Assembly (NCBI RefSeq): GCF_009668025.1
Contig: NZ_WJXZ01000014.1
Coordinates: forward strand, 1,074,448-1,138,447
Direction of reading: 5' to 3'
Origin: Larkinella terrae
Lineage (GTDB): Bacteria; Bacteroidota; Bacteroidia; Cytophagales; Spirosomataceae
DNA: 64,000 nt
In this document: piece after piece, positions 1-64,000 of the stretch
Layout: every line of letters begins with the position of its first letter
Position numbering within the stretch: the first letter of the stretch is position 1
The notes under the pieces: generated by a model
Database searches by the model: none
The model's input: only the letters and a program-made list of their open reading frames with translations
What the model was told of the DNA's origin: nothing
Position numbers and translations under genes: made by a program

Positions 1-1
1 A

Positions 2-1237
2 AAAACCAATCAGGCGTTTTATGCCTGGCTGAAACGCGAAGTGCGGGGCATTTACGGCACGGTTTTTCAGTTTGCGTACGAAGTGGCGAAAAAAGCCGAA
101 CGCGCCTTACAGCATGAACTGGGCAAACCCGATCTGACTTTCCTGCAATATGGGTACATGGCCGGTAAAGAGGGTCTATTGGCGGGCGAGAAGCTTTATC
201 TGGACATCAAACGCATGGAAATGGCGTACCTGGAGCTCAACCAGCGGGAGTATGAACTCACCAAAAATGTGAGTCTTTTGCAGATTGATCCCACGGCGCT
301 GTTGCAGTTGCGCACCACGGGTCGGTGTACGATTTCCCTGCCAGAGGAACTGTTTGATATGGACGGTCCCGGTCACTATTTCCGGCGCATCAAAACCGTG
401 GCGCTGAGCATTCCCTGCGTCATCGGTCCGTACGCCAGTGTCAATTGCACCCTCACCTTGCTGAAAAGCAGCATCCGCCGGTCGGCTTTGTTACGCGACG
501 GCAATTACGCCCGCGAAAACGCGGAGGACGAGCGGTTTAGCGATTACTTTGGCAGTATGCAGTCCATTGTCACCAGTACGGCGCAGAATGACAGCGGGTT
601 GTTCGAAACGAACCTCCGCGACGAGCGGTATTTGCCCTTCGAAAACGCCGGAGCGGTCAGCGAATGGCAACTGGCTTTGCCCGCCGATCCCAGCCGGAAC
701 GATCCGGCGCAATTCGACTACGACACCATCAGCGACGTTATTTTGCACCTGAAATATACGGCCCGCGAAGCCGGTGATCAACTGCGGAACAAAGCCCTGG
801 CCAATCTGAAATCGCGGATCGATGATTCGACGGCCGCCGGAACAGTGCGGTTATTTTCCGTTCGGCACGAGTTCCCGACGGAATGGGCCAAAGCCCGGGG
901 GACATTGAATAGTGGCGCAACGGTGGCGGAACTGAAGCTGACGTTCCAGCCCCAGCACTACCCGTTCTGGAGCCAGGCGCATCTGCAAAGCGTCAAGCGG
1001 ATTGACGCTTACGCCAAAGTCGGCAGTGGCGTAAATGGCGTGGATCTGTTCGGGAAACTCAGCCTCGACGGTCAGCCCGACAACAATGCGAAATACCCGC
1101 TGGCGGCTAAGCAGGGCAACCTCCGGTTTGGAGTCATTGACCCGGCAGCGCTCCCGACACCAACCTCGGAACTGAAACTGTATCTCACCCAGAAAACCAT
1201 CGACGACCTGTTGCTGCTTGTGAGCTGGGGCAAATAG
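2..1237 (+). CDS. Tc toxin A subunit, C-terminal TcB-binding part (5' truncated by the window)
   Basis: The reading frame is open to the first bases of the window, so this is the 3' end of a larger gene. The residues before the first usable start (NQAFYAWLKRE, then IYGTVFQFAYEVAKKAERA) already look like the helical shaft region of TcA proteins. The middle carries the hallmark of the TcA C-terminal TcB-binding domain: a DGPGHYFRRIK segment followed by IPCVIGPYASVNCTLTLL and SSIRRS. In Photorhabdus-type toxin complexes TcA forms the pentameric pore and shaft, and this end docks the TcB-TcC cocoon. No TcB or TcC gene follows here, so any partners lie elsewhere. Family assignment is confident; target and activity are unknown. 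The stop codon is at 1235-1237. Confidence 0.85.
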   Translation, partial: KTNQAFYAWLKREVRGIYGTVFQFAYEVAKKAERALQHELGKPDLTFLQYGYMAGKEGLLAGEKLYLDIKRMEMAYLELNQREYELTKNVSLLQIDPTALLQLRTTGRCTISLPEELFDMDGPGHYFRRIKTVALSIPCVIGPYASVNCTLTLLKSSIRRSALLRDGNYARENAEDERFSDYFGSMQSIVTSTAQNDSGLFETNLRDERYLPFENAGAVSEWQLALPADPSRNDPAQFDYDTISDVILHLKYTAREAGDQLRNKALANLKSRIDDSTAAGTVRLFSVRHEFPTEWAKARGTLNSGATVAELKLTFQPQHYPFWSQAHLQSVKRIDAYAKVGSGVNGVDLFGKLSLDGQPDNNAKYPLAAKQGNLRFGVIDPAALPTPTSELKLYLTQKTIDDLLLLVSWGK

Positions 1238-1249
1238 GGAACCATGAGG

Positions 1250-1440
1250 CTGCTCATGTAATTGGCGAAGCGGGTAGCCACTTCCAGCAGCTTTGTTTTG
1301 CCGGTCGCACTGTAATAATAATGCACCCTGGCATCGACGGACGATCATTCCGGCATTGTAAAGTCGTGCTGCCAGCATAAAAAACGCTATTGTCGCCCCA
1401 GCGGCCGAACTCCTGACGTCCCGGGTGCACCATTGAAAAC
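1250..1440 (-). pseudogene. Decayed fragment of a GH127 (DUF1680) glycoside hydrolase
   Basis: On the minus strand three frames in succession carry pieces resembling one GH127 (beta-L-arabinofuranosidase-like) segment. Frame one reads EFGRWGDNSVFYAG, frame two reads ARLYNAGMIV, and frame three reads VHYYYSATGKTKLLEVATRFANYM. The order and spacing match the family's conserved region, in which a YNAG block precedes HYYxATGKxxLLxVAxRxANY. At least two frameshifts and an in-frame TGA separate the pieces. Similarity ends just past the toxin stop codon, so only a short internal remnant survives. The assignment rests on remembered family motifs. Confidence 0.6.
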
Positions 1441-1498
1441 CGGAGCAATTGAACGTGCGCAAATCCCTTTGACCCGTTCGGAGAAGGAACGGCTGGTG

Positions 1499-3061
1499 CT
1501 AGCTCGTTGGCAGGAAAACCGAAAAGGTCGCTCCCTTTTGAAGCTGGCTGGTGGCCGTGATGGCACCGCCGTGATTGACGACGACCTTCTCGCAGATGGC
1601 TAATCCAATGCCCGTTCCGGCATATTTATTCCGATTGTGCAGACGTTGAAACACCTGAAAAATACGATCGGTGTAGTGCTGTTCAAAACCGATTCCGTTA
1701 TCCGACACGTCGATGTGGTGATAATAGGCGGTTTTGCGGGCCGGGGCCACCGCCGTGGGTAACTGAACGGCGGCCACTTTTTGATACCGAACTTTAATTT
1801 CGGGCGCAACGCCATCCTTGCGAAATTTCAGCGCATTGCTGAGCAGGTTCTGAAACAATTGTCCGAGTTGCAGTGCATCGCCGGGAATCGTTGGCAGCGG
1901 GTCCGTACTCACCACCGCCCCGGCTTCCTTGATAACCAGTTCCAGATCAAACTGAACATCGTCGACTATCTCATTGAGGTTCACGGTTTTGCTGGTATCC
2001 CGCTGCGTGGAAATCCGGGAGAAGGTCAACAGATCTTGGATCAGCGTCGACATGCGGTTGGTGGCCTGCTGCATGCGGTCCAAATATTCAACGCCAGCAC
2101 CGAGCTGATCTTTGTATCGCGTTTTGAGCACATCGCCGAATTGCTGCACCTTCCGGAGTGGCTCCTGCAAATCGTGGGAGGCCACGTAGGCAAATTGCTG
2201 CAAACTGTCGTTGGAACTTTTCAGTTCGTCGATCTTGCTTTCGAGCTGCAGTTGCAAGTGCCTTAACCGCGTGAAATCGGTAAAATGGAGGACGACTTCC
2301 TCATCCAGCTTGGACGTACTCATTAAATTGTACAGGTCGAGCCCGTCCTTATCGTAATGAATCTCGAAGGTGAGCGGCTCGCCGGTTGTAAAAGTAATAA
2401 CCGGGTTGGTGAAGCTCTCGGTTTCGAAATAGCCGGGAAAGACCTCGCCCACCCGTTTCCCCTGCAATTGTTCAGGAGTGGCATTGGCATACGACGCGTA
2501 GGCCTGATTGGTCAGTTTAAAGCGGAAGTCAATGATCCGGCCATTCTCAAAAATAGGTTTCAGTACCTGCAGGGGTTCTTTAAAGCTGTTGATAATGGTT
2601 TGGAGATACTGGTTGCTCTCGGTCAGCTCAACGAGCTGTACGGAGTTGGTGATATCCTCCACCGAATGAATGATACCGGCTACCTGCTGATCAGGTCCCA
2701 CGAACGGTTTATTAACCGGTCGCCAGGTGCGCCACTCGAGCACCCCGGTTTCGGCATTGGGCCACCGAAACCGCTGGTCGGACATGGAATGGATCTGTTT
2801 GGTGAGAAGCACCTGATCCAGCGACTGGCGGAGTTGCTCCGAACTGGACCGGTTCTGCTCGTCATCGAAGAACACGTCGAACACACTGAATCCCACCAAA
2901 TTTTCCCGTTGCAGACTGAAAGCGGCCAGGTATTCGTCGGAAACGGCGGCAATGGTGTAGCTCGGCGCATCGGGTAAAAAGACCAGATGCTTGCCGGGCA
3001 TGGCATTCATCACGAGTGAATAGAAGGCCAGGCTGTCAGGGCTGGTGGGTGGGATACGCAT
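1499..3061 (-). CDS. PAS-domain sensor histidine kinase
   Basis: A 520-residue soluble histidine kinase without membrane segments. Two PAS-like regions (about residues 20-140 and 150-270) precede a short coiled linker. The dimerisation/phosphoacceptor helix contains ASHDLQEPLRK with the likely phosphorylated His296. The catalytic domain shows an N box (LFQNLLSNALKF), a G1 box (DNGIGFE) and a G2 box (GTGIGLAICEKVV). The HDLQEPLRK form is typical of the many cytoplasmic Bacteroidota PAS kinases, which probably sense an intracellular ligand or redox state; the signal cannot be read from sequence. A single-domain response regulator lies upstream on the same strand, but a terminator separates the two, so pairing is plausible rather than shown. 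Confidence 0.9.
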   Translation of the reverse strand: MRIPPTSPDSLAFYSLVMNAMPGKHLVFLPDAPSYTIAAVSDEYLAAFSLQRENLVGFSVFDVFFDDEQNRSSSEQLRQSLDQVLLTKQIHSMSDQRFRWPNAETGVLEWRTWRPVNKPFVGPDQQVAGIIHSVEDITNSVQLVELTESNQYLQTIINSFKEPLQVLKPIFENGRIIDFRFKLTNQAYASYANATPEQLQGKRVGEVFPGYFETESFTNPVITFTTGEPLTFEIHYDKDGLDLYNLMSTSKLDEEVVLHFTDFTRLRHLQLQLESKIDELKSSNDSLQQFAYVASHDLQEPLRKVQQFGDVLKTRYKDQLGAGVEYLDRMQQATNRMSTLIQDLLTFSRISTQRDTSKTVNLNEIVDDVQFDLELVIKEAGAVVSTDPLPTIPGDALQLGQLFQNLLSNALKFRKDGVAPEIKVRYQKVAAVQLPTAVAPARKTAYYHHIDVSDNGIGFEQHYTDRIFQVFQRLHNRNKYAGTGIGLAICEKVVVNHGGAITATSQLQKGATFSVFLPTS

Positions 3062-3334
3062 TTTTAAGCTTAATGGTCACATGGGTTCGGTCGAGCCCGC
3101 AGGAATGCCGGCGCTGTATACCCGCCATCGGGTCTAAATTAGCCACAAGATAAGTATTTAACTGAACATGATCGAGCTGTTTTCATCAGGTTTCGATTAT
3201 AAAAACCGCTCTTTCACCCGTCGAAATAAGCCCGCCCGACCGGATTTACATTTTCACCGGACGAATGGAACCCGTTTTTACCAGTCTTTCGTTACTGAGC
3301 TGGTGTATAAGAGAGATCTCTTATATTTATTAGT

Positions 3335-3371
3335 AAATAGCCGGATGGTTTTGCCGTTCGGCTATTTTTTT
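3335..3371 (+). terminator. Rho-independent terminator-like hairpin, plus orientation
   Basis: AAATAGCCG (3335-3343) pairs perfectly with CGGCTATTT (3359-3367) around a 15-base loop, and the T run extends to 3371. No annotated plus-strand gene precedes it, so it may end an unrecognised small transcript or antisense RNA. Confidence 0.55.
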
Positions 3372-3377
3372 GGAGCC

Positions 3378-3403
3378 AAAAAAGCCCGCTTGTCGGGGCG
3401 GGC
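3378..3403 (-). terminator. Rho-independent terminator of the response regulator
   Basis: Read on the minus strand, GCCCGC (3403-3398) and GCGGGC (3389-3384) form a GC-rich stem followed by six T residues. It lies about 70 bases past the response regulator stop codon, in the right orientation to end that transcript. Confidence 0.75.
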
Positions 3404-3474
3404 AGATGAGCTGATGAGTTTGGTAGTTGTCCGTCTTTGCGTAAGTTAGCGGTTTTTTAATTGGCCATTTGGTT

Positions 3475-3876
3475 TCAGTCAATGACTGAAACCGGTTGCA
3501 GCAGGGTTTCAATTTTCTTTAACAGCACCGGCAATTCAAACGGCTTGACGAGGTAGGGGATGGGGTTCGATAAAACAACGACCTGTCTGGCAATTGGCAA
3601 CTCCACCGCAGACATGAGCATGACCGGAATGGTTGGAGACGTTTCCTTTAGCTTCTCCAAAACATCCAATCCACTGTACATCGGCATCAGAAGGTCCAGC
3701 AGAATGAGGTCGGGGGGCTGCGGCATGGCCCGGAGCATTCGAATTGCTTCCAGGCCATTATCTGCCAGGATTACCTCGTAACCAGCCCTGTCCAACTGGA
3801 TGGTTAATAATTTGCGTACGTTACGGTCGTCGTCGGCGATTAAAATTCGTTTTTTGTCAATCATTTTTCGCTCCAT
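3475..3876 (-). CDS. Single-domain response regulator (CheY-like receiver)
   Basis: A stand-alone receiver domain of 133 residues with no output domain. The acidic triad is present as ADDD (residues 14-17). The phosphoacceptor is Asp61 in LILLDLLMP, a conserved Ser follows in MLMSA, and the Lys of the active site is in YLVKPFE. Such proteins act by protein-protein contact or as phosphorelay intermediates. Two starts compete: the ATG at 3876, and an ATG four codons downstream at 3864 that has GGAG at normal Shine-Dalgarno distance and begins right at the conserved IDKKRILIADDD. The second could well be the true start. A terminator follows the gene. Confidence 0.9.
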   Translation of the reverse strand: MERKMIDKKRILIADDDRNVRKLLTIQLDRAGYEVILADNGLEAIRMLRAMPQPPDLILLDLLMPMYSGLDVLEKLKETSPTIPVMLMSAVELPIARQVVVLSNPIPYLVKPFELPVLLKKIETLLQPVSVID

Positions 3877-4377
3877 GTAAGGTTGTGCATGCTGAATTCA
3901 GTTTGTACGTTTTAAATGAGGAGCAGAGAAGTCTGATAAGTATAAAAGCGGTTACAAATGACATTCCAAATAAATTCGAATGCAAGGCAAAAGCCGTGGA
4001 AAAGAGAAGTTTAATCGCTTATTAATACGGTAGGAGAGCTGTAACCCGGTTTTAATGGAATTGCCCACGAGGAAGTAGGCAAAGAGCAGGCTTACAAGCA
4101 GCGGTTGTCTTCAGTCGGCTACTCAATCACCACTGGCAGCGCCAGTTCCCTTTTCTGAAATTGGAGATTTAGTCACGCAGGGGGCAGGTTTTCGGAGACG
4201 TTGAAACGGAGACTTCATTGAAAAAGGCAGTTTGATTGTCAGTGTATTTTACGTTAGTTGGACACGATCAGCTGACGTCTGCCAACTGACAATAATCAAC
4301 CGGTTTTATGTGATCAGTCATTTTGAAAGGGGCGGTTTTCGACTTGCTTTGGAGCATCAAGCAAACCATCGCTCATC
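3877..4377. other. Intergenic region upstream of the universal stress protein gene
   Basis: A 501-base stretch between divergently transcribed genes in which I see no coding sequence. It must hold the promoters of both the response regulator and the stress protein. Only small dyads are visible, such as ACTGGC-AGC-GCCAGT near 4132-4146. No promoter could be assigned with confidence. Confidence 0.5.
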
Positions 4378-5205
4378 ATGAAAACGATCCTGGTTCCCAC
4401 GGATTTAAGTCCAATGACGGCCTACGCCCTTGATGTCGCCGTCGGTCTGGCTCGTATGCATCGAGCTGAAGTTGTTTTATTACATACCGTGCTTTATCAG
4501 CTTATGCCGCAACCAGCCGTTGATTATACGCCGGAAGTGTCAGCACTCTCGGCGGAGTATTATGAGGAAACCCTCAAAGAAGCGGAAGAAAGTCTCTGGA
4601 AAATGGCGGCAAATCCGAACTACGCGGGCGTAATGATCAGGACAAAATTGGGCAGCAGCTTCGACGGTTTGATTCGCATGATTAACGAGCAGCCCGCCGA
4701 CCTGATCGTACTGGCTTCCAAAGGAGCGTCCGGGTTGAAGGAATGGCTGGAGGGATCTAACGCGGAATTCATCGTACGACATGCCCGCTGTCCGGTGCTG
4801 GTGGTTAAAAAACCGGTCGAACACTTTCAACCCCAGTCCATTATTTGCGGAATTGATGTAGATGACAAGCTCAAGGAACGTCATCCGCACCCGTTCCAGT
4901 TGACGGATCAGGGTTTGCAGCAGTTTGTTTATGTGCTAACCCCCAACGATCCTCGTCAACCCGACGGTATCCGGGAGTGGATGGATGAATTTGCGTTGGC
5001 AAAAGGAATGGCTCATTATCAGTTTACGATCTGGCGCGACCAATCCATCCCGACAGGAATCCTGAACTATGCCGATGAGGTAAAAGCCGACCTGATCGTA
5101 CTCTACACCCATGGACACAAAGGTCTGCGCCATCTGATTCAGGGAAGTGTAGCCGAAGACGTCCTGAACCACGCTGAAGTACCCGTTCTGATTATGCGGG
5201 CTTAA
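4378..5205 (+). CDS. Universal stress protein, tandem UspA domains
   Basis: A 275-residue protein made of two consecutive Usp domains, about residues 1-148 and 150-275. Domain 1 opens with MKTILVPTDLS and ends with an ASKGASGLKEWLEGSNAE segment and PVLVVK. Domain 2 ends with THGHKGLRHLIQGSVAEDV and PVLIMRA. The G-x2-G-x9-G-S pattern of ATP-binding Usp proteins is visible in both halves. Tandem Usp proteins of this length are common in Bacteroidota and usually respond to stress or stasis; the ligand is not determinable. The SDR gene starts 33 bases downstream on the same strand, so the two are probably co-transcribed. Confidence 0.93.
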   Translation: MKTILVPTDLSPMTAYALDVAVGLARMHRAEVVLLHTVLYQLMPQPAVDYTPEVSALSAEYYEETLKEAEESLWKMAANPNYAGVMIRTKLGSSFDGLIRMINEQPADLIVLASKGASGLKEWLEGSNAEFIVRHARCPVLVVKKPVEHFQPQSIICGIDVDDKLKERHPHPFQLTDQGLQQFVYVLTPNDPRQPDGIREWMDEFALAKGMAHYQFTIWRDQSIPTGILNYADEVKADLIVLYTHGHKGLRHLIQGSVAEDVLNHAEVPVLIMRA

Positions 5206-5238
5206 ATTAAATGATTGAACACCACAAATAAAATAGGT

Positions 5239-5994
5239 ATGGAAAAGGACTTAAAAGGGAAAGTAGCGCTGGTCACCGGAGCCGCTTCGGGTATTGGCGA
5301 AGCCATCGCCTTGCTGTATGGTCAACACGGCGCCAGCGTTATGCTTTCCGATGTGAACGAAGAAAGAGGTCAACAGGTCGCCGACCAGGTGGTGGCCGAA
5401 GGCGGTATCGCCCGGTTTTTCAAAGCCGATGTCGGCGACCCCGGGCAGTGTCAGCAACTCATTGAGGAAACCGTTTCCGCTTTTGGCGGTTTGGACATGG
5501 CCTGCAACAACGCCGGAATCGGTGGCGAACTGAATCAGACCGGGGATTATTCGCTGGAAGGCTGGCAGAAGATCATCAACATAAATCTCAATAGCGTTTT
5601 TTATTGCCTGAAGTTCGAGCTGGAAGCCATGCTGAAACAAAACCGTACCGGATCGATCATTAATATGGCTTCCATTCTGGGGCAGGTCGGTACGGCGATG
5701 TCGCCGGGTTATGTCGCAGCCAAACATGGCGTGGTCGGTTTGACCCAGACCGCAGCCATTGAGTATGCGCCGAAAGGAATTCGCATCAATGCCGTCGGTC
5801 CGGCCTATATCGACACGCCCTTGTTAGGGGTATTACCGGATGAAGTGAAAGCATCGCTGATTGGACTTCATCCCATCGGTCGGCTGGGCCGGGCCGAAGA
5901 AGTTGCCGAACTGGTCATCTGGCTCTCGTCGGAAAAAGCTTCGTTCGTGACGGGTTCGTATTATCCCATTGACGGCGGTTATCTGGCCCGGTAG
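5239..5994 (+). CDS. SDR-family NAD(P)-dependent oxidoreductase
   Basis: A classical short-chain dehydrogenase/reductase of 251 residues. The nucleotide-binding motif TGAASGIG lies near residues 13-20, NNAG follows mid-protein, and the catalytic Ser145, Tyr158 and Lys162 sit with standard spacing (Tyr in PGYVAAKHG). The C-terminal end PIDGGYLAR is typical of the glucose 1-dehydrogenase-like/FabG-like branch. The substrate cannot be assigned. The frame extends upstream to a TTG at 5215, but the ATG at 5239 directly precedes the conserved LKGKVALVTG and is the better start. It probably forms an operon with the stress protein. Confidence 0.92.
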   Translation: MEKDLKGKVALVTGAASGIGEAIALLYGQHGASVMLSDVNEERGQQVADQVVAEGGIARFFKADVGDPGQCQQLIEETVSAFGGLDMACNNAGIGGELNQTGDYSLEGWQKIININLNSVFYCLKFELEAMLKQNRTGSIINMASILGQVGTAMSPGYVAAKHGVVGLTQTAAIEYAPKGIRINAVGPAYIDTPLLGVLPDEVKASLIGLHPIGRLGRAEEVAELVIWLSSEKASFVTGSYYPIDGGYLAR

Positions 5995-6221
5995 CCGGGC
6001 AGATCCAGTTTGTGTCGACCAACTATCCAAAAGGTTGAGCAAAGCCTTTGAAAAAATGCCGGATATTCCGGAGAAATTTCTGACAAGGAAACCGCAGCCC
6101 GAAACGGTCGCGGTTGAATAGCCAGGTATTTTTCGATTGTCGTGGTCGTCTCGTTGGGGCCCGCAGTCATGGCCGTGCCCTACCCCAACAATAGAGGTTT
6201 AGTCAAGTGGGCAACTACTAG

Positions 6222-6806
6222 TTACGATGATGGATTGCGGAAGATCAAGTCAAATTTTAGAGTCATGACATCCTCGACTGGCACCATCATTAAAGAGGGT
6301 CTGTCAATTAGAAAGTCGGAAAGGCTGACCGGAAAGGATCCTTCTATTCGAAATTCATTTCCGGTCTCCAGTAATTTTGCCTGACAGGTAACCGGACGCG
6401 TCACCCCGTGGAAAGTCAACTTGCCGACAATTACCAGGGCTCCCCCGGTATTTATATGAACCTCCTGCGTGGTAAAAGTAACCAGGGGGTATTTCAGTCC
6501 TTCCAATACCTCAATGGCGTGTGAATCACGGTTCGCGTTCTTCGAGTCGAAACTGGCTATTTTGATTGCCAGGGCACCGCTTTCGATTTGACGCGTATCG
6601 GGGTTGTAAATGAACGCGCCGGATACCTCGTGGCTGACTCCATCCCAGGTATGCATGGGATGCTTCATGGTGTAGGTGACGGTAGAATGTGTTTTGTCAA
6701 CCACCATTTTCAGGCGGTTCGGCAGGAATGCAAACGGCATTGACTGCGTCAACAACCAGTTCGAAAGAAGCAATAGGTGAAGCATACCGTTAAAATTTAA
6801 TGGCAA
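6222..6806 (-). CDS. YceI-family periplasmic protein
   Basis: The 194-residue product has an N-terminal hydrophobic stretch (LHLLLLSNWLLT) acting as signal peptide. The YceI lipocalin-like fold follows: VDKTHSTVTYTMKHPMHTWDGVS, GALAIKIASFDSKNANRD, LKYPLVTFTT, GKLTFHGVTRPV and FRIEGSFPVSLSDF. YceI proteins bind long polyprenoid or quinone-like lipids in a hydrophobic barrel. It is the last gene of a five-gene operon. The ATG at 6806 overlaps the preceding gene by 17 bases, while an alternative ATG at 6785 would begin just after that gene's stop codon. In this context it may carry or shield a quinone-type lipid; that role is inferred. Confidence 0.88.
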   Translation of the reverse strand: MPLNFNGMLHLLLLSNWLLTQSMPFAFLPNRLKMVVDKTHSTVTYTMKHPMHTWDGVSHEVSGAFIYNPDTRQIESGALAIKIASFDSKNANRDSHAIEVLEGLKYPLVTFTTQEVHINTGGALVIVGKLTFHGVTRPVTCQAKLLETGNEFRIEGSFPVSLSDFLIDRPSLMMVPVEDVMTLKFDLIFRNPSS

Positions 6807-7467
6807 TTATAGAGGCAGCAAAAGCGCCAAAGGTAGTGTACGCGGCCGCGCGGTGATAGGGTTTCAGTTCGGGATGAGAATCGATCATACCCGATAGAAC
6901 GTTCGTCGTAATCATACCCGCAATATGCAGAACGGCCAGGTACTTATGGAGTTTGATAGAGCTGAATCCGGATCGCTCCAATACCATTTTAGGAGGAGCA
7001 GCGAGCGACAAAAGGGCCGTTGTGGTATAAGTGATATTGACGCAGGTAGCAAGGGTACTGTGTGTATTGAGCAGTTTGCCAAAGCTTTCTCCTTTTGCGT
7101 CGTATAATTTCGCTCCAACGATTCCCTGCGCAATGAAGCCAGCGAGCGTAACAAAACCCATCACCTGATGACTCACCAGCATCGTACGGCGAATCTTTAG
7201 TTCGTGCGCCCGCCCCTCTGGCGTCAAGGGGGCAACTTTCAGGTTGCGTAAAACTCCACGAGGTCCCCAGAAAAACCGCTGGGTGAAAATCATATGAGGA
7301 GGTAGCAACGCCGGGGTTTCTTTGGAATCAACCAGCTCATTCAATAAGCTATCGGCACTAGTGGCGGAGGTTGTTAGGGAGTCCGGTGTGGAGGTAGCAA
7401 CCTGAGCATACCCTGATCCGCTCATTCCAAGCAGGAACACTCCGATCAAAACAAGTGATCTTTTCAT
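6790..7467 (-). CDS. Secreted/membrane protein with four His-bearing helices (cytochrome b561-like topology)
   Basis: The 225-residue product has a signal peptide (MKRSLVLIGVFLLGMSGSGYAQ), a polar segment to about residue 95, then four hydrophobic helices at about 98-117, 134-156, 172-195 and 203-223. Histidines lie at or near the start of each helix: His100, His136, His174 with His181, and His205. That layout suggests bis-haem ligation as in cytochrome b561-like proteins, but I do not recognise the exact family. It sits between Rieske and YceI genes, 16 bases after the Rieske stop codon. A membrane electron carrier is the most economical reading; haem binding is inference. Confidence 0.7.
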   Translation of the reverse strand: MKRSLVLIGVFLLGMSGSGYAQVATSTPDSLTTSATSADSLLNELVDSKETPALLPPHMIFTQRFFWGPRGVLRNLKVAPLTPEGRAHELKIRRTMLVSHQVMGFVTLAGFIAQGIVGAKLYDAKGESFGKLLNTHSTLATCVNITYTTTALLSLAAPPKMVLERSGFSSIKLHKYLAVLHIAGMITTNVLSGMIDSHPELKPYHRAAAYTTFGAFAASIIAIKF

Positions 7468-7483
7468 TTTGAGTCCGTTGCAG

Positions 7484-7918
7484 TTAAGAAATCGTCAGGG
7501 TATTGCCCGCCTGGGTAACCGTATAAACGGTCAGGCCATTTCGTCCTTCCGAATTTAAGCCTTTGCCGGTCAGGTCATAACGGGCGCCATGCTCAGGACA
7601 GTAAAACTCGTCGTTTCGTAATTGAACCTTCCTTTGGCCTTCGTGGCTGCAAACGACAGTGACGGCTACATACCCCCTGGAAGTGTTGGCAACCACTACA
7701 TTGTTGGTAACAATATACCCACCTTGTTTCAGTAAGCCGGCGTTGGCGGGGGCAGTTAAATCGACCGTCACCGTGCCACTAAGCGGAGCTGGGCTAACCC
7801 CGTTATTTTTACTACAGGCAGTCAGCGACTGTCCGGCGCAGTATACCGCCAGCAGGGCGGCTCCTTTGATGCCCATTGCTTTCAAAAATTCGTTACGGGA
7901 AATGGCATTCTGATTCAT
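7484..7918 (-). CDS. Rieske [2Fe-2S] protein, membrane-anchored
   Basis: A small 144-residue Rieske protein. The cluster ligands are C90-x-H92 (CSHEG) and C107-x-x-H110 (CPEHG), with GARYD following as in the family. The N-terminus (RNEFLKAMGIKGAALLAVYCAG) resembles the leader of exported Rieske proteins, and LTAC35 could serve as a lipobox, so the domain faces the periplasm tethered to a membrane. It lacks the long transmembrane anchor and context of the cytochrome bc1/b6f Rieske and is closer to small arsenite-oxidase-like or ferredoxin-like Rieske proteins. It lies 17 bases after the barrel protein gene and 16 before the four-helix protein gene, pointing to shared electron transfer. Confidence 0.9.
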   Translation of the reverse strand: MNQNAISRNEFLKAMGIKGAALLAVYCAGQSLTACSKNNGVSPAPLSGTVTVDLTAPANAGLLKQGGYIVTNNVVVANTSRGYVAVTVVCSHEGQRKVQLRNDEFYCPEHGARYDLTGKGLNSEGRNGLTVYTVTQAGNTLTIS

Positions 7919-7935
7919 AGGAAATTACAGATTGA

Positions 7936-9222
7936 TTAGAAATGGTAAAGCAAAGCGATCCGCCCGCCAAGAGCCGGGAAAGACAGGTAGTAAGGACGAT
8001 AAGCTGATTGGAAATACCCTTCTGCCTGAAGGAACAACTGGTTGGAAACGGGATAGCTAACGCCCGCATTGACTTGATACACAGCCGTTAGTTCAGGATA
8101 ACCATTGCCACGTACCTTCATTTCGGGCTGACCGCCGGTTTGATGATACTCGATTTGATAGGATAAGCCTTTTTGAACACCGGCCTCTGCTCCGATAAAT
8201 GGTTGAAGGCGACCGGCCCAGGGATAGAATCTACCGCCAACGGTCATCTCGAGCGTATGCCAGTTATTAACTTCAACCCGGTTTATGAACGGTTGTGGGT
8301 CCGGCTGACCTGGAAAGTGGAGCATCGACCGGTGGTGATCTCCATCGGGCTCGAAGTCATAAGCCGTATTCTGGTATAAAGCGGTTGCGATCAGACTCCA
8401 TTTTGAATGAAGCGCCCACTCCGCACGAAGGCCAAAACCATTGCCCTGTTGCCTTTCTAACTGGCGCGATACCGGCAATCGCTTATCACCTACCAACCCT
8501 AACATAAAGCTTCGGAGCGAAATCGATCGACGGGCAGGCTCGACGGCCGAAACCGCAGTTGTTTTTCGGGAATGAGCCGGTTGTTGGACCGGTTTATCTT
8601 CTTCCGGGCTGATGCCCGTTTTTCCAGGTTCCTGCAAACTATCAGCAGCGAGCGAGATCACCGGCCCTGAGTCAATACCTCCGGTTTCTGTACCCGTTTG
8701 ATGATCCAAAGAAGCTCCGTCGGTTCCATTCCCTTTGACCAGCTTTCGTGCATCCGGCGAGTTAACGTCGGGAGACCGGTTTTCGGGAAGTCGACTAGTT
8801 CCTTTTTTGGATGGGTTTCTATTCCATTCTTTTTCAACGGAATAGGACAAGGAATGATCGTCGAATCGGGGCCGCTGCCACAGGGCATTCTTGCCTGCAT
8901 GGCCAACCGGGTCCTGCTGGCGCTCAGTTGGAAGGTAAACCGTTCGGTACACGGTATCTACCCGGATGAGCTTACGTTCTGCCACGATTCGTTTATTCTC
9001 TTGAAGTTGATCCAGTTGTTGGCGGGTTTCCTGAAGTTGGTAGTAGATTACCCCCGTAATACCCAACAGCAATCCGCTAACCACTGGCAGAAGCCACGTG
9101 AGCCAACGGAGTTTCCGTTGTAGTTCATAACGCTCCAGCCGTTCTTCTACTTTAGACCACTCACGATCGGAATAGTCGGGTAGTTGCCGGGCAAACTGAT
9201 CATCGAAATCAAAGTCGTTCAT
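7936..9222 (-). CDS. Anti-sigma-like, single-TM protein with C-terminal beta-barrel domain
   Basis: The 428-residue product starts with about 38 cytoplasmic residues rich in charge (DDQFARQLPDYSDREWSKVEERLE), then one transmembrane helix at about 39-60 and a short coiled coil (QLQETRQQLDQLQE). A long low-complexity Ser/Pro/Gly region runs to about 240. The last 190 residues have alternating amphipathic strands and end in YHF, as outer-membrane barrels do. No signal peptide is present. Its position 27 bases downstream of an ECF sigma gene suggests the short N-terminus is an anti-sigma domain; this is inference. It might connect an envelope signal to sigma release, with the barrel folded in the outer membrane or kept as a periplasmic beta domain. 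Confidence 0.7.
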   Translation of the reverse strand: MNDFDFDDQFARQLPDYSDREWSKVEERLERYELQRKLRWLTWLLPVVSGLLLGITGVIYYQLQETRQQLDQLQENKRIVAERKLIRVDTVYRTVYLPTERQQDPVGHAGKNALWQRPRFDDHSLSYSVEKEWNRNPSKKGTSRLPENRSPDVNSPDARKLVKGNGTDGASLDHQTGTETGGIDSGPVISLAADSLQEPGKTGISPEEDKPVQQPAHSRKTTAVSAVEPARRSISLRSFMLGLVGDKRLPVSRQLERQQGNGFGLRAEWALHSKWSLIATALYQNTAYDFEPDGDHHRSMLHFPGQPDPQPFINRVEVNNWHTLEMTVGGRFYPWAGRLQPFIGAEAGVQKGLSYQIEYHQTGGQPEMKVRGNGYPELTAVYQVNAGVSYPVSNQLFLQAEGYFQSAYRPYYLSFPALGGRIALLYHF

Positions 9223-9249
9223 GGGTAAATGTCCTGCATGGAAAGCGGT

Positions 9250-9777
9250 TTAAAAATCACAGAGTAACTCCTGAAGCTTCTGACGGGCACGCGATAAATT
9301 GGACAGGGAGGTGCCGACGGAAATACCCAGCATTTGGGCAATCTCTTTATGATCGTATCCTTCAATGACGTAGAGATTAAAAACCGTCCGGTAGGCAGGC
9401 GGCAAGTGCTGGATAAGCCGACTGACTTCCTCCGTCGTGAATCGCCCAAACAAATCCATCTCAACTTCTACCTGTTCAGCTTCGGCTAACTCAGTCAGGA
9501 TCAGGGGTGGTTGCTGGCGCAATTGATTCAGGGCCGTGTTGATCAGAATCTTTTTGAACCAGTTCACAAACGGCCATTCGGGATTGAAGGTGTCGATTTG
9601 CCGGAACACTTTCACAAATCCATCGTTGAGGACTTCCCGGGCAATTTCAACATCGGCAATGTACCGCAGGCATACGGAAAGTCCGTAGCGATAAAACGCC
9701 TGATACAATTCCCGTTGTGCCTGCCGATCCTGTTTACGACAACGACTCAAAATCTCTACTAAGCGGTGAGTATCCAT
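9250..9777 (-). CDS. ECF-family RNA polymerase sigma factor
   Basis: A 175-residue sigma-70 family protein with only regions 2 and 4. Region 2 spans LYQAFYRYGLSVCLRYIAD to NDGFVKVFRQIDTF and WPFVNWFKKILINTALN. Region 4 carries LPPAYRTVFNLYVIEGYDHKEIA with the helix-turn-helix MLGISVGTSLSNLSRARQKL. It heads a five-gene minus-strand operon with gaps of about 27, 17 and 16 bases followed by an overlap, so it probably controls its own operon, with the downstream membrane protein as regulator. Promoters recognised by this sigma cannot be read from one window. Confidence 0.93.
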   Translation of the reverse strand: MDTHRLVEILSRCRKQDRQAQRELYQAFYRYGLSVCLRYIADVEIAREVLNDGFVKVFRQIDTFNPEWPFVNWFKKILINTALNQLRQQPPLILTELAEAEQVEVEMDLFGRFTTEEVSRLIQHLPPAYRTVFNLYVIEGYDHKEIAQMLGISVGTSLSNLSRARQKLQELLCDF

Positions 9778-10213
9778 ACAGCATAGAATACCCGGTTTTT
9801 GTAGGGAATATTGCTTCCCGCAAGGGGAGAGTGGGGGATTTAATTATTTTTTAATTGAAACTAAAAAAGAGTGGTAATTAATTGGCTTGCAAATAATTAG
9901 ACTGGTTTAAAATTGATCAGTTGTCGACTTGAAATACCATAAAAGCCATTGAGAATTCTGCGTACACCTGTTCAATCTGATGAAAGAAAGATCATTGGAA
10001 TACCAATCAGATTCCTATTTGGTAAGCTTATCCCTATTCCATATCTGCTTTGTTTGTGGTTTGCTGATCGACGGTTTACCAAACCTGACCGATCAGGCGG
10101 AACTGGTAAAAATTAAGTCGGTAAGAGTGGTCTATTTCCAAATTACACCGCTTTATTGGTTGCCTCAATCTTTCTGATAAACTTTACGAAAAAGCTGGGC
10201 TAGATTCGTTTTT
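9778..10213. other. AT-rich intergenic region between the ECF operon and the metal-efflux locus
   Basis: A 436-base divergent region, clearly more AT-rich than its surroundings near 9835-9960. It must carry the promoter of the sigma operon and probably that of the metal-efflux operon. One short open frame (9980-10177, plus strand, 65 codons) has no recognisable features and is not called. No repeat or clear operator was found by eye. Confidence 0.5.
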
Positions 10214-10600
10214 ATGAAGGCAATTGTTGCTTTTTTGCTGACGCTCCAAGTACTGGGAAGTAGTTTAGTCCCGGGCTTTGGTATCTCCCAGTCGGTCAGG
10301 CTGGTCGATCTGGTTCAGCATTTTCAGCAACACCGGCAAACCGCCCCCGATTTGAGTTTTCTGGATTTTATGCTCATGCATTATGGAGCCAACTCCGAGC
10401 ACCAGAAGCATCCAAATCATAGCCACCATAATCTTCCAGCGGTCGGCCATGCTACTCCTGCATTTACGGCTCCTTTCATTGTTTTGCTGTCATTAGCTGC
10501 CCAAGCGGTCTTATTGCCGGCGAAAACAGCCTGTTTTCGTTACGCTAATCATTACTCATTCCTCTGTGTATTTTCGCTGATTAATCCGCCCCGACCCTAG
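10214..10600 (+). CDS. Small exported His-rich protein upstream of metal efflux genes
   Basis: The 128-residue product begins with a signal-peptide-like segment (MKAIVAFLLTLQVLGSSLVPG). A His-dense stretch follows, with His56, 63, 66, 69, 71, 72 and 79, including HPNHSHHN, and then a hydrophobic segment at about 82-105. I do not recognise a named family. Small His-rich membrane or periplasmic proteins are frequent just upstream of CzcA-type efflux genes in Bacteroidota and are thought to bind or sense the metal. Here it precedes the CzcA gene by 217 bases on the same strand. Metal binding is inferred from composition and position. Confidence 0.7.
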   Translation: MKAIVAFLLTLQVLGSSLVPGFGISQSVRLVDLVQHFQQHRQTAPDLSFLDFMLMHYGANSEHQKHPNHSHHNLPAVGHATPAFTAPFIVLLSLAAQAVLLPAKTACFRYANHYSFLCVFSLINPPRP

Positions 10601-10817
10601 TTGGGGTGGGCTGGTTGGCCGAATTGTGCCCTTACGGGTAGCAATACATCTGTCTTCTTTTCCGTTTTCTGGTGCTTTTGCCGGTTGTTTTTGGTTAATC
10701 GGCTGCATTACGAACCCGTTCTCCTGTGCATACGGTCTTCAGTGGAAAACCGCCGTATTGAGTGCGCACGCTTGTCATTGCCAATCATCCTAAGTTGACT
10801 TTTCGTTCCTCGCTACG

Positions 10818-13800
10818 ATGCTGAACGCTATCATTCATTTTTCAATCCGTCATAAATTAATCATTGGCCTGTTCACCCTGGCGTTGATCGGATGGGGCCT
10901 CTGGTCAGCCTCTCAGTTGCCCATCGACGCAGTGCCCGACATCACCAACAATCAGGTGCAGGTCATCACCAGCAGTCCATCGCTGGCCGCTGAAGACATC
11001 GAACGGCTGGTTACCCTTCCCATCGAAGTGGGCTTGTCCAACATTCCGGGTCTGACCGAGATCCGCTCCTTCTCCCGCTTTGGCCTTTCGATTATAACGG
11101 TTGTGTTTACGGATGCAACGGATGTGTACTGGGCCCGTCAGCAGATCAGCGAGCGGTTACAGACGATAACGGGGCAGATTCCACCCCATGTGGGCACACC
11201 CGTTATGGCGCCGGTAACGACGGGTCTGGGTGAAATTTTCCAGTATACCGTCGTTCCCAAAAAAGGCTTTGAAAACCGCTATTCGCTGACCGACCTGCGC
11301 ACCCTCCAGGACTGGACCATCAGGCGGGCGCTTTTGGGCACGCCCGGGGTTGCTGACGTAAGCGGTTTTGGCGGCTTGCTGAAGCAGTACGAAATAGCCG
11401 TTGATCCAGACCGGCTACGGAGCTTTGGAATCACCATTACTGACCTCCTGACGGCGCTTCAGCAAAATAACCAGAACACGGGTGGGGCTTACATCGATAA
11501 AAAACCGAATGCCTTCTTTATCCGCTCAGACGGCCTGATTCGATCTCCAGACGACATTGCCGACATTGTTATCCGCCTGAATGACCAGGCGTTACCCGTG
11601 CGTGTTCGTGACGTAGCACAGGTGCAAATCGGTTCAGCTGTGCGGTACGGAGCCGTTACGCGCAACGGTCAGGGGGAAACGGTGGGTGCCGTGGTGATGA
11701 TGATTAAAGGCGAAAACTCATCGGCTGTCATTAAGCGGGTTAAGGAAAAGATTGCCCGGATTCAGCAGATGTTGCCTCCGGGCGTGCAGATTGTTCCATT
11801 TCTGGATCGTACTAAAATGGTCAACAGTGCCATCGGCACGGTGGAACGGAATCTGCTGGAAGGAGCTACGATAGTCATCGTCGTACTGGTCCTGCTGCTG
11901 GGAAATTTTCGAGCGGGTTTTGTCGTGGCTTCCGTCATTCCGCTGGCATTGCTGTTTGCCATCTCAATGATGAACCTTTTCGATGTGTCCGGAAACCTGA
12001 TGAGCCTGGGAGCCATCGATTTCGGACTGATTGTCGACGGAGCCGTCATCATCGTCGAAGCGACGCTGCACCACATCACCCTGCGCAATCTGGATAAAAC
12101 GCTCACCCAGGCTGAAATGGACGAAGAAGTGTACCAATCAGCCGGCCGCATTCGTTCCTCAGCGGCTTTCGGGGAAATCATTATTCTGATTGTCTATTTG
12201 CCGATTTTAGCCTTGTCGGGCATCGAAGGAAAAATGTTTCGACCGATGGCGCTAACGGTCGCTTTTGCCATCCTGGGTGCCTTTATTCTCTCGCTCACCT
12301 ACGTGCCGATGGTTTCGGCGCTTCTGCTGAATAAAAAAATCCAGCATAAAGTCTCGTTTTCTGACCGGATTGTAAAGCGGATTCATCGTTTTTACGAACC
12401 GGTTCTACTGCGTGCGCTTCAGCACCGGCTATTGATTCTTTCGGGGGCAGTGGCGCTATTGATCGGAGCAATTTTTATGTTTTCCCGGATGGGAGGTGAA
12501 TTTATTCCCCAACTTGATGAAGGCGATTTTGCCGTCGATACCCGGACCCTTACGGGTAGCTCGCTCTCCGAAACCGTCGACGCTACCCTGAAAGCCCAGC
12601 GTATTCTGCTCCGCCAGTTTCCGGAAGTTGAGCAGGTGGTGGGCAAAATCGGTTCCGGCGAAATCCCGACCGATCCGATGCCCATCGAAGCCTCGGATCT
12701 GATGGTTATTCTCAAGCCGAAAGACGATTGGACATCAGCTACCACGCGTGACGAACTGGCCGGGAAAATGGCCGAAGCACTGGCGGTGATTCCGGGCGTC
12801 ACCTTCGGCTTTCAGCAGCCCGTTCAAATGCGGTTCAACGAGCTGATGACCGGAGCCCGTCAGGATGTGGCTTTAAAAATTTACGGCGACGATTTGAATC
12901 AGCTCACGCAATTGGCCGATCGGGTAGGTGGCCTGATCCGAACCATTGCGGGCGCGAAGGACTTGTACATCGAACAGGTGGGCGGGCTGTCGCAAATTCT
13001 GATCCGGCTGGATCGGGCGCAGATTGCCAAGTTTGGGCTGAACATAGCCGATATAAACCGGGTCATCAATACCGCCTTCGCCGGACAATCTGCGGGAGTG
13101 GTATTTGAAGGCGAAAAACGATTCGATCTGGTCGTTCGGTTGGCCGCCACTAAACGCCAGAGTATCCAGGACATCCGGAATGTGTACGTAGCTGTCCCGG
13201 CCGGTGTGGGCAGGCCTTCCCAACAAATTCCGTTAGGTCAGATTGCTCAGGTAAGTGTTCAGGAGACGCCTAACCAGATTCAGCGGGACGATACCCACCG
13301 GCGGATTACGCTCGGTTTCAATGTGCGGGGACGCGACGTAGAAAGTATCGTCGCGGAGTTGCAGCAGAAAGTCGGTCAGCGCATCAAATTTCCAGCCGGT
13401 TATTCGATTGCCTACGGGGGGCAATTTCAGAATCTGGTCGAAGCGAAAACACGCCTAAGCATGGCTGTCCCCATCGCCCTCGGTTTAATATTCGCTTTGC
13501 TATTCTTTACCTTCAACTCTGTTCGGCAAAGTCTTCTCATTTTCATGGCCATTCCGATGGCCGCTATCGGGGGCATAGCCGCATTACTGATCCGCGACAT
13601 GCCGTTCAGTATATCGGCCGGTGTGGGCTTTATTGCCCTCTTTGGCGTCTCCGTTCTCAATGGCATCGTGCTGATCGCGGAGTTTAACCGGCTTCGGTAC
13701 GAAGAGGGCTTAACCAATTTGACCGAAATTATCCGGCAGGGAACTGAAATCCGCCTTCGCCCCGTCATCATGACGGCTCTGGTCGCTTCGTTTGGGTTCA

Positions 13801-15224
13801 TCCCGATGGCCATTTCGAACTCGGCGGGTGCCGAAGTACAGAAACCGCTGGCGACCGTTGTGATTGGAGGACTACTATCGGCCACGGTACTGACCCTTCT
13901 TATTCTTCCCATTCTGTATTCCTTAACAGAACGAAAAGCAGTGGAAAAAGAGGCCAAAACCGCCCGTAAACCGGGATTGACCCCATTGGTGAAAATCGTC
14001 AGTGGATTGGTGTTTGTATCACTGGCCGCAGGCAGTTGGGGACAGACCCCTCAACTGGTTACGTTACAGCAGGCGCTTCAGCAGGCAGCGAACCAAAATG
14101 GTCAGTTACGAACGGCCGCTCTGCGGGTAAGCCAGGAACAGGCTTTACGGCAGACCGCCTACGACGCCGGTCGGTTGTCGGCCACGCTCATGCTGGGCCA
14201 ATACAACAGCCGACGATTTGATAATAACCTGGCCGTTACGCAGACCATTCCGAATCCGGCGCTGATGCGTCGGCTGGCGCAACTGAATGATCAGACAGTC
14301 AGCGCCCGTCAAGCAGAGGTAAGCGTTACACAAAATGACGTTCAGTACGGTGTAAAGTCGGTGTATTATGAGCTAAACCATCTCTACCAGAAACGCAACC
14401 TTTTCCAGCAACAGGATACGATACTTGCCGAGTTTGTGAAGGCGGCCAATTTGCGAATTAAAACCGGTGAAACCGGCGGCCTCGAAAAAGCGACTGCCGA
14501 AAGCCAATTGGCCGATCAACGGGTACGGCTAGCCCAAAATGACGCGGCCATAACGGCCAGTCGGAGCCAACTGCAGACGTTGCTCAACAGCCGGCAGCCG
14601 GTTGATGTCCCTGTTGATTCACTACCGAAACTGACAATCCGGACCGTTCTGGATAGTACCTCACTGGCCCGCAATCCCGGGCTGCGGCTATTGCAACAGC
14701 AAATACAGGTTGCCCGGCAGAGTCGGATGGTGGAACAGGCTCGATTGAAACCGGATTTTCTGGTAGGCTTATTCAGTCAGACCCTGATCGGAAACCAGTT
14801 GATTGATGGTCAGGAGTTGTATTTCGGACCTGGTTACCGGTTTAATGGAGGACAGATCGGTATAACCCTTCCCATGCTGAGGCAACCCCAGAAAGCCCGA
14901 ATCCAGGCGGCCCGCGTTGGCGAACAACTGGTTCAGACGGAGCTTCAAAATCAACAATTTACGCTCGATCAGCAACTGAAACAGGCGGTTCAGCAGTATG
15001 AAAAGTACCAACAGGTACTGGCTTACTATGAAATGAATGGTCTCCCCCAGGCGGAATTCATCCGAACCATCGCCCGACGTGGTTTTAACAGTGGCGACAT
15101 TGGTTACGTAGAATTTTCGCTGGCGCTGCAGCAAGCCCTGACAATCCGGTCCAATTACCTGGATCTGCTCCATCAATACAATCAATCGGTTCTCTACATC
15201 AACTACTTACTGGGTAATCCCTGA
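10818..15224 (+). CDS. czcA: CzcA-type heavy-metal RND efflux pump fused to a TolC-like outer-membrane protein
   Basis: This 1468-residue protein joins two normally separate pump parts. Residues 1 to about 1045 are a complete HME-type RND transporter. The proton-relay signature DFGLIVDGAVIIVEA (about 401-415) is of the divalent-cation CzcA type rather than the Cu/Ag CusA type. Residues about 1075-1468 are a TolC/CzcC-like outer-membrane factor with the long helical repeats of that family (VTLQQALQQAANQNG, then the second half after QQQIQVARQSR). Between them lies a basic then hydrophobic stretch (KIVSGLVFVSLAAGSWGQ) that looks like a retained signal peptide. The adaptor gene follows after 8 bases. 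Zn, Co or Cd export is the likely job. Confidence 0.93.
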   Translation: MLNAIIHFSIRHKLIIGLFTLALIGWGLWSASQLPIDAVPDITNNQVQVITSSPSLAAEDIERLVTLPIEVGLSNIPGLTEIRSFSRFGLSIITVVFTDATDVYWARQQISERLQTITGQIPPHVGTPVMAPVTTGLGEIFQYTVVPKKGFENRYSLTDLRTLQDWTIRRALLGTPGVADVSGFGGLLKQYEIAVDPDRLRSFGITITDLLTALQQNNQNTGGAYIDKKPNAFFIRSDGLIRSPDDIADIVIRLNDQALPVRVRDVAQVQIGSAVRYGAVTRNGQGETVGAVVMMIKGENSSAVIKRVKEKIARIQQMLPPGVQIVPFLDRTKMVNSAIGTVERNLLEGATIVIVVLVLLLGNFRAGFVVASVIPLALLFAISMMNLFDVSGNLMSLGAIDFGLIVDGAVIIVEATLHHITLRNLDKTLTQAEMDEEVYQSAGRIRSSAAFGEIIILIVYLPILALSGIEGKMFRPMALTVAFAILGAFILSLTYVPMVSALLLNKKIQHKVSFSDRIVKRIHRFYEPVLLRALQHRLLILSGAVALLIGAIFMFSRMGGEFIPQLDEGDFAVDTRTLTGSSLSETVDATLKAQRILLRQFPEVEQVVGKIGSGEIPTDPMPIEASDLMVILKPKDDWTSATTRDELAGKMAEALAVIPGVTFGFQQPVQMRFNELMTGARQDVALKIYGDDLNQLTQLADRVGGLIRTIAGAKDLYIEQVGGLSQILIRLDRAQIAKFGLNIADINRVINTAFAGQSAGVVFEGEKRFDLVVRLAATKRQSIQDIRNVYVAVPAGVGRPSQQIPLGQIAQVSVQETPNQIQRDDTHRRITLGFNVRGRDVESIVAELQQKVGQRIKFPAGYSIAYGGQFQNLVEAKTRLSMAVPIALGLIFALLFFTFNSVRQSLLIFMAIPMAAIGGIAALLIRDMPFSISAGVGFIALFGVSVLNGIVLIAEFNRLRYEEGLTNLTEIIRQGTEIRLRPVIMTALVASFGFIPMAISNSAGAEVQKPLATVVIGGLLSATVLTLLILPILYSLTERKAVEKEAKTARKPGLTPLVKIVSGLVFVSLAAGSWGQTPQLVTLQQALQQAANQNGQLRTAALRVSQEQALRQTAYDAGRLSATLMLGQYNSRRFDNNLAVTQTIPNPALMRRLAQLNDQTVSARQAEVSVTQNDVQYGVKSVYYELNHLYQKRNLFQQQDTILAEFVKAANLRIKTGETGGLEKATAESQLADQRVRLAQNDAAITASRSQLQTLLNSRQPVDVPVDSLPKLTIRTVLDSTSLARNPGLRLLQQQIQVARQSRMVEQARLKPDFLVGLFSQTLIGNQLIDGQELYFGPGYRFNGGQIGITLPMLRQPQKARIQAARVGEQLVQTELQNQQFTLDQQLKQAVQQYEKYQQVLAYYEMNGLPQAEFIRTIARRGFNSGDIGYVEFSLALQQALTIRSNYLDLLHQYNQSVLYINYLLGNP

Positions 15225-15232
15225 ATAGATCC

Positions 15233-16435
15233 ATGACTTACACCATGTCCAGATACAACCTGCTGATACTTCTGAGCGCTTTCGTGTTCTTAAGTTGCCA
15301 TTCATCCAATGATCAGAAAGATCAATCCAGGAGTCCGGAAGTTATCCCGACAAAGGTCGATTCGGTCCCAACAGGGCCCTTCCGGGTTTCGCTTACGCAG
15401 GCGCAATACGAGGTAGCGGCTATTCAGCTGGGTCAACCTACGTTACGCACCCTTAACCAGACGCTGAAAGCCAACGGAACGATTGATGTACCCGCATCCA
15501 ATCTCGTTTCCGTCGCCGTACCTTTTGGCGGTTATATCCGAACCATTGACCTGGAACCGGGCATGAAAATCCGAAAGGGGCAACCCCTGGCCCAGTTGGA
15601 AAATCCTGAATTCATTCAACTTCAGCAGGATTATCTGGATACAAAAGCCAAACTGGAATTTGCCGATCTTGAATATAATCGGCAACAGGAATTGAGCCGG
15701 GATAACGTCAATGCACTGAAGTTATTCCAGCAGGTACGATCTACACGGCAAAGTTTACAGGCTCAACTAGCGGGACTGGCTCAGCGACTGGCCATCATCC
15801 ATATTGATCCGGAGAAACTCAGTCCCAATCAACTGACGCGCCTGGTAACGGTTCCTTCGCCGGTTTCGGGCTTTGTTACCAGTGTGCCGATTAATAAGGG
15901 TCGGTTCCTCAACCCGTCCGACATACTGGTCGAGATCACGAATGTCGATCACCTGCATGTGCGGCTCAGCATTTTTGAAAAAGACATCAGCCGGGTGCAT
16001 ACCGGGCAGGTGGTTCACTTCGGTTTGGGGGATGAAGCATCTTTGGTGCACCAGGGCAAAATTTTCCTGATTGGAAAATCCATAGCGGCCGATCGAACGC
16101 TTGCGGTTCTGGCTCACCCGGATGGCTACAGTGCCGACCTGATTCCGGGCGGATACGTCTCGGCCCTGGTCGATGTGAAAACGCAACCCCTGCCCACCTT
16201 ACCCGAAACGGCCGTCGTTAGCTATAAAGGCAAGTCGCTGGTGTTTGTACTGGAGAAAAAGCAGGGCCATCCGGCTGCTTATCAATTTCGGCAGGTAGAG
16301 ATAAAAACGGGTATTCAGGAAAATGGTTATGTAGCCGTTTCCATTCCCCCGAACGTCAACCCGGCCGTAACGCCGATTGTCCGGAAGGGCGCCTACAGCT
16401 TACTGGCCAAACTAAACAATAACGAAGAAGAATAA
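15233..16435 (+). CDS. czcB: CzcB/CusB-family periplasmic adaptor lipoprotein of the efflux pump
   Basis: A 400-residue membrane-fusion protein. The lipobox LSC22 gives a lipidated N-terminus. Barrel-sandwich halves are visible around VSVAVPFGGYIRTIDLEPGMKIRKGQPLAQLENPE and VPSPVSGFVTSVPINKGRFL, separated by a helical hairpin (QDYLDTKAKLEFADLEYNRQQEL). The beta-barrel and membrane-proximal domains follow. It bridges the RND pump and the outer-membrane channel, which here are one polypeptide. ATGs at 15233 and 15245 are both possible starts. Gaps of 8 bases upstream and 7 downstream mark a tight operon. Confidence 0.93.
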   Translation: MTYTMSRYNLLILLSAFVFLSCHSSNDQKDQSRSPEVIPTKVDSVPTGPFRVSLTQAQYEVAAIQLGQPTLRTLNQTLKANGTIDVPASNLVSVAVPFGGYIRTIDLEPGMKIRKGQPLAQLENPEFIQLQQDYLDTKAKLEFADLEYNRQQELSRDNVNALKLFQQVRSTRQSLQAQLAGLAQRLAIIHIDPEKLSPNQLTRLVTVPSPVSGFVTSVPINKGRFLNPSDILVEITNVDHLHVRLSIFEKDISRVHTGQVVHFGLGDEASLVHQGKIFLIGKSIAADRTLAVLAHPDGYSADLIPGGYVSALVDVKTQPLPTLPETAVVSYKGKSLVFVLEKKQGHPAAYQFRQVEIKTGIQENGYVAVSIPPNVNPAVTPIVRKGAYSLLAKLNNNEEE

Positions 16436-16442
16436 GAATAAG

Positions 16443-17153
16443 ATGGCACATACCCCACATGGTCAACTCCACATTGAAAAGCATCTGCGGAGTTCCGCAT
16501 TTATTTCAGACATCGTCATTGGCATGTCGGACGGATTAACGGTCCCCTTTGCGCTGGCAGCGGGTTTAAGCGGTGCCGTATCGAGTTCTTCCCTGATTGT
16601 TACCGCAGGTATTGCCGAGATTGTCGCCGGGGCTATTGCGATGGGATTAGGAGGTTACCTGGCTGGTCAGACCGAGGCCGATCATTATGAATCGGAACGG
16701 CGACGCGAAATTAGAGAAGTAGAAACGGTTCCCGAACGTGAAAAAGAAGAAGTACGCGACGTTTTTGCCAGCATGGGCCTTCCTGCCGATCTGCAAACCG
16801 CCATTGCCGATGAACTGGCTAAGGATAAAACGAATTGGGTGGATTTCATGATGAAATATGAACTGGGGCTTGATGAGCCGGATCCAAAGCGGGCTACCAA
16901 GAGCGCCTTAACGATTGGACTTTCCTACGTAGCTGGCGGGTTAATACCTTTATGTCCCTATTTTATCCTGAGCCATCCCCACATTGCCTTGGGTTATTCC
17001 TGTGCCTTGACGTTGTTGTGCCTGTTCATTTTTGGTTATTTCAAAAGTAAAGTAACGGGACAACCCCCGACCAGGGGTGCCATTAAGGTAACCTTGATTG
17101 GAGCGTTGGCGGCAGCGGCCGCTTTTGGTGTCGCCCGTTTCCTTAATGCCTGA
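16443..17153 (+). CDS. VIT1/CCC1-family iron/manganese transporter
   Basis: The 236-residue protein shows the VIT family signature: helix 1 with SDIVIGMSDGLTVPFALAAGLSGA, then GIAEIVAGAIAMGLGGYLAGQTEADHYESERRRE. A cytosolic Glu-rich metal-binding segment (REIREVETVPEREKEEV) follows, then three more helices. VIT/CCC1 proteins move Fe(II) or Mn(II) out of the cytosol in exchange for protons. As the last gene of the CzcA-CzcB operon, 7 bases after czcB, it adds a second, cytosol-facing metal export route. Substrate preference is not determinable from sequence alone. Confidence 0.92.
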   Translation: MAHTPHGQLHIEKHLRSSAFISDIVIGMSDGLTVPFALAAGLSGAVSSSSLIVTAGIAEIVAGAIAMGLGGYLAGQTEADHYESERRREIREVETVPEREKEEVRDVFASMGLPADLQTAIADELAKDKTNWVDFMMKYELGLDEPDPKRATKSALTIGLSYVAGGLIPLCPYFILSHPHIALGYSCALTLLCLFIFGYFKSKVTGQPPTRGAIKVTLIGALAAAAAFGVARFLNA

Positions 17154-17382
17154 TCCCGAATTTTGGAAGAGAACAATTTTAAATTTGATTCTTAGTGAGG
17201 TCCTCCCGGATTTTCAGGCGGTACTGGCAAGCTATCCTGAATCTAAGAATCTGACCAACACACAAACATAAAAGGCGGCCCCGTTCCAAGTAAAGAAAGT
17301 GGCTTGGAAACACCCATCTGGCAGCCTGCAATGACTAAATCGAGTTTATTGCACTTATTTTTATAGTAATTGTACTTAATTA

Positions 17383-17772
17383 GTGCAATTGGCACTTGAT
17401 TTGTTTATAAAAAAGGCAATAAGCTACGAAGCACAAATCATGAAACGATTCTCATCCGCAGAAGAATTAAACGACTTTTGGTGTTCTTTTACCAACTATG
17501 GATTTGTCGGTGGCAACCACATTGTCCAATGGAATCAGAACTTTGCCATTCAGGATGAAGAACGCTTTATTCGAGTTTTTAAAACGGTCCTCTGGCACGT
17601 CATGGACACCGATTTGACGGCGGATTTTAATAGTATCTTACTCTATTACAACAAGGGTGATTTGGCGTTGTATATCCGTATCGTGAATGCTTATACTGCC
17701 TGGTTTTATACGACTCTTCAAAATCTGTTAGATAAACTCAAAAAACCGGAAGTATCCCCTGATGCAACATAA
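17383..17772 (+). CDS. Hypothetical protein
   Basis: An open frame of 129 codons from a GTG; an ATG at 17440 (MKRFSSAEELNDFW) may be the real start, giving about 110 residues. The product is rich in aromatic residues (NDFWCSFTNYGFVGGNHIVQWNQNF; VNAYTAWFYTTLQNLLDKLKK) with no signal peptide or membrane helix. I do not recognise a family. It stands alone between the metal operon and a minus-strand small gene. Its acid/amide-rich, compact composition looks like a real small soluble protein, but coding status rests only on frame length and composition. Confidence 0.55.
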   Translation: MQLALDLFIKKAISYEAQIMKRFSSAEELNDFWCSFTNYGFVGGNHIVQWNQNFAIQDEERFIRVFKTVLWHVMDTDLTADFNSILLYYNKGDLALYIRIVNAYTAWFYTTLQNLLDKLKKPEVSPDAT

Positions 17773-17930
17773 TCCGGCTTTTTCAGTGATTCGGCGGGTT
17801 TGGTCACTGACCTCAATCCGTTGAACCCCTTCTCGTAAACGGCCGGTCCGATCCACCGGTTGCGGGCGCCGATTTTAAAGTTTTGCCGATGGAAAAGGCG
17901 GTTTTTAACGTCTAGTGCTACAAGGATCAA

Positions 17931-18275
17931 TCAGGCCAATCCCCGCTTCCTTCCAAAATAAATAGCCAGTGCAATCAATAAAAGTCCGGCGAATATTCCA
18001 ATGCCAGGATCTATGCGGGGGCCAGTGTCGGGTTCATCTCCAATATTCCCATCGGGTGATATGGCTACGATGTGATCAATTTGAGCAATACCGACGCATT
18101 TCTTTTTTTCTCCGATACCACAGCACAAAATGCCGTTTGGATGTAGCCCTATATACTCTTGCACCGCATCAACGGTCATACCGGGGCAATCCAATGTGTA
18201 CCCACTGGCTGTCGTGATTTTTGCACCGAAAGCAAGGGATGGGAACAGCAAAAGAATGAATAGTAATTTTTTCAT
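17931..18275 (-). CDS. Small exported protein with C-terminal membrane anchor
   Basis: The 114-residue product has a clear signal peptide (MKKLLFILLLFPSLAFGA), an extracytoplasmic domain with four cysteines (LDCPGM; LCCGIGEKKKCVG) and a C-terminal transmembrane helix (IGIFAGLLLIALAIYFGRKRG). That topology puts the Cys-rich domain in the periplasm, anchored in the inner membrane. No family is recognised. The cysteines could form two disulphides or bind metal; nothing in the context decides this. A perfect 18-bp hairpin lies just upstream. Confidence 0.65.
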   Translation of the reverse strand: MKKLLFILLLFPSLAFGAKITTASGYTLDCPGMTVDAVQEYIGLHPNGILCCGIGEKKKCVGIAQIDHIVAISPDGNIGDEPDTGPRIDPGIGIFAGLLLIALAIYFGRKRGLA

Positions 18276-18307
18276 AAAATGAGTTGATTTAAGTTAAGGG
18301 GTTAAAG

Positions 18308-18348
18308 ACCAGGCAATCAACTGTTTAGTCAACAGTTGATTGCCTGGT
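18308..18348. repeat. Perfect 18-bp inverted repeat (hairpin)
   Basis: ACCAGGCAATCAACTGTT at 18308-18325 is exactly complementary to 18331-18348, around the five-base loop TAGTC. It lies downstream of the lipoprotein gene ending at 18436 and 33 bases upstream of the start of the next gene, both on the minus strand. There is no T run after either arm, so it is not a canonical terminator. An mRNA-stabilising or attenuating hairpin between the two genes is possible. Confidence 0.85.
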
Positions 18349-18435
18349 GGCATAGTCTGTATATCAAACGGTAGAAATCAGAAAAACAATGACTTAATAA
18401 TAGGATCGAAGCACAATCCCCGATTCACAGTCTAT

Positions 18436-18900
18436 TCAGGGCTTCGACCTGACGCGCTTCTCCACAAACCTATCTCCTCCCCAGGTATCGGCTGCCATTT
18501 CTTTCCCGTTGCGGTCGAGCACCTTTTTGAAGCCCGAAAAAAGTAGCGTATCATCCTTTAGCTCCCAGCTCTGTACGTCAGAATAGCCGACCCAGGCCGT
18601 GTCGGAATAATAGCGAAATTTCTCGGTGTACTGATTGCCGTCCAGCGTGTAGGTACCACTTCCCGCACCATGAAAGCTTCCGTCCGGATTGTACATGATA
18701 AAGCTGAAAAAGCCATCATGAAACATCTTGAATTGTTCGGCACGTCGGGGCTTGGTGACCTTGCCATTGACCCGGTTTTCGACTAACTCCCAACTGCCTT
18801 CAATGGACGGCGGCCCGGAGCTTGCCTCGGCTGGCTGGTCTGTTTTCTGGCAGGCAGTTGCCAGGTACCCAAGAAGAATAAAGTAAAGGATAATTTTCAT
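18436..18900 (-). CDS. Lipocalin-like lipoprotein
   Basis: The 154-residue product is a lipoprotein with lipobox LATAC17. The mature part begins with a low-complexity linker and then SIEGSWELVENRVNG, the usual opening of small Bacteroidota lipocalin-like domains. Alternating strands follow (FFSFIMYNPDGSFHGAGSGTYTLDGNQYTEKFRYYSD, then DTLLFSGFKKVLDRNG). Such proteins are small beta-barrels that bind hydrophobic molecules or have no known ligand. It is likely transcribed alone or with the small gene downstream. Confidence 0.7.
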   Translation of the reverse strand: MKIILYFILLGYLATACQKTDQPAEASSGPPSIEGSWELVENRVNGKVTKPRRAEQFKMFHDGFFSFIMYNPDGSFHGAGSGTYTLDGNQYTEKFRYYSDTAWVGYSDVQSWELKDDTLLFSGFKKVLDRNGKEMAADTWGGDRFVEKRVRSKP

Positions 18901-19395
18901 GATCCGGGGTTTGGTTATTCGGTAAACCTACCCAGACAAAGAAGGATTAAATTGTAAAAATGCGACATTTTTGAGCGATCAAACGAGAAGAGTTGACCGG
19001 CAGTATAACCGGGTGATCTGGGGCTATGTGATTCTTGCAGGAATGGTAACGGCGACAGTGGAGATTATGGGTCCGGTAACGGCGATAAAAGTAAAAACCA
19101 CCAGCGTTACTAATCAAAAACACCTGGTTCTTCAATCGCAAGAACCTCACCAGGTATGTCAAAGTTTCAACGGGAGCGATAGCAGGATTCCGTAATTTTA
19201 CAATTAGTCATTTGAAAAACAAAAAGTCGCTGCTCCCAAAATAAACCCCAATCTCTCTGCTTACCGCTTAATCTGCTGTATCAAAAAAGAAAAGTGGTAA
19301 CAGGAGGATAAAAAGCCCAATTTTATGTATCAAATCTTGTATTAAACAAAAAAGCCCATTCGTTTCGGAATGGGCTAATGGATTGATTATCAATG
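18901..19395. other. Intergenic region upstream of the lipoprotein, up to the tRNA
   Basis: About 495 bases without a supported gene. Short frames exist on both strands but resemble nothing and lack start signals. The only assigned element is the tRNA terminator at 19348-19376. A short direct repeat GGTAACGGCGA occurs twice near 19045-19085, with no evident meaning. Confidence 0.5.
19348..19376 (-). terminator. Rho-independent terminator of tRNA-Arg
   Basis: On the minus strand AGCCCATTC (19376-19368) pairs with GAATGGGCT (19361-19353) and is followed by a run of T. It lies 20 bases past the 3' end of the tRNA gene, in the right orientation to end its transcript. Confidence 0.75.
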
Positions 19396-19469
19396 TGCAC
19401 TCGTAGGGATTCGAACCCCAAACCTCCTGATCCGTAGTCAGGTGCTCTATCCAATTGAGCTACGAATGC
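19396..19469 (-). tRNA. tRNA-Arg (anticodon ACG)
   Basis: The 74-base gene folds into a full cloverleaf. The acceptor stem GCATTCG/CGAGTGC has one G-T pair, the D arm is GCTC/GAGC, the anticodon stem is CCTGA/TCAGG with loop CTACGGA, and the T arm is TGGGG/CCCTA around TTCGAAT. Loop position 34-36 reads ACG, so it decodes CGN arginine codons after A34-to-inosine editing. The discriminator base is A and CCA is not encoded. A terminator follows. Confidence 0.95.
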
Positions 19470-19541
19470 ATTTCCCGTGTTGGGACTGCAAAAGTAAGAC
19501 AAAAAAGATAAGATTCAAAAAGCCGGTCAGAAATTTATCGG

Positions 19542-20336
19542 TCATTTTCCCGTAAAAATGGGTTTCCGTTTCATCAGGAACGCCGTAATGCCCTCGGCCG
19601 CATCCCGCGATTGGCCCAGTTGATTCTGATACTGAGCTTCTTGCTCCAGTTGCGTCTCCAGATCGGTGTACAGTGATTGATTCAGGGCCAGTTTCATCAA
19701 CCCAATGGCCTGGGTAGGTGCGGTGGCGTAATAAGCAACGGTTTCGGCCACGGCCGCATCCAATTCCTGCGCCGGAACCGAACGCGACACCAGTCCTAAC
19801 CGGGTGGCTTCCGGACCATACACCCGCCGACCGGTGCTGCACAACTCAAACGCCTGCTGTGAACCCAACAGGCGGGGTAGAAAGAACGTGGAGCCCGCGT
19901 CAGGCATCAGGCCAATGCCTACAAACAACAAGGATAAATAAGCTTCGTCGGCGGCAAGCACCACATCGCAGGCCAGCGCCAGAGAACATCCGGCACCCGC
20001 AGCAACCCCGTTCAGGCGACAGATCACCGGTTTTGGCAAATTCCGAATGGCGCGGACCATCGGATGATAGGTGGTTCGCAACAGCTCGCCCATCGAAAAA
20101 CCGCTGGTGTTCTGAAGCTGGCCAGCCGCTTCTTTCAAATCCGCACCGGAACAAAACGCTTTGTCGCCCATGCCCGTCAACACCACCGCCCGCACGGTTT
20201 CGTCGGCCCCGGCGGCTTCCATCGCGCGGGTAATTTCCTGAATCAGGGCTGGACTCAGGGCGTTGTGAACCTGCGGCCGATTGAGCGTAATGCGGCAAAT
20301 ACCGTCCGAAACCGCGTATAAGAGGTGTGCGTACAT
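19542..20336 (-). CDS. Enoyl-CoA hydratase/isomerase family protein (PaaG-like)
   Basis: A crotonase-fold protein of 264 residues. The CoA-binding and oxyanion-hole elements are ITLNRPQVHNALS, AFCSGADLKEAAG and GVAAGAGCSLALACDVVLAA. The active-site loop reads GIGLMPDAGSTFFLPRLLG, the form seen in PaaG-type isomerases of phenylacetate breakdown, where an Asp replaces the second Glu of hydratases. General enoyl-CoA hydratase function in fatty acid or aromatic acid oxidation is also possible, because no other paa genes are nearby. It is a lone minus-strand gene. Confidence 0.9.
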   Translation of the reverse strand: MYAHLLYAVSDGICRITLNRPQVHNALSPALIQEITRAMEAAGADETVRAVVLTGMGDKAFCSGADLKEAAGQLQNTSGFSMGELLRTTYHPMVRAIRNLPKPVICRLNGVAAGAGCSLALACDVVLAADEAYLSLLFVGIGLMPDAGSTFFLPRLLGSQQAFELCSTGRRVYGPEATRLGLVSRSVPAQELDAAVAETVAYYATAPTQAIGLMKLALNQSLYTDLETQLEQEAQYQNQLGQSRDAAEGITAFLMKRKPIFTGK

Positions 20337-20353
20337 TTTGGTTTGTTGGTTAA

Positions 20354-20423
20354 AGTTTATGGTTGAAAAACGTATGCTGTGATTCCCGGCGTACTAAAAA
20401 CCATGAACGCTGAACCATAAACT
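20354..20423. repeat. Short intergenic inverted repeat
   Basis: AGTTTATGGTT (20354-20364) and AACCATAAACT (20413-20423) are exact inverted copies flanking a 48-base centre, between the PAP2-like and enoyl-CoA hydratase genes. The wording resembles part of the larger hairpin at 24353-24443 (GGTTTATGGTTTTC), so it may be a diverged member of the same kind of element. Confidence 0.5.
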
Positions 20424-20427
20424 AATA

Positions 20428-21117
20428 TCAAACCATCAACAGCACCGTTGCCAGACTGACCGCCAGACCGAGCGCCATGCCGGCCGCGATTTGCGGGGGC
20501 GTGTGGGCGTTCAGATTCAAACGGGCGGTGGCCAGCAATCCCGCCAGAACAATGATGGCGACCAGCGGATAGAGCAGACTCACTTCACCGGTTTTGATGG
20601 CGATCCCCAGCAGTGCTCCGGCAATGCCGCTGATGCCGACGCTGTGAGCGCTGATTTTCCAGAACAGACTGATCAGGCCAACCAGCGTAACCGAAACGGT
20701 GATACTGCCCAGCACAATGCCAATTTCGGGCGCCATATCGGAGAGTTCGGGCAATCGAAAGGTAAATAGTAGCGTCGTGGTCGTATAGAGCAGCGCGGTC
20801 ATGAAATACGGCAGCCGCCGGTCCTGCAACTCGTTCATGTGCAGGCTGCGGACGTGCCCCGTGCGGTATAACAGGTAAATCAGAAAGGCCGGAACGAAAA
20901 ACGTACTGATGCAGACCAGCATCAGCAGACTGAGTTTGAACGGGGTGCCAAACGCGCTGACGCCAATGGCGCCCGGCGCGCCAAACAGCAGGATGCTGAA
21001 TAAGATGGTGGGCATCAGCAGCGGATGAAAAACCGCCGACAGGGCGCGGGAAAGCGTAATGCTCAGGTCTTCAGTTTTCGGTTTTGGCTCTTCGGTCAAC
21101 CGTTCCTCGTTAATCAT
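20428..21117 (-). CDS. PAP2-like integral membrane protein
   Basis: The 229-residue product has about six hydrophobic helices after a short charged N-terminus. Near residue 155-165 it reads KISAHSVGISG, matching the first His-containing motif of membrane PAP2 (phosphatidic acid phosphatase type 2) relatives. RLNLNAHTPPQIAAGMALG near 205 corresponds to the last motif with its His. The upstream KxxxxxxRP motif of active phosphatases is not evident, so catalytic activity is uncertain. It sits 64 bases downstream of rpoN on the same strand and may be co-transcribed with it. Confidence 0.65.
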   Translation of the reverse strand: MINEERLTEEPKPKTEDLSITLSRALSAVFHPLLMPTILFSILLFGAPGAIGVSAFGTPFKLSLLMLVCISTFFVPAFLIYLLYRTGHVRSLHMNELQDRRLPYFMTALLYTTTTLLFTFRLPELSDMAPEIGIVLGSITVSVTLVGLISLFWKISAHSVGISGIAGALLGIAIKTGEVSLLYPLVAIIVLAGLLATARLNLNAHTPPQIAAGMALGLAVSLATVLLMV

Positions 21118-21181
21118 TCAACAAAATTAACAAAGCTTGGCGATTTGATCGCAAAAACCGCCAGCTCAAAACCGGAAACCG

Positions 21182-22636
21182 TTATAATTGCTTCCGCAGC
21201 CGGGCCACGGGAATGTTCAACTGCTCGCGGTATTTGGCCACGGTTCGGCGGGCAATGTTGTAACCGCGCTCGTTGAGCATCTTTTCGAGTTTATCGTCCG
21301 ACAGCGGATTGCCTTTGGGCTCCTGGTCGATAAATTCCTTCAAAATGTTTTTCACTTCCCGGCTGCTGACGTCCTCACCCGAGTCGGTGGCAATCCCTTC
21401 GGAGAAAAAGTATTTGAGGGGATAAATGCCGAATTCGGTCTGTACAGCTTTGCTGTTGGCCACCCGCGAAACCGTCGACACGTCCATGTCGATCAGGTTG
21501 GCGATGTCTTTCAGAATCATCGGGTGCAGTTTGTTCTCGTCGCCCTCCAGGAAAAAGTCGTACTGAAACTTGACGATGGCGTTCATCGTCTTCAGCAACG
21601 TGGCCTGGCGCTGTTTGATGGCGTCGATAAACCACTTGGCGGCATCCAGTTTCTGTTTGACAAACGAGACGGTTTCTTTCAGCGAGCGGTTATTTTTATC
21701 GCTCTTTTCATAAGTATCCAGCATGTCGGCAAACGACCGGCTGATGCGCAGTTCCGGGGCGTTGCGCGAGTTGAGCGTGAGTTCAATTTTTCCGGCATTG
21801 TTGGTCAGGATAAAGTCCGGAATCAGGTACTGAACCGCGCCGTCTTCGCCCTCCACCGAACCCGGTTTCGGATTCAGTTTCGTAATTACCTGAACCACTT
21901 TCTTTAACTGTTCTTCGGTAATATTCAGCCGTTTCTGAATCTTGTCGTAATGCTTTTTAGAAAATTCCTCGAAGAGATCTTCAATGATGCGGATGGCGAG
22001 CGGAACGGCCGGATCGCTCGTGTCCTTCCGCTGTAATTGCAGCAGCAGACATTCCTGCAACGACCGGGCGGCAATCCCCGGAGGATCAAAGGTTTGAATC
22101 CGTTTCAGAACGGTTTCCAGTTCGTCGGTATCCGTAAAAATGCTGTGCGAAAAAGCCAGGTCGTTCACAATGGCCTGCATCGACCGCCGAATGTATCCGT
22201 CGTTTTCAATACTGCCAATGAGCTGCATGCCAATCACTTCCTGCCGGTCATCGAGGTTCAGATAACCGAATTGCTGCATCAAGGTGTCGGTCAGGGTCGA
22301 GCGGTTGGCCACCGGCATTTCCCGGTCTTCTTCGGCGTAATTGCCGTCGCCCTGCATTTTGTACCCGTTATAGTCGTCTTCGTTCAGGTAACTTCCCAGA
22401 TCGACCTCGTCATTTTTCTCCTTATAATCATCGTCGTATTCGTCCGAATACGGGTCGTCGGCATTTGATTCTTCATAGTCCGTATCGAGCCCTTCTTCAA
22501 GCGCCGGGTTGATCTCTAACTCTTCTTCGATACGGGTTTCCAGTTCGGCAGTCGGAATCTGCAACAGTTTAATAAACTGAATCTGTTGCGGAGACAGTTT
22601 TTGCTGAAGAGATTGGGTAAGGCTGAGTCTTTGCAT
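21182..22636 (-). CDS. rpoN: RNA polymerase sigma-54 factor
   Basis: The 484-residue protein has all three sigma-54 regions. The Gln/Leu-rich activator-interacting N-terminus reads RLSLTQSLQQKLSPQQIQFIKLLQ. The acidic region II contains YEESNADDPYSDEYDDDYKE. The core-binding and DNA-binding parts include FDPPGIAARSLQECLLLQLQ. The RpoN box ARRTVAKYR lies near the C-terminus, followed by LNIPVARLRKQL. Sigma-54 directs transcription from -24/-12 promoters with AAA+ activators; no activator gene is in this window. Start at the ATG at 22636, immediately before the conserved QRLSL. Confidence 0.97.
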   Translation of the reverse strand: MQRLSLTQSLQQKLSPQQIQFIKLLQIPTAELETRIEEELEINPALEEGLDTDYEESNADDPYSDEYDDDYKEKNDEVDLGSYLNEDDYNGYKMQGDGNYAEEDREMPVANRSTLTDTLMQQFGYLNLDDRQEVIGMQLIGSIENDGYIRRSMQAIVNDLAFSHSIFTDTDELETVLKRIQTFDPPGIAARSLQECLLLQLQRKDTSDPAVPLAIRIIEDLFEEFSKKHYDKIQKRLNITEEQLKKVVQVITKLNPKPGSVEGEDGAVQYLIPDFILTNNAGKIELTLNSRNAPELRISRSFADMLDTYEKSDKNNRSLKETVSFVKQKLDAAKWFIDAIKQRQATLLKTMNAIVKFQYDFFLEGDENKLHPMILKDIANLIDMDVSTVSRVANSKAVQTEFGIYPLKYFFSEGIATDSGEDVSSREVKNILKEFIDQEPKGNPLSDDKLEKMLNERGYNIARRTVAKYREQLNIPVARLRKQL

Positions 22637-22892
22637 AATAACGTACTGTATTCGCGAACCATGAAATCCTGACTCGGGTACTCATGGACGCGCCCATCAA
22701 ATTCTAGACCAATTTTAAAAAAAAATGTTTTACGTCCTACTTAATTTTATTTTAATCAAGCCAATATTTTGATAGTGAATGTGTTATATATTGAAGTTTC
22801 TAGTAACTGGTTTTTTGCTTCTTGGAAAAACCGCTTCATATTTCGGCGAATGACGTAACTTTACGGCCGTCTTTCACTTATTACTTTTTAGA

Positions 22893-24347
22893 ATGAGTCT
22901 GATACCTGTCAAACAACTACTCGCGTCTGAAACGACCGGTCATATCGTCACTGTCAAAGGCTGGGTTCGCACCAAGCGCGAAAGTAAAAATGCCATTTTT
23001 ATTGCCATCAACGACGGCTCTACCATCCATAACATTCAGGCCGTGGCCGAACCGGGGCAGTTTGGCGAAGACACCATCCGGCTGGTCACAACCGGAGCCT
23101 GCGTGGCCATCACCGGAACGCTGGTCGAGTCGCAGGGTTCGGGGCAGAAAGTGGAAGTGAAGGCGACAGACATTCATATTTACGGCCCCGCCGATCCGGA
23201 AAAATATCCGCTGCAACCCAAGAAACATTCCATGGAGTTTCTGCGGGAAATTGCCCACCTGCGTCCCCGGACCAACACGTTCAGTGCGGTTTTGCGGATC
23301 CGCCACGCGCTGGCCTTTGCCGTGCATAAGTACTTCAACGACAACGGTTTCTTCTACCTGCATACGCCCATCATCACGGCTTCGGATGCCGAAGGTGCGG
23401 GCGAAATGTTCCGCGTGACGACGCTGGACCTCAACAAACCGCCCCGCACGGAAGAGGGTGACATCGATTTTAAGCAGGACTTTTTCGGGCGCGAAACCAA
23501 CCTGACGGTTTCGGGACAGCTCGAAGGCGAACTCGGTGCGCTGGCCTTATCAAAAATCTATACATTCGGTCCGACGTTCCGCGCCGAAAATTCCAACACC
23601 ACCCGCCACTTGGCCGAGTTCTGGATGATCGAGCCCGAAATGGCCTTTTATGAGCTGGAAGACAACATGAATCTGGCTGAGGATTTTGTAAAAACCGTCA
23701 TCGGTTACGCCCTGGAGCATTGCGCCGACGATCTGGCGTTTTTGCAAAACCGCCTGATCGAAGAGGAAAAATCCAAACCCCAGGCCGACCGCAGTCCGAT
23801 GCCGCTGCTCGACAAGCTCGCTTTTGTGGTTAACAACGATTTTCAGCGCCTGACCTACACCGAAGCGATCAACATTCTGTTGCAATCCAAACCGCACAAG
23901 GAAAAGAAATTTCAATATCCGGTGGGCTGGGGAATCGATCTGCAATCCGAACACGAGCGGTTTCTGGTCGAGAAGCACTTCAAAAAACCGGTTATCCTCA
24001 CCAATTACCCCCGCGAAATCAAGTCGTTCTACATGAAACAGGACGAGGTAAACGACTCAGCGCCGGGCCCGACGGTTCGGGCAATGGACGTTCTGTTCCC
24101 CGGAATCGGCGAAATCATCGGCGGTTCGCAGCGCGAAGAAAACTACGAAAAACTGATGGCCCGGATTCAGGAAGTCGGCATCGATCCGTCCAACCTCTGG
24201 TGGTTTCTCGAAACCCGGCAGTTCGGCTCGGCCCCGCACTCCGGTTTCGGACTGGGCTTCGAACGGCTGGTACTATTCGTCACCGGCATGGGCAACATCC
24301 GTGACGTTATTCCCTTCCCCCGAACGCCAAAAAGCGCCGAGTTTTAA
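22893..24347 (+). CDS. asnS: Asparaginyl-tRNA synthetase
   Basis: A class IIb aminoacyl-tRNA synthetase of 484 residues. The N-terminal OB fold ([24 protein letters not shown]) binds the anticodon. Motif 2 lies in [26 protein letters not shown], and motif 3 ends the protein in [27 protein letters not shown]. The long insertion after motif 2 and [20 protein letters not shown] are typical of AsnRS, as opposed to AspRS. It is a housekeeping gene transcribed divergently from rpoN and ends facing the Lys-rich secreted protein gene across a long hairpin. Confidence 0.97.
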
Positions 24348-24352
24348 GAACG

Positions 24353-24443
24353 GTTTACGGCATTCGGTTTACGGTTTTCAGTAGCTGACGCAAGAACTAA
24401 AAACGCGTCAGCTACTGAAAACCATAAACCGAATACCGTAAAC
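24353..24443. repeat. 39-bp near-perfect inverted repeat between convergent genes
   Basis: Arms 24353-24391 and 24405-24443 are complementary over all 39 positions, allowing two G-U pairs, around a 13-base loop (AAGAACTAAAAAC). The left arm starts five bases after the asnS stop codon. The right arm ends three bases before the original (read-through) stop codon of the convergent gene. It probably works as a bidirectional terminator or is a mobile REP-like element. Confidence 0.9.
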
Positions 24444-24494
24444 TATTCACTTATTACTGCTCAGATACCGCTTGTTACCGGCTTTGGTGATGTA

Positions 24495-25004
24495 TTATTT
24501 TCCTCCGCGCGGACCGGTGTAAACCGTCTCGCCATTGGGGCCTTTCTGGCTCGCATCGACGGACGCTTTGTAATCGGCAGGGGAGGCCTTGACCTCTTTC
24601 TCCGGTTTTTCAGCCTTTTCGGCTTTTTCCTTTTTCTCCGGCTTTTCTTTCTTCTCGGTTTTTTCGGCCTTTTCCGGTTTTTCGAGTTTTTCTGCTTTAT
24701 CTACTTTTTCTTTTTTCTCCTTCTTCTCTTTTTTCTCCGCTTTTTCCTCATCGGTCATGGCGGCTTTTTTAGCTTTCTTCTCAGCTTTGGCGGCTGCCTT
24801 TTGCTCGTCAGTCATCGCAGCTTTGGCGGCCTTTTTCTCGGCTTTCGCTTTTTTCTCTTCCTCAGTCAGCGGAGCTTTGTCTTTTTTCTTGTCCGATTTT
24901 TCCTTCTTCGTTTTTTCTTTCTTTTCCTTGGCGTCCTGCGCGAACGAGTCGAGTGTGAAAGTCAGACCCAGCAAGAGCAGCAGAATGGAGAGCGTCTTTT
25001 TCAT
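24495..25004 (-). CDS. Secreted Lys/Glu-rich protein with truncated GPRGGK motif
   Basis: A 169-residue exported protein (signal peptide MKKTLSILLLLLGLTFTLDSFAQ) whose middle is almost entirely Lys, Glu and Ala, including two AAMTDE[QE]KA repeats and many KEKxEK units. The C-terminus reads SQKGPNGETVYTGPRGGK, the start of the short motif known as the PBCV-type basic adaptor. Then a TAA interrupts the frame. After that stop the same frame continues with YITKAGNKRYLSSNK and ends in TGA at 24447, matching the complete end of the neighbouring paralogue. The stop therefore replaces a Tyr codon (TAC to TAA). Function is unknown; strong basicity suggests binding to an acidic polymer or surface. Confidence 0.75.
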   Translation of the reverse strand: MKKTLSILLLLLGLTFTLDSFAQDAKEKKEKTKKEKSDKKKDKAPLTEEEKKAKAEKKAAKAAMTDEQKAAAKAEKKAKKAAMTDEEKAEKKEKKEKKEKVDKAEKLEKPEKAEKTEKKEKPEKKEKAEKAEKPEKEVKASPADYKASVDASQKGPNGETVYTGPRGGK

Positions 25005-25183
25005 CTTTGGAAGCGTTATGGTGGTTAGTTGTCCTTCGGCCCAGGGTTTTGACCGAAAGAATTGGGTATTTGAAATTAATTGCTTGTCGAACGAAATTTA
25101 ATCCAATATTTCCGTCCGCCAAAATAGAAGAGGGTGCAAAATCAGATTAAATTTTGCACCCTCGGATTCATCGGCCCGCCGAC

Positions 25184-25702
25184 TTAGTTACTGCTCAAAT
25201 ACCGCTTGTTACCGGCTTTGGTAATGTAGTATTTTCCTCCGCGCGGACCCGAATAAACCGTTTCACCGGCGGGGCCTTTCTGGCTTTTGTCAACCGCGGC
25301 TTTGTAATCTTCCGGGACGGCTTTTACTTCTTTTTCAACTTTAGCGGTTTTGGTTTCTGATTTCGCGGTTTTGCTTTTGAACGTTCCATCCGCGTTCCGT
25401 TCGGCGGTAGCGGTTTTCGTTTCCGACTTCTCGGCTTTCTTAAAAGTACCATCCGCATTGCGGGCGACCGTAGCGGTTTTGGTCTCCGATTTTTCGGCTT
25501 TCTTGAAGGTACCGTCCGGGTTGCGGGCTGGTTGATCGGTTTTGGCTTCCTTCATGGCCGCCTTGTTGTCCGGATTATCGGCGGCTTTTTTTGCGGCTTT
25601 GGATTCTTTCTTCGCTATTTTAGCTTCCGAGGGCGTCTGTCCCGATACGCGAACAACCGTCAGCGTGAACAGAAAACAGAGAATAATGAGTGCGTTTTTC
25701 AT
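25184..25702 (-). CDS. Secreted repeat protein with C-terminal GPRGGKYYITKxGNKRYL motif
   Basis: A 172-residue exported protein (signal peptide ending near SGQ22). Residues 60-121 hold three 21-residue repeats beginning RNxDGTFK and rich in Lys, Ser and Thr. The C-terminus reads SQKGPAGETVYSGPRGGK and continues YYITKAGNKRYLSS. It resembles the PBCV-specific basic adaptor motif, first noted fused to many chlorovirus proteins and also found in bacteria. The gene upstream of asnS's hairpin encodes a paralogue with the same ending. Both are likely extracytoplasmic; the exact role is unknown. Confidence 0.75.
   Translation of the reverse strand: MKNALIILCFLFTLTVVRVSGQTPSEAKIAKKESKAAKKAADNPDNKAAMKEAKTDQPARNPDGTFKKAEKSETKTATVARNADGTFKKAEKSETKTATAERNADGTFKSKTAKSETKTAKVEKEVKAVPEDYKAAVDKSQKGPAGETVYSGPRGGKYYITKAGNKRYLSSN
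25340..25525 (-). repeat. Three tandem 63-bp coding repeats
   Basis: Within the secreted repeat protein, three consecutive units each encode about 21 residues starting RN(P/A)DGTFK and ending SETKTA(T/K). The DNA copies are close to identical, including the GTTTTCGTTTCCGACTTCTC-type stretch on the plus strand, which suggests recent duplication. Copy number may vary between strains. Confidence 0.7.
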
Positions 25703-25885
25703 AAGAAAGTAAATCGGTTAAGTGATGAATTGACGCTAAATTCAGGATTAATTATTATTTTTACAGTATTTAATTAGGAAAAACATAGTATTTCAGGCCA
25801 CAATGACTAAAATCATCTGCTGATTATAGTAAATCCAAAAAACCGGTCGCTTTGTTTTTCAAGTCTGATTACTATTGTGATTGCA

Positions 25886-27085
25886 ATGAAATGTTTGCGT
25901 GTGGGCGGTTTGCAATTCCTGATGCTGAGTGCGGTTTTACTGGTTCTCAGTGCCTGCGGTCCGGATCGCGATTCGCGGAAGAAAAAAGTCGAAAAAGTCT
26001 CCGAATCCATTGCGGTACTGGGCGCGTTGCCTGCATCGGCCATCGACCCACCGGATAACCCGACGAGCGCGAAAAAAGTGGAACTGGGGCGGTTTCTGTT
26101 TTACGATCCGATCCTGTCCGGAAACCGGGATGTCGCCTGCGGCACCTGCCACCAGCCGGAATTCAACTACGCCGAATTTCTGGAAACCTCCATTGGCGTC
26201 AACGGCAGCGGCCGGGACAGCAAAAGGCAGTTTCTGACGCCCAACACCATTCCATTCGTCAAACGAAATTCCCAATCCGTCCTGAATGCGGCTTTTAACG
26301 GACTGACGAACCACGGCCCCTACAACCCGGTGCTGGCCCCCATGTTCTGGGATTCGCGGGCCAAGGGGCTGGAAGAACAGGCGCTGATGCCGATCAAAAC
26401 CCTGGAAGAAATGCGGGGACACGCCTTTTCCGAAGAAACCATTATCGACGAAATCATTGCCCGAATCCAGAAAATTCCCGAATACCAGACGCGGTTTGCC
26501 GAAGCGTTTACGGGCGAACCGAATCCCGTACACGCCAAAAACCTGGCCCGGGCGCTAGCGGCTTACGAACGAACCCTGATTGCAACCAACACCCGGTTTG
26601 ACCAGTATATGCGGGGTGACAGCAACGCCCTGTCGGTGAGTGAAAAAGACGGTATGAATCTATTCCTGCGGACTGGCTGCGCTAAATGCCATAACGGACC
26701 CATGCTTTCGGATTTTAAACTGCATACGCTGGGCGTACCGGATACCCAAAACCGGAAGGAATCGGATACGGGCGTCAACAACACCTACGCTTTCCGGACG
26801 CCGTCGCTGCGGAACCTGCGGTATACGGCGCCGTATATGCACAGCGGAAAATTCACGACGCTGGATCAGGTGATGTTCTTTTACGAAGACCTTGCGGGCG
26901 GAAAAATTGAAAATCCGCACGTCACCGCCAGCCAGATAGACACTTTAGCGACCCAGATGAACCTGAAATTCCGGGATATTTCCGGCATCGTGGAGTTCCT
27001 GAACACGCTCAACGACGATGGTTTTGACAAAACGGTTCCGAACCGCGTCCCCAGCGGTTTGAAAGTATCGGGGAATTTGAATTGA
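25886..27085 (+). CDS. Di-haem cytochrome c peroxidase family lipoprotein
   Basis: A 399-residue bacterial cytochrome c peroxidase/MauG-type protein. The lipobox LVLSAC24 anchors it to a membrane facing the periplasm. Haem motifs are CGTCH (in DVACGTCHQPEFNYAEF) and CAKCH (in GCAKCHNGPMLSDFKLHTLGVP). Family landmarks include KVELGRFLFYDPILSGN, NTIPFVKRNSQSVLNAAFNG, FWDSRAKGLEEQALMPI and FRTPSLRNLRYTAPYMHSGKF. Such enzymes reduce hydrogen peroxide with cytochrome c electrons or oxidise other substrates. A GTG nine bases earlier (25877) is a weaker start. It is probably monocistronic. Confidence 0.93.
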   Translation: MKCLRVGGLQFLMLSAVLLVLSACGPDRDSRKKKVEKVSESIAVLGALPASAIDPPDNPTSAKKVELGRFLFYDPILSGNRDVACGTCHQPEFNYAEFLETSIGVNGSGRDSKRQFLTPNTIPFVKRNSQSVLNAAFNGLTNHGPYNPVLAPMFWDSRAKGLEEQALMPIKTLEEMRGHAFSEETIIDEIIARIQKIPEYQTRFAEAFTGEPNPVHAKNLARALAAYERTLIATNTRFDQYMRGDSNALSVSEKDGMNLFLRTGCAKCHNGPMLSDFKLHTLGVPDTQNRKESDTGVNNTYAFRTPSLRNLRYTAPYMHSGKFTTLDQVMFFYEDLAGGKIENPHVTASQIDTLATQMNLKFRDISGIVEFLNTLNDDGFDKTVPNRVPSGLKVSGNLN

Positions 27086-27127
27086 CCCTTCCAAACCGCT
27101 GACCGGTTTTAGCGAAAACCGCCCCGA

Positions 27128-29041
27128 TTACTTCAACGTTTCCTCCAGCCACTTGAAAAATTCCCGCTGCCAGACCAGGGCGTTCTGGGCGCTCAACACC
27201 CAGTGGTTTTCGTCGGGCAGGTAGAGCAGTTTGCTTTTGATACCCCGCAACTGTGCGGCCTGAAAAGCCTGCAGACCCTGTTCGATCGGAACGCGGTAAT
27301 CGCGGCCGCCCTGAATGATGAAAATCGGCGTGTCCCACTTGTCCACAAAATTGCTCGGCGACTGGCTGAAGGAGCGCTGGGCCGCCGGATTTTTCTTGTC
27401 CCAATACGGCCCGCCGAGGTCCCAGTTCACGAAAAACACCTCTTCGGTGGTGCCGTACATGCTTTTGAAATCAAAAACGCCGTCGTGCGAAATGAAGGTT
27501 TTGAACCGTTTGTTGTGAACTCCGGCCAGCGCATAAACCGAAAAACCGCCAAAGCTGGGACCCACGCAACCGCGCCGGTTTTTGTCGACATAGGGTTCTT
27601 TGGAAATGTCGTCGATCGCGCTCAGGTAGTCGTTGATGACCTGCCCGCCCCAGTCCTTGCTGACCTGTTCGTTCCATTTGGTGCCGTGCCCCGGCATGCC
27701 CCGGCGGTTCGGCGCGACGACGATGTAGCCCTGCGACGCCATCAGCTGAAAATTCCAGCGGTACGAATACATCTGGGTGAGCGCCGATTGCGGCCCGCCC
27801 TGGCAGTACAACAGCGTCGGGTACTTTTTGGAAACGTCGAAACCGGGCGGATAAATCACCCAGACGAGCATCTTCTGGTTGTCGGTGGTGGTCACAAACC
27901 GGCGCTCGGTTTTACAGATTCCGGTGGTTTTCAGCGCTTCGTCGTTCACGTGCGTCAACTGCTTCATCGAACCGTTGCCCAGATCGACCGTGTAGAGCTC
28001 CGACGGGTGGTTCATGTCGTTGCGGGCCACCACCAGCGTGTTACCCGACTGGCCAACAATCGCAGTAATGTCAAAATCGCCTTTGGTGATCTGCGTAATA
28101 ACAGGCATCATTTTGGTCAGCCCCGGATACGTCACCTTAAACAGCTGAATTGTGCCGTCGATGGGCGCATTGAAAAAGAGCGAACTGCCGTCCTGGCTCC
28201 ATTTAAAACCGGAAACGTGGATGTCGTCGCGTTGCTGCGTCAGGTTCAGTTTGGTGGTTCCGATCGAAACGATAAGGTCTTGTTTGTCAGCTTCGTAGCC
28301 GTCGCGTTTCATTTGCAGCCAGGCGAGTTGGCCCTTGGCGTTGTACTCCGGATTGACGTCGTAGCCTTTATTGTCTTCCGTCAGGTTTCGAGTCGTTCCG
28401 GTCGTGATGTCGTATTCGAACAGATCGGTGTTGGTACTGACCGCGTAATCCGTACCGGTTTTTTTCTTCGTGACGTAAACAATGTGTTTGCCGTCGGGAT
28501 TCCAGATAAAATCCTCGTCGCCCCCGAACGGTTTTTGCGGGCAGTCAAACTTCTCGCCCGGCATGAGGTCTTTGGGCGTACCGGCTTTGCCGTTGGTCAG
28601 CGGAGCCACGAAAACGTGGTCATATTTGCCGTCTTCCCAGGTGTCCCAATGGCGGTAATTCAGCGAAGTATAGACGTAGGCATTTGATTTCTTCAGATCG
28701 GGATATTTTTCAACACCGGTAATATCCTCCAGTTTGACGGCTTCGCTGCTGATGATGTGCTTGCCGTCCGACGAGATTTTCGAATTCACCAGCAAACTGT
28801 CCGCATGGGGGATTTCGACGGCGTTTCCGCCCGCCAGCGGAATTTTGTAGGTTTTTCGGGCGCTTTTATTTTCTTCCGCATTGGGCGTGCTGACGGCGTA
28901 AACCACAAACTGTTTGTCCCTGGAAAGGCCCAGCCCCGACACCCGTCCCCACTTCCAGAGCTGTTCGGGTGAGAGCGGTTTTTGGGCTATCGAAGCCAGC
29001 GAGAGGAGCAGCATACTGCCCAGCAATCCAATTTTTTTCAT
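27128..29041 (-). CDS. S9-family prolyl oligopeptidase-like peptidase, secreted
   Basis: The 637-residue enzyme starts at the ATG at 29041, whose product opens with a signal peptide (MKKIGLLGSMLLLSLASIAQ); the frame is open further upstream but that part has no coding character. The N-terminal two thirds is a beta-propeller with WDF40-like repeats (FDITAIVGQSGNTLVVARND). The C-terminal hydrolase domain has the nucleophile Ser496 in GPSFGGF, an Asp in QGGRDYRVP and a His in DENHW. This is the DPP-IV/acylaminoacyl peptidase branch of family S9, acting on peptides in the periplasm. It converges with the peroxidase gene. Confidence 0.92.
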   Translation of the reverse strand: MKKIGLLGSMLLLSLASIAQKPLSPEQLWKWGRVSGLGLSRDKQFVVYAVSTPNAEENKSARKTYKIPLAGGNAVEIPHADSLLVNSKISSDGKHIISSEAVKLEDITGVEKYPDLKKSNAYVYTSLNYRHWDTWEDGKYDHVFVAPLTNGKAGTPKDLMPGEKFDCPQKPFGGDEDFIWNPDGKHIVYVTKKKTGTDYAVSTNTDLFEYDITTGTTRNLTEDNKGYDVNPEYNAKGQLAWLQMKRDGYEADKQDLIVSIGTTKLNLTQQRDDIHVSGFKWSQDGSSLFFNAPIDGTIQLFKVTYPGLTKMMPVITQITKGDFDITAIVGQSGNTLVVARNDMNHPSELYTVDLGNGSMKQLTHVNDEALKTTGICKTERRFVTTTDNQKMLVWVIYPPGFDVSKKYPTLLYCQGGPQSALTQMYSYRWNFQLMASQGYIVVAPNRRGMPGHGTKWNEQVSKDWGGQVINDYLSAIDDISKEPYVDKNRRGCVGPSFGGFSVYALAGVHNKRFKTFISHDGVFDFKSMYGTTEEVFFVNWDLGGPYWDKKNPAAQRSFSQSPSNFVDKWDTPIFIIQGGRDYRVPIEQGLQAFQAAQLRGIKSKLLYLPDENHWVLSAQNALVWQREFFKWLEETLK

Positions 29042-29338
29042 GAGAATCCGGAAGAAGAATGAAGCGTTTTCAACTTCAAACATACGGATAATCCGCGATT
29101 TTTGGACGGCAATGCGTCTACCGGCTGCGGAGAGCTGCCGTTTGTCGTTCAGCGTCAAAATGGTGAGCGGGCGGGGCGGAAAAACAAATCTTGATTTGTT
29201 GTATATGCAATTAAAAACAAGCCTTATGTTTACGGATCGTTTTATGGGATAAGCGGCCGGGATTTCGTATTTTTGGTAATGGATTCCGGTTTTCCCTGAC
29301 CCCACGAAGCGGTTTTTAAGTACAATATTTTACTCCGC

Positions 29339-30556
29339 ATGAAACGGTTTTCAGGATTGTTTTTCTTCGTGCTTTCAGGGATAAACGGGGCGTTTGCGCA
29401 GGGTTATCAACAGATTAAAGGGCAGGTGACCGATCATTCGACCGGAAAACCGGTCGGGTTCGCTTACGTCAGTATCTCCGGCAAAGCCTGGGGGACGCTG
29501 GCCAATGCGGAGGGGCGGTTTTTGCTGAAATACCCGAAAATTGATGCGCAGAAAGAAATGGAGGTTTCGGCCGCCGGTTTTCAGAATGGAGTCGTCGCGT
29601 TGCGGGAGTTGAAACCGGTCGATTCAGCGGCAGTGAGTCTGGAACCCGTCGTTCGGCCGGAGTTGCCGGTTTCGTTTCGGCGGCAAACCGATGCCCGGCT
29701 GCTGGTTTTTTCGGCTCTGAAGTCCATTCCGGCCAATTTTCAGGCGACGCCGACCGTGTTGACCGGTTTTTACCGTGAAACACTTTCCACCGATACGGCC
29801 TGCTGGTATGTGCGGGAAGCAACGTTGAAAGCCGAAAAATTGCCCAACGTGCCAACGGAACTGCCGGAAAAGGTGAAACTGGTGAAAGGTCGGCAGTTGG
29901 CCCGCCATCCGCTGCCGAAGATGCTGGAAGGATACGCGTTTCCGAACGGAGCCGCCATCGTGACCCGCAGCATGGAGTTGGGCCCACCGGATTATTTCGA
30001 CGGCGACAATCTGAACGACTATGCGTTTCGGCTGGATTCGCTTCTGACCGGCTGCGACAATCGGCTGGCCTACCGGCTGACCTTTGAACCGGCGAGTGGT
30101 CGGCGGGTTCGGGCGGCCCGGAAAGGAGAGATCCTGATCGATACGGCGAGTCGGGCAATAGTACGGATTGCGTATGAATTTACGCCGGAGGCTGCCGGTG
30201 AGGTGTTGAAAACCAACCTGAAATCGGTGTTTGACAACCTGACCGGACGCGCCAAAAAGGAGGTCAAGCGGGTTGCCAGCCACACCCATTACCGCCAGTT
30301 CAAAGGGAAATGGTATTTGCAGGATTCGCGCCTGGTGCTGGAAACACAGTTTACGTTTGCCAATTTATCACCGACGACGGCGTCGATCCACCTGCATTTC
30401 GGGACTACCGAATACGCCAAATCCAACGGACAGGTCGTGGCAGAAACCGAGGTGCTGTTGACAACGGAAAATCTGCCGAAGCAGCGGGTGCCTTATGATG
30501 ACCGCTACTGGGGCACTGCCAACACGATTCCGGCAACGGCAGATGAAAAGCCCTGA
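29339..30556 (+). CDS. Exported protein with carboxypeptidase-like regulatory domain
   Basis: The 405-residue product has a signal peptide (MKRFSGLFFFVLSGINGAFAQ). A CarboxypepD_reg-like beta-sandwich follows (IKGQVTDHSTGKPVGFAYVSISGKAWGTLANAEGRFLLKYP). A second domain starts near ARLLVFSALKSIPANFQATPTVLTGFYRETL. That second block also occurs in the N-terminal half of the M1 peptidase fusion at 42602-45556 (REAVAAIPRNYDTTSVQMTAFYRED). Such proteins are surface or periplasmic and often lie near TonB receptors; molecular function is unknown. The stop codon TGA lies inside a repeat element. Confidence 0.75.
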   Translation: MKRFSGLFFFVLSGINGAFAQGYQQIKGQVTDHSTGKPVGFAYVSISGKAWGTLANAEGRFLLKYPKIDAQKEMEVSAAGFQNGVVALRELKPVDSAAVSLEPVVRPELPVSFRRQTDARLLVFSALKSIPANFQATPTVLTGFYRETLSTDTACWYVREATLKAEKLPNVPTELPEKVKLVKGRQLARHPLPKMLEGYAFPNGAAIVTRSMELGPPDYFDGDNLNDYAFRLDSLLTGCDNRLAYRLTFEPASGRRVRAARKGEILIDTASRAIVRIAYEFTPEAAGEVLKTNLKSVFDNLTGRAKKEVKRVASHTHYRQFKGKWYLQDSRLVLETQFTFANLSPTTASIHLHFGTTEYAKSNGQVVAETEVLLTTENLPKQRVPYDDRYWGTANTIPATADEKP

Positions 30557-30653
30557 CAGCGGTCGGAGGCCCTGTCAGCGGCTGTTGTTACCTGCTATTC
30601 AATAATTCTCAACAAATTTTTGCCGCTGACAGGGCCTTTGGCCGCTGTCAGGG
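30551..30653. repeat. Inverted repeat of the CCCTGACAGCGG family
   Basis: Arms 30551-30582 and 30622-30653 match as inverted copies except for four central positions. Each arm contains CCCTGACAGCGG followed by CCCTGTCAGCGG or its complement. The left arm supplies the last codon and stop codon of the upstream gene; the right arm ends 11 bases before the recQ start. The same 12-mer makes up the larger array at 40935-41145. Confidence 0.88.
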
Positions 30654-30664
30654 CGGATGATAAA

Positions 30665-32797
30665 ATGAACGAAACAGAGATACTGCAACCGGTTGATTTT
30701 CTGAAGCAATACTACGGTTACGACCGGTTTCGGCCCATGCAGGAAACCGTCATCCGGACGCTGCTCGACGGCCGCGATTCACTCGTGCTGATGCCGACGG
30801 GTGGGGGTAAGTCGGTTTGCTTTCAGATTCCGGCGCTGATGAAACCGGGCGTTTGCATCGTGGTTTCGCCCCTGATTGCGTTGATGAAGGACCAGGTGGA
30901 AGCGCTCTTGCTGAACGGCATTCCGGCAGCTTATTTGAACAGTACGCAGGGCAGCCGCGAACAGCGCGAAATCGAGCAGGATTGCCAGGCCGGTCGGTTG
31001 AAACTGCTGTATGTTTCGCCCGAAAAACTGATGTCGGAGTCGTTTTTTGTGTTTCTCAAAACCTTGCAGATCAGCTTTTTTGCCGTCGATGAAGCGCACT
31101 GTATCTCGTCCTGGGGCCACGATTTCCGGCCGGAATACACGCAGTTGAGCATGCTGAAAACGCAGTTTGCGGACGTGCCGGTGGTGGCCCTGACCGCAAC
31201 CGCCGACAAACTGACGCGTCAGGATATTGTCAGTCAACTCAATCTGCACGATCCGGCGGTTTTTGTGGCTTCGTTCAATCGCCCGAATCTGAGTCTGAAA
31301 GTGTTGCCCGGCCTCAAACGGATTCAGCAGATCGAGCGGTTTCTGGCCCTGCAACCCGACAATTCGGGGATTATCTACTGCCAGAGCCGCAAATCGACGG
31401 AAAGTCTGGCGGCTAAACTGCAGGAAAAAGGCTACCGCGCCGGTTTTTACCACGCCGGAATGAGCGCCGAAAGCCGCGCGCAGGCGCAGGAAGAATTTGT
31501 CCGCGACGACATTCGGATCATCTGTGCCACCATTGCCTTCGGGATGGGGATCGACAAATCGAACGTCCGCTGGGTGATTCATTACAACATGCCCAAGAAT
31601 CTGGAAAGTTTTTACCAGGAAATCGGGCGGGCGGGGCGCGACGGTTCGGCCGCCGATACGGTTTTGTTTTACAGCTTTGCCGACGTGGCAAGCTGGAAGG
31701 AGATGCTGGCCGAAAATGCCCCGGCGAATCTGGGCCTGCAAATGGCGAAGCTGGAGCGGATTCAGCAGTACGCCGAAGCGCATTCGTGCCGGCGGCAGAT
31801 TCTGCTTAGTTATTTTTCGGAAGAACTGACGGAACCCTGCGGCAACTGCGACGTTTGCCAGAGTCCGCGGGTGATGTTCGACGGAACGGTTCTGGCCCAG
31901 AAAGCCCTTTCGGCCATCGTGCGATTGAAAGAACAGGTGCCGCTCAATACGCTGATCGACGTGCTGCGCGGGTCGCGTAATCAGACAGTAATGCAGAATA
32001 ATTACCACCTGATCAAAACCTACGGCGCGGGCAGCGACCTGAAGTTTGACGAATGGCGGAGTTACGTCCAGCAACTGATCAATATCGGCGTCATTGAAAT
32101 TGCCTACAACGACCATTACGCCCTGCGACGCGGCATCCTGGCCGATGCGGTTTTGTTTCAGGACCGGAAAATTCAGCTGATCAAACCGGAGGATGCTGCC
32201 CAATTGAAAGCCGAGCAGAAACCGAAAACCAAAACCGAGTCGGTGCGTGACGACCTGTTCGAGCGGCTGCGGGTGTTGCGGAAACAACTGGCCGACGAAC
32301 AGAATGTACCGCCGTATGTGGTTTTTACGGATTCGACGCTGGAAGAGATGAGCCGGGCGCGGCCCACAACGCCCGAAGCGTTCCGCAGCATCAGCGGGGT
32401 GGGCGAGCGGAAATTGCAATTATTCGGGAAACGATTCATGGAAGAGATTGCCACTTTTCTGACTGGTCAGGCGCGCGAAGGCACGAATCTGAAAGGTGCC
32501 ACGCATTTGCTGACGTATGAAATGTACCAGCGCGGCAGCACCATTGACGAAATTGCCGAGGAACGGAAGCTGTCGTCTTCGACCATTGCGATGCATTTGA
32601 TTTACCTGGCGGGCAACGGCTACGAGGTCGATCTGGCCGCGCTCGTCGACACCTCCGAACGGCTTGACATTGAGCGCGCAATTGCCCGGGTTGGCGTTGA
32701 TAACAATGCCTTAAAGCCAGTTTTTGACGCCCTCAACGGCCGGTATGATTACACCAAAATCCGAATTGTAGCCGCCCTTTTGGGACGGATTCTCTGA
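30665..32797 (+). CDS. recQ: ATP-dependent DNA helicase RecQ
   Basis: A 710-residue RecQ helicase. Walker A is MPTGGGKS (residues 43-50) and motif II is DEAH in AVDEAHCISSWGHDF. Motif VI is QEIGRAGRDG. The RecQ zinc-binding Cys set is in CRRQILLSYF and CGNCDVC. Winged-helix (RQC), HRDC (SISGVGERKLQLFGKRF) and a C-terminal helix-turn-helix extension (GSTIDEIAEERKLSSSTIAMHLI) follow. It unwinds recombination and stalled-fork intermediates. The frame opens at a TTG within the upstream repeat, but the ATG at 30665 is the natural start. Confidence 0.96.
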   Translation: MNETEILQPVDFLKQYYGYDRFRPMQETVIRTLLDGRDSLVLMPTGGGKSVCFQIPALMKPGVCIVVSPLIALMKDQVEALLLNGIPAAYLNSTQGSREQREIEQDCQAGRLKLLYVSPEKLMSESFFVFLKTLQISFFAVDEAHCISSWGHDFRPEYTQLSMLKTQFADVPVVALTATADKLTRQDIVSQLNLHDPAVFVASFNRPNLSLKVLPGLKRIQQIERFLALQPDNSGIIYCQSRKSTESLAAKLQEKGYRAGFYHAGMSAESRAQAQEEFVRDDIRIICATIAFGMGIDKSNVRWVIHYNMPKNLESFYQEIGRAGRDGSAADTVLFYSFADVASWKEMLAENAPANLGLQMAKLERIQQYAEAHSCRRQILLSYFSEELTEPCGNCDVCQSPRVMFDGTVLAQKALSAIVRLKEQVPLNTLIDVLRGSRNQTVMQNNYHLIKTYGAGSDLKFDEWRSYVQQLINIGVIEIAYNDHYALRRGILADAVLFQDRKIQLIKPEDAAQLKAEQKPKTKTESVRDDLFERLRVLRKQLADEQNVPPYVVFTDSTLEEMSRARPTTPEAFRSISGVGERKLQLFGKRFMEEIATFLTGQAREGTNLKGATHLLTYEMYQRGSTIDEIAEERKLSSSTIAMHLIYLAGNGYEVDLAALVDTSERLDIERAIARVGVDNNALKPVFDALNGRYDYTKIRIVAALLGRIL

Positions 32798-32944
32798 GTG
32801 GTCTATGGCGTTAGTAGAATTGCCGTTTAGTAATTTTACCAGAACGGAAATTTGGTAAAGTCCAGAAAATCAATTAGCTTCGTAGAATTGACTTTTTATT
32901 AAACCGTGACCGTCGTGTTGACGTAAACAACAACTAAGTCTGTT

Positions 32945-34027
32945 TTGATAAAAGAAGCTAGTATTTTTCTGATCCTGTCAACGCTCAAACCGATCGGTTT
33001 AGCGACAGCGAAAGACGTAAAATCAAGGGAGTTTACGTCGTATTCCAACGGCACCGTCAGTGTGATGTTACCGGGAACCGCAACAATCCAAAGTTTACAG
33101 CCGGTCCAATTTTGCGGGGAGTTTGTCCCCCTCAGACAATCTAATGTTACCCGTCGCTGGGTAACGGTTTTACTACAACAATCCCGGCACCGGGATTATC
33201 TGCTCCGGCTCCGGAAACGGGCGGTTAAATTTTTTCCGGTCATTGAACCGGTTCTGGCGAGTTACAACATTCCCAGAGATTTCAAGTACCTGCCACTGGT
33301 CGAAAGCGACCTGTCGGGTACGAGCACATCCCCGAAGGGCGCCGGTGGTTACTGGCAATTGATGCCCCAAACCGCCCGCGATTTCGGTCTGGTTGTCAGA
33401 CCCGGAAATGATGAGCGGAGAGACCTGTACAAATCGACGGTGGCCGCCTGCCGCTACCTGCAGGAATTGCACCGCGAGCTGGGCTCGTGGACGCTGGTGG
33501 CCGCGGCTTACAACAGCGGGGTTACCCACGTCCAAAACCGCATCGATCAGCAGGGCATTCGGAGTTATTATAACCTGCGGCTCCACCGCGAAACCAGCAC
33601 GTATTTATACCGCGTTCTGGCTTATAAGGAGTTGCTGACCCGCCCGCGCATGTACAGTGATATGCTGTCGCCTGCGGTGCTGGCCGACCTGACCCGCCCG
33701 CTGCCGGGCGAACGGTTTCAGCCGGGAGTTCTGCCGTTTACCCATTCAACCGGTGAACCCGGTGTAGAACCGGAGCCTACCTGGGGACCACGCAGCCGGA
33801 ATTTTCTGGAGGAAACCCTGGCGCAGATCGTCGGGGATACGGACGAAAACAGCGGAGCGTCGGATGCCGGTTCGGCCTCGATGACCTCATCGCCCGGCCA
33901 AACACCTGCCGCCATGGCCGGATTGGTTGGTCTGCGGGTGCTGCGGTTTCGCCGGACGCGGTTGTGGCAGGTTTTTCTGGCCGCCAAACGCAAGATTCAG
34001 CCCCTGTTCGACTGGGACTGGGTGTAG
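32945..34027 (+). CDS. Lytic transglycosylase (SLT domain), exported
   Basis: A 360-residue peptidoglycan-cleaving enzyme homologue. The goose-lysozyme-like SLT core reads IPRDFKYLPLVESDLSGTSTSPKGAGGYWQLMP, with Glu of LVES as the catalytic acid, then RDLYKSTVAACRYLQELHRELGSWTLVAAAYNSG. No ATG precedes the conserved FCGEFVPL segment in frame; a TTG at 32945 gives a signal-peptide-like start (IKEASIFLILSTLKPIGLA), so TTG initiation is likely. The C-terminal third is Pro/Ser-rich and low in structure. A paralogue with the same FCGE block lies at 59698-60954. A strong terminator follows. Confidence 0.88.
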   Translation: MIKEASIFLILSTLKPIGLATAKDVKSREFTSYSNGTVSVMLPGTATIQSLQPVQFCGEFVPLRQSNVTRRWVTVLLQQSRHRDYLLRLRKRAVKFFPVIEPVLASYNIPRDFKYLPLVESDLSGTSTSPKGAGGYWQLMPQTARDFGLVVRPGNDERRDLYKSTVAACRYLQELHRELGSWTLVAAAYNSGVTHVQNRIDQQGIRSYYNLRLHRETSTYLYRVLAYKELLTRPRMYSDMLSPAVLADLTRPLPGERFQPGVLPFTHSTGEPGVEPEPTWGPRSRNFLEETLAQIVGDTDENSGASDAGSASMTSSPGQTPAAMAGLVGLRVLRFRRTRLWQVFLAAKRKIQPLFDWDWV

Positions 34028-34041
34028 GATCAATCCAGATC

Positions 34042-34075
34042 ATAAAAAAGGGGACGCTTGCGTCCCCTTTTTTAT
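34042..34075. terminator. Strong bidirectional rho-independent terminator
   Basis: A 16-bp perfect stem (34042-34057 with 34060-34075) with GGGGACGC/GCGTCCCC at the top and A6/T6 tracts on each side. It follows the lytic transglycosylase stop codon by 14 bases and can end transcription from either strand; the convergent creatininase-like gene ends at 34195. Confidence 0.92.
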
Positions 34076-34194
34076 GCCCAACTGGTGAGAAAACCGGAGG
34101 TTAAAAGGCGGACTTGAGAATCCGGTTGAATTATTTTCAAGTGCGAAACGAACGCCATTTTCCTGGAAAGCCTGCGCAGACACAGAAGTACAGG

Positions 34195-34959
34195 TTATTC
34201 ATACAAATCCTTCATATCCAGATTCGCCAGTTCCACCAGAAAACCGCTGATTTTCTGCGTCACGTCTTCAAAATACCGCTTGCCTTTTTCTGCCGTGGCC
34301 TGTTTCGGATTACCGATGCCGGTATCTTCCGTCACCTGCGACCATTTGCGCTCGGCCCATGCCCAGCCTTCACGCAGGGCCTGCACTTTCCATTTTTTGG
34401 CCGCTCCGTCACCCGCTTCTTCCAGCGGCAATACCAGATCCGGCCGGAGGTGGAGCAACAGACTGGTTTCCATTTCGTCGGCGTGGTCGCCTTTGGGTTC
34501 GTCGAAGTACTTCGATTTATCCAGCGTATGAAACCACGAGCAGGTTGTCAGTAACATATTCGGGTACTGAACGCCCAGTTCGCGCAGCATAGTTTTGAAA
34601 TCGTTCCCGCCGTGGCTGTTCAGAATCAGGAGTTTGCGAATGCCCTGGCGGTTCAGTACCTCGATGATGTCGTTCAGGATCGCCTTCTGGGTGCTCGGGT
34701 ACAGGTTGATGTCCAGCAAAATATCGGTCTGGCCAGTATTGACGCCGAACGGAATCGTCGGCAACACCATCACCCTGGCACCCTGTTCCCACGCCAGCCG
34801 CGCCGATTCGGCCGCAATCGTGTCCGCTTCGATTACGTCCGTGGCGTAGGGCATGTGGTAATTGTGGGCTTCGGTGGCTCCCCAGGGTAAAATGACCAGA
34901 TCGATGGGTTGGTCGTGGATGTGTTTCCAGTTGGCTTCGGCAAGAATATACGGGCGCAT
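34195..34959 (-). CDS. Creatininase-family amidohydrolase
   Basis: A 254-residue member of the creatininase/MftE family. Metal-binding residues are visible in LPWGATEAHNYHMPYATD, in LNSHGGNDFKTML and in HADEMETS (conserved Glu). Family members cleave cyclic amides such as creatinine or trim peptides, as MftE does, with Zn or Mn. The true substrate is unknown. The frame extends to an ATG at 34995, but that stretch lies in an inverted repeat; the ATG at 34959 (MRPYILAEANWKHI) matches the family's usual opening. No peptide-maturation partners are adjacent. Confidence 0.88.
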   Translation of the reverse strand: MRPYILAEANWKHIHDQPIDLVILPWGATEAHNYHMPYATDVIEADTIAAESARLAWEQGARVMVLPTIPFGVNTGQTDILLDINLYPSTQKAILNDIIEVLNRQGIRKLLILNSHGGNDFKTMLRELGVQYPNMLLTTCSWFHTLDKSKYFDEPKGDHADEMETSLLLHLRPDLVLPLEEAGDGAAKKWKVQALREGWAWAERKWSQVTEDTGIGNPKQATAEKGKRYFEDVTQKISGFLVELANLDMKDLYE

Positions 34960-34965
34960 AGGAAT

Positions 34966-35047
34966 GAGTTGTTTCGCGGAGTTAAGTGGAGTCAAAAAGA
35001 GTTAAGCGGAGCTGTTTATTTCTCAGCTTAACTCCGCGAAATAACTC
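34966..35047. repeat. Intergenic inverted repeat upstream of the creatininase-like gene
   Basis: Arms 34966-34986 and 35027-35047 pair over 21 positions with one G-U pair. Shorter copies of GAGTTAAG(T/C)GGAG lie inside the element, so several alternative hairpins can form. It separates the creatininase start from the stop codon of the small gene upstream on the same strand, and may end that transcript. Confidence 0.8.
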
Positions 35048-35050
35048 TTT

Positions 35051-35236
35051 TTATATCAAAGCCCGATCATCCGGTGGGTAAAAGCGCACCAATTCACCTT
35101 GTTTGTTGCGGGTATACCATTGACCTTCATACCGAAAATAACCTGGACCATTACCCAAAACCGTTTTCTCTGGTTTAGGTAATGGATTGACGGTATGACT
35201 CATATTTTTCCCTGATTTCTTTTTTGTTGGTGGCAT
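35051..35236 (-). CDS. Small hypothetical protein of an overlapping gene pair
   Basis: A 61-residue basic protein (an internal ATG at 35203 would give 50 residues, starting MSHTVNPLPKPEK). The C-terminal half GPGYFRYEGQWYTRNKQGELVRFYP looks like a small beta-rich domain. The gene overlaps the end of its upstream neighbour by 62 bases, or 29 from the second ATG, implying translational coupling. Two tiny overlapping genes of unknown family resemble a toxin-antitoxin arrangement, but no family match supports this. Confidence 0.55.
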   Translation of the reverse strand: MPPTKKKSGKNMSHTVNPLPKPEKTVLGNGPGYFRYEGQWYTRNKQGELVRFYPPDDRALI

Positions 35237-35564
35237 AGCTGGTCACAATTACGGCAAAAAGTTGGGGACTGTCTGCCCTCTTTTCTAAATAAAAGACTGT
35301 GTAATAATACCGGTTTTTGTAAAACGAAATTGCATAATGTTTGTTACTTCTCGTTTTTGGGACTTTGTCAATCAAAACATTGCCTGAAAGCATACTGGCA
35401 ATTTCCGAAAAACTTACATCGTGCTGGCGTTTTTCATCGTCCACTACAATCAAATTTTCATGATATTGAAACATGATATGGTCGCAATTGACTACCTGAA
35501 AAAATAGTTCCGCCCGGCCAAAAGGGGTGAAAATGGTGGTATTTTTCGGCTTGTGATTCATCAT
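35175..35564 (-). CDS. Hypothetical protein, first gene of an overlapping pair
   Basis: The 129-residue product is soluble with no signal peptide. Its second half (KHYAISFYKNRYYYTVFYLEKR, then QLFAVIVTSYATNKKEIREKYE) has the strand-strand-helix look of small RNase-like toxins, but I could not place it in a family. It overlaps the following 61-codon gene. Alternatives are an unknown housekeeping pair or a degraded toxin system. The start is the ATG at 35564, or the next codon, which is also ATG. Confidence 0.55.
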   Translation of the reverse strand: MMNHKPKNTTIFTPFGRAELFFQVVNCDHIMFQYHENLIVVDDEKRQHDVSFSEIASMLSGNVLIDKVPKTRSNKHYAISFYKNRYYYTVFYLEKRADSPQLFAVIVTSYATNKKEIREKYESYRQSIT

Positions 35565-35696
35565 TTGTAAGACTTGTTTCCTGCTGGAAAGTCACCTGCT
35601 TTGGCGATTTGAATCATTGGTAATAAATCTTGTTCAAAACCATCTTTTCGTGTTCGGTTGCGTAGTAACTTGCCGCCATTCCCATCTCCACCGGCT

Positions 35697-37067
35697 ATGG
35701 ACAATGTTGAAATCCTTTCCCGCATTCAATTCGCCTTCACGATTGCCTTCCATTATATCTATCCGCCCCTCAGCATCGGCCTCGGCGTTTGTCTGGTTTT
35801 CATGGAAGGGCTGTATTTAAAGACAAAAAATAAAGTTTATGAAGAGCTGACCCGGTTTTGGGTCCGGATTTTTGCGCTCATTTTCGGCATCGGTGTCGCC
35901 ACCGGAATCGTCATGGAGTTCGAATTCGGCACCAACTGGGCGGTTTATTCCCGTTACGTCGGTGATATTTTTGGGAGTGCGCTGGCGGCCGAAGGCATTT
36001 TCGCCTTTGCGCTCGAATCGGCTTTTCTGGGCATCCTGATTTTCGGCTGGAACCGCGTCAGCCCCCGCGTCCATTTTCTGTCGACGGTTTTGGTGGCGCT
36101 GGGCTCCATGTTCTCGGCGCTCTGGATTGTGGTCGCCAACTCCTGGCAGCAAACCCCCGCCGGTTACCGCATCGAAGGCGAAGGAATGAAAGCCCGCGCT
36201 GTGGTTACCGATTTCTGGGAAATGGTCCTGAATCCGTCGTCCATTCAGCGGTATTCGCACGTCCTGATCGGGGCGTTTCTGGCCGGTTCGTTTCTGGTTC
36301 TGAGCGTCAGCGCCTGGTATATCGTAAAGCGGAAATATGTGGTTCATTCCAAAAAAGCCTTCACGATTGCGCTTTGGGTAGCCGCCATTTCATCGCTGGG
36401 ACAGTTGTTTACGGGGCATCAATCGGCTGAAGTCGTCACGAAATACCAACCCGCCAAACTGGCCGCCGTCGAAGGTCATTTTGAAACCGAACCGGCTGAT
36501 TTATACCTTTTCGGTTGGGTCGATGTGAAAAAGCAGAAGGTGACGGGGGTGAAAATACCGGGCGGTTTGTCTTTTCTGGTACACCAGGATTTCAAAGAAC
36601 CCATTCCCGGTTTGAACAGTTTCAAAGCCGAAAACCGCCCCGGCGCCATCAATTTTGTGTTTCAGACCTACCACCTGATGGTCGGCATCGGCATGACGCT
36701 GATCGGGTTGTGCTGGCTGGCCATCTTTCTGTTGTACCGCAAAAAACTGTTTGAAACCCGCTGGCTGATGGCGGTTTTTGTCGGCTCGGTTCTGCTGCCG
36801 CAGATTGCCAATCAGGTCGGTTGGTACACCGCCGAAGTCGGTCGTCAACCCTGGGTTGTATACGGTTTACTCCGAACGTCCGATGCGCTTTCGCAGGCCG
36901 TCAAAGCCGAACACGTCCTGATTTCGCTCATTCTGTTCACGCTGGTCTACGTCATCCTGTTCGCCCTATTCATCTACCTGTTAAACAAGAAAATCCAGCA
37001 CGGGCTTGATGTTCAACCGGATGATTTGGAATCACCCCGTTCAAAATTTAATCCATCTCCCATTTAA
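35697..37067 (+). CDS. cydA: Cytochrome bd ubiquinol oxidase subunit I
   Basis: A 456-residue CydA. His19 in FAFTIAFHYIYPPLSIG is the haem b595 ligand position. The second His is in QRYSHVLIGAFLAGSF, and the Q-loop region begins VEGHFETEPADLYLFGW. The GRQPW signature occurs in WYTAEVGRQPWVVYGLLRTSDALS. The Q-loop is of the short type. The enzyme is a proton-non-pumping quinol oxidase with high oxygen affinity. The frame extends upstream to 35658, but the ATG at 35697 fits the family's start. cydB follows after a long hairpin. Confidence 0.96.
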   Translation: MDNVEILSRIQFAFTIAFHYIYPPLSIGLGVCLVFMEGLYLKTKNKVYEELTRFWVRIFALIFGIGVATGIVMEFEFGTNWAVYSRYVGDIFGSALAAEGIFAFALESAFLGILIFGWNRVSPRVHFLSTVLVALGSMFSALWIVVANSWQQTPAGYRIEGEGMKARAVVTDFWEMVLNPSSIQRYSHVLIGAFLAGSFLVLSVSAWYIVKRKYVVHSKKAFTIALWVAAISSLGQLFTGHQSAEVVTKYQPAKLAAVEGHFETEPADLYLFGWVDVKKQKVTGVKIPGGLSFLVHQDFKEPIPGLNSFKAENRPGAINFVFQTYHLMVGIGMTLIGLCWLAIFLLYRKKLFETRWLMAVFVGSVLLPQIANQVGWYTAEVGRQPWVVYGLLRTSDALSQAVKAEHVLISLILFTLVYVILFALFIYLLNKKIQHGLDVQPDDLESPRSKFNPSPI

Positions 37068-37072
37068 TTGGG

Positions 37073-37157
37073 AATGAGCGAATGAGTGATTGAGTGAATA
37101 GCTCCGCCATTTTCTGCTCCCTGAAGAGCTATTCACTCAATCACTCATTCGCTCATT
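37073..37157. repeat. 31-bp perfect inverted repeat inside cydAB
   Basis: Arms 37073-37103 and 37127-37157 are exact inverted copies around a 23-base loop. The arms are built from short degenerate repeats of GAATGAG/GAGTGA. The element begins five bases after the cydA stop codon and ends 15 bases before the cydB start. In RNA it would form a very stable hairpin between two cotranscribed genes, so it may tune subunit ratio or mRNA decay. Confidence 0.92.
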
Positions 37158-37172
37158 TACTCACTGAAAAAC

Positions 37173-38207
37173 ATGGATACGATATTAGGTCTCGATCTCC
37201 CCACCTGGTGGTTTTTGCTGATTGGTGCGCTCATTAGTGGGTACGGCATTCTCGACGGTTTCGACCTCGGCGCGGGCGCCCTGCATTTGTTTTTCCGGAA
37301 AGAACAGAGCCGCCGGATTGTCCTGAACGCCATCGGTCCGGTTTGGGACGGCAACGAAGTCTGGCTGGTGATCGGGGCCGGAGCGCTTTTTGCGGCCTTT
37401 CCGCTGGTTTACGGCACGTTGCTGTCGGTTTTTTACCTGCCGTTTATCGTCCTGCTGGTCGCCATTATTTTCCGCGCCATTTCCATTGAATTTCGGAGCA
37501 AGGAAGAAATGAAATGGTGGCGCGCAATGTGGGATGTCTGTTATTGCCTGTCGAGCACCACCATCGCACTGCTGTTCGGGCTGGTGCTGGGCAACCTCAT
37601 TCAGGGTATTCCGCTGGACAAAGACCACCAGTTTGTCGGCCGACTGCTGGATTTCTTCAACCCCTACGCGCTGCTGATTTCCGTAACGGTTTTGTCGTTG
37701 TTCATGCTGCACGGAGCCATGTACCTGGCCATGAAAACCGAAGACCGGCTCTACGCCCGCATGACAGTTTTGATCAACCAGACCAGCAAATTCTTCATCC
37801 TGTGTTTCATCACCTCCTCAATGGCGACCCTGATTTACGTGCCGCACATGGAAGCCATTTTTCACAAATACCCGGTTATGTTCGCCTTGCCGCTGACGGC
37901 GGTTCTGATCGTTCTGAACATGCGCCGGATGATCGAAAAACGGCGGTATCTGCGCGGCTTCATCTCGTCCGGCGTCACCACGGCCCTGCTGCTCATTCTT
38001 TTTGCGTCCGGTTTGTACCCCAATCTGGTGCTTTCCCGAACCGATGCGCGGGGAAACATCAGTATTTACGAAGCCGCTTCGACGGACAGTTCGCTCCGAA
38101 CCATGTTGCTCTTTGCCGTGATCGGCATGCCGCTGGTGCTGACCTACACGGTTTTCGTTTTCTGGACGTTCCGGGGAAAAGTGAAGCTGGAGGAGACGAG
38201 CTATTGA
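37173..38207 (+). CDS. cydB: Cytochrome bd ubiquinol oxidase subunit II
   Basis: A 344-residue CydB with eight to nine membrane helices. The N-terminus WWFLLIGALISGYGILDGFDLGAGAL and PVWDGNEVWLVIGAGALFAAFP are the family signatures, followed by RAISIEFRSKEEMKWWRAMWD. It pairs with CydA in the quinol oxidase. No small CydX gene or cydCD assembly ABC transporter is found next to it, so assembly genes lie elsewhere. Confidence 0.97.
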   Translation: MDTILGLDLPTWWFLLIGALISGYGILDGFDLGAGALHLFFRKEQSRRIVLNAIGPVWDGNEVWLVIGAGALFAAFPLVYGTLLSVFYLPFIVLLVAIIFRAISIEFRSKEEMKWWRAMWDVCYCLSSTTIALLFGLVLGNLIQGIPLDKDHQFVGRLLDFFNPYALLISVTVLSLFMLHGAMYLAMKTEDRLYARMTVLINQTSKFFILCFITSSMATLIYVPHMEAIFHKYPVMFALPLTAVLIVLNMRRMIEKRRYLRGFISSGVTTALLLILFASGLYPNLVLSRTDARGNISIYEAASTDSSLRTMLLFAVIGMPLVLTYTVFVFWTFRGKVKLEETSY

Positions 38208-38408
38208 AGGAATAAGTTGGCGCCTGAGATCATTCAGCCAATAAACAGGTAATGCCAAAAAAAACGGTTTAGAGAGCTATTTTATCTCTACTTTGTAAAA
38301 GTCTATGTATCATAGGTTTAAAATTTCCTGTTGAAACGTCAGGCAGATGGGTGTTAAATGGCATAGCTTTTGGTTTGTATAAACAAACTATAACATACCA
38401 TACTCATT

Positions 38409-39269
38409 ATGTCTTTTTTACGCAATTCGGTGGTGGTCTTACTTCTGACTACGCTATTCTGTTCCTGTGAAGACCATTTACCGCTTGAATCCCAGCGGCT
38501 TCGGCTCAAAAAAACGGTTGAATCGTTCGGCGGTGAAGCTACGCTTACTACTGAGTTTAACTATGACGCCAATGGTCGGCAAATAAGCCAGCAAGCTACT
38601 CCATATCCGGCTAATCCGGATTACCCTGACTTCTTCCATTTTTATTACAACGACCAAAGCCGCGTGTCCTACGCTACCGGGAAGTTAGGACCTTCTTTCC
38701 TTTTACCGGTGGAGGAACCTCAACCGAACGGTTATCGATTGGATTACCGGTATGACGGAACAGGTCGATTGGAACGAATCAACTACGCATTCACGTTTAA
38801 AAACGTTGCCACTTTGCGACCTTACCGGGTACATTATTTTGAGTACAACGCTATGAATCAAGTCGCTAAGATTATACAAAAAGAGATTAATGTTATTCCG
38901 GGGCAAGGCACCGATTACGAAAAAAAATTCACTTATGCCAACGGGAATATTACGCAAGTAGATCAGGTCATTTATGCAGTTGGCACAAAGAACGTCACAT
39001 TTCGCAATCGGTTTTTGTATACGTATGATAACAAACCTAATCCATACTATGGACTGAGCGGCCTAAATGTACCTTTGGTACTGATGTTCAGCCGCAATCA
39101 CTATACGAGTTATTCAAGTCAGTCCATCGGTGAAGACGGTTCGGTCGGAGTAAGTACAAATAATTCCCACGAAGTTACTTACAATGCTCAGGGCAATATC
39201 GCCAGTTGGCGGGGGTATGTCGGTAACTTTGGCTCAACTAAAATTGACTTTGAGTACGAATCATATTGA
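38409..39269 (+). CDS. Lipoprotein with YD-like beta repeats
   Basis: A 286-residue lipoprotein (lipobox LFCSC19 region: LLLTTLFCSCEDH). The mature part carries repeated FNYDANGR-, YRYDGTGRLERI-, FEYNAMNQVAKI- and TYNAQGNIASW-type segments, the pattern of YD/RHS-like and Bacteroidota DUF4595-like lipoproteins. It is probably an outer-membrane surface lipoprotein; function is unknown. It follows cydB by 201 bases with its own upstream region and is ended by a strong hairpin at 39292-39327. Confidence 0.7.
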   Translation: MSFLRNSVVVLLLTTLFCSCEDHLPLESQRLRLKKTVESFGGEATLTTEFNYDANGRQISQQATPYPANPDYPDFFHFYYNDQSRVSYATGKLGPSFLLPVEEPQPNGYRLDYRYDGTGRLERINYAFTFKNVATLRPYRVHYFEYNAMNQVAKIIQKEINVIPGQGTDYEKKFTYANGNITQVDQVIYAVGTKNVTFRNRFLYTYDNKPNPYYGLSGLNVPLVLMFSRNHYTSYSSQSIGEDGSVGVSTNNSHEVTYNAQGNIASWRGYVGNFGSTKIDFEYESY

Positions 39270-39291
39270 ATAATCCAATGGTTGAGTCGCG

Positions 39292-39327
39292 GAGTCAAGC
39301 GGAGGTTTTAAAACCTTCGCTTGACTC
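39292..39327. terminator. Hairpin terminator between convergent genes
   Basis: GAGTCAAGCGGAGGTTTT (39292-39309) pairs with 39310-39327 with one mismatch and no loop except the central TTTTAAAA. Further T and A residues follow. It sits 23 bases after the lipoprotein stop codon and before the end of the convergent endonuclease V gene, so it can serve both. Confidence 0.75.
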
Positions 39328-39394
39328 TTTAAACGCTGCTCAAGGTCGCGAAATAAGTCAACGCTTAAGTCGTAAAAAACCGGCATACCCCGGA

Positions 39395-40087
39395 CTAATG
39401 CCCGGCGGTCCGTTCGCCCCGGCGCAGCGCGTTGACCAGGTTGTGCGTCCGGCGCGTCGGTTCGGGAATCCGATAACCGCCATCACAGCGCAACGTCAGA
39501 TCAATCGCAGTTGGTAAATCAATCAGATGCCCCGGCGACACGTAGACGGGATTCACCCGGTTTTTGGTGCGCAAAGCCACGCCGATGGTTTCGCCGTAGT
39601 GCTTCATGAGCGACCACGCGCCCCGCTCGGGAGCCGGTTCGTCGTATTTTCCCACCAGCACCGATTTGCCGCAACCGAACGTCGGGCGGTTCAGGAACAA
39701 ACCGGCGTGCGACGCAATGCCGATCCGGCGCGGGTGAGCGGTGCCATGTCCATCGAACATCACCACATCGGGCTCCGTTTTCAGTTTCGACCAGGCTTCG
39801 AGCAGCGACGGAATCTCGCGAAACGACAGCAAACCGGGTACATACGGAAAGGTGGCCGAACTGATCACGCCCACTTCCTCAATCACTTCCAGCGTAGCCA
39901 GCCGCAGCACCACAATCCCGGCGTAAACCGTTTCTTCAAATTTATTAAAGGAAATGTCGCAGCCCGCAATCGTCTCGACCGGTTTGGTCAGCGGCTGAAT
40001 CCGGATTTCGTGCCGCAGTTGCTGCTGAAGCGCGACGGCTTCGGTGGGGGTGACATGCCAGTCGTGAAGTTGTTGGTAGGTTGCCAT
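39395..40087 (-). CDS. nfi: Endonuclease V (deoxyinosine 3' endonuclease)
   Basis: A 230-residue endonuclease V. Catalytic and family motifs are present: AGCDISF with the first Asp, YVPGLLSFREIP (wedge), FDGHGTAHPRRIGIASHAG with the second Asp, and NPVYVSPGHLIDL. The enzyme cuts DNA 3' to hypoxanthine after adenine deamination. The frame is open to a GTG at 40153 with ATGs at 40129 and 40120. The ATG at 40087 (MATYQQLHDWHVTP) sits just before the family's usual opening and is preferred, though no clear ribosome-binding site decides it. Confidence 0.93.
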   Translation of the reverse strand: MATYQQLHDWHVTPTEAVALQQQLRHEIRIQPLTKPVETIAGCDISFNKFEETVYAGIVVLRLATLEVIEEVGVISSATFPYVPGLLSFREIPSLLEAWSKLKTEPDVVMFDGHGTAHPRRIGIASHAGLFLNRPTFGCGKSVLVGKYDEPAPERGAWSLMKHYGETIGVALRTKNRVNPVYVSPGHLIDLPTAIDLTLRCDGGYRIPEPTRRTHNLVNALRRGERTAGH

Positions 40088-40220
40088 CGGTTCGGTTTTG
40101 TTGCCTTCTTCTAACTCCATTTTCCACATCGAAGTTTTAAAGACCAAACCCACGCCCGGTTTTTTCTACGGCAATCTATTTTTTCGTTAGTTTTGGTCAC
40201 AAACCTTCTCTTACATTCTC

Positions 40221-40934
40221 ATGAAAAAAATCATCCTGATCCTGATCCTGTTGCCAGCGCTTTCGTTCGGGGCTTTTGCCCAAACCATGCCCTCGGCAGA
40301 CGAGATTTTCGCGAAATACGTGGCGGCTATTGGTGGCAAAGATTTCCTGGCGACCATTACCGATCTGAACATCCAGATGTCGACTGAAATGCAGGGCAAT
40401 TCGATGAATATCACGCTGAAACAGAAAGCACCGAATAAATATTCCCGGGTGATGCTGGCCGGTGGGATGGAGGTTTTCAAGATTACCAGCGACGGCACCA
40501 AAGTGGCAATGGGCGGTATGCGCGGAAACGGTCAGGTACTGGAAGGAAAAGACGCCCAGCAAAGCATCCTTCAGGGCACGCTCATCCCGGAATTGCACTT
40601 TGCGGAGTTAGGAGTTAAAAGCACCGTGGAAGGAATTGAAAAAGTGGATGGAAAAGATGCCTACAAAGTGAAACATACGGCCGCCGATGGCACAGCGTTG
40701 TGGACCGATTATTACGATACAACTTCCGGGCTAAAAGTTCAATCGGTTGCCATGCAGAAATCGCCCCGTGGGGAGATGCAGCAAACGACTCAATATGCTG
40801 ATTATAAAGATTTTAAAGGTCTTAAGTATCCATCCACCATCTCGCAGGGAAACGGCCAGTTTCAAATGCAGATCGCGGTCGACAAAGTCAAAATCAACGA
40901 CGGCATCAAGGATTCGGAATTTGTGGTTAAATAA
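40221..40934 (+). CDS. Exported LolA-like protein
   Basis: A 237-residue periplasmic protein (signal peptide MKKIILILILLPALSFGAFAQ). The mature protein starts ADEIFAKYVAAIGGKDFLATITDLNIQ and runs through alternating strands (ITLKQKAPNKYSRVML, VDGKDAYKVKHTAADG, DYYDTTSGLKVQ, YADYKDFKGLKYP). That is the half-barrel pattern of the LolA/LppX superfamily, as found with M16 peptidase-type proteins in Bacteroidota. It may bind a lipid or lipoprotein acyl chain; this is family inference. Its stop codon directly abuts a repeat array. Confidence 0.72.
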   Translation: MKKIILILILLPALSFGAFAQTMPSADEIFAKYVAAIGGKDFLATITDLNIQMSTEMQGNSMNITLKQKAPNKYSRVMLAGGMEVFKITSDGTKVAMGGMRGNGQVLEGKDAQQSILQGTLIPELHFAELGVKSTVEGIEKVDGKDAYKVKHTAADGTALWTDYYDTTSGLKVQSVAMQKSPRGEMQQTTQYADYKDFKGLKYPSTISQGNGQFQMQIAVDKVKINDGIKDSEFVVK

Positions 40935-41145
40935 CCCTGTCAGCGGCCGAGAGGCCCTGACAGCGGTTGGATTCTAGAAACATCTGCCGAGAGGCCTGGC
41001 AGCGGTTGGATTCTGGAAACACCTGCCGAGAGGCCCTGACAGCGGTTGGATTCTGGAAACATCTGCCGAGAGGCCCTGACAGCAATTGGATTTGAACAAT
41101 CAGTTTCTCCAAACCGCTGTCAGGGCCTGTCGGCCGCTGACAGGG
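40935..41145. repeat. Inverted-repeat element with four tandem 40-bp units, filling the gap between two convergent stop codons
   Basis: The element starts at the base after the stop codon of the LolA-like gene (40932-40934) and ends at the base before the stop codon of the convergent serine hydrolase gene (41146-41148). Outer arms 40935-40969 and 41111-41145 are inverted copies with about two mismatches. Inside, the unit CCGAGAGG-CCCTGACAGCGG plus a 20-base tail repeats four times with period 40 (starts near 40947, 40987, 41026, 41066). The core 12-mer is shared with 30551-30653. Confidence 0.93.
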
Positions 41146-42528
41146 TTAGATTCTCTTCGCGACAATGTCACCGCCCTGGTGCACAACAACTTGCGTGATC
41201 GTGCCGCTGGCATCTTTATGAAAGGTTAGCTGGGCTTCCACCGCTTTCAGGAAGAAATTGGTTTCGTTTTCGGCAAACAGCTCAAATTTCGGCTGACCGG
41301 TTACCTGCAAAAACAGTTTTCCGGCTTCGAGCGTGATCGCTAGTGTCCGCTCTGGTGCCAACTGGTATTTGCCCACGTATTGCCGGAGCACGGTTTCGCT
41401 GACCGCAACGGCTTTTCGGTTTGCCGGAAGTTGGTAGGGCACGTCGTACAGGATTTTGAGCACATCCGTAGCAATGGGATCCAGTGAGGTCAGGTCCGAC
41501 ACATCGTCGACGTTGCTCAGCAGAATTATCACCGCATCGTCTTCCGGAATCTGCACATAGAAAGTGCCAAAACCGTTGATATTTCCGTTCTGGAAGATGA
41601 GTTTTTTCGTGTTGTCCATCGTCGTGATTCCCCAGCCGTAACCCCAGCTACCGTTATTTGGGGGCGAAATAGCCACTTCCCAACTTTCCGGTTTCAGCAT
41701 CCGGCGGTTTTGCACTACCCGCGACCAGCGGTACAGATCTCCAACTGAACTATACATCCCGCCAGCCGCGTAGGCCACCGTGGAATCCACCGGCGATTGC
41801 GGCACCAGCACCGAATCTTTCCGGAACGAATACCCGGTTGTTTTCCCACGATCTTTCAGGTTAATGAAATCAAAACCGGTTTTTGTCAACTGCAACGGTT
41901 TCAAAAACCGCTCCCGTACGACGGTTTCGAACGGTTTTCCGGTGACTTTCTCGACAATCAGGCCCAGTAGATAATACCCCGAATTGGTGTAATTCACCGC
42001 CGTTCCCGGCTTGGCCGTCAGCGGTTTATCCCGAAACTGCTCGATCATCCATTCCTTCGGAACTGGCCGGGTAACCCGGGCGCTGTCCGGGCCGTACAAA
42101 ATCTTTTTGAAATCGTAAATGCCGGACGTATGCAGGAACAATTGCTCCAGCGTGATCTGGTCGCCTTGCGGATAATCCGGGAAATACTGATTCAATTTGT
42201 CGGTCAGCGACAATTTTTTCTCTTCCTGCAATTGCAGAATCACCGCGCCCGTAAACGTTTTGGTGATCGAACCGAGCTGGAAAATGCTGTTGGTATCGTT
42301 TGGAATTTGCCGGGCCACATCGTGCCAGCCGTAGCCTTTTTTCAGGAGAATTTCGCCCTTGCGGGCCACGAGGGCCGTGCCGTTGAAACGGTGAAGTTTG
42401 GCGGAAACCGTTAGATATTCATCCAGCTTGTCGGCGGTGGTTGGCGGTTTTGCGGTTGGCTGCGCAAGAAGTTGGGCAACGGTGGCAACGGTCACAAGAA
42501 GGCTCAGCGCCCAAAAACGTATTTTCAT
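41146..42528 (-). CDS. Serine hydrolase, beta-lactamase/PBP-like family, exported
   Basis: A 460-residue class C beta-lactamase-fold protein with signal peptide (MKIRFWALSLLVTVATVAQLLAQ). Active-site motifs are S87-I-T-K90 (QLGSITKTF), Y-T-N in NYTNSGYYLLGLIVEKVTG and a late GNINGFGT segment in place of KTG. The C-terminal 100 residues form the small extra beta domain common in these enzymes (YVGKYQLAPERTLAITLEAGKLFLQVTGQP). Family members are D-aminopeptidases, esterases or PBP-like enzymes; the substrate is unknown. Its upstream region shares a conserved block with the M1 peptidase gene. Confidence 0.9.
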   Translation of the reverse strand: MKIRFWALSLLVTVATVAQLLAQPTAKPPTTADKLDEYLTVSAKLHRFNGTALVARKGEILLKKGYGWHDVARQIPNDTNSIFQLGSITKTFTGAVILQLQEEKKLSLTDKLNQYFPDYPQGDQITLEQLFLHTSGIYDFKKILYGPDSARVTRPVPKEWMIEQFRDKPLTAKPGTAVNYTNSGYYLLGLIVEKVTGKPFETVVRERFLKPLQLTKTGFDFINLKDRGKTTGYSFRKDSVLVPQSPVDSTVAYAAGGMYSSVGDLYRWSRVVQNRRMLKPESWEVAISPPNNGSWGYGWGITTMDNTKKLIFQNGNINGFGTFYVQIPEDDAVIILLSNVDDVSDLTSLDPIATDVLKILYDVPYQLPANRKAVAVSETVLRQYVGKYQLAPERTLAITLEAGKLFLQVTGQPKFELFAENETNFFLKAVEAQLTFHKDASGTITQVVVHQGGDIVAKRI

Positions 42529-42578
42529 CGGGTTGTTGTTTTTGGCTCAAAACAGCACCAAAACCGGCCCCAAATCTG

Positions 42579-42596
42579 CTCAAATCCGGATTTGAG
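42579..42596. promoter_or_regulatory. 18-bp perfect palindrome upstream of the serine hydrolase gene
   Basis: CTCAAATCCGGATTTGAG is its own reverse complement. It lies 50 bases before the serine hydrolase start codon, and an identical copy at 45605-45622 lies 48 bases before the M1 peptidase start. Flanking bases are also shared at fixed spacing (AATCTG on one side; TGTTTTTGG then TCAAAACA nearer the gene), which points to a common operator or promoter module. Confidence 0.75.
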
Positions 42597-42601
42597 CGTT
42601 C

Positions 42602-45556
42602 TTATTGTCGGTTGCTTTGCGGTTCTTCCACTTCCACCTTGACGAAAAACCGGGTTTCGTCCACTTCAAAGTCGTCGATCTCCATATTTGGTAACGTCAT
42701 CGTTTGCCAGTTCGTCGTGGGTTTGATGAGGTTAAACTGATCCGGCTTTTGGGTCACGGCAATTGGCATCCGAAAATTCGGCACGTCGGCTTTCCAGCGG
42801 TACTTGACCGCGAGCGATGAACCCTTTTGCACCAGTTGAACTTCCAGCGTCGGAATAGCGGTGCAATTCAAATATTGGTCAAAAAACCAGGTGTAATCCG
42901 TTCCCGTTTTTTCGTTGATATAACCGACAATATCCTTCGTTGTAACGGTTTGTAACCGAAACCGCTGCTGCATTCCTTTCAGGATATCCGCCCAAAGCCG
43001 GTCGTTGTTGAGCGCGTGCCGAAAGGTATACAGCATCAGCGCACCTTTGGCGTACATGTCACCGATCTCGTAGTGAATGTGATTCACATCCCGTACCCCG
43101 ACAATCGGCTCTTTGCCAATCACCTGCGGACGCAGGGATGCGATGTACCCCAATTCGCCCTCTTCCAGCATGGTCGAGTCGAGGTAAAGCCCTTCCGAAT
43201 AGGTCGCGAACGCTTCGTGAATCCATAGATCGGCCATGTCTCGGCAACTGAGGTTGTTACCCCACCATTCGTGCGACACCTCGTGCCAGACCAACTGCCT
43301 ATGCCGCAGCGTGTCGGCCAGCGTCAACGGACCGGCACTGTCGTTCGGCATTTTCCCGAATGAAACCGCACTCTGGTGTTCCATCGGATAGAGCGATTCC
43401 ATCAGTGTAAATCCGTCGCGGGGAAAGGGATACGGGCCGTAGTGCTTTTCCAGCGTTGCCAGCATCGGTTTCACACCGTTGAACACCCAGCGGAATTTCA
43501 CCTGGTTATAGGGCATGCAGTAGTAATCCAGTGTCAGCGAATCCGGACCGTAGGTTTCGCGCCGGTGGGCGTAGTTGCCGATGTTCAGCGTCACGTTGTA
43601 ATTGTTGATCGGGTAACTCACGTACCACTCAAATTCCGTCCAATTGTTGGGCAGGGCGGTTTTTTGCCGCAATCGCCCGTTGGCAATAGCCATCAGCCCG
43701 TTCGGCACGGTGACGCGGATGCGCAGGCTGTCGGGTTCGTCGGAGAGGTGATCTTTGTTGGGCCACCACAAACTCGCGCCCGACCCCTGACAAACCACCT
43801 GAACCCAGGGATGGCCGTCGCGGTCTTTTTCCCACAGAAAGCCGCCCATCATCGGCACCTTGAAATCCGGTACCTGCGGGATTCCCGAATATTCGATTTC
43901 CAGTTCCTGTTCGCGGCCCGGCAGGAGTTTTTCGGGAAACTGCACAAAAACCGCATCGAATTCCCGGGTGTAGACCAGCGGTTTTCCGGCGTATAAAATC
44001 CGGTGAATCAGCATGTTGACGTATAAGTCCAGTTGCAGTTTATCCAGCGGAGCCAGCACCCGAAACCGCATTTTGTTCCTGCCGCTGACGGCCTTCCTGT
44101 CGATATCTACCTTTACGGCCAGGTCATAGAATGTTACATCGTAATTGCTGCGCAAGGGCGTGAGTTTGCCCCGGAGCGTATCGGCGCGACTGAAGCCGTT
44201 CTGCCGATTGCCGACGGGTTTCGAAATCCGGTGGTGAACCCGGTTTTGCCCGGAATCCAGTTTCGCCGGGGCCGGAACCATGACCTCAGTTTTTTCAGAA
44301 ACCGTATCGGTCGGCGCCCGCTGCTGGATGTTGTAGTTTTCCCAGAAATTCGGGTCGTTCTGGTTGCCAATCAGGTGCTGAAATGGACTATTGTTTTCAG
44401 CAATGTTGCCTTCGGTAAAAGGTTGAATTCCTTTTGGCCCAACCTCCGTAACGGTCAAACTGGTGGACACTTCCCAGCGTTTGTCGATCAGGTTCCGCGA
44501 CGGACTATTAATACGAAAACCGTATCGCCTTTCAACGTTGCGCATATTCCAGCGGCCTTCGTGTTGGGCAAACGTAACAACTTCCTTTAAATCGGTAAAT
44601 TTCAGGGTTAATTTATGGACCGCCGACGCCATCATTTTTAAGAACCAGTCGCGGTTGTTTTCCGCATCAATGGCGGCTTGCGTAGCCTGGAATTCAAACT
44701 GAACAAACGCCATCGTTTGAGCATCGATGTAGAGCTTTCCCGTACCAAACGCTTTTCTCTTCCGTTTGCCGGGTTTAAAATCGATGACATACATCAGTCG
44801 ATCGCCCTTGAGGGTGCTCAGCGTTAAATCGTAATACTCATAATTCCGTTCATTAATAATATTTCGTCGATAAGAAGCCAGTTTTACTAAGTCGCAGTAA
44901 AGCAGCAGGTTCCGGGCTCCGTTGCTTAAATTGATAATGGGCGGTAATTGATGAATGGCCCGATCATATTCCTTTTTCCGGCCTTTAATCACCTTCATAC
45001 CATCTTTGATTTCGGTCTGGTTATAAGCCGCTTTGTAGACGGACAACACGGCTTCGCTGGAAACCACCGGTTTATGGTCGAATTGCTGGTCTTCCCGGTA
45101 AAAAGCCGTCATCTGCACCGAGGTCGTGTCGTAATTGCGCGGAATGGCGGCCACGGCTTCCCGCAGAATATCTTCGGCGGTTTTCCGGCGGGCCTGCACC
45201 CGCACCTCATCCAGCGTCACGGCTGCGGTTTTCAGGCGAATGAGCAGGGTTTGACCAGTTACCGCCGACACCTGTTTTTTAAACGACTGATACCCGACGC
45301 TGGACACGTTCAGGCTGTCGCTCGCATACGAATCCGGCACCTTCAATACGAAGGTGCCGACCACATTGGAAACCGTACCGATGCCCCGGCCCACCACCGA
45401 GATACTCGCAAACGGCACCGGTTCGCCGGTGTCCTGATTGATAATTTTTCCGGAAAGCGTCAGGTAGTTGGTCGATTGGGCAATTGCGCAACCGGCGAAA
45501 AACGTAAAAAGAAGTCCAAAAAGGGAAAACCGGACGTGATTTGTTGAATACCGCAT
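42602..45556 (-). CDS. M1-family metallopeptidase fused to a carboxypeptidase-regulatory-like N-terminal half
   Basis: A 984-residue exported protein. After a signal peptide comes a CarboxypepD_reg-like domain (YLTLSGKIINQDTGEPVPFASISVVG), then a roughly 300-residue block starting DILREAVAAIPRNYDTTSVQMTAFYRED that is also seen in the protein at 29339-30556. The C-terminal half is an M1 aminopeptidase-like domain. Zinc ligands are H758, H762 and E781 (HEVSHEWWG, then LWIHEAFATYSEG), and the exopeptidase-like motif appears as YPMEHQSAV. M1 enzymes remove N-terminal residues from peptides. The fusion suggests a surface or periplasmic processing enzyme recruited by its N-terminal domains. Substrate unknown. 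Confidence 0.9.
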   Translation of the reverse strand: MRYSTNHVRFSLFGLLFTFFAGCAIAQSTNYLTLSGKIINQDTGEPVPFASISVVGRGIGTVSNVVGTFVLKVPDSYASDSLNVSSVGYQSFKKQVSAVTGQTLLIRLKTAAVTLDEVRVQARRKTAEDILREAVAAIPRNYDTTSVQMTAFYREDQQFDHKPVVSSEAVLSVYKAAYNQTEIKDGMKVIKGRKKEYDRAIHQLPPIINLSNGARNLLLYCDLVKLASYRRNIINERNYEYYDLTLSTLKGDRLMYVIDFKPGKRKRKAFGTGKLYIDAQTMAFVQFEFQATQAAIDAENNRDWFLKMMASAVHKLTLKFTDLKEVVTFAQHEGRWNMRNVERRYGFRINSPSRNLIDKRWEVSTSLTVTEVGPKGIQPFTEGNIAENNSPFQHLIGNQNDPNFWENYNIQQRAPTDTVSEKTEVMVPAPAKLDSGQNRVHHRISKPVGNRQNGFSRADTLRGKLTPLRSNYDVTFYDLAVKVDIDRKAVSGRNKMRFRVLAPLDKLQLDLYVNMLIHRILYAGKPLVYTREFDAVFVQFPEKLLPGREQELEIEYSGIPQVPDFKVPMMGGFLWEKDRDGHPWVQVVCQGSGASLWWPNKDHLSDEPDSLRIRVTVPNGLMAIANGRLRQKTALPNNWTEFEWYVSYPINNYNVTLNIGNYAHRRETYGPDSLTLDYYCMPYNQVKFRWVFNGVKPMLATLEKHYGPYPFPRDGFTLMESLYPMEHQSAVSFGKMPNDSAGPLTLADTLRHRQLVWHEVSHEWWGNNLSCRDMADLWIHEAFATYSEGLYLDSTMLEEGELGYIASLRPQVIGKEPIVGVRDVNHIHYEIGDMYAKGALMLYTFRHALNNDRLWADILKGMQQRFRLQTVTTKDIVGYINEKTGTDYTWFFDQYLNCTAIPTLEVQLVQKGSSLAVKYRWKADVPNFRMPIAVTQKPDQFNLIKPTTNWQTMTLPNMEIDDFEVDETRFFVKVEVEEPQSNRQ

Positions 45557-45604
45557 TGGGCCTGTTTTTGGGTCAAAACAAGTTAAAACAAAGCCCGCAA
45601 TCTG

Positions 45605-45622
45605 CTCAAATCCGGATTTGAG
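45605..45622. promoter_or_regulatory. 18-bp perfect palindrome upstream of the M1 peptidase gene
   Basis: An exact copy of the palindrome at 42579-42596, 48 bases before the M1 peptidase start codon and in the gap just downstream of an AraC-family regulator gene. Aligning the two upstream regions without gaps keeps GATT, GTTTTGA and CCAAAAACA in register, so the whole region of about 55 bases is probably homologous. Confidence 0.75.
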
Positions 45623-45641
45623 AGGTAATTTAGATGCATCA

Positions 45642-45658
45642 CAACCCCTTTGGGGTTG
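45642..45658. repeat. Short hairpin after the AraC regulator gene
   Basis: CAACCCC-TTT-GGGGTTG forms a 7-bp stem four bases past the regulator's stop codon. It lacks a T run. It resembles the AACCCC/GGGGTT halves of the larger hairpin at 50173-50230 and may help end the regulator transcript. Confidence 0.6.
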
Positions 45659-45662
45659 GTGG

Positions 45663-46805
45663 TCAGGCAGTTTCGCGGTTCATGTACTCCCGGGGCGAAA
45701 AACCGGTTAGCTGTTTGAAACTCCGCTGGAAGGTGGCCTGGGAGTTAAAGCCGCATTCGAACGCGATGCCGGTCAGCGTCAGGTTGGCGTAGGCCGAATC
45801 GTTCAGCCGCCGTTTCACTTCTTCCAGCCGGTACTCGTTGACGAACGCGTTGAAACTCTTGCCGAGGTGCTGATTTAACACCGCCGAAATGGTTTTGGGC
45901 GAAACCTGCAAATGCCGTCCGACTTTCTCGACGGTCAGTTCGGGGTCCAGGTAGAGCTTATCGGTTTCCATCGCTTTCCGCAAACCGCTCGACGTTTCCA
46001 GAACCAGTTCATCCGGCAAAACCGTAGCGACTGGTTTACGAACGGGTTCAGTTTGGGGAAGATCGGTGCTGCGCGCATTCAGGTAACCACCCAACCCAAT
46101 CCAGTAAATCATGATTGCAATCGGGATGTAGAGCGGGTACCAGCCAAACGCGTCCAGTAGCGCATTGCTGGTTTGCGGAAGAATATACGGAATTAAATGC
46201 AGCAGCCAGATGGTTTGGAAAACCAGAAAAACCGTAATGAATTGCCGGAGCCAGCGCATTTTGGTCCGTTGCAGTTCTGTCAGTTCCGGATTCGTCTGCT
46301 GGAATCGAGACAACCAGCGATTGGTGAGAAACAGATAAATGGCGGCTGAAATCCAGCGGGGAATATCGGCGTATTTATCGTATTCGTCCATCAGCCAACC
46401 GACTTTCCGGTTATCGCTATGCTCAAAAAAGCCGAATAGAAGGCCAAACAGAAAGACCCAGGCCATCAGTTTACTGCCAAAATCGAGCACTGTGGGCCAG
46501 AAATGCCGCTTTTCCCGTTTGCCCAGCCGAAACTCGGGGTCGAGCATCGAGCGGGTATAAAAATAGACCAGCGGCCCGAACGGCATCGCGATGATCAGCG
46601 GAATGAAATCGACAAACAGGTTGATCCAGCCATTCATGATCGGAATCCCGACCGCCAGACTGGCCGACGCCAGCAAACCGACCAAAACCGCCAGCAACCG
46701 ATTCGACAACCGCCGTCCTTTGGGGTTAAACCACAACAAAACCGCCAGGATAAAACCCTGCGCGGTGCCGAGTAAAAGAATCAGGTCCAGCGGTGGAATA
46801 GTCAT
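45663..46805 (-). CDS. AraC-family transcriptional regulator with membrane-spanning N-terminus
   Basis: The 380-residue product has about seven hydrophobic helices in its first 240 residues (LDLILLLGTAQGFILAVLLWFNPKG at the start). The C-terminal AraC/XylS DNA-binding domain has two helix-turn-helix units: VEKVGRHLQVSPKTISAVLNQHLGKSFNAFVNEYRLEE, and LTGIAFECGFNSQATFQRSFKQLTGFSPREYM. Membrane-bound AraC regulators are common in Bacteroidota and sense extracellular signals. The frame extends to 46832, but the ATG at 46805 starts right at the first helix. It lies directly upstream of the M1 peptidase gene and may control the shared palindrome; that link is inferred. Confidence 0.9.
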   Translation of the reverse strand: MTIPPLDLILLLGTAQGFILAVLLWFNPKGRRLSNRLLAVLVGLLASASLAVGIPIMNGWINLFVDFIPLIIAMPFGPLVYFYTRSMLDPEFRLGKREKRHFWPTVLDFGSKLMAWVFLFGLLFGFFEHSDNRKVGWLMDEYDKYADIPRWISAAIYLFLTNRWLSRFQQTNPELTELQRTKMRWLRQFITVFLVFQTIWLLHLIPYILPQTSNALLDAFGWYPLYIPIAIMIYWIGLGGYLNARSTDLPQTEPVRKPVATVLPDELVLETSSGLRKAMETDKLYLDPELTVEKVGRHLQVSPKTISAVLNQHLGKSFNAFVNEYRLEEVKRRLNDSAYANLTLTGIAFECGFNSQATFQRSFKQLTGFSPREYMNRETA

Positions 46806-46866
46806 CCGGCAAATTACCGAAAAGATTGACATCGCTCAACGGAAACTGGGCTTTCCCACAAAAAAT

Positions 46867-46898
46867 AAACCCGCCCTCTCGTTGGAGAAGACGGGTTT
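46867..46898 (-). terminator. Rho-independent terminator of the downstream-facing small exported gene
   Basis: On the minus strand AAACCCG (46898-46892) pairs with CGGGTTT (46873-46867), with partial CTTCTCC/GAGAGG pairing inside. ATTTTTT follows. It begins 26 bases past the stop codon of the gene at 46924-47337. Confidence 0.7.
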
Positions 46899-46923
46899 GA
46901 GATGATAGCTGAACTCGTTCGGA

Positions 46924-47337
46924 TTAGCCCCGGCGACCATACCCATTTCCACGGTCGAAGCGGTTGTTGGATTGTTGGAAGGCAATCCATTTCTGCAATT
47001 GTTTTTTGTTCAGCACATCCAGCATTTCCTGCTGTTTCTGGGCCTGCAGACGCTGATACTGCTGGGGATTCCGGCGCTGCATCGTCACCATTTCCATGTG
47101 GTCGTAGCGATCCTCAATGCGCTTCAGCTCTTTTTCCTGTTTCCGCGACAGATCGACGATGGCGTCCAGTTTATCGATTTTGATGTCTTCTTTCACATCG
47201 TCGAAGCGCGAACCGGGTTTGGTATTGTTGAACGGCGCGTTCGGACGATTGGCATTCGGATTATAGGGACGCTGAGCCAGTGAAACAGTGATGCTTAGGA
47301 AGGCTGCGGCTGCGAGGGATAAGATTGTCGTTTTCAT
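46924..47337 (-). CDS. Small exported protein, Spy/CpxP-like composition
   Basis: A 137-residue protein with a signal peptide (MKTTILSLAAAAFLSITVSLAQ). An Asn/Pro-rich linker (NPNANRPNAPFNNTKPG) precedes a helical region rich in Lys, Glu and Gln (LSRKQEKELKRIEDRYDHMEMVTMQRRNPQQYQRLQAQKQQEMLDVLNKKQLQKW). The pattern of a helix-turn-helix with an [LI]NKKQ[LQ]xKW end recalls periplasmic Spy/CpxP-like or DUF4890-like proteins. A chaperone or stress role would be inference. Monocistronic, with its own terminator. Confidence 0.65.
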   Translation of the reverse strand: MKTTILSLAAAAFLSITVSLAQRPYNPNANRPNAPFNNTKPGSRFDDVKEDIKIDKLDAIVDLSRKQEKELKRIEDRYDHMEMVTMQRRNPQQYQRLQAQKQQEMLDVLNKKQLQKWIAFQQSNNRFDRGNGYGRRG

Positions 47338-47665
47338 GATTGTACGTTGTTTATTTGTGCGTTACTGATTCTTAGAGGGCGGTTTTGGTATGGCGTTTAA
47401 CCGGTTTTTCCACCACTCGACCGGGAGAAGGTTTTTACCGATCAGCCGGATCATTTTACCGATTAACGCCTGCGAGTTACAAACCGGAGACGGTGATTTG
47501 TCAATCCATTTCCGCCAGTTGTCAAGTTGCAGTATTCAATCCCCGCCCCATTCGCAAACTTTACATTGAAAAGGTTTGTCTCAGGCGCGCGCTTCGTGTA
47601 TCTTACCAGCGTGTACGAGTCAACCCAAACGGACTTTTGCCACCCACCTACCCGCCGACCGCTCT

Positions 47666-50164
47666 ATGGAAGCGTTTCTGTTAGTCATCGTCATTGTCCT
47701 GATTCTGATTGGGTTTAGTCGATTCAGCGATGTCAAACAATTGGTTCTGCGACAAAACGAGGAGTTGGGTCGCCTGCGCGCCGACCTGGCCCAAATCCGC
47801 AACCTGTTCGAAACCGGCGACCGGCCCGCTTCGACCCAAAAACAGACCATTCTGGACGAGCGCGGAGCGGTGATTGAAATGGTGGACGACCCGGTTCCCC
47901 CCGTTATTGTTCCGAACAAGCCAGAACCGGTTGCTGAACCCATCGAAAGCAAACCCCCGGTATTTGATCCGGAAGGCGTGTTGCCTCCGCCGATTCCGCA
48001 GGTCAGCGAAGAGCCGGTTGCCCCGGTTTTGCCCACGCTGCCCCCGGTTTCGGCCGAACCGCAACTGTCGTTCTTTCAACGGTTTCTGCGCGACAATCCC
48101 GACCTGGAGAAATTCATCGGCGAAAACCTTATCAATAAAATCGGGATCGGAATTCTGGTGCTTGGCATTGGCTACTTCGTCAAATACGCCATCGATCAGA
48201 ACTGGATCAACGAAATTGGCCGCGTGCTGATCGGTATTCTGGCGGGCGGGGCCTTGATCGGCGTGGCGCATCGGCTGCGGAATTCGTTCGGGGCCTTCAG
48301 TTCGGTGCTGGTTGGGGGCGGCCTGGCGGTTTTGTATTTCACCATCGCCATTGCGTTTCAGGATTACCACATTTTCAGCCAGACAACCGCGTTTGCGCTG
48401 ATGGTTGTCATCACCGGTTTTTCGGTCTTGCTGGCAATTACCTACAACCGGGTGGAGCTGGCGGTGGTGTCGCTGGTGGGCGGTTTTGCCACGCCATTTA
48501 TGGTGAGTTCCGGCGAAGGGAATTACGTCGTGCTGCTGACCTATATTCTCATGCTGGACGTCGGCATGCTGGTGCTGGCGTACTTCAAAAAGTGGAATCT
48601 CGTTCACATTGTCGCCTACGGTTTTACGGTTTTGCTCTACGGCGCCTGGCTGTCGGAGGTGGTCATCGATCATAAACTACCGGCCACGGGCGCGTTTGTT
48701 TTTGCCACGCTGTTCTACGTCGTTTTCATGGCAATGAATCTGATCAACAACCTGAAAGAAAACACCCGGTTTTCGGCACTGGAAATCAGTTTGTTGCTCA
48801 GCAGTACGGCTTTCTTTTTTGCTGCCGGAATGGTCATTCTGGAAAATAGCGATCACAAAGCGCTTCAGGGCTTATTTACAGTGACGCTGGCCGTGGTCAA
48901 CTTTGGTCTGGCTACGTTCCTGTATCGTCGTGAAGCCGTCGATCGCAACCTGATTTATTTGTTGATCGGCCTGGTCATCACGTTTGTGAGTCTGGTCATA
49001 CCGATTCAACTGGAAGGTAATTTCATCACGATGTTCTGGGCGCTCGAAGCCGTGTTGCTGCTGTGGCTGTCGCAGAAATCCGGTCTGAAGTTGATCTCGA
49101 CGGCTTCCATTCTGGTGCTGGGACTAATGTTCGTCAGTTTAGGGATGGATTGGGCGGCTTTATACGGAGCCAATGTTGTTCCGCAGATGCCCATTCTCCT
49201 CAATAAAGCGTTCATCACCAGCGTCGTTTCCGTTGTCGGTTTGGTAGTTACGCTCCGTTTGCTGAACACCCAAACCGAGCCTTTCCGGTTCTGGGTTGGT
49301 CAACTGGAGGTGCACAACTACCGGGCGTTCGTGCGGTTTATGCTGATTCTGACGCTCTATTTGAGCGGTATTTTTGAACTGGATTACCAATCGGCAAACC
49401 GCATCGGCTTTGGCCCGAACCAGGTCATTCTGATGGGCTGTTACAACCTGGCTTTCGCGACCGGTTTGCTGTTTTGGGCGCAGCGTTTTGGCCAACGCGG
49501 TTCGATGTGGATCACCGTCGGGCTCGGTCTGGTCGGTATCATCGCGTATCTGGCCACGTTCAGCCCGGCCACGATGGAACTCTTGAACGATTATTTTCTG
49601 GGCTCCGAGCCAAGCCTGATTGGCTTTCTGGTGCATTATTTCAGTGTCGTTTTCGCGCTGCTGATTCTCTGGCTCATCGACCGCAACAAGGCCCGTCTGG
49701 AGCCGCTGCCGCCCGTTATTCTCCGCTTGTGGCCCTGGTTTATTGGTTACGTGATCGTTTACATTTCCACTTCGGAACTGTTTGCACACGTGATTTATTT
49801 CAGTTTTGCGGGATCAAAAAGCGGTGGTTTGGCGGGTCAGCCCGCGATGGAGCGTTTCGACGAAATCCTGATTCAGATCAATAAAGTCGGGTTGCCCATC
49901 CTCTGGGGCGTTTGCGCGTTCGCGTTCATGTGGGTGGGACTGAACCGCAAAAACCGCCAGCTCCGGATTCTGTCGCTCAGTCTTTTTGGCCTGACCATCG
50001 CCAAACTCTTCCTGTACGACATTCAGGGCATTTCGGAGGGCGGAAAAATTGCCGCCTTCATTTCCCTGGGCGTGCTGCTGCTGGTGATTTCGTTCATGTA
50101 CCAGAAAATCAGGAAATTAATTCTTATCGACGACACGCATGCGCCCCAGGAGCCGGTTTCTTAG
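47666..50164 (+). CDS. DUF2339 polytopic membrane protein
   Basis: An 832-residue membrane protein. It opens with one helix (MEAFLLVIVIVLILIGFSRF) and a coiled stretch with a Pro-rich linker to about residue 135. The conserved FLRDNPDLEKFIGENLINKIGIGILVLGIGYFVKYAIDQNWI then starts a run of more than twenty hydrophobic helices to the C-terminus, as in the DUF2339 family. Function is unknown; family members are often next to DUF3999 genes, as here. The frame is open to 47576, but the ATG at 47666 starts the first helix. The next gene's frame begins 26 bases before this stop codon, so translation may be coupled. Confidence 0.88.
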   Translation: MEAFLLVIVIVLILIGFSRFSDVKQLVLRQNEELGRLRADLAQIRNLFETGDRPASTQKQTILDERGAVIEMVDDPVPPVIVPNKPEPVAEPIESKPPVFDPEGVLPPPIPQVSEEPVAPVLPTLPPVSAEPQLSFFQRFLRDNPDLEKFIGENLINKIGIGILVLGIGYFVKYAIDQNWINEIGRVLIGILAGGALIGVAHRLRNSFGAFSSVLVGGGLAVLYFTIAIAFQDYHIFSQTTAFALMVVITGFSVLLAITYNRVELAVVSLVGGFATPFMVSSGEGNYVVLLTYILMLDVGMLVLAYFKKWNLVHIVAYGFTVLLYGAWLSEVVIDHKLPATGAFVFATLFYVVFMAMNLINNLKENTRFSALEISLLLSSTAFFFAAGMVILENSDHKALQGLFTVTLAVVNFGLATFLYRREAVDRNLIYLLIGLVITFVSLVIPIQLEGNFITMFWALEAVLLLWLSQKSGLKLISTASILVLGLMFVSLGMDWAALYGANVVPQMPILLNKAFITSVVSVVGLVVTLRLLNTQTEPFRFWVGQLEVHNYRAFVRFMLILTLYLSGIFELDYQSANRIGFGPNQVILMGCYNLAFATGLLFWAQRFGQRGSMWITVGLGLVGIIAYLATFSPATMELLNDYFLGSEPSLIGFLVHYFSVVFALLILWLIDRNKARLEPLPPVILRLWPWFIGYVIVYISTSELFAHVIYFSFAGSKSGGLAGQPAMERFDEILIQINKVGLPILWGVCAFAFMWVGLNRKNRQLRILSLSLFGLTIAKLFLYDIQGISEGGKIAAFISLGVLLLVISFMYQKIRKLILIDDTHAPQEPVS

Positions 50165-51446
50165 CGGTTACTCCCAACCCCCTAAAGGGGGCTTTTCCAG
50201 CTGGTTAAATGTCCCCTTTAGGGGGTTGGGGGTTGCATTTTTGTTTACATTCCTCTGGACTGCCAGTCGGGCGCAATCCTTCAACTTCCGGTCCAAGCTT
50301 CCGGCCGTTCAAAAAACCGGTTATTACCGCATTCTGCTTCCGCCTTCGGTCGTTGGCCAATTGAAGGCAGACCGCAGCGACATTCGGTTATTCGACGAAA
50401 AAAAACAGGAAATACCGTACATTCTGAACCGGGAACAACCAAGTCAACAGGTTCAATTCAAGGAATATGAGCTGGTTAGCAAGATAACTTCCGCCGTTTC
50501 GACCAAACTGGTTTTGCGAAACGGCAACAAAAATCCGATCAGCTCGCTCGGACTGATCATTAAAAACACGAATCTCCGCAAGAAGGCCCGGCTGAGCGGA
50601 AGCAACGACGCCCAAACCTGGTACGGCATTGAGGATAATTACCTGTTGGAACCGGTCGCCAGCACCGAAACCACTTCGGAAGCCCGAATCATCGGTTTTC
50701 CGCTGAGCGATTATCCATATTATCAACTGGAAATCAACGACTCCCTGAGCGCTCCGCTGAATATTCTCGAAGTGGGGTATTACACCACCACCGCCGAAGC
50801 GGGCCAGTATTCGGCGATTCCCGGCGTGTCGTTCTCGCAGAAAGAACTTCCGGATGGTCATAAAAGTCAGGTTAGGATCCGTTTGGCGGACTTATCCCGG
50901 CCGGATAAACTGACGATTTCGGTTGATTATCCGGTGGAATACCGCCGAAGCGTAGAACTGGCCGAACGCCGAACCTGGAAAACGAAACGCAGACGCCTGC
51001 AATCGGGATTTGAAACCCTGAAAACGTTCGAACTCAACTCCATCGACAGCTTGCACACGGTGTTGCTGCCCGATTTGCAAACGAAAGAGTTGTACCTCCT
51101 CATTGACAATCAGAATAATCGACCGTTGAAAATTGGCGCGATTCAGGCCCAGCAACTGAACACCTACGTGGTAGCGGAGTTGGAGCCGGGAAATTCCTAC
51201 CATTTTGCGTTCGGCAATCCGGCGGTGGGTGCACCAACCTACGATTTGCCTTATTTTAAAAATAAAATACCAGCTAAGTTACCTGTCATTCAGGCGTATC
51301 CATTAAAAGCGGAACCGGTTTCCACGGAATCTTCTCCTTCCTTTTTTGCCGCCAATCCCTGGGTTATCTGGGTCGCTATCGGGCTGGTTCTGGTGCTGCT
51401 GAGTTATTTTTCCTACCAGATGGTTACGGATCTGAAAAACCGGTAG
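50139..51446 (+). CDS. DUF3999-family exported protein, N-terminus built from a palindromic repeat
   Basis: The 435-codon frame begins inside the end of the DUF2339 gene. Residues 12-31 (SQPPKGGFSSWLNVPFRGLG) are encoded by an inverted repeat and are not typical protein sequence. A signal-peptide-like stretch (VAFLFTFLWTASRAQS) follows, then the DUF3999 body: FRSKLPAVQKTGYYRILLPPSVV, IRLFDEKKQEIPYIL and ARLSGSNDAQTWYGIEDNYLLE. A C-terminal membrane helix (PWVIWVAIGLVLVLLSYFSY) ends it. The real start may be a TTG at or just after the repeat. DUF3999 proteins accompany DUF2339 membrane proteins; the pair's function is unknown. Confidence 0.8.
   Translation: MRPRSRFLSGYSQPPKGGFSSWLNVPFRGLGVAFLFTFLWTASRAQSFNFRSKLPAVQKTGYYRILLPPSVVGQLKADRSDIRLFDEKKQEIPYILNREQPSQQVQFKEYELVSKITSAVSTKLVLRNGNKNPISSLGLIIKNTNLRKKARLSGSNDAQTWYGIEDNYLLEPVASTETTSEARIIGFPLSDYPYYQLEINDSLSAPLNILEVGYYTTTAEAGQYSAIPGVSFSQKELPDGHKSQVRIRLADLSRPDKLTISVDYPVEYRRSVELAERRTWKTKRRRLQSGFETLKTFELNSIDSLHTVLLPDLQTKELYLLIDNQNNRPLKIGAIQAQQLNTYVVAELEPGNSYHFAFGNPAVGAPTYDLPYFKNKIPAKLPVIQAYPLKAEPVSTESSPSFFAANPWVIWVAIGLVLVLLSYFSYQMVTDLKNR
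50173..50230. repeat. 18-bp inverted repeat (CCCAACCCCCTAAAGGGG type)
   Basis: Arms 50173-50190 and 50213-50230 are exact inverted copies around a 22-base loop. This CCCCCTAAAGGGGG-type dyad is a sequence I recall from other Bacteroidota intergenic regions. Here it begins nine bases after the DUF2339 stop codon and overlaps the start of the DUF3999 frame. Confidence 0.88.
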
Positions 51447-51545
51447 CTTTCGTTCTTGCGTAAGAAAAAAGACCTTGAGCCTGAAAAACGGCGGTAAAAC
51501 ACAGTATAATTGGGGTGGTGACGGTTTTTGCTAAAAACGAATGCT

Positions 51546-52340
51546 ATGACTCGAGTCGTCAAAACCGCTTTTTTTGCGCTTATTGTGGGTATCACGCTGG
51601 CTTTCCGGCAAGATGTGCCGCCCCGGCTCCACTTATTTTTGCTCATCGGTCAATCCAACATGGCGGGGCGCGGTGTTCCCGAAGCGGAGGATCAGCAGCC
51701 GAACCCGCACGTCTGGATGCTCACCAAGGAGCAAACCTGGGTTCCGGCCCGCGACCCGATGCACTTTGATAAACCGGCCGTCATCGGTGTGGGGCCGGGT
51801 TTGTCGTTCGCGAAAAAACTGGCTGCGGCTTACCCAAACCTCAACATTGGTCTGGTGCCCTGCGCCGTCGGCGGTTCTGGAATCGATGTCTGGAAACCGG
51901 GCGCATACTACGAACCGACGAAATCCTATCCCTACGACGATGCCTTGCGCCGGGCCCGCAAAGCCCTGGAAAACGGTCAGTTGGCCGGTTTTATCTGGCA
52001 CCAGGGTGAATCGGACTCGACGCCCGACAAGGCAAAAGTTTACGAAGACAAACTGGTGGACCTCGTGCAGCGGTTTCGGACGGAATTGAATGCACCCGAC
52101 GTGCCGTTTATGATGGGAACGCTGGGCGATTTTGTCGTCAGTCGCAATCTGGACGCCGGGACCATCAACCAAACCCTGCAGCGGGTCACCAGGCGCATTC
52201 CCAATTCGTATTGCGTGCTGGCCACCGGCCTGGTTCACAAGGGCGATTCCACCCATTTTGACACGCCATCGGCCCGAACGCTGGGGCAGCGATATGCCGA
52301 GGTATTTATCCAGAAGAAACTACTAAAAACCAGACCATAA
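51546..52340 (+). CDS. SGNH-fold sialate/xylan O-acetylesterase-like protein, exported
   Basis: A 264-residue secreted esterase homologue. The SASA/CE6-like motifs are LLIGQSNMAGRG with nucleophile Ser37, CAVGGSGIDVWKPG, IWHQGESDS and, near the end, DSTHFDTPSARTLGQRYAE with the catalytic Asp and His. Such enzymes remove acetyl groups from polysaccharides or sialic acid. The ATG at 51546 begins a normal signal peptide (MTRVVKTAFFALIVGITLAFRQ); a TTG at 51528 is less likely. It forms a likely pair with the esterase gene 23 bases downstream, suggesting plant polysaccharide deacylation. Confidence 0.92.
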   Translation: MTRVVKTAFFALIVGITLAFRQDVPPRLHLFLLIGQSNMAGRGVPEAEDQQPNPHVWMLTKEQTWVPARDPMHFDKPAVIGVGPGLSFAKKLAAAYPNLNIGLVPCAVGGSGIDVWKPGAYYEPTKSYPYDDALRRARKALENGQLAGFIWHQGESDSTPDKAKVYEDKLVDLVQRFRTELNAPDVPFMMGTLGDFVVSRNLDAGTINQTLQRVTRRIPNSYCVLATGLVHKGDSTHFDTPSARTLGQRYAEVFIQKKLLKTRP

Positions 52341-52363
52341 AAACCGGTCTGTTTCCCAGATTT

Positions 52364-53230
52364 ATGCAACGATTGTTCACCATTCTCTTCTTGGCGTTAT
52401 CGATCGGATCGGCTCAAGGCCAGCTCGTTAGCGATTCGCTGTTGATAGACGGTCATTACCGGACGTTTCATTTTCTGAAACCGGCGAAACCGATGGCTAC
52501 CCTGATTTTTGCCCTGCATGGGTCGGGCGGCAACGGGCAGGGCGTTCGGAATGGCGCAAAAAAACTGGAAGAAATTGCCCCCGCCGAGAACCTTCTGCTG
52601 GTTTATCCCGATGGTTACAAGCGGTATTGGAACGAGTGCCGGAAAACCGCTCAGTCGGCGGCCAACCTGGAGAATATCGACGAAAATGCCTTTTTTGGTC
52701 AAATGATCGACTATTTTTCCGAAAAATACAAAATCGATACCCGGCGGGTTTTTGCCGTTGGAACCTCCGGGGGCGGGCATATGGCGTATAAACTGGCGCT
52801 GACCATGCCCGAACGGTTCCGGGCTATCACCGCGCTCATTGCCAATTTGCCCGACACGAACAACTTCGACTGCGTGGAAAAAAGAATTGCGGTTCCTGTC
52901 ATGATAGTCAACGGAACGGCCGACCAAACGAACCCCTACGAGGGCGGGGAGGTCAAAACCAACGGGATTAGTCTGGGGTTGGTGCGGTCGACAGATCGAA
53001 CGTTTCAGTATTGGGCGGACCTGGCCGGTTACCGGCAAAAACCGCTGAAAGAACTGCTGCCCGATACCGATCCCAGCGACGGTAAAACCATCGAGCGGTA
53101 TACGTACAAGGAAAAAGGAAAACCGGAAGTGACGCTGCTGAAGGTGCTGAATGGCAAACACGATTACCCGAACGACATCAATGTGTATCTGGAAGCCCTG
53201 GCGTTTTTCAGGCGGCAGATGACGCTGTAA
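52364..53230 (+). CDS. CE1/PHB depolymerase-like esterase, exported
   Basis: The 288-residue product has a signal peptide (MQRLFTILFLALSIGSAQGQ) and an alpha/beta hydrolase domain of the feruloyl esterase/LpqC/PHB depolymerase group. LIFALHGSGGNGQG forms the oxyanion region. YPDGYKRYWNECR is a family landmark. The nucleophile is the Ser of VGTSGGGHMAYKLAL, an Asp lies in NGTADQTNPYEGG, and the His is in LNGKHDYP. It probably cleaves ester-linked side groups from polysaccharides, together with the acetylesterase upstream. The exact substrate is not determinable. Confidence 0.9.
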   Translation: MQRLFTILFLALSIGSAQGQLVSDSLLIDGHYRTFHFLKPAKPMATLIFALHGSGGNGQGVRNGAKKLEEIAPAENLLLVYPDGYKRYWNECRKTAQSAANLENIDENAFFGQMIDYFSEKYKIDTRRVFAVGTSGGGHMAYKLALTMPERFRAITALIANLPDTNNFDCVEKRIAVPVMIVNGTADQTNPYEGGEVKTNGISLGLVRSTDRTFQYWADLAGYRQKPLKELLPDTDPSDGKTIERYTYKEKGKPEVTLLKVLNGKHDYPNDINVYLEALAFFRRQMTL

Positions 53231-53239
53231 CATTGACTA

Positions 53240-53641
53240 TCAGGAAATTACTCGCAATCCTTCCGAACCATATTTCCTTACATTCTCATCATCGCTGATG
53301 AATATGTAGTTCGCTTTGATGGCTTGCCAGATCAATAGGCGGTCGAAAGGATCTTTGTGATAATCAGCAGTTAACTGATAATATGAACTGGTTTCCAAAT
53401 TGGTAAGTGGGATTATTTCAAAACCGGACTCAAGGCAGATTTTTGGCAAATCGTCAGGCCTAAGATCATCTAATCCAATTTTTCCCGAACGGATTTTGAT
53501 GGAAATTTCCCAAAAACTTACGGCGCTGACATACACTTGATTGTCTCTGCGATTAGTGACAATCGTACGCACCATACCGGATAATTTGCTTGGCTCAAAC
53601 AAGAGCCAGATCAAAATGTGCGTATCCAATAGATACTTCAT
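53240..53641 (-). CDS. PIN-domain toxin (VapC-type), type II TA
   Basis: A 133-residue PIN-domain ribonuclease homologue. It opens MKYLLDTHILIWLL with the first catalytic Asp6. Conserved acidic positions follow in SAVSFWEISIKIRSGK (Glu), KDPFDRLLIWQA (Asp) and FISDDENVRKYG. All expected acidic residues are visible, so it should be active. Its ATG overlaps the antitoxin stop codon by four bases (ATGA), the usual coupling in such modules. Targets of VapC enzymes are tRNA or rRNA; the target here is unknown. Confidence 0.92.
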   Translation of the reverse strand: MKYLLDTHILIWLLFEPSKLSGMVRTIVTNRRDNQVYVSAVSFWEISIKIRSGKIGLDDLRPDDLPKICLESGFEIIPLTNLETSSYYQLTADYHKDPFDRLLIWQAIKANYIFISDDENVRKYGSEGLRVIS

Positions 53642-53868
53642 ATATCAAACTCTTCACTTGATGTTACCCCAAAATCATCTCTCAGAAAGTATTTTTTTCC
53701 TTGCAGCAAACCTAATTTTCGGGGTTTGATTTCTTCTTCTTTAGGAATAAGAAATGCTTTTACTACTTTCCTCTTACCAAAGGTGATGGCTATTTTTTCT
53801 CCCGCTTCAACTTCTTTCAAAACTTCAGAAAAATGGGTTTTGAGTTCACCCACGCTCATGGTTTTCAT
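53638..53868 (-). CDS. Phd/YefM-type antitoxin for the adjacent PIN toxin
   Basis: A 76-residue antitoxin. The N-terminus MKTMSVGELKTHFSEVLKEVEAGEKIAITFGKRKVVKAFLIP is the Phd/YefM DNA-binding fold. The C-terminal tail (KKYFLRDDFGVTSSEEFDI) would wrap the toxin. The frame is open to 53892, but the ATG at 53868 directly precedes the conserved fold. The stop codon overlaps the toxin start codon. Such antitoxins repress their own promoter, which should lie between 53869 and the divergent symporter gene. Confidence 0.9.
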   Translation of the reverse strand: MKTMSVGELKTHFSEVLKEVEAGEKIAITFGKRKVVKAFLIPKEEEIKPRKLGLLQGKKYFLRDDFGVTSSEEFDI

Positions 53869-54021
53869 AATTCGACAATTAAATTTCTTCACTAAAATAA
53901 ATTTTTCTGGTCAACTTGACAAGAAAAAGTATTTCTATAGCGGCCAAACCAACTAAAATCAATATTTTTCGACTCCCAAACGGATGATTGCGCAAGGCGG
54001 TATCCCAATCGATTTTAGTTC

Positions 54022-55041
54022 GTGAAAAGCCAACCAACCTCCTCGACGTTTACGTTTGCTTCGCTTCGCCAGTTGGCGGGCCGGGCCGGATTGGACTGGT
54101 TTCTGCTGGCGCTGCTGAGCATGATCGGGCTGGCGTATCTCTGGCCGACGCCCGGTATTCAGGAAGGGCCGTTCTCGCTGTCGAGTCTGGCCAATTACGG
54201 CGTATCGGTTATTTTCTTTTTCTACGGACTGAAGCTGAACTTCGAGAAACTGAAGGCCGGTTTGAGCAACTGGAAGCTGCACGCGGTGGTTCATTTGTTC
54301 ACCTTCGTGGTTTTTCCGCTCCTCATTCTCAGCACGAAAGGATTGTTTCAAACCGACGAAGCCGCCCTGTTGTGGCTCGGTACGTTTTACGTGGCCGCGC
54401 TCCCGTCGACGGTTTCGTCGTCCGTTGTGATGGTTTCGATTGCGGGCGGCAACATGCCCGCGGCTATTTTCAACGCCAGCATTTCCAGCCTGATCGGGGT
54501 GTTTATCACACCGGTCTGGATGGGCTTCGTCTTAACCACCGAATCGGGCCAGTATGATCTGGCTGGCGTGATCGGAAAGCTGGCTTTACAGGTCATTGCG
54601 CCCGTGGTGCTGGGCTTGCTGTTGAACCGGCGATTGAGCGATTTTGCCAAATGGACGCAAAAATACCTCAGCCATTTCGACCGGATCGTGATTCTGATGA
54701 TCGTTTACTGTTCGTTCTGCGAGTCCTTTGAGCGCCGGATGTTTCAGAGCCTGACCGGGCCGGATTTGCTGGTGCTGGGTGGTTTGATGCTGGGGCTGTT
54801 TTTTCTGGTCTACGGCCTGATCAGTGTCGTTTGCCGCCTGCTCGGTTTCAGTCGTGAAGACCGGATTACGGCCTTATTTTGCGGTTCCAAAAAATCACTC
54901 GTTCAGGGCAGTGTCATGGCCAACGTGCTGTTCCCGGCCAATGTCGTCGGCATTGTTCTGCTCCCGATCATGATGTACCACGCGCTCCAGCTGATTGCCG
55001 CCAGTGTGCTGGCGCAGGCCATTGCCCGGCGGAATGGATAG
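54022..55041 (+). CDS. Bile acid:sodium symporter (SBF-like) family transporter
   Basis: A 339-residue membrane protein with about ten helices, of the SBF-like branch of the BASS family. Landmarks are the second helix SLANYGVSVIFFFYGLKLNFEKLKAGL, the TFYVAALPSTVSSSVVMVSIAGGNMPAAIFNASISSLIGVFITPVWMG region with the crossover motif, and GSKKSLVQGSVMANVLFP near the end. It probably moves an organic anion with sodium; the substrate is unknown. Translation starts at a GTG (54022); the N-terminus then reads KSQPTSSTFTF before helix one. The gene sits between two toxin-antitoxin loci. Confidence 0.9.
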   Translation: MKSQPTSSTFTFASLRQLAGRAGLDWFLLALLSMIGLAYLWPTPGIQEGPFSLSSLANYGVSVIFFFYGLKLNFEKLKAGLSNWKLHAVVHLFTFVVFPLLILSTKGLFQTDEAALLWLGTFYVAALPSTVSSSVVMVSIAGGNMPAAIFNASISSLIGVFITPVWMGFVLTTESGQYDLAGVIGKLALQVIAPVVLGLLLNRRLSDFAKWTQKYLSHFDRIVILMIVYCSFCESFERRMFQSLTGPDLLVLGGLMLGLFFLVYGLISVVCRLLGFSREDRITALFCGSKKSLVQGSVMANVLFPANVVGIVLLPIMMYHALQLIAASVLAQAIARRNG

Positions 55042-55084
55042 TATTTTCGTATGCAGTTCGTGCGGAAAAATCGTATATTTGAAT

Positions 55085-55318
55085 ATGGAACTAAAAGTAC
55101 AGATACCGTTTCAGCAGTTGGTCAGGATTGTGAAACAACTATCTCCGGCGCAGAAGGCCAAGCTACAAAAAGAACTGATGGCTTCGGAAGCAAAACCGGT
55201 ATCTAAAAATTCTTCTTTGACCGAACTCCTGCTCAATGGTCCGGTTTTTACTGACGATCAGATTGAAACTATTCAGGAAAACCGCAAAGCGATCAACCAA
55301 TGGCGGACCGAGTCTTGA
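55085..55318 (+). CDS. Small antitoxin-like protein of the second PIN-toxin locus
   Basis: A 77-residue protein (MELKVQIPFQQLVRIVKQLSPAQKAKLQKELM, then a linker, then LTELLLNGPVFTDDQIETIQENRKAINQW). This two-helix-plus-tail layout is the common Bacteroidota antitoxin partner of PIN-domain toxins. It starts 43 bases after the symporter gene and ends across the expected start codon of the toxin. It appears intact. Confidence 0.75.
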   Translation: MELKVQIPFQQLVRIVKQLSPAQKAKLQKELMASEAKPVSKNSSLTELLLNGPVFTDDQIETIQENRKAINQWRTES

Positions 55319-55694
55319 TACCTCGATATTAATTGATTATTTCCGCAAAACCGATAAATCGAAAACCCGGCTGGTCCGACTCTCACAACGATTCGAGCAA
55401 CTGTGTATTTCCAGTGTAACCGAATTTGAAATATACAGTGGAGCGAACCCGCAGCAACTCGGCTTCTGGAATCAATTACTGGATAATTCCAGCGTTTATC
55501 CGTTTGACAGTCAGGCATCAAAGGTGGCTGTTGATATTCAGCAGGATTTGAAACGTCTGCGAAAAACGATCGACAAGGCCGACTTGTTTATAGCTGCAAC
55601 CGCTGTCGCAAACAACCTGATTCTGGATACGCTAAACCGTAAACATTTTGACCAGATTGCGAAACTAACGTTGCTTGATAGCCGAATCGAGTAG
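55300..55694 (+). CDS. PIN-domain toxin (VapC-like), apparently frameshifted near its start
   Basis: The PIN body is clear from LDTSILIDYFRK (first Asp) through CISSVTEFEIYSG (Glu) and IDKADLFIAATAVANNLILDTLNRKHF (Asp residues), to the stop at 55692-55694. No start codon is in frame near it. The natural start is the ATG at 55300, overlapping the antitoxin end, which reads ATG GCG GAC CGA GTC TTG (MADRVL) and then hits stop at TAA in that frame. Adding one base after TTG would join MADRVL to DTSILIDYF, the normal opening of a PIN toxin. The only in-frame ATG is 64 bases earlier inside the antitoxin (55236). The toxin is therefore probably inactivated or uses frameshifting. Confidence 0.7.
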
Positions 55695-55732
55695 AATGCC
55701 TTAACGTTTACCATTTCGCCCTAAATCTTCGA

Positions 55733-57430
55733 ATGAAAAAGAAACGTTTCCTCACTGTTCTGCTGAGCATTTTCTTACCCGTAACTACGGTTTTCCTGTT
55801 AGCGTTTAGCAATCTTATCTCCAAAAAACCGCTTAATCACCCGGTCTCAAGTCAACATTGGCCCGCGCCGAAAGCCGCCAAACGGCCCAATATCGTGCTG
55901 ATCATGGCCGACGACATGGGCTACTCGGACTTGGGTTGCTACGGTTCCGAGATTCCAACCCCGAATCTCGATCAACTGGCGAGTCAGGGTGTCCGGTTTA
56001 CGCAGTTTTACAACACGGCCCGGTGCTGCCCCACCCGCGCATCGCTGATGACGGGTTTGTTTCAGCACCAGGCGGGCATCGGCCACATGACCAAAGAACC
56101 CAACAACGCCATTAATTACGATTACGGGGTTTATGGTTACCGGGGCGAAATAAACCGCAACTGCGTCACACTGGCGGAGGTGCTCAAATCGGCAGGTTAT
56201 CATACGTACATGGCCGGGAAATGGCATCTGGGATCCGCTACGGCGGATTTGCGCCCCCGGCAGCGGGGTTTCGACCGGTTTTACGGTTTGCTTTCGGGAG
56301 CAAGCAGTTACCTCGATCCGGTTCATCCGCGCGGCATCTGGAGCGACAACGAGCCGGTTGAAAAAGTGAGCCAGCCGTTTTACACCACCGACGCCTTCAC
56401 CGATCACGCCATTTCGTTTCTGCAGGAGCAGCAAGACCCGCAACCCTTCTTTTTGTACCTGGCCTTCACCTCGCCCCACTGGCCACTGCACGCCCTTTCA
56501 GCGGACATTGAGCGGTTTCGGGGAAAATACCGGCAAGGCTGGGATGCGCTTCGGGAACAGCGGTTGCAGAAACAGATCAAAACCGGTATCGTTCCGAAAC
56601 AGTGGGGCCTTTCGGCGCGCCCGGACATTTACCCGGCCTGGGCTGAGCAGGATACCACTAAACAGCGGGAAATGGATTACCGCATGGCGGTGTATGCCGC
56701 CCAGATCTCCCGCATGGACCAGAACATCGGCAAGCTGGTCGATCAGTTGAAGAAAAGCGGGCAGCTCGACAATACGCTGCTGGTTTTTCTGTCCGACAAC
56801 GGCGCCTGTCAGGAAGGGGGCGTTTTGGGCGGAGGTCAGATTGCCGACATTAACGTGCCCGCCAAATCGGGCGCCATTTCGTACGGGGCGGTTTGGGCCA
56901 ATGCATCCAACACTCCCTTCAAAGGGTTCAAACACGTTTCGTACGAAGGCGGTATTTCCACTCCGCTCATCGTGCATTATCCGGCCGGAATCAGCCAGAA
57001 AGGGAAAATTACGGCAACACCCGGCTACCTGATTGACATCATGCCGACGTTTCTGGAGGTCAGTGGTGCGACTTATCCGACGCAGGGCAATGGCCAGACG
57101 ATCCAGCCCATTGAGGGAAAAAGTCTCATGCCGGTGCTGACGAAGGGCGCGAAGCAGTTGCACGACTTTATGTTCTGGGAGCACGAAAACCACCGCGCCA
57201 TCCGGTTTGGCAAGTGGAAAGCCGTGGGCATGATCGGTCAGCCGTGGGAATTGTATGACCTGGAAACCGACCGGACGGAGCGGCAAAACCGGGCGTCCGA
57301 AAAGCCGGATCTGGTGGCCAAACTCGATGCAAAATGGAACGAATGGGCGAACACGCACCACGTTTTCCCGAAAGGCACTATGAAAGCCGACTTCCGGAAA
57401 GAATGGAATTTCTTTAAAGTGGCTAACTAG
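55733..57430 (+). CDS. Arylsulfatase (formylglycine sulfatase), exported
   Basis: A 565-residue sulfatase. The N-terminal hydrophobic stretch (LTVLLSIFLPVTTVFLLAFSNLI) exports it. Metal-binding residues are in IVLIMADDMGYSDLGCYG. The maturation motif is C98-C-P-T-R102 (CCPTRASLMTG), with Cys98 the residue converted to formylglycine. Further family features are MAGKWHLG, FTSPHWPLHA and VFLSDNGACQEGG. It should remove sulfate esters from an unknown substrate in the periplasm or outside. A maturase is needed and is not in this window. It stands alone, without a polysaccharide utilisation cluster around it. Confidence 0.94.
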   Translation: MKKKRFLTVLLSIFLPVTTVFLLAFSNLISKKPLNHPVSSQHWPAPKAAKRPNIVLIMADDMGYSDLGCYGSEIPTPNLDQLASQGVRFTQFYNTARCCPTRASLMTGLFQHQAGIGHMTKEPNNAINYDYGVYGYRGEINRNCVTLAEVLKSAGYHTYMAGKWHLGSATADLRPRQRGFDRFYGLLSGASSYLDPVHPRGIWSDNEPVEKVSQPFYTTDAFTDHAISFLQEQQDPQPFFLYLAFTSPHWPLHALSADIERFRGKYRQGWDALREQRLQKQIKTGIVPKQWGLSARPDIYPAWAEQDTTKQREMDYRMAVYAAQISRMDQNIGKLVDQLKKSGQLDNTLLVFLSDNGACQEGGVLGGGQIADINVPAKSGAISYGAVWANASNTPFKGFKHVSYEGGISTPLIVHYPAGISQKGKITATPGYLIDIMPTFLEVSGATYPTQGNGQTIQPIEGKSLMPVLTKGAKQLHDFMFWEHENHRAIRFGKWKAVGMIGQPWELYDLETDRTERQNRASEKPDLVAKLDAKWNEWANTHHVFPKGTMKADFRKEWNFFKVAN

Positions 57431-57541
57431 TTTCCGGTTTTCGGGTCCTCAGGACAGCCTTTGGATGAAAATAGTGGCTGATAAAACCTCAAAACTGTTC
57501 ATCCCTCATGAAGAAGCGGAGGCAAATGACTTTTTCCCCGG

Positions 57542-57979
57542 TCAAGCCGGTGACATCAGCGTACAGACCCCGATGCGGTTCCAGGAATTGATAACGCTGA
57601 TTGCCAGGATAAGATCCGCAATCTGACTGTCGCCGAAATGAAGCGCCACTTCATTATAAACTTCGTCCGGAACGGTTTGACTGGCAATCCGGGTAACGGC
57701 TTCCGTAAGCGCTAAAACCGCCCGTTCGGCATCCGTAAAAAAGGGCGTATCCCGCCAGGCAGTAAGCGCATAAATCCGTTGTTCGGTTTCGCCGTGCTGG
57801 CGGGCTTCTCTGGTGTGCAGATCGATGCAGTACGCACAGCGGTTAATCTGAGAACTCCGAATTTTGATCAGATCTTTTACTGTCTGACTCAGATCGGTTT
57901 GTTGGACGTATTGATCAATCGCCAGCATGGCCCGATAAGCCGCCGGATTTACTTCTTTGACACGAATTCGCTTTTGCAT
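57542..57979 (-). CDS. Carboxymuconolactone decarboxylase/AhpD-like protein
   Basis: A 145-residue AhpD-fold protein. The redox signature is in SSQINRCAYCIDLHTREARQHGE, a CxxC followed by His, as in alkylhydroperoxidase AhpD. The following helices (RIYALTAWRDTPFFTDAERAVLALTEAVT) are standard for the family. It probably reduces peroxide or acts as a thiol antioxidant. The ATG at 57979 is chosen because the preceding in-frame residues (from 58012) overlap the promoter region. It is divergent from a MocR-type regulator, with putative operators in between, so that regulator likely controls it. Confidence 0.9.
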   Translation of the reverse strand: MQKRIRVKEVNPAAYRAMLAIDQYVQQTDLSQTVKDLIKIRSSQINRCAYCIDLHTREARQHGETEQRIYALTAWRDTPFFTDAERAVLALTEAVTRIASQTVPDEVYNEVALHFGDSQIADLILAISVINSWNRIGVCTLMSPA

Positions 57980-58026
57980 TTTCAAATCGATTACGCAGTA
58001 GTGAGGTAGCAAAAATACCGCTTCAA

Positions 58027-58069
58027 TGGGCTATGTTTGTAGCCCAGAAATGTTAATTCAGGTAGCCCA
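58027..58069. promoter_or_regulatory. Operator cluster and -7 element between the AhpD-like and MocR genes
   Basis: TGGGCTA (58027-58033) and TAGCCCA (58040-58046) form a perfect dyad with a six-base centre. A third TAGCCCA lies at 58063-58069, 23 bases downstream of the second in direct orientation. Inside the dyad, TATGTTTG (58032-58039) fits the Bacteroidota -7 consensus TAnnTTTG, directed toward the MocR gene. Binding by MocR would block its own promoter and could act on the divergent gene. Confidence 0.65.
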
Positions 58070-58074
58070 ACAAA

Positions 58075-59556
58075 ATGCTTACACCGCCGTTTTCGATGGC
58101 AATTGACCGGAACCTGAATGTGCCGGTTTATTTACAGATTGCCAATGCGATGATCTTCCAGATTCAGCAGGGCAACATCCGGCCCGGCGCGCGGTTGCCC
58201 GGAAGCCGGGAACTGGCGGAACAGCTTCAGATTCAGCGGAAAACGGTACGGGCTGCCTACGATGAACTGGTCGCTCAAAGCTGGGTCGAGACCCGGCCCC
58301 GCAAAGGCATGTTTGTGGTGTCGAACCTGCCGGACATAAAGTCCCACCCGATCCTGGTCAACCAGCCTGCGGGTTCGTATCCGAAACAGACCTTCTTCCA
58401 CGTTCCCAAAAAACAAGCAACTCCCGCGCGCTTCGCCACCTCAACCAAACCGGCGGTTCGGGTTTTTAATGACGGTTTTCCGGATACGCGACTGGCACCC
58501 ACGGATTTACTCATTCGCGAATACCGCCGGTTTGCCAATTTTCAGTTCACCCAGAAATTCCTGAGCTACGGTCCCGCGCAGGGTTCCGAAAACCTCCGCA
58601 TCGAGCTGGCCCGTTTTCTGAACGAAACCCGCGGGTTGCAGGTAACAGCCAGTAATGTTCTGATTACCAAAGGTTCGCAAATGGCGATGTACCTGATTGC
58701 CCAACTGTTGATTTCACCGGGCGATGCCGTTGTGGTGGGCGACCCCGGTTTTTTTGGTGCCAACGACGTTTTTGAACAAGCCGGTGCTCGTCTTCATTGT
58801 GTGCTGGTCGATGCGCGCGGGCTGGATCTGGATGCGGTCGAAGCGGTTTGTCGGCGGAAAAAAGTTCGGCTGGTGTACGTCGTGCCGCATCATCACCATC
58901 CCACCACGGTGACGCTGAGTCCGGAGCGCCGGATGCAATTGCTCGCGCTTTCGGAGCAGTACGGTTTTGCGATTCTGGAAGATGATTATGACTACGATTT
59001 TCATTATGCCTCCAGCCCGGTTTTGCCGCTGGCCAGTGCCGACCGGTCGGGGACGGTGATTTACGTCGGGTCGTTTTGCAAAACCATTGCCCCCGCCATT
59101 CGGATCGGTTTTATGGTGGCTCCCGAAAACCTGATCGATCAGGCTACCCAGTTACGTCGGCTGATCGATCGGCAGGGCGAAAGTCTGCTGGAAGAAGCGA
59201 TGGCTAATTTGCTCAAAAATGGCGACATCAACCGGCACCTGCGGAAAGCGAACAAGATTTACCACGAGCGAAGGGACGTATTTTGTCAGTTGCTGCACGG
59301 GCAGTTGCCGAACGAAATCCAATTTGAAGTTCCCGATGGCGGAATGAGCGTCTGGGCGACCTACACGGGCGGGGTGACAAGCAAGGCCGTTGCGGAGCGG
59401 GCCGAAGGATTCGGGTTGCGCGTGGACAGCGGAGAGAATTATTCCCATCAGAAAGTCAGCAGCCCGCACGTTCGGCTGGGCTTTGCCTCCATGAACGCCG
59501 AAGAACTCGAACAGGCGGTTTTTCTGTTGGCAAAAGCTGTCAGGAGCGTGCGGTGA
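58075..59556 (+). CDS. MocR/PdxR-type transcriptional regulator (GntR-aminotransferase fusion)
   Basis: A 493-residue protein. Residues about 1-80 are a GntR winged helix (LNVPVYLQIANAMIFQIQQGNIRPGARLPGSRELAEQLQIQRKTVRAAYDELVAQSWVETRPRKGMFV). The rest is a fold-type I aminotransferase domain with the PLP Lys in VIYVGSFCKTIAPAIRIGFM and LEDDYDYDFHY. MocR proteins use PLP or an aldimine as effector, often controlling vitamin B6, taurine or GABA genes. Here it faces an AhpD-like gene, whose relation to PLP is unknown. ATGs at 58075 and 58096 are both possible. Confidence 0.93.
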   Translation: MLTPPFSMAIDRNLNVPVYLQIANAMIFQIQQGNIRPGARLPGSRELAEQLQIQRKTVRAAYDELVAQSWVETRPRKGMFVVSNLPDIKSHPILVNQPAGSYPKQTFFHVPKKQATPARFATSTKPAVRVFNDGFPDTRLAPTDLLIREYRRFANFQFTQKFLSYGPAQGSENLRIELARFLNETRGLQVTASNVLITKGSQMAMYLIAQLLISPGDAVVVGDPGFFGANDVFEQAGARLHCVLVDARGLDLDAVEAVCRRKKVRLVYVVPHHHHPTTVTLSPERRMQLLALSEQYGFAILEDDYDYDFHYASSPVLPLASADRSGTVIYVGSFCKTIAPAIRIGFMVAPENLIDQATQLRRLIDRQGESLLEEAMANLLKNGDINRHLRKANKIYHERRDVFCQLLHGQLPNEIQFEVPDGGMSVWATYTGGVTSKAVAERAEGFGLRVDSGENYSHQKVSSPHVRLGFASMNAEELEQAVFLLAKAVRSVR

Positions 59557-59697
59557 AGGGTTGGATTGCACGGAAATAAACCCGCAAACGCGGTAAAGTT
59601 GGGACTAAATTTAAAATGGGTGTCCAGCAAGCTAAGCGTAACCTTTCCCTAAAAAACACGTCTAAAGTGAACACAAAACCGCCGATGAGCGTTTTTT

Positions 59698-60954
59698 ATG
59701 TTGACAACCAAGTGGATAGGCGTGCATCAACGAAGAATCTTCTTTTTAGTAACTCTGATTAATCTCCTCTGCCTTGCCGTTGTAACGACGGTTTCTGCCC
59801 AGCGACATGCGCGAAAAGGACCGGCTCGGGCGGTTTCAGTACCTAAACCGGCGGGGGTAAACTTCTGCGGAGAACCGGTTCCGGTGGAAAGCGGGGCCGT
59901 GGCCCACAACCTGTCGATGGCGCTCATGCGGAACATTTCGTCGCAAAACCACCTCATCAATTTCCGTCGCCGGGCCATTGCACAATATTTCCCGGTGATT
60001 GAACCGATTCTGAAAAAATACCGGATTCCCGACGATTTTAAGTACCTGGCCGTGGTCGAAAGCGGGTTGAAAGCCGATGCGGTTTCGCGAAAAGGAGCGA
60101 TGGGCTACTGGCAGCTCATGCCCGAAACCGCCGATGAACTGGGATTGAAGTTCAATGACAAAGTGGACGAGCGCAAAGATTTGCTCAAATCAACCGACGC
60201 GGCCTGTCGTTACCTGCGGATTCTGTACCGGAACCTGGGTTCCTGGACGATGGTGGCGGCTGCCTACAACGGCGGAATCGGCCGGATGCAGTCGCACATG
60301 AAAAAACAGCGGGAGTCGAATTATTATTTCCTTTCAATGAATCAGGAAACGAGCGATTATCTCTATAAAATCGTGGCTGTCAAGGAGTTTTTTCAGTTTC
60401 CGGGCCAATACCTGACGAGCAACCTGATGGCGTCGGCGGGGAATTTGTACGAACGGGAGCGGGCGGAAGCGCAGGCGCGGGGCCTCATTCCGATTGACGA
60501 ACCGGAACCGGTCGGGCTGGCGATTGCCCCGAAAGAAAGCATGGAATTGCGGTACGAAACCGCTTCCGTCGATAGCCTGCTTGGCGCCTTGTCGCAGTTG
60601 AAGGCAACGAATGCGGTTTTGTTCAAAGGCGAAGTACAGGCCGAACTGGTAAAACCGGGCAAGCTGGCGGTGGGCCAGACCTGGCAATTCAAACTCACTT
60701 CCGAAGTGCAGATTGGCGACCAGAAACTAGGCAAAAACGATGTGCTCTACGCCGTCGTCGACGATGTGGACCGTCAGACCGGTCAGCTTTTTCTGCGTTC
60801 GACCAAAATCGTTTCGCCTTCGGAAAAACAGCCCTATAAACTGAATCTCATCTGCCTGAATACGCAGACTGGTCTGGCGGGCGTTCCGCTCCCGAAAGCC
60901 GATCAGCTAAAACCGGGCGGTCGTGGCTGGGTTGTCGACTGGAAAGTACTTTAA
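59698..60954 (+). CDS. Lytic transglycosylase (SLT domain), exported
   Basis: A 418-residue exported enzyme (hydrophobic leader RIFFLVTLINLLCLAVVTTVSAQ). An FCGEPVPV segment precedes the SLT core IPDDFKYLAVVESGLKADAVSRKGAMGYWQLMPETADELGL, with the catalytic Glu in VVES. LGSWTMVAAAYNGGIGRMQSHM follows. It has a longer C-terminal beta-rich extension than its paralogue at 32945-34027 (GKLAVGQTWQFKLTSEVQIGDQKL, then LNLICLNTQTGLAGVPLPKA). It cleaves peptidoglycan glycan strands. The C-terminal domain is not recognised. Confidence 0.9.
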   Translation: MLTTKWIGVHQRRIFFLVTLINLLCLAVVTTVSAQRHARKGPARAVSVPKPAGVNFCGEPVPVESGAVAHNLSMALMRNISSQNHLINFRRRAIAQYFPVIEPILKKYRIPDDFKYLAVVESGLKADAVSRKGAMGYWQLMPETADELGLKFNDKVDERKDLLKSTDAACRYLRILYRNLGSWTMVAAAYNGGIGRMQSHMKKQRESNYYFLSMNQETSDYLYKIVAVKEFFQFPGQYLTSNLMASAGNLYERERAEAQARGLIPIDEPEPVGLAIAPKESMELRYETASVDSLLGALSQLKATNAVLFKGEVQAELVKPGKLAVGQTWQFKLTSEVQIGDQKLGKNDVLYAVVDDVDRQTGQLFLRSTKIVSPSEKQPYKLNLICLNTQTGLAGVPLPKADQLKPGGRGWVVDWKVL

Positions 60955-61995
60955 CTACAACCAGCCCGGGGGTTCAACAACGGGGGTCATCAAACCGTAG
61001 GTCCATCGGCAATCGCCTTCCGGCACAAGAACCGTACTGATGAAGCCATAAATGGCGGTGCCGTACGTATCGTCGCCCCGTTCCCGAAACCGCTTGCGAA
61101 CCACCGCCGATGCGCCAAAATAGCCCAGAGCCTGATCTTTGCTGTCGCTGGAATTGGAAATGTTACCGATGACTGACGCCGGAAGCGGATCGAAAATGGT
61201 GCCGGTGCGGGATTGCTGCTCCTTGAAAAGTTTCCAGAATTGATAAGCCGTGGGTGTCATACTGTATTGCTGCACCTCAATCAGCGTCGGGCCGGGCGTG
61301 TAAATGGGCGAGCGCATCACCTGCCGTTGCCGCAACCGGTTTCCGTTCACGCCATTGTCCGATAAAATATTGATATCCTGACTGAAATACTGCAACCAGC
61401 ACCGGTCGTAGCATTTTCCCGGGCATCCCAGACAACACGGAATACCGGTCGAACGTCGGGCGGTGTAGGTGTAGGCCGTCCAGCGGTAGTAATTCTGTTG
61501 GGTTGCCGGGTCGGTCGCGTCGAGGTAAAAGTAATACTGGTAGGGGAGGGTGACGCTTTCGGTAGCCGTAAACTTGGCATATACGCTGTCGATGGGCGGA
61601 ACAGCGGGCATTTTTTCGGGTGCCGAAACGTAGGTTTTTCCGTCGGCCAGCCGGATTGTCAGGGTGTAGGAACGGCCGGGTTGACCAACGAAGGACGAAT
61701 CCGTTGTCTGGTAATAGCCCGGATTGAAAATATTATGCGCCAGGGACGTTGAATGCCCCACATCGTCTTTCAGTGTAACCGTCGCATTCGTAATTTTTTG
61801 ATCCTGAGGAGTTTCCTGATCGAATGAAAAGCTACCAGAATACGAAAGCCGGACGCTGTAGGGCGGTTTTTCGTTCGTGATCAGCCCATCGACCACCAGC
61901 CGGGGCGCTTCGTTGCGGATGGGCAGCGAAACCCGGTCGATGCAGGCCGACGCGACACCAACGATCATCCAGAATAAAATAAGTCGTTTCATCAA
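60955..61995 (-). CDS. DUF4249 outer-membrane lipoprotein
   Basis: A 346-residue lipoprotein with lipobox ASAC18. The mature N-terminus (VSLPIRNEAPRLVVDGLITNEKPPYSVRLSYSG) is the DUF4249 opening, and ALGYFGASAVVRKRF near the C-terminus is also typical. A Cys-rich insert (GIPCCLGCPGKCYDRCWL) occurs mid-protein. DUF4249 proteins are encoded directly after TonB-dependent receptors and are presumed surface partners. Its start codon overlaps the receptor stop codon by four bases (ATGA), implying coupled synthesis. The ligand is unknown. Confidence 0.9.
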   Translation of the reverse strand: MMKRLILFWMIVGVASACIDRVSLPIRNEAPRLVVDGLITNEKPPYSVRLSYSGSFSFDQETPQDQKITNATVTLKDDVGHSTSLAHNIFNPGYYQTTDSSFVGQPGRSYTLTIRLADGKTYVSAPEKMPAVPPIDSVYAKFTATESVTLPYQYYFYLDATDPATQQNYYRWTAYTYTARRSTGIPCCLGCPGKCYDRCWLQYFSQDINILSDNGVNGNRLRQRQVMRSPIYTPGPTLIEVQQYSMTPTAYQFWKLFKEQQSRTGTIFDPLPASVIGNISNSSDSKDQALGYFGASAVVRKRFRERGDDTYGTAIYGFISTVLVPEGDCRWTYGLMTPVVEPPGWL

Positions 61996-64000
61996 AAATT
62001 AAAATTATACGTAATCGACGGAATGACGGTTCCGAAAACCGCCAGTCGATAGGCTTCCGATCGTGAATTGGCCCGGTTGAAATACACCGAATACGGATTT
62101 TTGCGGGCGTAAACGTTGTAAATGCCGATGGTCCAGATACTGTACCGGGTTTGCCGGTTGCTCAGCCGGGTATCTTTCGAAAATGCAATATCGAGCCGGT
62201 GGTAATCCTGCACCCGGTCGGCGTTGCGTTTGGAATAATTCAGCGTCGGCTGGTTGGCAAAAACGTACTGACCGTCAGGGTACGTGGCCGGAACGCCGGT
62301 GCTGTAGACAAAGTTGGTCGTAAATGTCCAGTTGTACCGCATCGCTAAGCGGGTCTGGATATTCAGGTTGTGCGGTTTATCGAAATTCGACGGATAATAC
62401 GCGCCCTGATTGACCTGCAACTCGCTGTACGCCGTCTGCACGGCCACGAGCGAGCGGGCATACGAATAATTGAACTGCCCCGTTAATTTCCCTTTGTTTT
62501 TAGCCAGGCTCAACTCCACGCCATACGCCTTGCCGTGTGCCCGCAGCAAATCGGTTTCCAATCGTTCGTTCAAAAGCAAAGTAGCGCCATAGCGGTACTC
62601 GACAAGGTTATCGATATTTTTGTAATAGCCTTCCAGAGCGATTTCTATGGCGTTGTCATTCAGATTTTTAAATACGCCGACGGCAATCTGATCGGCCACC
62701 TGGGCGGGGACAAACGAATCGCTGACTTTCCAGAAATCGGAGGGCGTGATGGCAGTGGTGTTGGAGATCAAATGAATGTACTGGCGGTTTCGGCTGTAGT
62801 TCAGTTTTAGCGACATGCTCGGAGTTACCTGCAAACGCAAGCTCAGCCGGGGTTCCAAACCGCCGTAGGTCTGAATGGTTTTTCCGTCGGCAAAAACCGT
62901 CGAATCGACCACGGTTTCGGGCGAGCGGGGTACTTGTCCGGCGTAGCGATAAACCGTCTGCGGACCGAGCTGCGCATAGGCCGAATACCGCAACCCGGCC
63001 TGCAGCGTGATCCCGGGTGTCAGAATCCACTCCGTATTGCCATAGACGCCCAGTTCGCGGGCATTCTCGGGTTCCAGTCGTTTCGGGTTGATGCTCGAAT
63101 TAGCGCCCGTTGGCTGCTGATCGCCCTTCTGGATTTTATACAAAATTCCATTGGCCCCAATCTGTAATTTGTGTTTCTCAAACAGCGTGTAAAACAGATC
63201 GGCTTTCACTTCCCGGTGCTGAATGTACGAAGTCAGACGAAACGTGTAGCCTTCGGTTTCGCCATCGACGTGGTATTGATAACCGCTGTATAAGGCGTTG
63301 ACATTCAGTTGTAAGTTTCGGCGCAGCAGGCTGCTCCAGCGACCCGAAACCACGTTCGATTGCCAGCCGTAAGTGGTGTCGCCCGGAAATTTGAAGCTGT
63401 CTCCGCTCCGATAGGCCGACAGTGAGAACGTATTGATCGCGTTGGGCGAATAGGTAAGCCTGAGATTTCCGTCGTAAAAAAACGCCCGGCTTTGTTTGGC
63501 TGCGCTCCGTTCCGGAAACGATTTGAGAATCCAGTTTGGGTAGGCCAGCCGCCCGGCCGCCATCAGTGTCAGCCCTTTCGCAATCGGACCATCGACCACC
63601 ACCCGCCCGCTGACGGGACTAACCCCGCCCGACAACCGCCAGCGTTCGCTGTTGCCCGCTTTGGTATTAACGAGGAGCAGGGACGAAATCCGTCCGCCGT
63701 ATTGTGACGAAAAACTGCCCTTGTACAAGTTGACATCCTGTACGACGTCCGAACTGATGTTCGTGTAAAAACCGAGCAAATGCGAGGTGTTGTACATGGG
63801 CGCGCCATCGAGCAAGACCAGATTCTGGTCGGTACGGCCCCCGCGTACGTTAAAACCGCCCGCGCCTTCACCCGCCGTCGAAACACCCGCCTGAAGCGTC
63901 AGCGCTTTCAGAATATCCGGTTCGCCCAGGACCGCCGGCATTTTTTTGAGTTGCCGGACATCCAGTTGAATCTGGCTCATCCGAACGTCCTTCACATTCT
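61992..64000 (-). CDS. TonB-dependent receptor (5' end beyond the window)
   Basis: The frame is open to the last bases of the window, so only the C-terminal 669 residues are seen. Plug-domain motifs are visible: LKKMPAVLGEPDILKALTLQAGVSTAGEGAGGFNVRGGRTDQNLVLLDGAPMYN and SHLLGFYTNISSDVV. The 22-strand barrel follows, with aromatic-rich strands to the final FNF. The form LGEPDILKALTLQAGVS is that of the Bacteroidota receptors that carry an N-terminal CarboxypepD_reg domain and pair with DUF4249 proteins. It should import a substrate using TonB energy. The missing N-terminus and any sigma/anti-sigma genes lie to the right. Confidence 0.95.
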   Translation of the reverse strand, partial: NVKDVRMSQIQLDVRQLKKMPAVLGEPDILKALTLQAGVSTAGEGAGGFNVRGGRTDQNLVLLDGAPMYNTSHLLGFYTNISSDVVQDVNLYKGSFSSQYGGRISSLLLVNTKAGNSERWRLSGGVSPVSGRVVVDGPIAKGLTLMAAGRLAYPNWILKSFPERSAAKQSRAFFYDGNLRLTYSPNAINTFSLSAYRSGDSFKFPGDTTYGWQSNVVSGRWSSLLRRNLQLNVNALYSGYQYHVDGETEGYTFRLTSYIQHREVKADLFYTLFEKHKLQIGANGILYKIQKGDQQPTGANSSINPKRLEPENARELGVYGNTEWILTPGITLQAGLRYSAYAQLGPQTVYRYAGQVPRSPETVVDSTVFADGKTIQTYGGLEPRLSLRLQVTPSMSLKLNYSRNRQYIHLISNTTAITPSDFWKVSDSFVPAQVADQIAVGVFKNLNDNAIEIALEGYYKNIDNLVEYRYGATLLLNERLETDLLRAHGKAYGVELSLAKNKGKLTGQFNYSYARSLVAVQTAYSELQVNQGAYYPSNFDKPHNLNIQTRLAMRYNWTFTTNFVYSTGVPATYPDGQYVFANQPTLNYSKRNADRVQDYHRLDIAFSKDTRLSNRQTRYSIWTIGIYNVYARKNPYSVYFNRANSRSEAYRLAVFGTVIPSITYNFNF

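Follow-up and report, generated by a model that had tools for sequence, protein, structure and literature searches.

Genes for a Rieske protein, a four-helix membrane protein and a YceI lipocalin form a co-inherited triad, which in Larkinella terrae is headed by the genes of an ECF sigma factor and of a probable dual-membrane-spanning (Dma-type) anti-sigma factor. The window, i.e. the whole stretch of 64,000 nucleotides that was analysed, carries these five genes on the minus strand at positions 6222-9777, and the four-helix loci detected span 12 families. We give about an even chance to the reading of this cluster as an envelope redox-defence operon, a Dma-controlled and Rieske-augmented relative of LcoA-BcnA, whose triad may guard the cell envelope against oxidised lipids.

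Organisation of the operon

Read along the minus strand, the cluster starts with the ECF sigma factor gene (9250..9777, 175 aa), followed by genes of a barrel protein (7936..9222, 428 aa), a Rieske [2Fe-2S] protein (7484..7918, 144 aa), the four-helix protein (6790..7467, 225 aa) and the YceI lipocalin (6222..6785). The original prediction described five minus-strand genes with gaps of 27, 17 and 16 bases down the operon and one overlap; strand and gaps were confirmed from the ORF positions, whereas the overlap depends on the start codon of the last gene. The four-helix and YceI genes overlap, by 17 bases, only if YceI begins at the TTG at 6806 (194 aa), while the ATG at 6785 lies 4 bases past the stop of the four-helix gene and leaves a gap and a product of 187 aa. 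The ATG is the likelier start, since a signal-peptide-like stretch, as judged by eye, opens the 187-aa product. Outside the operon, the plus strand at 10214..17153 encodes a divergent His-rich 128-aa protein, an RND pump with a fused outer-membrane efflux domain, a CusB-type adaptor and a VIT-family transporter.

Conservation and co-inheritance of the triad

A YceI gene adjoins the four-helix gene, on the same strand and within 1 kb, in 75 of the 76 distinct four-helix genes examined, and the arrangement is therefore not a product of chance. YceI was located downstream in 70/70 cases, and a Rieske gene was linked to 69 of the 76; the seven loci devoid of Rieske include one (L114) that is also devoid of YceI. 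Over 67 triads, distances between four-helix proteins correlated with those between YceI proteins (r 0.89) and between Rieske proteins (r 0.65), and none of 2000 permutations reached values as high. In the YceI tree, one branch (support 96/86) split 47 triad YceI from 29 other YceI, these 47 having been drawn from the 74 triad YceI found by thinning out the remainder. The neighbourhood proposed originally was thus preserved in part: Rieske, four-helix and YceI genes are kept together far beyond the L. terrae genome, but the sigma and barrel genes were found only in the window's family and in one record labelled Flavobacterium.

The same genome harbours a second triad copy (L076). Some genes of the 10214..17153 set also adjoin triads elsewhere (L032, L035, L037, L040, L044 and L202), and one sub-group of triads adjoins Dps, catalase, RND efflux or VIT genes. 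Such surroundings bear on the reading of the four-helix protein as a Dcytb-like metal reductase, acting on periplasmic Cu(II) or Fe(III) in partnership with the products of the RND efflux and VIT genes nearby. In its favour, the window copy has RND pump, CusB-type adaptor and VIT genes as neighbours and several relatives have at least one of these, and Fe(III) reductases do exist among cytochromes b561 (PMC9113575). Against it, the available flanks of most other long loci, L076 included, have no such neighbours. The metal reductases known to us do not include YceI or Rieske proteins, and we consider this reading decidedly improbable.

The four-helix protein

For the four-helix protein, PF03188 matches of its homologues, its helices and its His conservation point to a probable place among the cytochrome b561-type proteins, as a very divergent member. 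The window protein itself gave no Pfam family above cut-off and no cytochrome match at all. PF03188 (cut-off 23 bits) was exceeded in three of the ten homologues scanned singly (L062, 25.4; L071, 25.8; L074, 24.3 bits), with L094 staying below at 21.9 bits; at E<=1, the model matched 14 of 36 homologues and missed 22. Across 198 genomes, 10 of the 15 PF03188 matches, including both above the cut-off, belong to the four-helix family, against none in 14 control genomes. The alignments are partial, the C-terminal half of the model falling mostly on helices 1-2; the similarity is that of a hairpin, and the matched stretch includes His100 and His136. The haem-bearing nature foreseen in the original prediction is made plausible by partial cytochrome b561 model matches among homologues; the window protein itself went unmatched.

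Comparison of the family profile with E. coli YceJ and CybB by hhalign was weak (E 0.05, probability 1%). Kinship with the hydrogenase-type PF01292 set was also considered and rejected, the profile comparison being nil. An NCBIfam search of the family named no cytochrome and returned nothing useful, sequence searches of solved structures (PDB) gave no match, and the family is annotated as "hypothetical protein" in CP155472.

Hydropathy analysis delineated four hydrophobic segments behind a signal-like N-terminal one. By the positive-inside rule, the Arg and Lys residues flanking helix 1 (judged by eye) would place its N-side in the cytoplasm, contrary to the signal-peptide reading. The core consists of four helices with conserved His on each, and the numbering of the five residues given originally (100, 136, 174, 181 and 205) was found correct in the alignment. 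Their expected conservation held for four, His100, 174, 181 and 205 being kept in 36/36 aligned homologues; His136 was kept in 31 and replaced by Lys in the other 5, and a second haem site is therefore not universal. All five lie within 34 degrees of the conserved face of their own helix, as calculated with His columns excluded.

In the topology proposed here, three invariant His would cluster on one side of the membrane, which would also suit a cytochrome moving electrons from periplasmic superoxide to quinone, with YceI storing or ferrying the quinone and Rieske serving as an exit to periplasmic acceptors. The helix bundle is of the same general kind as that of E. coli CybB, a superoxide:ubiquinone oxidoreductase according to PMC9113575. 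The weak profile comparison with CybB and YceJ speaks against such a shuttle. To our knowledge, a Rieske protein plays no part in the CybB reaction, and the proposal appears rather unlikely.

The YceI and Rieske proteins

The YceI protein matched PF04264 with 82.3 bits (cut-off 23.7) and shares 32% identity over 146 aligned positions with E. coli YceI; its closest solved relative is 1y0g, and by eye the protein is predicted to be exported. The Rieske protein matched PF00355 with 28.4 bits (cut-off 20.3) and has both ligand boxes, C90-x-H and C107-x2-H, together with a lipobox-like C35 and without disulfide cysteines. The ligand pattern is present in all 67 distinct Rieske proteins; disulfide cysteines are absent in 54 of them, and a lipobox-like motif occurs in 60. 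Two solved Rieske relatives were found, both annotated as b6f subunits.

These features are pertinent to two further explanations. The redox core of bc1 consists of a di-haem four-helix cytochrome b and a Rieske protein, and by analogy a di-haem four-helix protein and the triad Rieske could oxidise quinol in a miniature bc1-like manner, with YceI delivering or removing quinone. The b6f annotation of both solved relatives and the Rieske linkage at 69 of 76 loci favour this quinol:Rieske oxidoreductase; we nevertheless hold it to be quite improbable, given that most triad Rieske proteins are without the disulfide cysteines typical of bc1/b6f, that 7 of 76 loci have no Rieske gene and that a cytochrome c gene is absent from the operon. 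Alternatively, Rieske and cytochrome might supply an unlinked oxygenase or desaturase working on a YceI-borne polyprenoid. Disulfide-less Rieske proteins resemble oxygenase ferredoxins, which are however cytoplasmic, unlike the exported-looking Rieske protein of the triad. No oxygenase was seen in the operon, and this lipid modification seems very improbable, even with isoprenoids bound in YceI structures (PMC9113575).

Sigma factor, barrel protein and their control

The sigma factor matched Sigma70_r2, Sigma70_r4_2 and TIGR02937, all above cut-off, with PF08281 scoring 66.9 bits (cut-off 25.7). The adjacent barrel gene encodes a probable Dma-type anti-sigma factor, as judged from hydropathy, composition, the sigma gene next to it, an alignment of 22 sequences, a match to OMP_b-brl at residues 260-401 lying below the cut-off (21.1 against 28.7 bits), and the published layout. 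The latter comprises a cytoplasmic N-terminus, one transmembrane helix, a disordered tether and a C-terminal barrel, encoded beside an ECF sigma gene (PMC13088901); in the window protein, these parts occupy, with approximate borders, residues ~1-40, ~41-61, ~62-238 and ~240-428. Segment counts at a crude threshold gave exactly one in 16 of 22 homologues, extra ones in 5 and none in 1. Anti-sigma action would reside in the N-terminus. The original prediction had made no mention of the barrel gene as a probable anti-sigma factor.

Among the 48 four-helix genes with more than 3.5 kb of upstream sequence, a sigma gene was on the same strand within 4 kb in 19 (two of them the tandem copies of L033) and divergent in 4, and 25 had none at the threshold used, a count that excludes weaker sigma-like matches near L089, L090 and L126. 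Apart from L033, which is labelled Flavobacterium sp., the 23 sigma-bearing cases all belong to the window's family (f1) or to named Spirosomaceae. With 25 of 48 loci without sigma and the rest so confined, the sigma gene was ruled out as a part of the old module.

The self-regulation claimed originally is supported in part, by a probable anti-sigma gene, but no sigma-dependent promoter was found upstream of the window's sigma gene. A dyad search for a shared sigma promoter in 27 upstream regions was discarded, having returned, by eye, mainly words of a conserved upstream coding gene. The word GCAACC-N16-CGTA, a lead to a promoter element, occurs in 6 of the 27 regions, with a mean of 0.04 in shuffled sequences, the word being chosen from the same data and the shuffles ignoring dinucleotides; three of the six regions are from close relatives, one copy is placed 201 bases up, and another overlaps the start. 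No convincing copy precedes the sigma gene of the window, and counts in the window equal the chance expectation.

Proposed mechanism

In our preferred reading as an envelope redox-defence operon, a trans-envelope anti-sigma protein with its C-terminal barrel in the outer membrane would hold the sigma factor, and envelope damage would set it free to transcribe its own operon with three effectors. These would be a Rieske lipoprotein of the periplasm, a b-type cytochrome of four helices whose His residues cluster on the periplasmic side (100/174/181) and form a pair on the cytoplasmic side (136/205), and a YceI lipocalin with an isoprenoid lipid or quinone as cargo. Electrons would pass from the membrane quinol pool through cytochrome and Rieske to the lipocalin ligand, which could quench lipid peroxyl radicals or give quinol back to the outer envelope. 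It is conceivable, albeit unlikely, that the triad represents an old, unrecognised and minimal bc1-like quinol device of bacteria, in which a stand-alone Rieske protein, a di-haem four-helix b561-type cytochrome and a dedicated quinone lipocalin carry reducing power from the quinol pool of the inner membrane through the periplasm to the outer membrane, with control by a two-membrane sensor in one family.

The analysis provides a context for an unannotated membrane protein family and carries the concept of b561-YceI defence into a further phylum, where the cytochrome is a different one and has a Rieske protein as its partner. The route of electrons to YceI-bound periplasmic lipids becomes a testable question, and a Dma-type anti-sigma factor is connected with specific genes as its likely targets.

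Comparison with known systems

The combination was originally thought to be undescribed. No account of the whole was found in the literature listings searched, but its two halves are known, b561 with YceI (PMC9113575) and an ECF sigma factor with a dual-membrane anti-sigma barrel (PMC13088901). The closest characterised system is LcoA-BcnA(-PsrA) of Burkholderia cenocepacia, along with yceJ-yceI of E. coli. LcoA-BcnA combines cytochrome b561 and YceI in defence against lipid peroxyl radicals, lcoA and bcnA mutants having peroxidation phenotypes, and b561-YceI gene linkage and fusions are described in the same source (PMC9113575). There, as in the triad, a b561-type membrane gene is directly upstream of the YceI lipocalin gene, and E. 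coli yceJ-yceI is arranged likewise, the two genes being 3 bases apart. The homology of YceI is clear, whereas the triad cytochrome is at most very weakly related to YceJ and CybB; moreover, the triad adds a Rieske gene (69/76 loci), and in the window's family a sigma/anti-sigma pair heads the operon.

The barrel protein is likened to Dma anti-sigma factors by its layout, with the domain order and the adjacent ECF sigma gene in common; the sigma partner of Dma is ECF21, that in the window an adjacent ECF sigma factor, and the window's downstream genes, which encode redox proteins, differ from the ones described for dma2 (PMC13088901). With the cytochrome b561 family (PF03188; more weakly PF01292 and PF13301), the four-helix family has in common four helices with His on each, and differs in its signal-like N-terminus, in ~70 residues before helix 1 and in the extra invariant His181, with most members, the window's too, below cut-off or unmatched. 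Finally, the triad Rieske resembles that of bc1/b6f in looking exported and in its C-x-H and C-x2-H ligands, and is distinguished by the missing disulfide cysteines (54/67), the lipobox-like motif (60/67) and a b561-type partner.

Operon organisation and spread of the four-helix family

The five minus-strand genes of the operon (6222-9777), encoding an ECF sigma factor, a barrel protein, a Rieske protein, a four-helix protein and a YceI protein, were confirmed by ORF coordinates at the positions originally predicted. The gaps of 27, 17 and 16 bases stood likewise; the predicted overlap at the last junction is present only with the TTG start of YceI at 6806, and a start at ATG 6785 leaves a 4-base gap to the four-helix gene and no overlap. 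In the Pfam scan, the YceI, Rieske and sigma proteins scored above the cut-off and the barrel protein under it, and no family exceeded the cut-off for the four-helix protein. It should be added that the same genome has a second complete five-gene operon (L076, 3134-7250 on G000:C4), with its own sigma gene and a longer barrel protein.

The four-helix family, with two copies in the source genome, was matched in 68 of the 150 genomes searched from the same taxonomic family and, across the phylum, in 32 of 395 sampled genomes representing 12 families. Loci for comparison comprised 30 matches from the 150-genome search, 14 from another search and 30 from the phylum sample, with further stretches added. 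Among these triad loci (Rieske, four-helix and YceI genes), which are mutually related and form only a part of all matches, a YceI gene was located within 1 kb and on the same strand of 75 of the 76 distinct four-helix genes (at least 150 residues, loci up to L126), and a Rieske gene within 1.5 kb of 69; an earlier count gave 70/70 and 65/70, respectively. The Rieske gene was placed after YceI in 4 of 70 loci, and the Rieske profile recognised none in L043, L077, L078, L091, L093 and L124. Locus L114 (1623-2342) holds an extra four-helix copy standing alone, with neither a Rieske nor a YceI gene recognised beside it. Two tandem four-helix genes are found in one operon of L033 (5929-7443), a record labelled Flavobacterium with Spirosomaceae-like proteins, and apparently decaying copies, interrupted by an internal stop or divided between two frames, in L040 (4566-6620) and G068:C10:153550-154151.

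Sigma gene and barrel protein

The complete gene order, sigma-barrel-Rieske-four-helix-YceI, is repeated within the family of the source genome. Near the 48 four-helix genes with more than 3.5 kb upstream, a sigma gene was found on the same strand in 19 cases and divergently in 4, with none at the threshold used in 25. The ECF-promoter-like word GCAACC-N16-CGTA was present in 6 of 27 regions upstream of sigma genes (L041, L042, L076, L121, L123 and L125) and was not seen before the sigma gene of the window.

Sequence conservation among the barrel proteins is poor, with 13-22% identity to that of the window; common to them are a short N-terminus, a long tether with many disorder-promoting residues and, at the C-terminal end, a part aligning with the barrel. 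A hydrophobic segment occurs within the first 85 residues in 21 of 22, the exception being L112, whose ORF starts too early and whose segment is below threshold; exactly one hydrophobic segment was counted in 16/22 with a crude threshold. Because this layout is the same as that described for the dual-membrane-spanning (Dma) anti-sigma factors in PMC13088901, the barrel gene very likely encodes the anti-sigma factor.

Neighbouring genes

Back to back with the operon are genes for a small His-rich protein of 128 aa (10214-10600; no Pfam match at E ≤ 1e-5), an RND pump (ACR_tran) that shares one 1468-aa ORF (10818-15224) with an outer-membrane efflux domain (OEP), a CusB-type adaptor and a VIT-family protein. 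One or more of them adjoin some related triads, the His-rich protein being kept at 55-59% identity; the triad on Fibrella plasmid CP155472 is additionally accompanied by Dps and catalase, and the majority of other long loci compared had none of the four in their available flanks. The ACR_tran-OEP fusion also occurs in L037 and L115. Elsewhere in the window (24495-25702), two adjacent small Lys-rich proteins possess a common C-terminal GETVY-GPRGGK motif.

Features of the triad proteins

YceI is a common family, with eight proteins in the source genome. In the tree, 47 triad YceI grouped apart from 29 others, taken from the source genome and 18 triad-bearing genomes, with support of 96/86 and in 96% of 200 bootstrap trees, under a long-branch warning including N_L106 and N_L189, both adjoining the triad group. 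Of the 74 triad YceI found overall, the tree omits two thirds of those belonging to the first 48 loci; no usable row came from L192 or L202, and one locus search yielded 30 loci out of a longer list. Pairwise distances over 67 triads correlated with r of 0.89 (four-helix/YceI), 0.65 (four-helix/Rieske) and 0.70 (YceI/Rieske), values to which common species descent contributes and which none of 2000 permutations reached for any pair. By simple regular expressions, all 67 distinct Rieske proteins from triad loci exhibited the ligand pattern; 13 had both disulfide cysteines, 60 a lipobox-like motif and 15 RRxFL.

Probable relationship of the four-helix protein to cytochrome b561

In the alignment of 36 four-helix homologues, His100, His174, His181 and His205 are kept in all and His136 is replaced by Lys in five; Trp67, Arg74, Arg86, Arg93, Tyr147 and Pro158-159 are also invariant. 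All five histidines lie within 34 degrees of the conserved face of their own helix, calculated with the His columns excluded and with a weak moment for helix 4.

The commonest Pfam matches of the 36 members, scanned singly at E ≤ 1, were PF01292 (17/36), PF03188 (14/36), DUF4079 (8) and Ferric_reduct (6), which we take to be haem-b or b561-like membrane families. In a scan of 10 members, PF03188 matched five at E ≤ 1, three exceeding the 23-bit cut-off (25.4, 25.8 and 24.3) and two under it, and five had no match; in a separate scan, L094 scored 21.9 bits and L095 was not matched. Counterparts of His100 and His136 fall inside the PF03188 stretches of L094 and of the five genome matches checked (L127-L130 and L134). 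Reverse search of 198 genomes with PF03188 returned 15 matches at E ≤ 0.01, with none in 14 control genomes; ten of the 15, among them the sole two above cut-off, are at four-helix sites found in the phylum sample. The matches are partial, in most cases aligning a hairpin from the C-terminal half of b561 with the first hairpin of the four-helix family, and the window protein itself has none. Using hhalign, the family aligned weakly (E 0.05) with E. coli YceJ plus CybB, an alignment in which His136 and the Pro-Pro after it are matched to a His and a Pro-Pro of that set. Profile comparison with a hydrogenase-type set yielded nothing, and the NCBIfam search named no cytochrome. Altogether, these profile matches suggest that the four-helix protein is likely a divergent b561-type protein.

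Proposed mechanism and comparison with known systems

All functions of the operon discussed here are those we infer. Signal-like N-termini, judged by eye, would place the Rieske protein and YceI outside the inner membrane, together with the N-terminal end of the four-helix protein, although Arg93-Arg94, adjoining helix 1, speak against this orientation for the latter. Were its N-terminus outside, His100, His174 and His181 would form a periplasmic-side cluster facing Rieske and YceI, and His136 and His205 a cytoplasm-side pair. The likeliest role of the triad would be to maintain a quinone or polyprenoid, bound by the lipocalin, in the reduced state needed for quenching lipid radicals; this accounts neither for the additional His181 nor for the absence of His136 from five members.

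Among the open-access papers listed by our search, none was seen to describe a Rieske-b561-YceI operon. According to PMC9113575, in Proteobacteria lcoA (cytochrome b561) occurs linked or fused to bcnA (YceI), lipid peroxides build up in mutants of both, and BcnA-held ubiquinone was suggested by its authors to be re-reduced by LcoA. The gene order of yceJ-yceI in E. coli is also the same as that of the four-helix and YceI genes.
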